This document shows positions 1-34,432 of a DNA stretch of 34,432 nucleotides, piece after piece. The stretch spans positions 1 through 34,432 of the forward strand of contig MU266602.1 in the NCBI GenBank assembly GCA_021014945.1, given 5' to 3'. The translations under genes were made by a program, and so were the position numbers. The number at the start of each line of letters is the position of its first letter. Position 1 is the first letter of the stretch. The DNA is from Leucogyrophana mollusca (taxonomy: Eukaryota; Basidiomycota; Agaricomycetes; Boletales). The notes below the pieces were generated by a model that saw only the letters and a program-made list of their open reading frames with translations, ran no database searches and was not told the origin of the DNA.

Positions 1-958
1 GCTTACATTTGCAGCACGCTGGCCGGCAGCAAGTGCCGCATTGGCAGAATTACCTGCGTGAGTGGGAGCATCGGCCCCGAGTTCTGATTGGGACAGCGGG
101 TTGACATCCCCTGGGCCCGAAATGTCCGGGCTGGTAACGGGCCTTGCCTGCACCCCCAGGCCAAGCGTCCGGACAAAAGGAACCGACCTCAGGGGGGTCC
201 ACGCTGATTTGTCCGGAAAAAATACAGGCATGGGGTCCGAAATTTCCGAAATTTTGTCCGGAACGGGCACTGGCCTCCCCACCCATTATCGGGGGTCCTA
301 GCGCTACGTACTTACTCAAGTTTGCATCTTGGCGTTGTTGGGCGCCTCCAGGGCTCCATCATCATTATGCATATTGGACTGCCTCCAACCTCTCGCACCA
401 TTAGACAACTCTTGCAAAGATCGTACAAGCATGCTCTTGTGAGTCTACACTTCAGTTCGGGAATTCACGGACTCGGAGACGACTCATTGTTCCTCATTGT
501 CCGCCGCTGGCCAGTCCTGCTGCATCAATCCCAAGATCATCATCTGACAGCATTATTGTCGCCGATCTCCCTTCCAGCACGTTCAAACCCCAGAGCTTCA
601 ATTGACCCACTGTATTCAACGCTTGTCTCAATGGCGTTTAAACCGGGCTTGGACCAGAGCACTCGTGATTATACCTTCAAAAAGAAAATATCCAGCCACT
701 GATCCCTGCTCGAAATTTTTTGCACGTTGTGCGGCCTTTCTATTGTTTCCTGGAACGCTGAGAGGAACTCAAGAAACAGTATTCAGCCTTTCGGATGCCG
801 ATCCACGGCAAGCTGTGCGACCTTCCTTTTGCCCCTTGCCAAGAATCCTTGTTCTTGTTAACGACAGCCAAACGACAGCGGGCACTTTTCATGAGCGTCT
901 ATCTGTCTGGTCATAAGAGAGCAGGGTGGGTGGGGGCTCTATAGCCTGACTCGAAAAC
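1..958. other. Gene-poor left edge, promoter side of the cysteine-rich gene
   Basis: I recognise no gene here. The first 300 bases are GC-rich and carry several copies of a TGTCCGG core in both orientations (near 122, 171, 211 and 255), with CCGAAATTTCCG near 238. This resembles the subterminal repeats of a non-autonomous DNA element, but no ends or target duplication can be fixed. From 320 to 900 there are short open frames with no recognisable protein features. The last 100 bases should hold the promoter of the gene starting at 959; CTATAG near 940 is a weak TATA candidate. Confidence 0.4.
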
Positions 959-2127
959 ATGCTCCGGTTCGCCCTCGTTGTCGCATCTGCGTTCTTCTGT
1001 CTTCAGCTCGCTGTTGCGGACCCTGTCACTGGCGCCGCAACTGTGTCTCGAATTCCCAAGAATACGAAGACAGCGTCGAGGAAGTCGTCCACTATCCCAG
1101 CCCTTCTCGCTCGAAGAGGGCGTTACATCGCGAGAGATTCCGGGTGCCCTTCAGGATGGCGTACGTTGATATGCTCTACGATTCGACCGTCACAGCTTAT
1201 CAGTCTTCCAGATACATGCCCAAACTACCCGGATTACTGCGCCCCCGATGGATCCTACTGCGTAAGCTTCAGTCTTCTTCGCTGATTTATGTTGGAAATA
1301 ACAGGCTGATGCGTACTAGTGCAACTCTGTGTACAATTGTCCTAACGATGAAAACGTTGGTGTATTCCGTCGTTTTCTGGTTCGAGCCATATGTATTGAT
1401 ATTCGTTAACCATGCTAATAGTGCTTCGGTGGCGACGAGTGAGTCCTTGATCATGGAGGTATTTGGCCATGTGTCCGCCTGATCGCGTGTATTGCACAGG
1501 TGTTGTCCGAAAGACTCCCAGACATGTGGTGGAGCAGACTGCTGCGTCCCCGGCAGCGAGTGCTGCAATGATGGTGGATGTTGCAAACCTGGATATAACT
1601 GCTGTAACGATTCTGCTGGAGGGTGTGAGGTGTATCCCATGGCTTGGAAAGATTCCTTCTAATCTTGCTCCAGGTTGTCCGACCGGAAGTACCTGCATCG
1701 CGAACACAGATGAATGCTCCTACTCTGGAGGCGGCGGAGGTGGAGGCGGAGGCGGAGGTGGAGATGGAGGTAGCGGAGGAGGGTCGTCTTCGCCTCCCCC
1801 TTCAACCACATCTTCCACTGTGAAGACCACTATCAGCACAGGATCCATTACCTTTTTACCTCCTTCCACGAGCGCCTCCCTTGGACCATCTGCTAACCCT
1901 ACGAGTGCATCGGGTGGAGACCCTGGTCTCGGTAGTAGTGGCGGTGGTTCACCCCTTGGTATGTGGTCGTTGCAGCTTTTTGCTGTTTATAATTGACCCA
2001 GGCCTGCACAGGCGGAATTGGAAACGGCGCCCCACGTAGCCTTGCGCTCCTGTCGAACTGGCAGGCGCTTGCGATTGCAACCGTCGCCTGCGTTCCCCTC
2101 CTTCAAGGGCTGTCTAGCGTTTTCTGA
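959..2127 (+). CDS. Secreted cysteine-rich, glycine-linker, GPI-type surface protein (copy A)
   Basis: Unrecognised family. The product starts with a signal peptide (MLRFALVVASAFFCLQLAVA), then a basic stretch with a dibasic RR near residue 52. A cysteine-dense core follows with repeated CC pairs (CCPKDSQTC, DCCVPGSECC, GGCCKPGYNCC, CCPTGSTC), then a run of about 12 glycines, a Ser/Thr/Pro-rich stretch, and a hydrophobic carboxyl end typical of GPI attachment. My model is exons 959-1261, 1320-1330, 1500-1624, 1674-1958 and 2012-2127, giving 279 residues in phase. The 11-nt second exon is the least certain part. The last four exon joins agree with those of copy B at 21246-22387. A cell-wall or surface role is inferred from architecture only. 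The CC-rich pattern recalls small secreted effector or antimicrobial-like proteins, but I cannot assign it. Confidence 0.72.
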
Positions 2128-3189
2128 GCCTTGGATAATGCCATTCTCAGTGTTATGTCGGGAGGCTAGGCGTCGGTGGTATACAGGCGATTGTGTCGAT
2201 AATGTGATGACGCCCTGGTACTACACCTCCAGAACATTTTTTGTTTTTTTTTGTTGACTTTGATCAGTCGAACTTCGGTGGATTTATAATGACATGTGCC
2301 CGTTGAAATTGTCCCTAGTGTTCGCTCGGATAGGGCTTGAGTAAAATTGACAACCAATCCACTGGCTTATGGAGGAGAACCAGAGTGGATTATTGCGCGC
2401 GGGTCTGAAGTGCAGGCCATTTGTGAGGCAGTCAAGAAGAATTGAACCCAATGAGACAACAGCCTTTTCACGAACTTGAAGTCCAAGCAACTAAGTATGC
2501 GCTGCAAGCAAACGGTTTTCTCGGCACTCACAACCAATAAAACAATACTTATAGTCCTGCTCCCTTTTCACTGAGTGCATCGTGAAAGGGGTAGGTATGT
2601 TGCGCAGTGAGTGATATTGCTTTATGTAACCCCCTGGTCTGTTCCATGTTCCCAACAGCGTCAGTGTATGGATTCGAGTCACATGGATAATACACGAGCA
2701 AGAACTTGAAGCTGAATAATATCAATAACCACCGCATTGGAACTACTTCCCGAGGTACTGTGATAATATCACTCAATTACTGCGCGGTATACCTAACCCT
2801 TCTACAGTGCACTCATTAACAAGGGAGCATTGACCACCGCTGGAACCACCTCCTGAAGCACCCGTGATAAGTGTAGTTACCAAGTAAGGCCACCCTGTAG
2901 GTTGAGTGGAAGAGGTCGAGTGTGCAGACAAGAATTCCGCCGTGGAGGGGTGAAAAATATGGAGTTCCGATCGGTTCCACCGATGCTGATGACCAGTGGC
3001 GGGAAATTAGGAGCTACTCGCAATGGAAGTGTGTATGTCGGATCATCAATCCAGTTTAGAATGTCCGTCAAGGTATCATGTATCGAGCCTCGAACGTGTA
3101 CCTGACTGCTGTCAACGCGACGTGCAGACAACACTATTGGTCCAGTGGTTGGTCGATATAATATAAGCAAAGCCAAGTCACTTCAGCGG
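2128..3189. other. Intergenic part of arm A with a fold-back repeat
   Basis: No gene is seen. Bases 2128-2405 match, inverted, the 3' flank of the arm B cysteine-rich gene (about 20960-21245). Bases 2877-3189 match, inverted, the 3' flank of the arm B permease (about 16028-16190). Between them lies an imperfect inverted repeat (2558-2618 and 2766-2829). The stretch it encloses has the same orientation as its match in arm B, unlike everything around it. Confidence 0.6.
2558..2829. repeat. Imperfect inverted repeat (fold-back), about 60-bp arms
   Basis: Bases 2558-2618 and the reverse complement of 2766-2829 share TGCTCCCTT, GAGTGCA, a TAGGTA block, GCGCAGT and GAGTGATATT in the same order with small indels. 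About 150 bp separate the arms. This could be an old MITE or a chance product of local inversion; no target duplication is evident. Confidence 0.55.
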
Positions 3190-5498
3190 TCACGCCGAAA
3201 CGGACGTTTTGCGCATACCAGCTTCAGAGAACGCATGGATTATAAGGATTGTGCCGAAACCGCCAATTACGAAGAGGAAAGCAAAGACGATCACTGTTAT
3301 GATGCCGGGGCTACAAATCACCCTGGAATTCGGACTGAGGTCTCCCCACATCTCCACTGGCAGGCCTGACCTTCGATTCCGGCCCCCACCACTTCTCCGT
3401 GCCTCGCAGCACAGCATATACGATGCCTGCGACAACGAAACCGACGTATATTCCGATATCACCTGTTCCCATGTGCGCAATAGGCCCCACGTAAAATGCC
3501 TGCGACATGAATGGGACTAGTGCGCCGCATCCGCACAGAAATGCCAACATGGCAGGAATCCCACTTGGTAGAAGGGAAGGTGTGGCCCACGATGTCACAG
3601 GATAGGCTGCCTCCGTAAAGGAAGCACGTCGGAAGAGGATGTGTTCGACCAGTACTATTGCGACGAAGACAGCAACCCAATACCCAATAACATCTTCGCA
3701 ACAATAGGGTCAGTTTGGCACAAAAATATATCCTTGCTCTAAGCTTACTCAGAATGTCGACGAACGTGGTGTAAAATTTTCTAGCACCAATGATTGCGAC
3801 TGGTACCAACCTAACAATTATTCAGTGAATCAGTCGTTGCTCGATGGGCGGATGAGGACCACACTCACACCCCCTCGGAGATCAGCACATGAACCCACCG
3901 CGGAACGGCTGCGAACCAGGGATGTACGGTCATAAAACTCGTTCCGACCGAGTACATCGCAAGTATACAAGAACTAGGAATGCTGAGGGCCACCATAGCC
4001 GTCAAAAATGTGCCGAAAGCGCCAGCCGGCCCGAGGACTGCAAAGACAAGGCCTCCGACAGACGAACTATTGTCGAAACCCGCACTCCAAGCTGCTACAC
4101 TGGGTGCGGCAGCGGCGAAGGCTGCTCCAAGGGCGCTGCTAGTGAACTACGTAAGAGAGTAAGTACTATCGGGGCCAGGCTGGGATGGAAACTTACGGTA
4201 GCGATGAGAAACCCTAAGTAACAATAAATAAAAATCCTTGTCCTGTGCATCTCAGTCTGCATGAGATTCCCTGTTGAAAAGAAGGCTAACTTACGAAGAG
4301 GTAGCAGGACTATGGTATACACCATAATCGGACGTGATGGTGCACCAAGACAGAATGCTTGATGCGAGGACGGAGGCGAAAGAAAGTACAGCAGCCGGAG
4401 TAGCAGGTGGAACGGAGACAGACTGGTTTTCATGTAATTGAGGGTAACCGAGGGCGAGCATAGTAATGAAAGCAACAACATTTGGTACCCAGGCTACACT
4501 TTGGTACCTGTGAAAGCAGTGCATCACTATTAGCTCTCCAATAAAACAACCTAAGGATGGCGACTACACAAACCAGTGGACAACACGGTAGCCACAGAAC
4601 GTCAACTGTGACCCGGCTTTAAGTGTTATACAGAAGTACGCTTATACAAGCAAGTGTACGCACGACGAGTGAGATCAGGCTGATAATGACAATTCCCAAT
4701 GATACATCCAAATGGGAAGAAATACTCGCAAGGGCCTGACCACCAAGGATACAGGAGATGATAAGAAAACCCTGCAATGAGAAGACGTTGAGGAGACTCG
4801 GGATGGCGGCGCCATAGTATCTGACATACTGCACGTCAAGACATCTTGAATAGATGCACATGAAAGGAGATTGAACGCACCCCCAAGAAAAGCGTGACTG
4901 GACCATAGAACGCATGCCTAGTTTAGGGCCAAACACTGCACTGAGGCGCATGATTCGAAATCAGTCGCTGCGGTACGTTGTTCGAATATACCACCTACAG
5001 TATTGCCGGAAGCGCGCAGAAACTAAGAGTATGCAGGTGAGTACCGAGCAACAAAATCGTTCGCCATCCTCACACTAAGTCGACGATCAATATGATCACG
5101 ATTGAATCCCTAACACCGAGGCCGAAGAAAGCAGGACCCGCCGTTCCTCCACTGAAGCTATCGAGACTTGAGTTATGAATAAGAAAGGTGGGAAACATGC
5201 TTGCATCACAAGGTTCATACTGCCGGAAAACCACACGAAGAACATCTGGTACCACCGAGTGTCCACACGTGCCTCAACAGGTACTGGTGCGATCCTGGCC
5301 GCAGCGTCGTTCAGAGGTAAAAATCATTGATAAATGTACTCGCCCATGCGTCTCGACCCCCCAACGAGTGAACATAATAGTAACACGACGTAGCCATCCC
5401 TGCGACCCGACCGTATCAGGCTCGTCAACTGGGAGCGATTCGATTCGTATGTCGCCAACAGAAGGCCGGGTGGAAAGAGGTTTTTCCTTGTCAGTCAT
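3190..5498 (-). CDS. Purine-cytosine permease, NCS1/FCY2-like (copy A)
   Basis: Membrane symporter of the NCS1 family; fungal FCY2-type members import cytosine, adenine, guanine and hypoxanthine at the plasma membrane. Family landmarks seen in order: WGVETHG near residue 50, FFVWFSG, GPAFFGLGVRDS, FGPKLGMRSMVQSRFSWG, YYGAAIPSLLN, SILSWCTITSDYGVY, GYWVAVFVAIV followed by VEHILFRRA, and FMSQAFYVGPIAHMGTGDIG. The coding exons match copy B (13717-16028) without frameshift or stop. However, three donors that are GT in copy B are GC here (GCGAGT after WGVETHG, GCAAGC after SMNLV, GCCTGC before the last exon), and two acceptor AGs have moved or been lost. Copy A may therefore be spliced poorly or be an early pseudogene. 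The start is set by alignment with copy B (MTDKEK). Confidence 0.8.
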
Positions 5499-6477
5499 CT
5501 CGGGTGTGCATGCTCGAGCGCAGTGCTGCGAGAGGACGGAGGGGGACTTGGATTTGATACTATGTAGCTCTGTCATCGTGACGTACAAAACGGGAAGCGA
5601 CCGAATGGCAATTGAGAGCACTGTAGGTCCAAGTGTCCATTGGTGTTACGCCTAAGCCAATCTGATGAAGAGTTATCCAACGGCGCACGTCAAATGGGCA
5701 CCAAGGTACGGCGACAGCGTTTCTTAGTTCGGATGTCGGCGTCGATGTCATTGATCTCGTGCTTGGCATCTTCAGTATCGGCAGTTTATTGCCCTCCTAT
5801 CTTGAAACTGGTCAAGGCCTCTTCACCTTCGCTCCCCAAGTATAGTGGGTCGGCATGTGGCGCCGCTCGTCGGAGTCGTCCCGACGCCGAGCTCGATAGC
5901 CTCCTCAAGCTCGTGATTCAATCCACAAGTCCCCGCGCCCCATTGGGCTAGCCGACCTCTGCCACCAGCACACAGGGTCTCTGCGAGCGATTTGAGTGGC
6001 CAGTTGCAGTGATGGACAGATAGGTCTGGGCATAGGTACGATCATGATGCCGTACTGGTGTGCTATGCCAAAAAATTCGGATGAAGCTTCGACCATATCG
6101 GTCGTTGGAATCACGGTGACAATATGGGTCGTCGAACTGCATGGATAAACGATAAGCGCTTCGAAATTCGAAGAGACAAAGGTAGACCATCACCGTGACT
6201 ATAAATCATAGTCATTTAAACATGTTTCCGAAAACCCTGTTCCGCGTGTCCAAATGCAGTTTTGACAGCGGTTTGCAAAGCAATATAGAGGTCAATGTAC
6301 AGCATCTATCTTGGGGTCGTAGCAGGCCGTAGTGTCATAGGCGTGGTTGGTTGGTGGTTGGCGTGTTTGGCTTGATGGCGTGGTGGCAAGAGTCCTCGGC
6401 CCTCATCGCGAGCACGTCAGCGAGTGACTCAGTCGACCGACGTCTACGGTCAATACATGTTCGTCGAGATGGAAGCA
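5499..6477. other. Permease upstream region (conserved in both arms) and arm A edge
   Basis: From 5499 to about 6200 this matches the region upstream of permease copy B, inverted. A stretch around 5705-5845 keeps one reading frame and the same stop codon as in arm B, with a hydrophobic part (DLVLGIFSIGSLLPSYL), but an indel just upstream breaks the frame between copies. It may be a gene remnant. From 6200 to 6477 I see only GT/TG-rich spacer. Confidence 0.4.
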
Positions 6478-6907
6478 TACTGTAGCCTTTCGACCTTAGG
6501 TTCGTCACGACGTCACGCGGGGTCGTGAACCGAACCTATATGATGTGACGGTCACATGAATTCGGAGGGGGACGAACCTAAAATCCGGACGACGGTACAG
6601 GCATATTTTGTGAAATTCTACATGTCAAAATACACTAAAATATACACTCAACGGCCCTCATATTTGTTCAGGGCACCCTCGTAACCCGTCTCTGGAAAAG
6701 TGCTCCCTCTTGCTTGATATGGCCTTATCTGTGATCTTCCAAGCCAGCGAATCAATCGCAACAGGTTGCGACGCACCGCAGAAAATTGGATCCTGCGAAC
6801 CTAATTTTTCCGCGTCACGCGTCCGACCCCCCGACGAACCTACGAATCTAACGTGACGGCGCGTCACGGTCGACCCCCCACGAACCTAAGGTCGAAAGGG
6901 TACAGTA
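6478..6907. mobile_element. MITE with terminal inverted repeats, Tc1/mariner-like
   Basis: The ends are inverted copies of CTGTA(G/C)CCTTTCGACCTTAG continuing to GGTTCGT, about 26 bp with one mismatch. They are flanked by TA on each side (6478-6479 and 6906-6907), as for a TA target duplication. The 430-bp body has at least six CGAACCT motifs in either orientation near the ends and no coding capacity, so it must have been moved by a transposase elsewhere. Family assignment rests on the TA flanks only. Confidence 0.75.
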
Positions 6908-6974
6908 CATCAAAGGTTACACCACAAGCTCAGGTCTGACCCTCAAGTTTGCCCAAGGGCACAGTGAATTGCAA

Positions 6975-7045
6975 GCATTAATGGGGTAGTGGTAACCTGG
7001 GTCGTTGCCATCGACCCGCCGGGGGTTCGATTCCCCCTTAATGCA
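6975..7045 (+). tRNA. tRNA-Gly (GCC), copy 1
   Basis: A 71-nt cloverleaf with no intron. The acceptor stem pairs GCATTAA with TTAATGC, the anticodon stem pairs GGTCG with CGACC around the loop TTGCCAT (anticodon GCC), and the T arm is GGGGG TTCGATT CCCCC. A TTTT polymerase III stop lies at 7055-7058. The sequence is identical to the copies at 8543-8613 and 23083-23153. Confidence 0.95.
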
Positions 7046-7242
7046 GCGATGAACTTTTCGTATGATCAGGCTAGGTGCAGTTTTTGATCCGTCCTCGAGC
7101 TCAAGAATACCATAGCCTGCCACGAAATATTGACGTACCATTCATTTTGCTTGTAACGAGATGTAAGTAATGTGACTCTCGAAGCTAACGAAGCTCTCGA
7201 TTATCCACTGCCTATGTATGTACGTCCGCGTCCTTCAAAGCT

Positions 7243-8242
7243 TCACGTGTAAAACTTTCGATTCTCGTTGGGGCCGAAGAGGTCTTTGCGGATTTCGGGC
7301 AGCATCTACGAAAGACGTGTCAGGGTATAGGGATGTCTCGGGGACAAGATTGGATGCGCACCCTGTCCTCCAAAAGTCGCAGACGTTCGTCCAGAGTGTT
7401 GTCAATAGTTATCCGTCGCGTGCCACTCGCAAGCTTGATGCCGCCAGCACTGTGGCACCACAAGGTTCTAATCAGGATAACAGGACAGCAAAGGCGCAGG
7501 ACACTCACGAATCCTTGCTCAGAGTCGCCTCAATCTCAAAAGTGACTTCTCTTCCGCTGACTTGAGTATACGACTCCGCTGCACCCTCTGCGGCCTTTTG
7601 TACCAACTCGGCATCCTGCTCGCGGGCGTATAGCGTAACTTTGGGCTCCATGAGCTGGAGATATCCCTGCACGATCACGCCCTCCAGGAACTGGGCATAC
7701 CGCCCTTCATCCTCCGCGAGCGTCAGTATCGAGGAGCGTGCGGTCGCAAAGAGTTCCTGAAGCTGTTCCTCCCGGCGATGCAAGAGCTTTAGCCGTGACT
7801 TATTCGTGAGGTTCGAGTGTGCGCTGCAAGCACAGTTCAATGAGCGAGGGACAGTGAATCGACGAATGGGCACTTTGGTGTGCGTACATCTTTTGGGCTA
7901 CATCAGCACCCTTGCGTTTCTTGTCGTACTGAGCGTCAATAGCTTGCTGTTCCTGTTTCACCAGCTTTGCCTGTGCAGTGAGAGATCGAGGTGAGTTCTG
8001 ACGGAAGCCGAATATGCTGTCTGGAACCACTTGCTTTCTCGATGGCGAACTCTTCATCGGCTTTTACCTTTATCTCGCGAGCTTTCTCCATGGCTTCTTG
8101 CTTGATAAACGCGACCTAGAGACAGCGATTCCGAGATCAGGCATCTGTTGGATGTCCTCCGACGCGCAGTCCGTTGACCACGACGCACCATCTTGTTCAT
8201 TTCGCTCAGCACCTCGTCATCATTTAATGCTCTTGAAGACAT
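7243..8242 (-). CDS. VMA4: V-type proton ATPase subunit E
   Basis: Subunit E forms part of the peripheral stalk of the vacuolar H+-ATPase, joining the ATP-hydrolysing V1 head to the membrane Vo ring. Six exons in phase (7243-7305, 7362-7467, 7509-7823, 7888-7970, 8035-8115, 8189-8242) give 233 residues, the usual length. Signatures are MSSRALNDDEVLSEMNKM at the start, a charged helical region (FIKQEAMEKAREIKVKADEE), KLLHRREEQLQELF, and the C-terminal NTLDERLRLLEDRMLPEIRK ending in LFG plus a short tail. The intron at 7971-8034 appears to be GC-AG (GCAAGT donor), since only that join restores EKAKLVKQE. Convergent and divergent tRNA-Gly genes flank it on both sides. Housekeeping and surely functional. 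Confidence 0.95.
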
Positions 8243-8542
8243 GTTGCTTAATAGGGACTTGCGTCAGATTCCTTCGTGCTGGGTGGTTAGGGATCTAACG
8301 AGGACGAATTAGAGATATACAGAAGGCGTAACGCTTGAATTGCGCGTCAGACTGTTGTGGTGGCTGAAGGTCTCTGAGCTGAACACCACTCGATTTGGAA
8401 AATCACATTGCGCAACCATGGCACAAATCTAAGAACTACATAGGCATGCGTACAGCTTGCTGCATTAAACGACAACGAAAAGCAATTGAGGAGAGGCAAA
8501 AAGACATCAACGAAAGGATCCATCGAAGAGCCCAAAATTTAT

Positions 8543-8613
8543 TGCATTAAGGGGGAATCGAACCCCCGGCGGGTCGATGGCAACGACCCAGGTTACCACT
8601 ACCCCATTAATGC
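8543..8613 (-). tRNA. tRNA-Gly (GCC), copy 2
   Basis: Exact reverse complement of the tRNA at 6975-7045, with a complete cloverleaf and anticodon GCC. Four A residues at 8534-8537 give the TTTT stop on the minus strand. Together with copy 1 it brackets the V-ATPase subunit E gene as an identical 71-bp inverted repeat. Confidence 0.95.
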
Positions 8614-9154
8614 TTGCGGTGAGCGCCAGTCCTTGTCACATCCATGATCTATCATCAGCATTCCTTCCTATCTTCCTATGGAAGCCACTGAATTTGTTCA
8701 AGAGACTCACAGGGTTCTGGGGGAATACTACCCGTCGAGCTGTGAGTGCGGTTCGGAGTGCTCACCCAGGGACACATTCCATGTCAACTGATCTCGTCTG
8801 GTGGAGAACCGGGTCCAAGCTGGAGTAGGCTGGAGTCTGCCCAGACGGTTAAGTCCAGCGAGGTTGCTCGTGGTTTCCCATTCGACCGGGTTTGGCCAGA
8901 GGGCCGACTAGCATGTCGAAACAGTTCTCTCCCGGAGCTTGGCAGTAGGGCAACGACTGGAAACGATAAAAGACTATTTCGTAGCGACCCCGCAGTGCAC
9001 AAAGTTTACGCTTCGGCTCTACCAGAGTCCATGATCCCGTCCTAATATATATTATAAGGTCACCGCTTCAACTGGTCTCTCCGATTCGAAGGAGTTCACT
9101 GCGCTCGAGTCGACCTTGCACACCACCCACCTTAGCGCGACTGGGGCATTTGAG
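8614..9154. other. Intergenic, nothing recognised
   Basis: Only short open frames without protein-family features. An AT-rich stretch (ATATATATTATAAGG) lies near 9045. Confidence 0.5.
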
Positions 9155-9372
9155 TGACACCCCCCCCATATCTTAGGGCGGGCCAGGTGACATCCTAGCC
9201 ATTCTGGCATTTATCCGCAGTTGCGACATGCTCATTCTATTCATGTCGCGGGCGTTCTATGGGGCCTATCACCTGCACGAGAACGGGTAATGTTGGTATA
9301 TTTGTGGGCATCGTCATGGTGGGCGGAGTGGATGCTTTCTGGACTGTGTTGCGCGGAGAAGCGGTGGGACCG
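9155..9372 (+). pseudogene. Broken fragment of an FCY2-like permease (third copy)
   Basis: Short stretches match one part of the permeases at 3190-5498 and 13717-16028, in two reading frames. One frame reads ILAFIRSCD...LFMSRAFYGA, against MLAFLCGCG...PFMSQAFYVG. The next frame reads MGPITCTRTGNVGIFVGIV and then FWTVLRGEAVGP, against VGPIAHMGTGDIGIYVGFV and TVLRGTEKWWGP. There is a stop near 9175 and a frameshift near 9260. Only about 70 residues survive, so this is a relic. It is far more diverged than arms A and B are from each other. Confidence 0.75.
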
Positions 9373-9924
9373 GACTGGACGCAGCGCAGGTGGGTACGGC
9401 ATGATTTGGAGTTTGAAACTCCACCCTGCTGCGCTAACTGGCCTCGACTCGGACAACAACGGGGAGTCCGGGGCCCGCGGGAGTCGGAGGCGAGATGTTA
9501 AGGCACCGCCATGTGTAAGCGTATGCATGGACCAGCAACTGACCCCTTTACCACATGTCTCCCAGTGCGCTTGACGCTTCGATAGCTCCAGCGGCTTTTA
9601 CCAGTTCCTCGTGGACAGCTCCACCGTCTCCTAAGCTACTTTGCCGCGCTGACCGAATTTCAGCATTAATTATATACAGCTAAGTGCGCATGCCGTTGCA
9701 TGAGCTCCACTGACTGCTTTCTCCTCTATGCATGGCACACCCTTAACGGTGTCAAAGGTAAATCAATTCGTTCATTAATGCTTCCCGCGGATCTGTCAAG
9801 CTTCCAGTCAAGGCAGGAGCTGGCAGGGGTCGACGATAATTTATTATTGACACCCCCCTGGCGAAGGTACAAAAGGCGAGGGTGTTATCACCGGCTCGCC
9901 CTCACGTACTTTGCAGCAATCAGT
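9373..9924. promoter_or_regulatory. Upstream region of the repeat-peptide gene
   Basis: No gene is seen. TACAAAAG at 9868-9875 lies 57 bases before the start codon of the repeat-peptide gene and is a fair TATA-like candidate. The rest is unremarkable spacer. Confidence 0.4.
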
Positions 9925-10295
9925 ATGAAATCTGCCTCAATCGCTGTTATTCTTGTTGCCGCCATCGCGGCCTCGGGCGTTCCGTAGGTGTTCTGACATG
10001 ATATCAATATTGCATTGGGTCGGGAGTTGCTTATTCCTCGTGTCATTCCAGGTTAAACGCTCGTGACGACTCGCCCAACAACTGGGGCAAGCCCCGCGAC
10101 GAGTCTCCTAACAATTGGGGCAAGCCCCGCGACGAGTCTCCCAACAACTGGAGCAATATTCGTGACATGTCCTCCGACAACTGGAGCACTACTCGTGACA
10201 TGTCCTCCGACAACTGGAGCACTACTCGTGACATGTCCTCCGACAACTGGAGCACTACTCGTGACATGTCCTCCGACAACTGGGGCAAGCCCTGA
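9925..10295 (+). CDS. Secreted repeat-peptide precursor (seven 11-residue units)
   Basis: Two exons (9925-9983 and 10052-10295) joined by a 68-nt GT-AG intron give exactly 100 residues. Residues 1-24 are a signal peptide plus short leader (MKSASIAVILVAAIAASGVP, then LNAR). Then come seven head-to-tail units: DDSPNNWGKPR, DESPNNWGKPR, DESPNNWSNIR, three times DMSSDNWSTTR, and DMSSDNWGKP followed by the stop. Each unit is 33 bp, and units 4-6 are identical in DNA. The consensus is D-x-S-x-x-N-W-x-x-x-R, with no cysteines. Every unit except the last ends in Arg, the leader also ends in Arg, and the last unit lacks only that Arg. This fits a precursor cut after Arg (Kex2 accepts Pro-Arg) and trimmed. 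Fungal Kex2-processed repeat proteins and dikaritin RiPP precursors share this architecture, but I recognise no known peptide. A repetitive structural wall protein is the alternative. Confidence 0.82.
10065..10292 (+). repeat. 33-bp coding tandem repeat, about 6.9 copies
   Basis: Units start at 10065, 10098, 10131, 10164, 10197, 10230 and 10263. Units 4-6 are identical. Units 3 and 7 are chimeras of the two sequence types: type-1 front with a type-2-like back in unit 3, type-2 front with a type-1 back in unit 7. This implies expansion by unequal exchange. Confidence 0.95.
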
Positions 10296-10705
10296 TCCAA
10301 GTCTACACTTCAATTTGGCTGTGTAAGCATCATGGCAATGCCATCTATTGTATGCTTATGGTCGTTAGGTTTCAAACTGGAGCATTGCCTGTAAAGAAAC
10401 CGAAAGGAATAAAGGGAAGCGTTCTATGACGAATATAGTAATGCCCATGAAAATCACGATGAATCCCTTGCTCTAAGCTTGCGGGACGTCCATGAGAATG
10501 CATACTCCGAGTGACACCCTTCGGAATGACCTGGTATCAGTACATTTGTCGGTCGACTGGCTCCACTCACTTTGCGCGACCGATTGGAATGGTTACACCT
10601 CGTGAAACAAACCAATATTTATTGTATACAATGAGAATACAGGGGGCTACCAGTGATGTACCACGTCACATATGCCAATTCCCAGGAGACCTGTGAATAA
10701 GTCCT
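10296..10705. other. Spacer between convergent genes
   Basis: This holds the 3' ends of the repeat-peptide gene (+) and the aldo/keto reductase gene (-). No further feature is recognised. Confidence 0.5.
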
Positions 10706-12516
10706 TTAGAAATGCCCTATAACACCCTGGGGCCTGTACTCCTCTTCCAGATACTTGATTTCTTCTTCTGTGAGCTTCACGTCGACAGCAGCTAGTCATG
10801 CCGAAACACTATTATGTCAAGTCATTGTGGATCATAAGACAAGGGGCACGCACCGATGATGTCTTTCAAATTATCAAGACTAGTGGTGCCTACAATTGGC
10901 GCAGATACACCTAGTACGAGTTCGTGGTTGGGTCATTGGACACGAGTTCAGACGGATGAAAGACATACCCTCTTTCGTGAACATCCAAGCTATCGCCACC
11001 TGCGCCATGCTTATCCCCTTTTTCTTTGAGAGCTCCTCGACACTGGATGAACACCCGGCTTTTAGTGCCGAGCCAAAATTTTTTGAGATCAGGATACTGA
11101 CCGATTGATGATACTTTCATACGCCCCTGCTTGCGCATAGTTCGATATGAACCTGCGTCTCAAATTCCAACAGTTGTGAGGGAACTAACAGCTTGCGAAC
11201 TCACCAATCAACCTGCCCCCGTTTTGTTTGCTGATTTAATGGTCGGGTGAGGGCGCCACGAGCTAAGGGACTCCAAGGGATGGATCCCACCCCGAATTGC
11301 TGCGAAACAGGATCTTTGCGTGACGATTATGTGCCAGAAGGGCTGAACCAGCGAACCTTGAGTGTGGGAAACATTTCTCGCTCTTCCTCGCGATAGAGAA
11401 GACTATAATGATTTTGCATGGAGATGAAAGGGGTGAGTTTGTTGGTGATGGCGTAATCTGCAAAAGATTAGGTCTAAGCCACAGTCATAATATCATACTC
11501 AGGTTTGGCATACTTTGCATAGCGTGGACTGTCACAGCACGTGTTAGTATGCTTCTCCAGCCACGGGAAGTACATGGGAGGACCCTCACATTGATATGCC
11601 CAGCAGGAGCTCATTCCAATATAACGAACATAGCCAGCTTTGACTACGTCATGAAGTGCTTGCATCTACATGTTATGAGAATACGACGTCGAAGCAACAG
11701 AGCAAGAACAGTACCGTCTCCTCAATCGGAGTCTCCTTGTCGAACCTGTGACCTGATTACCGCATTATGAGCCCGAGGTCGTATACCACAGAGGGGACGC
11801 ACATTGCAAAAGATCGATGTAATCAAGCTGCAGCCGTTCCAAGCTTTTCTTCACGCCAGCGAAGATGTGCTAAAAAGCGATACAATTGAGCATTTACGGG
11901 TGACAGTTGTAAGAAGGCTTCTACCTTGCGGCTCAGACCGTGTTGATTCACGTAGCCGTTGTTATCTGGGTCTTTGCGACCTTCTAATTGGCCTATCGAA
12001 TACTCACGTCCCACGACATTGTACACCTACATACATCTTGAGCAGTTGGTCCGAATGGAGTATTAGTACATGATACCTTACCTTGGTCATCACCACAATC
12101 TCATCCCGAGGGAGGTTCAGTTTCTTGATTGCTCTGCCCAAGATGACTTCTGAGAAGCCATTAGAGTACGTCTGCGCGTCTGAGGATCAGCACAGTGAAG
12201 CTTTGGCGGCTGCGACACAAACATCAGCTGTATCGAATGTTTGGATGCCCGCTTCGTATCTGCGGTCCTCGGATAAGAAGTGTATAGGATTCATGAGACG
12301 AATAAACACGAACGCCGTCTTGATATGCTCAATTGCTTCATCCTCTCCGAGGAGCCAGTCTTGCCATCCCTTATCACCGTACTGCATAGTACCAAGCACG
12401 ATTTTCGAGATTTTCAAGCCGGAATTCCCAAGTCGCACTAAGAAACGTTAACGAAGGGTAATAGATGAAGTTTCGAACGCTGGCTCACCATACGGCACAA
12501 TCTTTTTGGAGGACAT
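10706..12516 (-). CDS. Aldo/keto reductase (aryl-alcohol dehydrogenase type)
   Basis: NADPH-dependent reductase of aldehydes or ketones, a cytosolic TIM barrel of the AAD/versiconal-reductase type. Sixteen exons join in phase to 338 residues, the usual length. Exon ends from the start codon: 12516-12489, 12437-12314, 12259-12223, 12171-12082, 12026-12008, 11983-11925, 11869-11803, 11752-11715, 11665-11590, 11528-11514, 11457-11357, 11299-11205, 11152-11102, 11042-10969, 10910-10854, 10791-10706. The catalytic tetrad is intact: Asp and Tyr in TFDTADTYSNG, Lys in VVMTK, His in LLQCHRFD. Further landmarks are RLGNSGLKISKIVLGTM, GMSSCWAYQ, SIPWSPLARGALTRP (cofactor side) and APIVGTTSLDNL. The 15-nt and 19-nt exons are unusually small. 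It is convergent with the repeat-peptide gene; a role in modifying that peptide is possible but unsupported. Confidence 0.93.
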
Positions 12517-13716
12517 TATGCGCAATGGTTCCTTTACAGATCAATTCGAGGGAGACCTAGTGCTCGCACAGCGAGTGGGCAGCGCCGTTGGTCATTTATA
12601 TCGGTGTGAGGGAGAACATACGGCCCGTAATCCATAGGTCAGCTGTTACACTGTTGCTCTCCCAAACTATCCGTGTTATTAGGCAGTAGTATGAACCAGG
12701 TACGTTTTTAGACGAGGAATTGATTATCTGATTTCTTTGGGTGACGGAGGGTGTCGGGGAGCATATTTTACCTGAGGGTTGCCCGTCACATCACTTACCT
12801 GGCACCAGCACATGCTGCACAAGCGCAACTAGAAAGATACTTAAAATTCGGTAGTAAATACTGTTGGCGATAGGGCGCAACCAGCCGTTGCATACCGTGT
12901 CCCACGCGCCCCGTGACACCATAACCACACAGACACATGATGCTTTACTTGACCATGATCTATGTTAACGGTGACGGTCGACGGTTGTCTCTTTGGCTCT
13001 CGAAGTGCTTATCGTTTATCTATGCAGACTTGCTGTGGAAGACCCAGCTCGTCACCAGGACTCCAACGACCGATATGGTCCAACCCTGATCCGACTTTTA
13101 TATAGCACGCCAGCATGATTGTGCCTATGCCCAAACCTATCTGTCCATCAACTGCCACATCGCTCGCAGGGACTGTGTGTGGCGGAAGCCGGCTAGTCCA
13201 ATGGGGCACAAGTGTTTGCGTGTTGAATCACGAGCCTAAGGAAGCTATCGAGCTCAGTGTCGGGACGATATCGAGCAGCCACATACGGTTGACCTACTAT
13301 ATCCGAGGAGTGAAGGCGAAGAGGCCTTGACTAAACCCAAGATAGGAGGGCAATAGACTATCGATACTGAAGATGCCAAGCAAGAGATGCATGACATCGA
13401 CGTCGACATCCGAGCTGAGAAACGCTGTCGCCGTATCTTGGTACTCAATCGATGTGCTCCATTGGACAGATGCATCAGATTGGCTGGGGCGCAACACCAA
13501 CCGACACCCGGACCCATGGTCCTCTCAATCGCCATGCGGATCGCTCCCTTTCTAGTACGTCACAATTCAGAATTTGTCGATGCAATGCTACTTTTCGCTT
13601 CAGCTCCATACTAGGTCTCCCCTCTTCGGTTCCACAAGATATGATACATAGTATAAAATCCAAGTCTCTTCCTCCCTCCTCTCGCAGCACTGCGCTCGAG
13701 CATACACCAACTCGAG
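12517..13716. other. Spacer, then conserved upstream part of arm B
   Basis: From 12517 to about 12960 I see no feature; it should include the aldo/keto reductase promoter. From about 12960 to 13716 the sequence matches, inverted, 5499-6200 upstream of permease copy A, including the conserved but frame-broken open stretch on the minus strand (about 13300-13440). Confidence 0.45.
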
Positions 13717-16028
13717 ATGACTGACAAGGAAAAATCTGATTCCACCCGGCCTTCTGTTGGCGACACACATATCGAGTTGCTTCCGGTCGGCGAGTCTGAT
13801 ACGGTCGGGTCGCAGGGATGGCTACGGCGTGTGACTATTATGTTCGCTCGTTGGGGGGTCGAGACACATGGGTGAGTACATCTATCAACGACTTTTTTCT
13901 CTCCGACGACGCGCTGTGGCCAGGATCACACCAGTACCTGTTGAGGCACGTGTGGACACTCGGTGGTACCAGATGTTCTTCGTGTGGTTTTCCGGTAATA
14001 TGAATATTGTAATGTAAGCATAATTCTCACTTTTCGTATTCCCAGCTCAAGTCTCGATAGCTTCAGCGGAGGCGCATCGGGTCCTGCTGTCTTCGGTCTC
14101 GGTGTTAGGGATTCAATCGTGGTCATATTGATCGTGGATCTAGTGTAAGGACGGCGAACGAATTTGTGGCTCAATACTCACATGCATGCTCCTAGTTTCT
14201 GCGCGCTTCCGGCAATACTGTAGGTGGTATATTCGATCAACGTACCGCGGCGACTGATTTCGAAATATGCGCCTCAGGGCAGTGTTTGGCCCTAAACTAG
14301 GCACGCGTTCTATGGTCCAGTCACGCTTCTCTTGGGGGTGCGTTCATTTCCCTTCATTTGCATCCATTCTCAGGATGTCCTGACGTGCAATATGTCAGAT
14401 ACTATGGCGCCGCCATCCCGAGTCTCCTCAACGTCTTCTCATTGCAGGGTTCTCTTATCATCTCCTGCATCCTTGGTGGTCAAGCCCTTGCAAGCATTTC
14501 TTCCCATGTGGATGTATCTTTGGGCATTGTTATCATCAGCCTGATCTCACTCGTCGTGCGTACACTCACTTGCATAAGTGTACTTTTGTATAACACTTTA
14601 AGCTGGGCCACAGTTGACGTTCTGTGGCTACCGCATCGTCCACTGGTTTGTAGATTCGTCGTCCTCTAGTTGTTGTATTGGAGAGCTGATATTGATGCAC
14701 CGTTTTTACAGGTACGAAAGTGTAGCCTGGATACCAAATGTTGTTGCTTTCATTACCATGCTCGCCCTCGGTTACCCACAATTGCATGAAAACCAGTCCG
14801 CCTCCGTTCCACCTGTTACTCCAGCTGCTGTACTTTCTTTCTCCTCCGTCCTTGCATCAAGCATTCTGTCTTGGTGTACCATCACGTCCGATTATGGTGT
14901 ATACCATAGTCCTGCTACCTCTTCGTAAGTGAGCCCTCCTTTCAAAGGGAATGTCGTGCAGACTGGGTGGCACAGGACTAGGATTTTTATCTATTCTTAC
15001 TTAGGGTTTCTCATCGCTACCGTGAGTTTCCTTCCCGGCCTAGCCCCAACAATACTTACTCTCTTATGCAGTTCACTGGAAGCGCCCTTGGAGCAGCCTT
15101 CGCCGCCGCCGCACCCAGTGTGCCAGTTTGGAATGTGGGTTTCGACAATAGCTCGTCTATTGGAGGCCTTGTCTTTGCAGTCCTCAAGCCAGCTGGCGCT
15201 TTTGGCACATTTTTGACAGCTATGGTGGCCCTCAGCATTCCCAGTGCTTGTATACCTGCGATGTACTCGGTTGGAACGAGTTTTATGACTGTACATCCCC
15301 GGTTTGCGGCCGTTCCGCGGTGGGTTTATGTGCTGGTCTCCGAGGGGGTGTGAGTGTGGTCTTCATCCGCCCATCGAGCAACGACTGATTCACTGAATAA
15401 TTGTTAGGTTGGTACCTGTCGCAATCATTGGTGCTAGAACGTTTTACGTCACGTTCGTCGACATCCTGAGTAAGCTTAAAGTAAGGATATATTTTTGTGT
15501 CAAACTGACCCTATTGTTGCGAAGATGTTGTTGGGTATTGGATTGCCGTCTTCGTTGCGATAGTATTTGTCGAACACATCCTCTTCCGACGTGCTTCTTT
15601 TACGGAGGCGGCCTATCCCGTCACATCGTGGGCCACACCTTCCCTTCTGCCAAGTGGAATTCCTGCGATGCTGGCATTCCTGTGCGGATGCGGCGCACTA
15701 GTTCCATTCATGTCGCAGGCATTTTACGTGGGGCCTATTGCGCACATGGGAACAGGTGATATCGGAATATACGTCGGCTTCGTTGTCGCAGGGATCGTGT
15801 ATACTGTGCTGCGAGGCACAGAGAAGTGGTGGGGGCCAAAGTTGAAGGTCAGGTCTGCCAGCGGAGATGTGAGGGGACTTCATTCCGAATTCCAGGGCGA
15901 TATGTAACCCCAGCACCACAACAGTGATCGTCTTCGCTATCCTCGTCGCAATTGGCGGTTTCGGCACAATCGTTGTGATCCATGCGTTCTCTGAAGCCGA
16001 TATGCGCAAAATATTCGTTTCGGCATGA
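13717..16028 (+). CDS. Purine-cytosine permease, NCS1/FCY2-like (copy B)
   Basis: Plasma-membrane nucleobase symporter of the fungal FCY2 type, about 500 residues with about 12 membrane helices. It starts at MTDKEKSDSTRPSVGD. Family signatures are WGVETHG joined to ITPVPVEARVDTRWYQMFF, GPAVFGLGVRDS, FGPKLGTRSMVQSRFSWG joined to YYGAAIPSLLN, GCGALVPFMSQAFYVGPIAH and GTGDIGIYVGF. A short last exon adds a helix (TVIVFAILVAIGGFGTIVVI) and ends MRKIFVSA. All introns I traced have GT donors and AG acceptors, unlike copy A, so this looks like the functional copy. The substrate (cytosine, purines or a relative) cannot be settled from sequence alone. Confidence 0.9.
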
Positions 16029-16995
16029 CTACCGAACTGACTTGGCTTTCGTTATGTTTCATCTACCAACTACCTGTACCAATCGTGTTGTCTGCACGTC
16101 GCGTTGACAATGCAGTCAAATACACGTTCGAGTAGCTCCTAGTTGCCCACCGCTGACATCTGGAGGTCGGCATCGGTGGAACCGATCGCGATTGGAACCC
16201 CATACCGATATCGCATTATGTAACTTGTCTGTGGTCTGCTCCAACAGCATCGGTCCATAATTTTGAGTCACATGGATAATACACGAATAAGAAGTTGTTG
16301 TACTGGTTGTGGGCGCCAAGAAGACAGTTTGCTTGCAGCTCTCAAGATCTAGTCCAGAACACCCAGCATGAATGCGTGAGCCTTCGCATTGGGAAAGGCA
16401 TCAGATGTCCTTCTTACTTCCGTATGACAGAACAATGGAAGCAGATTTTTGGGGCGGGTTTTACACTTTTTGAGGTTGTTCAGGCGCGTCGCACTGGTAT
16501 AAATGGAGAGGCGCGTCCCACGTGATTCGTGAGTCCCGTAACACGTGTTGTGGTGCCAGCAGTGTGAGAGCCGAGCACAATCTAACTTGATGCTCGGGTC
16601 ACCGAATGGCCTTAATTTAGGCGAGTCTCTGGTCTATATACAACACACCGCTCGCGCTCACGTACCGTCCTGTGTCCACGCTGACCAGAAGGCAAATAGT
16701 CTTCTCAGAGTTCTCATCCATATCGATACCATCACCTGGTCGTCTTTGCGTCTCCGGGCTGGCCGCTTTTGAGTACACATCTTGTCATGTGTATGGTTGA
16801 AGTCCCCCGATCCACCGCAGAGTAGAAGAGAAAGACAATAACGGTTTAACGCGATTATTCCCGCAGGCTTCTCGCCGAGTATTAAAGCCATCAGTCGAAA
16901 TGGCTTCGATCCTCCAGTCCCTGGTTGCTTGCCTTTGGGCCTCCATTATCTCCACTTCGTCGCGCCTTCTTGGTGTACTTCCGCTCTCTCTTCAA
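16029..16995. other. Spacer and likely promoter/5' leader of the fucosidase gene
   Basis: Bases 16029-16190 match arm A inverted. Bases 16205-16295 match arm A (2610-2712) in direct orientation, and 16300-16345 are inverted again. After about 16350 the sequence is unique to arm B. TATAAATG at 16498 and CTATATAC near 16633 are TATA candidates. An in-frame ATG at 16900 could lengthen the fucosidase, but the next ATG (16996) gives a much better signal peptide. Confidence 0.5.
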
Positions 16996-19900
16996 ATGTG
17001 GCTCAGACGCGTGGTCAACGCGTTGGTTGTCGCTACCCTTGTCTCCGTAACTAGTTCTGCGCCTCCAGGATTTCCCAGCTCAGGCAATGGTCTCTGGTAT
17101 ACTGCGCCGGGGGCGGTATGGTATGAGAACTTTCTTCCTATTGGAAACGGGTATCTGGCAGGTAGGTCTTGCCCATTCATAAGTACAACCCTGATGCAAG
17201 AGTTGCTGACTCCTGAAATTGCAGCTATGTTACCTGGTGGTACTTCCCAGGAGGTAACCCAGCTGAATATCGAGTCGCTCTGGTCTGGCGGACCCTTCCA
17301 GGATCCCGTGAGTCTGCCAGTCACGCGTTTTATGGCCTTTTACCTCTTGGGCACGATTTCGACTTGGCCGACATTCGCTCTCGATATCCACTTCGCTGAC
17401 CCCCATCATGTACTGTAGTCCTATAACGGCGGCAATAGTGTTCCCTCACAACAAACACAATTGGCCCAAGACATGCAGACTATCCGCCAAGCGATTTTCG
17501 CCAGTTCCAATGGAACAATTGACAGTACGTCAACCCGGCTTATTCGATACCATCCTTACCATAGTATCGCCCCTCTATAAGATATCGAGGAGATCATGAC
17601 CCCTGCGGGCGCGTACGGTAAGCAGGCGTACTCAATTGCTGGGTTCGTATCCCACGACCGTGTGTCTATACTTATATGTTTCTCCGCGCGGCCCGTTGCA
17701 GGTTCTTACGCTGGAGCTGGGTACCTCTATGCTACCGTAAACAGCGCGGGCCCAATTTCGAACTATGGAAGGTGGTTGGATCTGGACGAAGGTGTTGCTC
17801 GCACGACCTGGTCCCAGGGCAGCACCACTTTCCTCCGGTACCTTCATTAGGTCCGCTAGAGGGAATCTGCATTAACGTCGTTTACAGGGAATCGTTTTGT
17901 TCGCATCCACTCCAAGCTTGCGTGCAATACCTTAACAGCACTGCTGCTGGGCCTCTTCCTACTGTTACATATGCCTACTCCGTCGCTGAAGAAACCGGTC
18001 TCCCGACACCCAATGTGACCTGTCTAGATGACAAGACATTAAGCATCCGAAACTATGTTGCTGTTCCCGGCATGCTTTACGAGCTGCTCGCACAAGTCGA
18101 GGCTCCAGGCGGGTCCGTCTCGTGCGCCGTCGTTGCAGGATCCAATCCGCCAAATGCGACTATCACCGTCACCGGAGCTGCGGAAGCGTGGATTAGCTGG
18201 GTTGGTGGAACCGACTACGACATGCAAGCCGGAAACGCAGCGAGCAACTTCACATTCCAAGGCGCCGATCCGCACAACAGCCTCGTCAGCCTCCTCTCCT
18301 CTGCGAACTTGATGTCGAACTCGTATGAATCACTGCTGCTGGATCACATCGCGGATTATACCTCCGTCGTCGGGAAGTTCGCGCTCTCGTTGGGCCAAAC
18401 ACCCGATCTGTCTACCCCCACGGACGAGATCCTTGCGTCTTACCAAACCTACGTCGGGAATCCATACCTCGAATGGGTGCTCTTCAACTATGGGAGGTAC
18501 CTTCTGACCAGTAGCGCACGAGGCACCTTGCCGGCGAACTTGCAAGGAAAATGGGCTGACGGACAGTCCAACTCCTGGGGTGCCGGTAAGTCCATTATCA
18601 TTAATACATCCCACCGAAGCCGACCACAAGACTAACGCTCGCCTCGGCAGATTATCGTAAGTAGCAGACATGTAAGGACGAACGTTTAAGGATGCTAACA
18701 TCCACAACAAGATTCCAATATAAATATCCAGATGAACTACTGGTCTGCTGAGATGGGAAACCTCGATGTCGCCGAGTCACTCTTCAACTATATTGAGGTG
18801 CGTCTCTTCCAGACACGCTCCCACCGTTAAGCCCGTTGCTGAGTGCTCTGTGCAGAGCACCTGGGCCCCTCGGGGAGCAGAGACGGCACTTGTCCTCTAC
18901 AACATCAGTCAGGGCTGGGTTACCCATGACGAGGTGAGGTTACTGTTCGCTAGACGATTTGCAAGGTGCTAACTATCTTCATGGACGGTTTAGATGAACG
19001 TGAGTTGTTTTTGAGGCCATATTGTATTTGCATCCAATATATGAATCCCCCCCAACAGACCTTTGGACACACTGGAATGAAACTATCTGGAAACTCTGCG
19101 CAGTGGGCCGATTATCCGGGTAAAATGCAGACAGTTCTACCTGATAAACGTTCGCTGACCTGTTATCTGCTTCCTGTCAGAATCCAACGCTTGGATGGTA
19201 AATAGAGCCTTCGCTAACTTATGCCATTAACTCACGCGCGTCTAGATGATTCACGCTTGGGATCACTTCGACTATACTAATGATGTCCAATGGTGGAAGA
19301 GCCAGGGCTGGCCCCTTGTGAAAGTTAGTCTTACCACAATGTCGACCAAGCATATTGAAGCTTACTACCGCCCACTCGCAGTCGGTGGCCAGCTTCCATC
19401 TGGAAAAGCTGATTCTGGATCTTCACTACAACGACAACACCCTCGTCACGGCGCCTTGCAACTCCCCCGAACAGGTTCCTATCACATTTGGTCGGTGGCC
19501 ACCTGGTCCAGGTAGATATCACACACAGCTGACCTTTCTCACCGCCAGGATGTGCGCACGCGCAGCAGTTGATCTGGCAGCTCTTCAATGCAATTGAAAA
19601 GGGATTTAATGCTGCTGGTGACACAGACACTGCCTTCCTCAATGGTGCGCTGTCTTCGTACGATAGTGATCGTAAGTGCTGATGGGGCACACAGATATTC
19701 TCGCGAAACGTGAACAAATGGACAAGGGCATCCGTGTTGGATGGTGGGGGCAGCTGCAAGGCGAGTCGTATTCTCTTGTTTTTTCTCGGCCCAGCTCACA
19801 CTGCCCACAGAATGGAAATTCGATATGGACCAACCAAACGATACCCACAGGCATCTTAGCCACCTGATTGGTGTAAACAGCGATTCAGTTATTCCCGTGG

Positions 19901-20665
19901 TGTATCGTATTGACGACACTCTACACAGTTATACCCAGGATACGCCATTGCCTCATATTCCCCTGCCATCCAGGGCGGACTCCTGTATAACGGAACCTTC
20001 CTGAATTATACCAAAGAGCAAGTGCTAGACGCAGCTGAGATCAGCCTCATACACAGAGGAAACGGTACTGGACCGGACGCAGACGCAGGCTGGGAAAAGG
20101 TATGGCGAGCAGCGGCCTGGGCACAGCTTGGAAACGAGAGCGAGTTCTATAAAGAACTTACGGTAAGCTCGGCGGGATCTGGTTTCAAGGGATGTTATCA
20201 CTCACGGACTTGGTCTCAGTACGCGATCGAGAGAAACTTTGCTCCGAATCTGTTTGACCTGTACTACCCTGGCACCCCACCTTTCCAAATCGACGCCAAC
20301 CTCGGATACCCGGCGGCAGTACTGGTGAGCCCACAAGCGTGGTTGTCATAACACTTTAATCTCAACACTGGCCGTAGAACGCACTTCTTCAAGCGCCGGA
20401 TGTTGCTAGCCTCTCGATTCCTCTACAGGTGACGCTGCTTCCCGCTTTGCCATCCACCTGGTCCTCGGGGGAGATGAAAGGTGCGCGGATACGCGGGGGC
20501 ATCACGCTCGATCTGGAATGGAGCAACGGGAAGCCTACTGCGGCTACTTTCACGGTCGATAGCAACGTGGCTGGGCGGCAGCGAGATGTGGTGGTAAACT
20601 ACGGAGGAAACGTTGTCGGCGAATTCACGAGCAACGCGGGAACGACAAAGACGATTACTTTCTAG
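16996..20665 (+). CDS. Secreted alpha-L-fucosidase, glycoside hydrolase family 95
   Basis: GH95 enzymes release alpha-1,2-linked L-fucose (some fungal and plant members act on xyloglucan or galactosyl-fucose chains) by inversion. I start at MWLRRVVNALVVATLVSVTS because it makes a clean signal peptide; a start at 16900 would add 32 residues. Landmarks in order are LWYTAPGAVWYENFLPIGNG, LNIESLWSGGPF, GTLPANLQGKWADGQSNSWG, DYHSNINIQMNYWSAEMGN (the Asn-x-Asn of the active site), THDEMNTFGHTG, NSPEQVPITFGCAHAQQ (with the presumed acid Glu), DTHRHLSHLIG, DAGWEKVWRAAAWA, PPFQIDANLGYP (with the active-site Asp), and a beta-sandwich tail. About 20 exons rejoin without frameshift. Two exons are only 6 nt (18651-18656, 18994-18999) and one is 17 nt (19181-19197). 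One intron after GQLQ appears to be GC-AG. Present in arm B only. Confidence 0.94.
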
Positions 20666-21245
20666 TTGGGGACATTGTATCACATATTTGGTTTTTACAC
20701 GAACTGTATCCTGAATGTACCTATGTATGCGGTGGGGCTTTGTGGCCACGACACGCATCACTAACATCATACCCAAGAACCTTGTCACTTATCTTTATAT
20801 CGACTGTTTGACCACCATCATTTCCCTACATATGTACCTTTTGGAGTGAGCTTCTGCTGCCGTCCCTTCCCCGCTGCCAGACCAATCAACCTCCACCCCT
20901 GGACTCGTAGCCACTCTGGATAAGATCTTAACACAGCCGAGCAGCATTGTCGTATCCACTGTACTTTCGCATAATACAATATGGTTCCCCAGTATAGGGT
21001 AATGGATTGTATCATTGGTCAAGCCCTGTCAGGGAAACAGGGAACCGTCAGTTAAAACGGGTGCAAGTTCTCATAAAATCCATTCAAGCTCAACTGATCA
21101 GGAATCAAGGGCAACAAGAAAACAAAGAATGCTCTGGAGGGGTAGTACTGGGACGTCGTCACATTATCAACATAATCGCCTGTATATCACCAACGCCCAG
21201 CCTCCCGACACAACACCATGTCACGATAACGGCATTATCTAAGGC
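20666..21245. other. Spacer between convergent fucosidase and cysteine-rich genes
   Basis: No gene is seen. From about 20960 onward it matches the 3' flank of the arm A cysteine-rich gene, inverted. Bases 20666-20960 belong to the arm-B-only segment. Confidence 0.5.
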
Positions 21246-22387
21246 TCAGAAAAAGCCAGGCAGCCCTTGGAGGAGGGGAACGCAGATGACGGTTGCAATG
21301 ACAAGCGCTTGCCAGTTGAACATGAGCGCAAGGTTGCGTGGAGCACCTCCAAGTCCGCCTGCGCAGGGACGAGTCAATTATAAACGGCGGGGAGCTGCGA
21401 TGGTTACTTACCAAATGGTGAACTGCCGCCGCCACTACCGAGGCCAGGGTTACCACCTGACGCACTCGAAGGGCTAGTGGCTGATCCAAGAGAGGTACTC
21501 GTGTGGGTAACGGATCTCGTGCTAATAGTAGTCTTCACAACGGAAGATGTGATCGAAGGGGGAGGCGAAGGAGACCCTCCTCCGCCACCTCCACCTCCAC
21601 CTCCGCCGCCTCCAGGGTAGTAGCATTGGTATGTGTTTGCTATGCAGGTACTTCCAGTCGGACAACCTAGCAGCAAGATCAGAAGGAGTCATTTTAAGCT
21701 ATGGAAATACACCTTACACCCTTCAGCAGAATCGTTGCAGCAGTGATATCCCAGTTTGCAACATCCGCCCTTTTCGCAGCACCCGCTGCCAGAGACACAG
21801 CAATCCGTTCCGCCACATACTTGCGCGTCTTTCGGACAACACCTATGCAATACACACGATCAGACAGACATATGACCAAATACTTCTATAGTCACGGGCT
21901 CACTCGTTGTCACCGAAGCACTATTAGCATGGTCAATGAACGTCAGTATATATAATATAGCCCCCAATCGGACGACGGCGAAAGTACACCAACGTTTTCA
22001 TTGTTAGGGCAATTCCACACAGAGTTACACTAGTGCGCACCAGCCTGTTATTCCCAACATACATCAGCGCAGAAGACTGAAGCTTACGCAGTAGGACCCA
22101 TTGGGAGCGCAGTAATTCGGGTAGTTTGGGCATACATCTGGAAGACTGATAGGTTGTGACGGTCGAGTCGTAGAGCGTATTAACATACGATATCCTGAAG
22201 GGCAGTAATCTCTCGCGATGTAACGACCTCTTCGAGCCAGAAGGGCTGGGATACTCGATGACTTCTTTGATGCTGCCTTCGTATTCTTGGGAACTCGAGG
22301 GAAAGTTGCAGCGGTAGCGACAGGGTCTGCGACGGCGATCTGAAGGAAGAGGAACGCAAGCACTACGGAGAGGGTGAATCGCAGCAT
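21246..22387 (-). CDS. Secreted cysteine-rich, glycine-linker, GPI-type surface protein (copy B)
   Basis: Duplicate of the gene at 959-2127, with the same order of parts: signal peptide (MLRFTLSVVLAFLFLQIAVA), basic stretch with RR, cysteine-dense core (CCPKDAQVCGGTDCC, GSGCCEKGGCCKLGYHCC, CCPTGSTC), polyglycine linker, Ser/Thr-rich stretch, and a hydrophobic GPI-type tail (ALVIATVICVPLLQGLPGFF). The same introns can be placed at the same sites. The cysteines are kept while residues between them change (for example SECCNDGG against SGCCEKGG), suggesting both copies make protein. A TATA-like CTTATAAGG lies about 50 bases upstream (22437-22445). The function is unknown. Confidence 0.75.
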
Positions 22388-23082
22388 GACTGTGCTTTCA
22401 AGCCAAACTCGACATCCGTAAACTCTTGAGCTTGAGCCTTATAAGCGAGGAAGATAGGCACTCGTCCCACATGGGAGAGGGCCGCGAACGAACGGGTGTC
22501 AGCTGGGTATCTTAGCGAAGATGGTTGGACTCAAAGACCATCGGGACTTTGTTAGACCAAACGAGGAAAAGAGCTACTATGGGGCTCAGTGACTACATCG
22601 CCCGAAGATGCATCGTCGTCGGCGTCCACTCGCTGATACTGTTACACCATGCTGTGAACCAGCCTGTCGGGTGTGATGTAGATAGTCGACGCGTCATCTG
22701 GAAGTCAATGGTGGGTCGGCACTCACTCGATACTCGCTCTCTCGCATGGTACATAAGAATCGGAGATATTAATTCTGCCAGCCAGTTTGCATGGTTGACA
22801 CTCGGTTCAGAACTATTCATGTGGATTCCGAGTCGTCTCTTCTGCAGGCCTTCTATCAATTACTTGGCATCTTTTCGGCGGGACGCGAGAACACAAGCAA
22901 TGCAAGAAGTGGTGTAAACTCTTGTCGGCGTCGAGGTGGACTGAGGATCGACTGATCAGCCGTCGCATACGATTGCAAGTGGATACTTGGGTTGGAGAGC
23001 ATTGAGCGAAATGCGGCCTGGTGAAAGTGCATATTTACATACGATCGTATTATAGTGTCCCAACGAGACGAAGCCTTTTATG
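22388..23082. other. Intergenic, nothing recognised
   Basis: Promoter side of the cysteine-rich copy B, followed by spacer up to the tRNA. Open frames here have no family features. Confidence 0.5.
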
Positions 23083-23153
23083 GCATTAATGGGGTAGTGG
23101 TAACCTGGGTCGTTGCCATCGACCCGCCGGGGGTTCGATTCCCCCTTAATGCA
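23083..23153 (+). tRNA. tRNA-Gly (GCC), copy 3
   Basis: Identical over all 71 nt to the copies at 6975-7045 and 8543-8613, with a TTTTTT stop at 23162-23167. It lies about 100 bases upstream of the GNAT-Mss4 start codon. The flanks do not resemble those of the other two copies. Confidence 0.95.
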
Positions 23154-23250
23154 GTGATGTCTTTTTTCGCCAAGGGGTGAGGTATTTTGAAGCTGAGCGC
23201 TGAGCCACTGCTTGAGTCTTGTTGGGAGCTCTCTGTGCCTAACCGCAACG

Positions 23251-24512
23251 ATGACCGTACACGTCGTATTCAACAACGTTCCCTTTGATCAATTACAGAG
23301 TGCGATCGAGATAGAAAAACGATGTAGGTTGTCTTCCTCGACGATAGGATTGCTCACTCTCAACGACCAGCTGCGCTTCTTTGAGCAGGCTTTCCCCCCG
23401 ATGAAGCTGCTTCTCTCGAGAGCTTCACGTATGTCTTCAAATTATGTCTCTGCGATCGATTGACCTCAGCTTGTCATCAGCTCTCGCCAGCGACAGGCAC
23501 CCGACCTCTTTCTCGGCGCATATCTCGCCTCGGATCCCCAAACACTCATAGGCTACGCCTGTTCCACTCTCTCGCCTTCTCCGACCCTCACACACGATTC
23601 GATGTTCACCCACATCCCCGGATCCTCGTCTGTTTGTCTCCACGCCGTCACGGTATTACCCGCGTACCGGAAACAGGGCGTCGGATCCGCGTTATTGCGC
23701 GAGTATATATCGCGCCTCGAACGCGTTCCATCGTACGAACGGATCCTGCTCATTACACACGAGGACCTCCGATCCTTCTATGAAGGCGTCGGATTCGAGT
23801 GGCTGGGCAAGAGCCCAGTAGAACATGGCTCGCAGCCCTGGTTCGAGATGCGCAAGATTCTCCATCCCGCCGAACCACCTGCATCCCAACACCAGACACA
23901 GTCCTTGCCACCCGGAGTGTGGGAGGCTCTCCAGCGGCCTTCAGGCGGCAAAGCTACGGTACGCAGGTTGGATGACTTCGCAGAGGGGGTCCTCGGGGTG
24001 ACAACACCACATTCATCCGACGACGGGGCCCTCAAGAACAGGTTTGATCTTGTGTGTCCTCGGGACGGCTGCGGCAGTATCATATTGAAGGCTGGTGCGG
24101 GAAAGTGGGTCGAACGATCCAGTCTCGAGGTCTGTTCTTTGATTTGACGTTGTCCGATTAAAGTTTGCGCTCACGCCTTCGCTACAGCTCGATCCTCCGA
24201 ACCAGCTGATTCATCCACAGCTCCCAGAACTCCCCACCCCTCCCGCTACAGCCCAGTGGTGGCTCATCACCCCGTCTCCGATGGCCTTCGAGAACATCGG
24301 CTTCACACGTCCTGTTCCGTCTGTCGCTCAGTCCAACAGTAAGGGTCCTCGTATCTAAACTGAGTACGACCATTGATGGAGCGCCTGTTTAAGTGCCTGA
24401 AAAGAAGCTGAAGCTTCTCATATGCGCCGAGTGTGATCTAGGTCCGCTGGGGTGGAGCGAAGAAGGTGGGAGTGAATTTTGGCTGGCCTGCAGCAGGGTA
24501 GGCTACGCGTAA
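23251..24512 (+). CDS. GNAT acetyltransferase fused to an Mss4/Dss4 domain
   Basis: Five exons (23251-23323, 23389-23428, 23481-24129, 24188-24338, 24394-24512) give 343 residues in phase. Residues 1 to about 178 are a GNAT fold of the arylalkylamine/polyamine acetyltransferase type: CFPPDEAASLESF, PDLFLGAYL, VCLHAVTVLPAYRKQGVGSA (acetyl-CoA loop), and FYEGVGFEWLGKSPVEHG. After a Pro/Gln-rich linker, residues from about 222 form an Mss4-like zinc domain: NRFDLVCPRDGCGSIILK, WWLITPSPMAFENIGFTRP, and LLICAECDLGPLGW with FWLACSRVGY at the end. Mss4/Dss4 proteins bind nucleotide-free Rab GTPases in secretion. The two domains sit mostly in one exon (exon 3), so a mis-joined pair of genes is unlikely. 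How acetylation and Rab binding relate is unknown. Confidence 0.9.
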
Positions 24513-24773
24513 GCCTGACCAAAGGCTACCGATGCCACGATAGTAACGGCTTGTGGAAATATGTACGTTAGAACCTAGAAGTTACTCGATGATACCACCC
24601 GATCTGGACCTCAGCGTGGTAACTAACCCTTACAGACCAGGGGAAGCCTTGCTTTTGGAGGATGCGCAGCGAGAGTCAGATGCATGTCCGATTGTTTTCC
24701 CTCTTCAAGTTGTCCCATAGTGGAGCCCAGATAATGAAAAAAATTACAAGAAACCCAACCATATCCTAGCACC
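24513..24773. other. Short spacer between convergent genes
   Basis: It holds the 3' ends of the GNAT-Mss4 gene (+) and the cellobiose dehydrogenase gene (-). No other feature is seen. Confidence 0.5.
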
Positions 24774-28195
<3,422 letters not shown>

Positions 28196-29914
28196 CTCGT
28201 CTCAAGAGCAGATGAATGCTGTATCGACGCCATGCTCGCAGTATATAAGCTCCTAACAAGCCCATCGACAGCGAAATGAGCGAAGAAGTTCCGTTGTACG
28301 ACAGGAACCGTCATTGCGTACTCACGCGACGCCCATGCAGGACGGCGCAATTCACGTCGCGATAGCTATTGATCAGATCTGCTTCCAAAAAACGAGAAAT
28401 GGAAACCACGCTGCCGTCAACGGAAACAAATCGGAAGTGAGTTTTATGCTCGTGATACTAGAACCGACGTGCGACGAAAATCCCGAGAATAACACGGATG
28501 TTCATGAGTTGGCCGTCGGTGACAAATGAATTGATAGGAGTGGCGAGCCTGAAAGACGCCCTCTCCATGGGGGTACACATCAGAAATGTATTTGATGCGT
28601 AGCCAACGCGTAACATCCCTGCTAAACCTTAGAGGACCGATGATCTGCCGACCTATATCCTGCAAGGGCGGGCCAAGGTGAACTTCTCGGTCCCATCATA
28701 CCCCAAAGGTTTATGATGCGGAAGTCACAATGCATATAAAGGCACCTTCATAAGGCGTCAATTTTCGAGACAGGCCGTTGCGCACCTCAGGTTGAGACAC
28801 TGACCCATGACAATCAGAGTCTGTGTTGTGGTGTCGCAGTAATACCACTGAAGGGCTAAGTGCACGCAGGCTACGCCGCTCGAGTGCAGTAGGTAATAGC
28901 TGTATTGACGAAGCCGTGCCCTGGAAGTGTCCCTGTTCAAGTCAAGCCTTTGCGCCAGGCTGGCGGTTGTTTGGAACAGACGCCTTTGCCAAACAGCTCG
29001 AACCATACCCAAACACCATACCCCATCGTCCCGGAGGGAGCACGACTTCTCTATCTTGGGACGATATGCACTTTGCAAGATACAAACGGATTGCTGGCTA
29101 GCTCCTCCCATGTACGAATTGTATGGGATGCCCCTCGTCGTATCTTCGCCTTATGGAATTCAAAACTTCCCCCTTGATCACTCCGTAGTTCACCCTCAAT
29201 TCGCTGAAGGATTCACCAACCATGTTTTGGCTCAAGTCACGACTCGATCATAGAGTTGCCAATCCCCATTGCAATACCGTTTCTTCACGATGCCCATATA
29301 TATAGCCTCAACCCTCTAACCGAACGGGCGACCAAACCCCTTGCTCTCCACATTGCGTCTTCTATGTAGCTGCCGACTCGGCTATCATGGATATCATGGC
29401 CCAGTCGCGAATCGTGTAATCTTCTATAGAATATTATCCTGCACTATAGAAAATATTTGTAGAGCCTGAGTGAGATGCAAACCACCAGTTGCTGAAACTA
29501 GGTGGATATTTCGTTTTGGTCTGTTAACTGAGTAGGTTTGCCGAGCCTGTGAATAGGCACGTTGCAGGCAGTTGGACTTTCTTCCATCCCTCGACTTTCA
29601 GTTTCCCTGTTTCTGTCTCTGCGTTGGTTGTTGACGGACGACGACGACGCAACAAATTGGAATAGCTCACGTATCAGCCTTGTTCTTCGCTGAGCGTGGG
29701 CCAGTCAATCTCACAAGAGCGCTTATCGAACATCTCACCAACGCACAACAGAACGTGTCCTTCTTTTCTATCACTTCTTTGCAGATTTCTTTGATTCAGC
29801 TTATATCCCAACTACAAGTCGATACCCTCTTGTTCTGGGCGATCTAGCCTTGCAGCATTGAACTAATTGCCGCAAATTACCACTGTTCGCCTGGATACCA
29901 AATCCACTCTGACC
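28196..29914. other. 1.7 kb divergent intergenic region (CDH and SPG1 promoters)
   Basis: It carries the CDH promoter (minus-strand TATA at 28242-28249) and the 5' region of the GTPase gene, with a pyrimidine-rich leader at 29750-29830. TATAAAGG near 28735 hints at a transcript start to the right, but the open frames between 28750 and 29290 have no recognisable protein features. Confidence 0.5.
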
Positions 29915-30865
29915 ATGTCTGGGCCAACAACATCAACATCTTCTTCCTCGATGGCGGGTCCCAGTGGTCAGAACCCTCATCCTATGCTGGAGAACAACGA
30001 GGAGAAGAATAGTGTGGTGATCAAAGTTGGGATGGTTGGGGATTCACAGATAGGCAAGACGAGCCTCATGGTCAAATACGTAGAGGGCAGCTTCGACGAG
30101 GATTATATCCAGACGCTGGGTGAGTTCTTACTCAGCTTGGTCTGGATTGATCTGGGATGCTCAATATTGCAATAAAGGCGTTAATTTCATGGAGAAAACG
30201 ATATCCGTGCGGCGGACGACCATCACGTTTTCGATATGGGACTTGGGTGGTCAACGAGAGTTCGTCAACATGCTACCACTTGTTTGCAACGACGCGGTGG
30301 CCATTCTTTTTATGTTTGACCTCTCACGAAAGTCGACACTGAATTCGGTGAAGGAGTGGTATCGCCAGGCTCGAGGATTCAACAAGGTGGGTGGTCGCCA
30401 GCTCCCTGTGCAGTGCCGTCGCTAGTCTTTTGCTATGCAAAATCATATTCCCGACTATGGTGTTACCTCATCCAGCCACATCGTCACGTTTGGCTTTCTT
30501 GCTACCTTCTCGGTCGTGTCGATGGCCGCTTATTGATAAGAGTATCCACAGACCGCTATACCATTTCTCATCGGCACCAAATTTGACACTTTCGCAACGT
30601 TCCCTCGAGATGAACAGGAGGAGATTACCAAGCAGGTTCGGGTGTCTTTCTTCTCGCTCGATTATTACCTCACGTGAACTTACTTGGCCAGGCAAAGCGA
30701 TTTGCAAGGGCGATGCACGCCTCCCTGATCTTTTGCTCCACGTCCGCCTCAATCAACGTCCAAAAAATCTTCAAAATCGTCCTCGCGAAAGCGTTTGACC
30801 TCAAATGTGTAATTCCAGAGATTGAGGGTGTCGGAGAACCCGTTCTGATTTATGTGGATGTGTAA
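29915..30865 (+). CDS. spg1: Septation GTPase Spg1/Tem1
   Basis: Small Ras-like GTPase at the head of the septation initiation/mitotic exit network, acting at the spindle pole body. Four exons (29915-30119, 30178-30386, 30552-30635, 30692-30865) give 223 residues. An upstream in-frame ATG (29867) would add 16. Motifs are the P-loop [23 protein letters not shown] (switch I), WDLGGQREF (switch II, Spg1-type Gly-Gly-Gln), LIGTKFDTF (the T-K-x-D base contact of this family) and [15 protein letters not shown] Ser/Thr-rich head of about 30 residues precedes the G domain. There is no C-terminal CaaX (it ends IYVDV), as expected for Spg1/Tem1 and unlike Rho, Ras or Rab. Confidence 0.95.
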
Positions 30866-32409
30866 TGTCGAGGTCGTACTGTCTTGCTGCCCACAAATGG
30901 GCGGGTGGGTAGTCCAGTGGCATATTGGCCGGATTATGCGTGTGCGGACAAGGGCGGAGGGCCATCAAGGTGAAGTGGCGTTAGCGGGATGGAGCACCGG
31001 ACTTGCGCTGATTTTAACCCTTGTGTTCGTATAATCTTTCGTCAATGTAGGTCGGTCTCCTGTGGGAATGGATGTCTCTTGAGACATACCGTTGTATCAC
31101 TCTTCGGTTTCTACCTTGATGCCAGCATGTCATGGTCCACGCACGTCTAGACAACGGACCTTCAGCCTCTCACTTTAGAGATGAAACGACTCGCGAGCGA
31201 AGCGTCGTCATTCCATTCACCCCATTTACACGCTCAGGACATTCGCCTCTTTTCCGTATCTTATTATATCACTGCAATCCTTCATCGTGTCTTCACCCAT
31301 CATCACACTCCTGGAACCACCATCGCTTCGTGCTGTCGTTTTCTTCGTTTTGCTGCTGCATCCGTCCCGTTCCTCCTGTCTTCGCTCATCTCCCAATCTG
31401 TTCCAAAGTTATCCCCACTTCATACCACATCCGAAAATGGCTCCCTCCTCACACTCCTTTGGTACTCGCTTTCTGGAGGGTCGCTTTGTATTCTTGCCAT
31501 GCTCGATACAACCTCACCCATGTCCTAATGCTTTTATTATGGTATTTCTTTATTTTATTATGAGTCGGAGGGTGCATCAGCCGTTCCTTGTTTGGAATGC
31601 GCGAACTGACGAAGCTGGGTCCCCGTCACTTGGATATCAAGCGGTCTAAAGTATTCGTCTTGAAATCCATAAGGTTTTAACTTTTGATGGTTCAATCGCT
31701 CCATCGTCTGGTGTATATATCAGGTACGTTGACTTTCCCTGGTGGCAGTCATCCCTCCTGCTGCTTCCGCCGCCCCAGCATCAAGTTCGGCGGGACGAAT
31801 GAAGCGCGTCGCGTCGAGCGGCGCAGTGCTCGTACTCAGTAAGCGGAACGTACCCGGTTCATTTGTTGGCGGTCATTTGATCGCTTGCCCTGGGAGAGGA
31901 AGCTCATGCGCAAAGCCCTCGCTACATAACGCAAACAGCAGCCCAGGCAGCTCTGGTACCTCAAGCTTGGAGCGGAAGCGTGAAGCATGGGAGATGAGCG
32001 AGACCTCCAGCAAGCGAGTCGGAAAGGGAGAAACCGAGCAAAAAAAAAAACCGAAGAGACCGATCGCCACCGTATAGATGGCGATCTTCGTTGTGAAGAT
32101 GTTCGCTGCACATCTCGGCACAAACCATATCGTTAACCTTATCATAATATTGGTACGTGTGAGGTATTTGCGAGCAGTGTACCACGCTTACACCACGTGC
32201 ACAGGTTGCTGGATCACCGTCAGCATCCCAGCAGAGGACTTCATCCAAAATCTCCCTCGCTTCGTCGTTTTGCTTTTCTGCCTGCGGCGACTGTCGCTCA
32301 CAAACTGGGGCAGAAACACGCTGTTCAAGCCAGTTGAAATCTCGAAGAAGCAACGGGACCTTCTCGTTCAAGCAGGTGAAGTCGAACTTCCCCTTCACCT
32401 GGACAAGGC
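30866..32409. other. 1.5 kb upstream of the kinase-like gene, possible decayed 5' part
   Basis: Pyrimidine-rich open frames at 31130-31650 have the look of a leader rather than protein. Around 32290-32360 one frame reads LTNWGRNTLFKPVEISKKQ, which resembles the W...VE.K segment that precedes the kinase core in FunK1 proteins. It is in a different frame from the following exon, so it is either joined by an unseen intron or broken. Confidence 0.45.
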
Positions 32410-33531
32410 GTGACCCATTTCGGAGTTCACGAGCGTTTGGAGTTCATGGGCGCGCTAGAAACGATATCCAGGACAGGCATGATTGCGAAAGTCTTCTGGC
32501 CTGAGGATCTACGCACAAGGAAACCGGATATCCTCGAGAAAGTAGATGACCTCGCCAAAGGCAACCCAAACGTTGACGGTCACATTCCTGAGCTTCTCTG
32601 GCATACATTCGACAATTCTACAGCAGAGCTCAGGAAAGCATTGGGTACCGCTGACGCTGGGATGGGGAGTCGCACGCTCTATAGTCTCGTAATCCAAAGA
32701 CTATCACCTATCACTGAGCTATCAGGCGCCGAGTTCTTATCCGCTTGGTGGGATTGTGTCCTTTGTGAGTGTCTATGTCCTGTGGATCTCACCCTTATGC
32801 AACGGCCACATGCAGGCCATCGCGAGCTTTGGAAGGGAGGCGTCCACCACCGGGATATTAGTGATGGCAACTTGATGTACAAAAAGAATGACTTGGGCCA
32901 AGGTATGGGCGTTCTAAACGACTTCGACTTCGCCACTTTTGAGGAAAACGAAGGCCCCGGCGGCAACCAGCGCACGGGCGCGATCCCATTCATGGCTCGA
33001 GAGCTCCTCACTCCGCACGGTCTCGCTGGGCAAATCACACACGTGTATCGATTTGAAGTGGAATCCTTTGTCTGGGTCCTGGTATGGGTTTGTCTCCGCT
33101 TTCGCAAAGGCCAGGAGCGAAAGAAAAGGTTTCGGTATCTTGACACTTGGATGAAAGCAGACGAAGAGCAATGCCGAAAGGAAAAGGCGGATTTTATGGA
33201 TTCCGGCTGGCGTGATGTTACCGCATCACCTTCGCATAAGAAGAACTGGCGCCTGGCAATGATGCTGATGAAGCTCTTACACTCGCAGAGTGGCCCTGTT
33301 CTCTCCGACGTCTCCAGGGACAGCGAGGATGACGAGGAGGATACTGGTGGTGAAGATGATGGCGAGGAGGAGGAAGAGGAGGAAGAGCCGGAGCATCAGC
33401 GTGAAGAACACCTTGCTGAACTTCTTGATGGCGCCGTTTTCAATGTATTGGAGGCCACAAAGGAGAAGTGTCATACTGGGAAGTTCAAGCGGCGTGTAAA
33501 GCGACGCCGAAAGGCGTTGGTTGTTAAATAG
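32410..33531 (+). CDS. FunK1-type protein kinase-like protein, amino end uncertain
   Basis: FunK1 (fungal kinase 1) proteins are a kinase-like family greatly expanded in Agaricomycetes, of mostly unknown role. Seen here: IAKVFWPED (ATP-site Lys), GVHHRDISDGNLMY (catalytic loop), VLNDFDFATFE (the Asp metal site), GAIPFMARELL and a VESFVWVLVWV helix. The acidic tail (EDDEEDTGGEDDGEEEEE) is followed by a Lys/Arg-rich end that may direct it to the nucleus. A 51-nt intron (32765-32815) is likely, since its removal gives WDCVLCHRELWKGG; being a multiple of three, retention would also stay in frame. Without intron it is 373 residues, 356 with it; full FunK1 proteins are often 600-900. The glycine-loop side is missing or lies in unmodelled exons upstream, so this may be a short or 5'-damaged copy. 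Confidence 0.78.
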   Translation: MTHFGVHERLEFMGALETISRTGMIAKVFWPEDLRTRKPDILEKVDDLAKGNPNVDGHIPELLWHTFDNSTAELRKALGTADAGMGSRTLYSLVIQRLSPITELSGAEFLSAWWDCVLCECLCPVDLTLMQRPHAGHRELWKGGVHHRDISDGNLMYKKNDLGQGMGVLNDFDFATFEENEGPGGNQRTGAIPFMARELLTPHGLAGQITHVYRFEVESFVWVLVWVCLRFRKGQERKKRFRYLDTWMKADEEQCRKEKADFMDSGWRDVTASPSHKKNWRLAMMLMKLLHSQSGPVLSDVSRDSEDDEEDTGGEDDGEEEEEEEEPEHQREEHLAELLDGAVFNVLEATKEKCHTGKFKRRVKRRRKALVVK

Positions 33532-34432
33532 GTCCTAGTCCTAGCACCGTGCAGTCTCGATACTCTGTTCACATGATATGATATCAAATGTAAGTAGTTG
33601 GCCAAAGCACTCAAAACTTCAAGCTTCAAGCTTCACTACACGCTGCTGCCAGCTGGTGGCGTCTCTTCCTTGACATAAACCCGCATGTCCTGTCAAACCT
33701 AAGGCTAATACAACTTCTTGAACACAACAGTGTTGGAAGTTGCACCCATTCTTTTGGCGGCAATCATCACGCATTTGCGCCGGCGATGCATAGTGGTCTG
33801 CAGGATAGTTTTCGAGTCCTAACTTTCACTTCAAAGCGCACGCAACAGCCCGAATATGGGGGCAAACCTAAGGCGTCGTGCCCTCACCGCCACTCTCTTT
33901 ACCCCGTTTTCAAAGCTACTCCAGCTTACAGCTTCCCCAGACCGCCACCCAACAATCATCTGCCATCATGCGGAAACGTGAACATTTAGAATATATAGCA
34001 CGGACTCCTTCAGTTGGCCCTAGATTGTTCGAACGTCATGCCTTCTACATTACTTGTCTCCTCTCCAAGCGCCTGCTGGCATGCCACCAAAGCAGGATCC
34101 AGAGAAGACATCTACGCTGCCGTCGAGTATTCGCGGTTCCCTGTAACGAAGTCGAGCCGTTGGCTCGAAAGATACCTGTGACCCAACTCACCCCCCGAAC
34201 CTTAGTCCTGGGTGGTCCAACACCCCCCTGGAAGGTGACACTTGTAAGTTTTAAGGCCTGTGCTTGACAGGCCCCACCTCGTCCCATTATTTATACAGAA
34301 CCGTAGTATACTTGTACTTTAGTCTACTTTCCCCCCCCTTCAACTGAGTTTAGTTCGTCCAGTTATTCTGTTCATCTGAGCCCAGTTTCTGTCGACTCTA
34401 CTTTCCGTGTGAACGCTTCAAAAGCGCCACAT
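33532..34432. other. Right edge, nothing recognised
   Basis: The 3' flank of the kinase-like gene and about 900 bases with only short open frames. I see no tRNA, repeat or recognisable exon. Confidence 0.45.

Follow-up and report, generated by a model that had tools for sequence, protein, structure and literature searches.

What does a 33-nucleotide tandem array encode when it lies behind a hydrophobic leader in a basidiomycete genome, and would its product be secreted whole or cut into peptides? The array in question stands at 9925-10295 on the plus strand of a contig from Leucogyrophana mollusca, a wood-inhabiting member of the Boletales; the window, that is, the whole stretch of DNA that was analysed (34,432 nucleotides), corresponds to this contig (C276) in full, in an assembly of 32.3 Mb and 545 contigs. 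A two-exon frame with a predicted 68-nt intron gives a 100-residue product, and its frame, intron signals, hydrophobic leader and repeats can be read directly in the sequence (Table 1). We think it probable that this unannotated and so far orphan gene encodes a protein that is cut after Arg and trimmed of that Arg, so that about seven short linear peptides are released. The expression, cutting and function of the precursor are what we infer.

Table 1. Coordinates of the predicted precursor gene, its leader and its repeat units (positions in the window).
Feature	Position	Strand	Description
Exon 1	9925-9983	+	Start codon and most of the secretory leader: MKSASIAVILVAAIAASGV plus 2 nt of the next codon
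Predicted intron	9984-10051	+	68 nt; donor GTAGGT, acceptor CAG
Exon 2	10052-10292	+	Leader end and repeat units
Leader end	10052-10064	+	...P-L-N-A-R; LxxR-type presumed cut site ahead of unit 1
Unit 1	10065-10097	+	DDSPNNWGKPR
Unit 2	10098-10130	+	DESPNNWGKPR
Unit 3	10131-10163	+	DESPNNWSNIR; N-W-S sequon
Unit 4	10164-10196	+	DMSSDNWSTTR; N-W-S sequon
Unit 5	10197-10229	+	DMSSDNWSTTR
Unit 6	10230-10262	+	DMSSDNWSTTR
Unit 7	10263-10295	+	DMSSDNWGKP, then stop TGA
Stop TGA	10293-10295	+	Takes the place of the unit 7 Arg codon
AATAAA	10408-10413	+	Possible polyadenylation signal, about 115 nt past the stop; a six-base match, weak alone

The leader is 24 residues long and ends in Arg (V-P-L-N-A-R). 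Its hydrophobic core follows Met-Lys and has a mean Kyte-Doolittle value of 3.29 over 10 residues, a hydropathy by which its secretory character was judged. The splice is needed to give the repeats a leader, since exon 1, left unspliced, runs into a TAG just past ...GVP, and in exon 2 no ATG precedes the repeats; a branch-like CTTAT (10030-10034) lies 17-21 nt ahead of the intron acceptor. An earlier, sequence-only reading of this DNA had proposed the frame and its coordinates, the leader ending in Arg and the seven-unit structure, and we found each of them exactly as claimed. It had also remarked that the last unit halts where its Arg would stand, and a TGA does replace the Arg codon there.

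Units 1-6 have 11 residues each and unit 7 has 10. D1, S3, N6 and W7 are invariant in all seven units, and Arg11 is invariant in the six that reach it. All seven Args of the 100-residue protein are boundary residues, dibasic pairs are absent from it (the boundaries read A-R, P-R, I-R and T-R), and it contains no Tyr, Cys, Gln, His or Phe. Tandem Repeats Finder reports the 33-nt array as two overlapping rows. Units 4-6 are identical at the DNA level, so this stretch probably arose recently; unit 7 is mosaic, joining the front of unit 4 to the end of units 1/2. The tripeptide N-W-S, an N-glycosylation sequon, occurs in units 3-6 (10131-10262) and N-W-G in units 1, 2 and 7; glycosylation could affect cutting. 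Two of the predicted peptides, DESPNNWGKP and DMSSDNWSTT, share a nominal mass (calculated [M+H]+ 1143.507 and 1143.426), as do their Arg-bearing forms (1299.608 and 1299.527), so telling them apart takes high resolution or MS/MS. For the other predicted peptides the calculated [M+H]+ is 1129.491 (DDSPNNWGKP; 1285.592 with Arg), 1175.496 (DESPNNWSNI; 1331.598 with Arg) and 1136.468 (DMSSDNWGKP).

Searches for relatives of the protein returned none. Among about 5.8 billion proteins, 216 candidates shared words with the query and none matched at E <= 10; the plasmid collection held no homologue; and the pattern was fitted by six stretches of viral contigs and by 66 stretches of bacterial and archaeal genomes, with none confirmed in either set. 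Pfam gave no family for the 100-residue protein at E <= 1. Three ribosomal mL49 sequences in the PDB (E 0.3-0.66) were taken as chance, and a match on contig C21 of the same genome (35% identity, two internal stops, E 0.25) was likewise dismissed. The DNA-level search for fungal relatives covered the fungus's own genome, which held no second copy; a units-only query gave three matches there, all inside the array itself. MiSSP8 of Laccaria bicolor was also considered, as a Trp-containing relative, and was set aside, the papers listed including none devoted to it. The titles and abstracts among the matches listed for the literature on Kex2-processed repeat proteins (KEPs), Kex2 sites and RiPPs, a set with few subscription journals, contained no description of the gene.

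The search of the protein database returned no annotated protein for the gene, for which a self-copy would score about 207 bits. The GNAT frame at 23464-24147, searched in the same database, found a Leucogyrophana mollusca protein at 99% identity, with the next relative, from Hygrophoropsis aurantiaca, at 73%. Full-length GH95 proteins run to about 800 residues and exceed the length limits of the search, which makes the GNAT neighbour a better database control than the GH95 exon. Since this annotated neighbour, apparently from the same contig, is in the database and the search returned no array protein, the annotators seem not to have called the gene; the missing annotation may be either an oversight or a warning that a transcript had not been seen. 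Of the 7878 KEPs catalogued, 2560 are without a homologue (PMC7329392; this and the other papers are cited from partial text), so an orphan is nothing out of the ordinary among such genes.

By what route might such a protein be processed? The leader would direct it into the secretory pathway, where a kexin-like protease would cut past each boundary Arg (L-N-A-R, K-P-R, N-I-R, T-T-R) and before Asp; a Kex1-like carboxypeptidase would then strip the Arg to leave some seven linear peptides of 10 residues, D-x-S-x-x-N-W-x-x-x. Cutting after Arg had been put forward in the earlier reading, and the layout behind that proposal stands, with its secretory-type leader, Arg at all seven boundaries and an Arg-less end, while the cutting itself is what we infer from it.

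Residues around the presumed sites bear on whether Kex2 would accept them. P2 at the six inter-unit boundaries is Pro, Pro, Ile, Thr, Thr and Thr, and the published ranking of Kex2 P2 alternatives runs Arg, Thr, Pro, Glu, Ile; LxxR is in use as an expanded Kex2 motif for pro-domain effectors (both PMC8528282), and the leader's L-N-A-R, which comes soon after the N-terminus, fits it with Leu at P4 and Arg at P1, a short-motif match that makes it a predicted site. Judged by sequence, the inter-unit P2 residues and the LxxR leader thus agree with published Kex2 tolerance (PMC8528282). Against cutting, the leader has Ala at P2, which is not one of the five residues in that ranking (PMC8528282), and the inter-unit P4 is Gly or Ser rather than the favoured aliphatic residue. 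For comparison, Thr, Pro or Ile precedes Arg in 14.1% of 3355 xR dipeptides from 240 proteins (relatives of GH95 and GNAT only), and Asp follows Arg in 2.7% of cases in those proteins versus seven of seven in the precursor. Acidic P1'/P2' residues are over-represented at cleaved Kex2 sites (PMC2515848). In the precursor, P1' is acidic in all seven units and P2' in three. Since the units arose by copying, however, P2 and P1' amount to few independent observations.

Candidate enzymes are encoded in the same genome. A kexin-type P-domain and an S8 domain lie on contig C125, with a further S8 gene on C79; the P-domain search of the genome pointed to one place, and three kex2 genes are reported for other agaricomycetes (PMC9769878). 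The genome also gave 27 exon-level matches to S10 carboxypeptidases, such counts being lower bounds, and a DPPIV-type peptidase on C226. The XA/XP dipeptides expected by STE13 in an alpha-pheromone-like KEP are absent from the precursor, and its units begin with D-D, D-E or D-M. If peptides are released, their role would, by analogy, most likely be in interaction with other organisms, as has been proposed for the KEP peptides of the agaricomycete Coprinopsis cinerea (C. cinerea), where six KEP knockouts gave no phenotype (PMC9769878).

Processing presupposes a gene, and we regard it as quite unlikely that the locus is a decayed gene, or a non-coding minisatellite that is open by chance and happens to follow a signal-like ATG. 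Such an origin would fit a sequence with no annotated protein and no homologue in the protein, own-genome, plasmid, viral and prokaryotic searches, and it would fit an array with three further open frames; since an array with a 33-nt period, once open in a given frame, is likely to be open along its length, the four open frames of six mean little by themselves. It would also fit the column-permutation test of amino-acid constraint in the array, which was not significant (787 of 8060 stop-free permutations equal or better for six units, 1516 of 7742 for seven). Because the substitution pattern is not unusual, the coding case depends on the leader, the splice and the frame in which the stop falls. 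The leader test took arbitrary positions and looked for a start codon that could be connected to them in the reading frame, with or without a splice, and that was followed by a hydrophobic N-terminus. One that equalled or exceeded the 10-residue mean of 3.29 was found at 5 of 29,560 positions in 200 kb of the same genome, in none of 5000 first-order Markov sequences built from the upstream 300 bases, and at 9 of 9,724 positions within the window (four belonging to this gene itself and five to two unspliced stretches), which are rough odds, given overlapping positions and criteria drawn up once the gene had been seen. The 200-kb sample contained five tandem arrays (period >= 9, >= 2.5 copies), none with a leader above even a looser hydropathy cut-off of 2.2. 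In addition, a stop codon in the frame of the leader marks the exact end of the array.

Granted a gene, the main rival is that its product is secreted uncut, as a repeat protein lacking a stable fold that may, for example, be associated with the wall or surface, is rich in Ser, Asn, Asp and Trp, and is possibly N-glycosylated at the N-W-S of units 3-6. The absence of dibasic sites would be expected of it, as would the non-aliphatic Gly or Ser at the inter-unit P4 and the sequon in four of the seven units. It needs neither Args restricted to boundaries nor a terminal unit halting at the Arg codon, though both are present, and the P2 residues of the units lie within the tolerated Kex2 set (PMC8528282); on these grounds we consider an uncut protein possible but unlikely. 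The AlphaFold single-sequence model, in which the repeat region has no confident fold (mean pLDDT 48.3, two short strands), suggests that the sites would be accessible, but a model of such low confidence fits the cut and uncut readings alike and separates neither. Very improbable, by comparison, is a dikaritin-like RiPP precursor with cores cross-linked or cyclised through Trp. The repeat layout is common to dikaritin precursors (ustiloxin, phomopsin, asperipin), and the genome has at least 35 exon-level matches to UstYa (DUF3328), 34 of them above the curated cut-off. None of these is on the contig, however; the protein has neither Cys nor Tyr, the latter stated to be in the core of three dikaritins (PMC7329392); it lacks dibasic sites; and no peptide-modifying enzyme was recognised in the 19 scanned window frames of 157 listed. 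The Trp cross-links that the earlier reading had suggested looking for are, for the same lack of Tyr, Cys and a UstYa match on the contig, unsupported. On the evidence, then, the precursor is very probably not a dikaritin, within a contig that ends about 10 kb to the left and 24 kb to the right of the gene, probably fewer than the 15 nearest genes scanned in PMC7329392, and is too short to cover a more distant UstYa. Groups of these UstYa matches stand close together on contigs C364 (4476-8490 and 14730-18437) and C417 and are possible RiPP clusters, which might include repeat precursors.

If the precursor is cut at its Args as we propose, its closest parallels are the KEPs. Those of C. cinerea resemble it in having a secretory leader, a short protein and near-identical tandem units that end in a basic residue, with presumed processing by Kex2 and then Kex1 (PMC9769878); they differ in that their boundaries are KR, RR, KK or RK, whereas here each is a single Arg. 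The published C. cinerea peptides ending in ...SW carry Trp at the C-terminus (PMC9769878), while here it is position 7 of the unit. The KEP definition of Umemura 2020 (PMC7329392) calls for at least three tandem repeats of at least eight residues, and the precursor has seven of 10-11; for an ER signal peptide, for which the N-terminus offers its 10-residue mean of 3.29, a hydropathy measure only; and for KR, KK, RK or RR between repeats, which are lacking and place the precursor outside that definition. The precursor may fairly be described as working like a KEP with monobasic sites, but not as being a KEP.

Precedents for cutting at a single Arg come from other fungal systems. The Kex2-processed pro-domain (K2PP) effectors share with the leader, which ends in L-N-A-R, an expanded monobasic LxxR motif, but they consist of one pro-domain and one protein, whereas here the site precedes an array and the later boundaries lack Leu at P4 (PMC8528282). 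Monobasic Kex2 sites are reported as confirmed in the killer toxins K1 and K28, and a K74 homologue has an LKAR site. These are a precedent for single-Arg cutting of fungal secreted precursors, but of another kind, with few cut sites between toxin domains and no sequence relation found (PMC13211469). When C. cinerea KEPs were expressed in Pichia, several products were apparently cut past a single Arg (PMC9769878). The description of the single-Arg or Pro-Arg site as unlike known ones was therefore too strong, given that Kex2 takes Thr, Pro or Ile at P2 and given LxxR and the killer toxins; what holds of it is that the 1461-assembly KEP census (PMC7329392) and the first of the two methods used to screen C. 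cinerea (PMC9769878) take no boundaries other than dibasic ones.

Around the gene there is a large inverted duplication (arms 3145-6220 and 12944-16073); the gene sits close to its centre, within its non-duplicated part. Pieces of the arms are 80-91% alike; the inner arms carry a multi-pass membrane-like protein, whose scanned pieces gave no Pfam family above the cut-off, and an outer pair (958-2148 and 21225-22388) carries two related, secreted-looking Gly-rich frames. Three tRNA-Gly (GCC) genes are present, at 6975-7045 (+), 8543-8613 (-) and 23083-23153 (+), of which the first two are perfect copies in inverted orientation, separated by about 1.5 kb, with a V-ATPase subunit E frame between them. 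Besides that subunit, the 19 window frames scanned against Pfam gave a GH95 fucosidase, a GNAT, a cellobiose dehydrogenase (CDH) cytochrome domain with a FAD-binding frame, a Ras-like GTPase and a fungal kinase, and these recognised neighbours indicate no peptide-modifying cluster. The CDH cytochrome domain (PF16010) and FAD-binding frames, at 26832-28108 (-), are consistent with a cellobiose dehydrogenase gene in a brown-rot species. Elsewhere in the genome, at 3888-8955 within C23:20001-30000, there is a 5-kb satellite-like tandem array with a 71-base unit, about 71 copies and 71% matches.

How far is such a precursor new? The earlier reading had offered it as a candidate new precursor. No homologue was found among about 5.8 billion proteins, and monobasic Kex2 cutting is already known. 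The unusual point is that the boundaries are exclusively single Args, with precedents at the level of the protease. A census of 1461 fungal assemblies accepted only dibasic boundaries between repeats (PMC7329392), as did the in-silico cleavage used first to screen C. cinerea; the other method in that study was inspection by eye (PMC9769878), which such a gene might not escape. It is a tentative suggestion, and a doubtful one at present, that the gene represents a class of secreted repeat precursors in basidiomycetes that are cut only at monobasic Arg-Asp, have been overlooked by dibasic screens and yield sets of short N-W core peptides.

A single orphan, predicted gene carries limited weight, the more so as about a third of catalogued KEPs are already homologue-free (PMC7329392). 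If it is expressed and cut, dibasic-only screens undercount precursors of this kind, and there would be good reason for a screen that also accepts Arg when P2 is Thr, Pro, Ile or Ala. In that case the array would also provide a compact, naturally occurring substrate on which to test the tolerance of a basidiomycete Kex2 for single-Arg sites.
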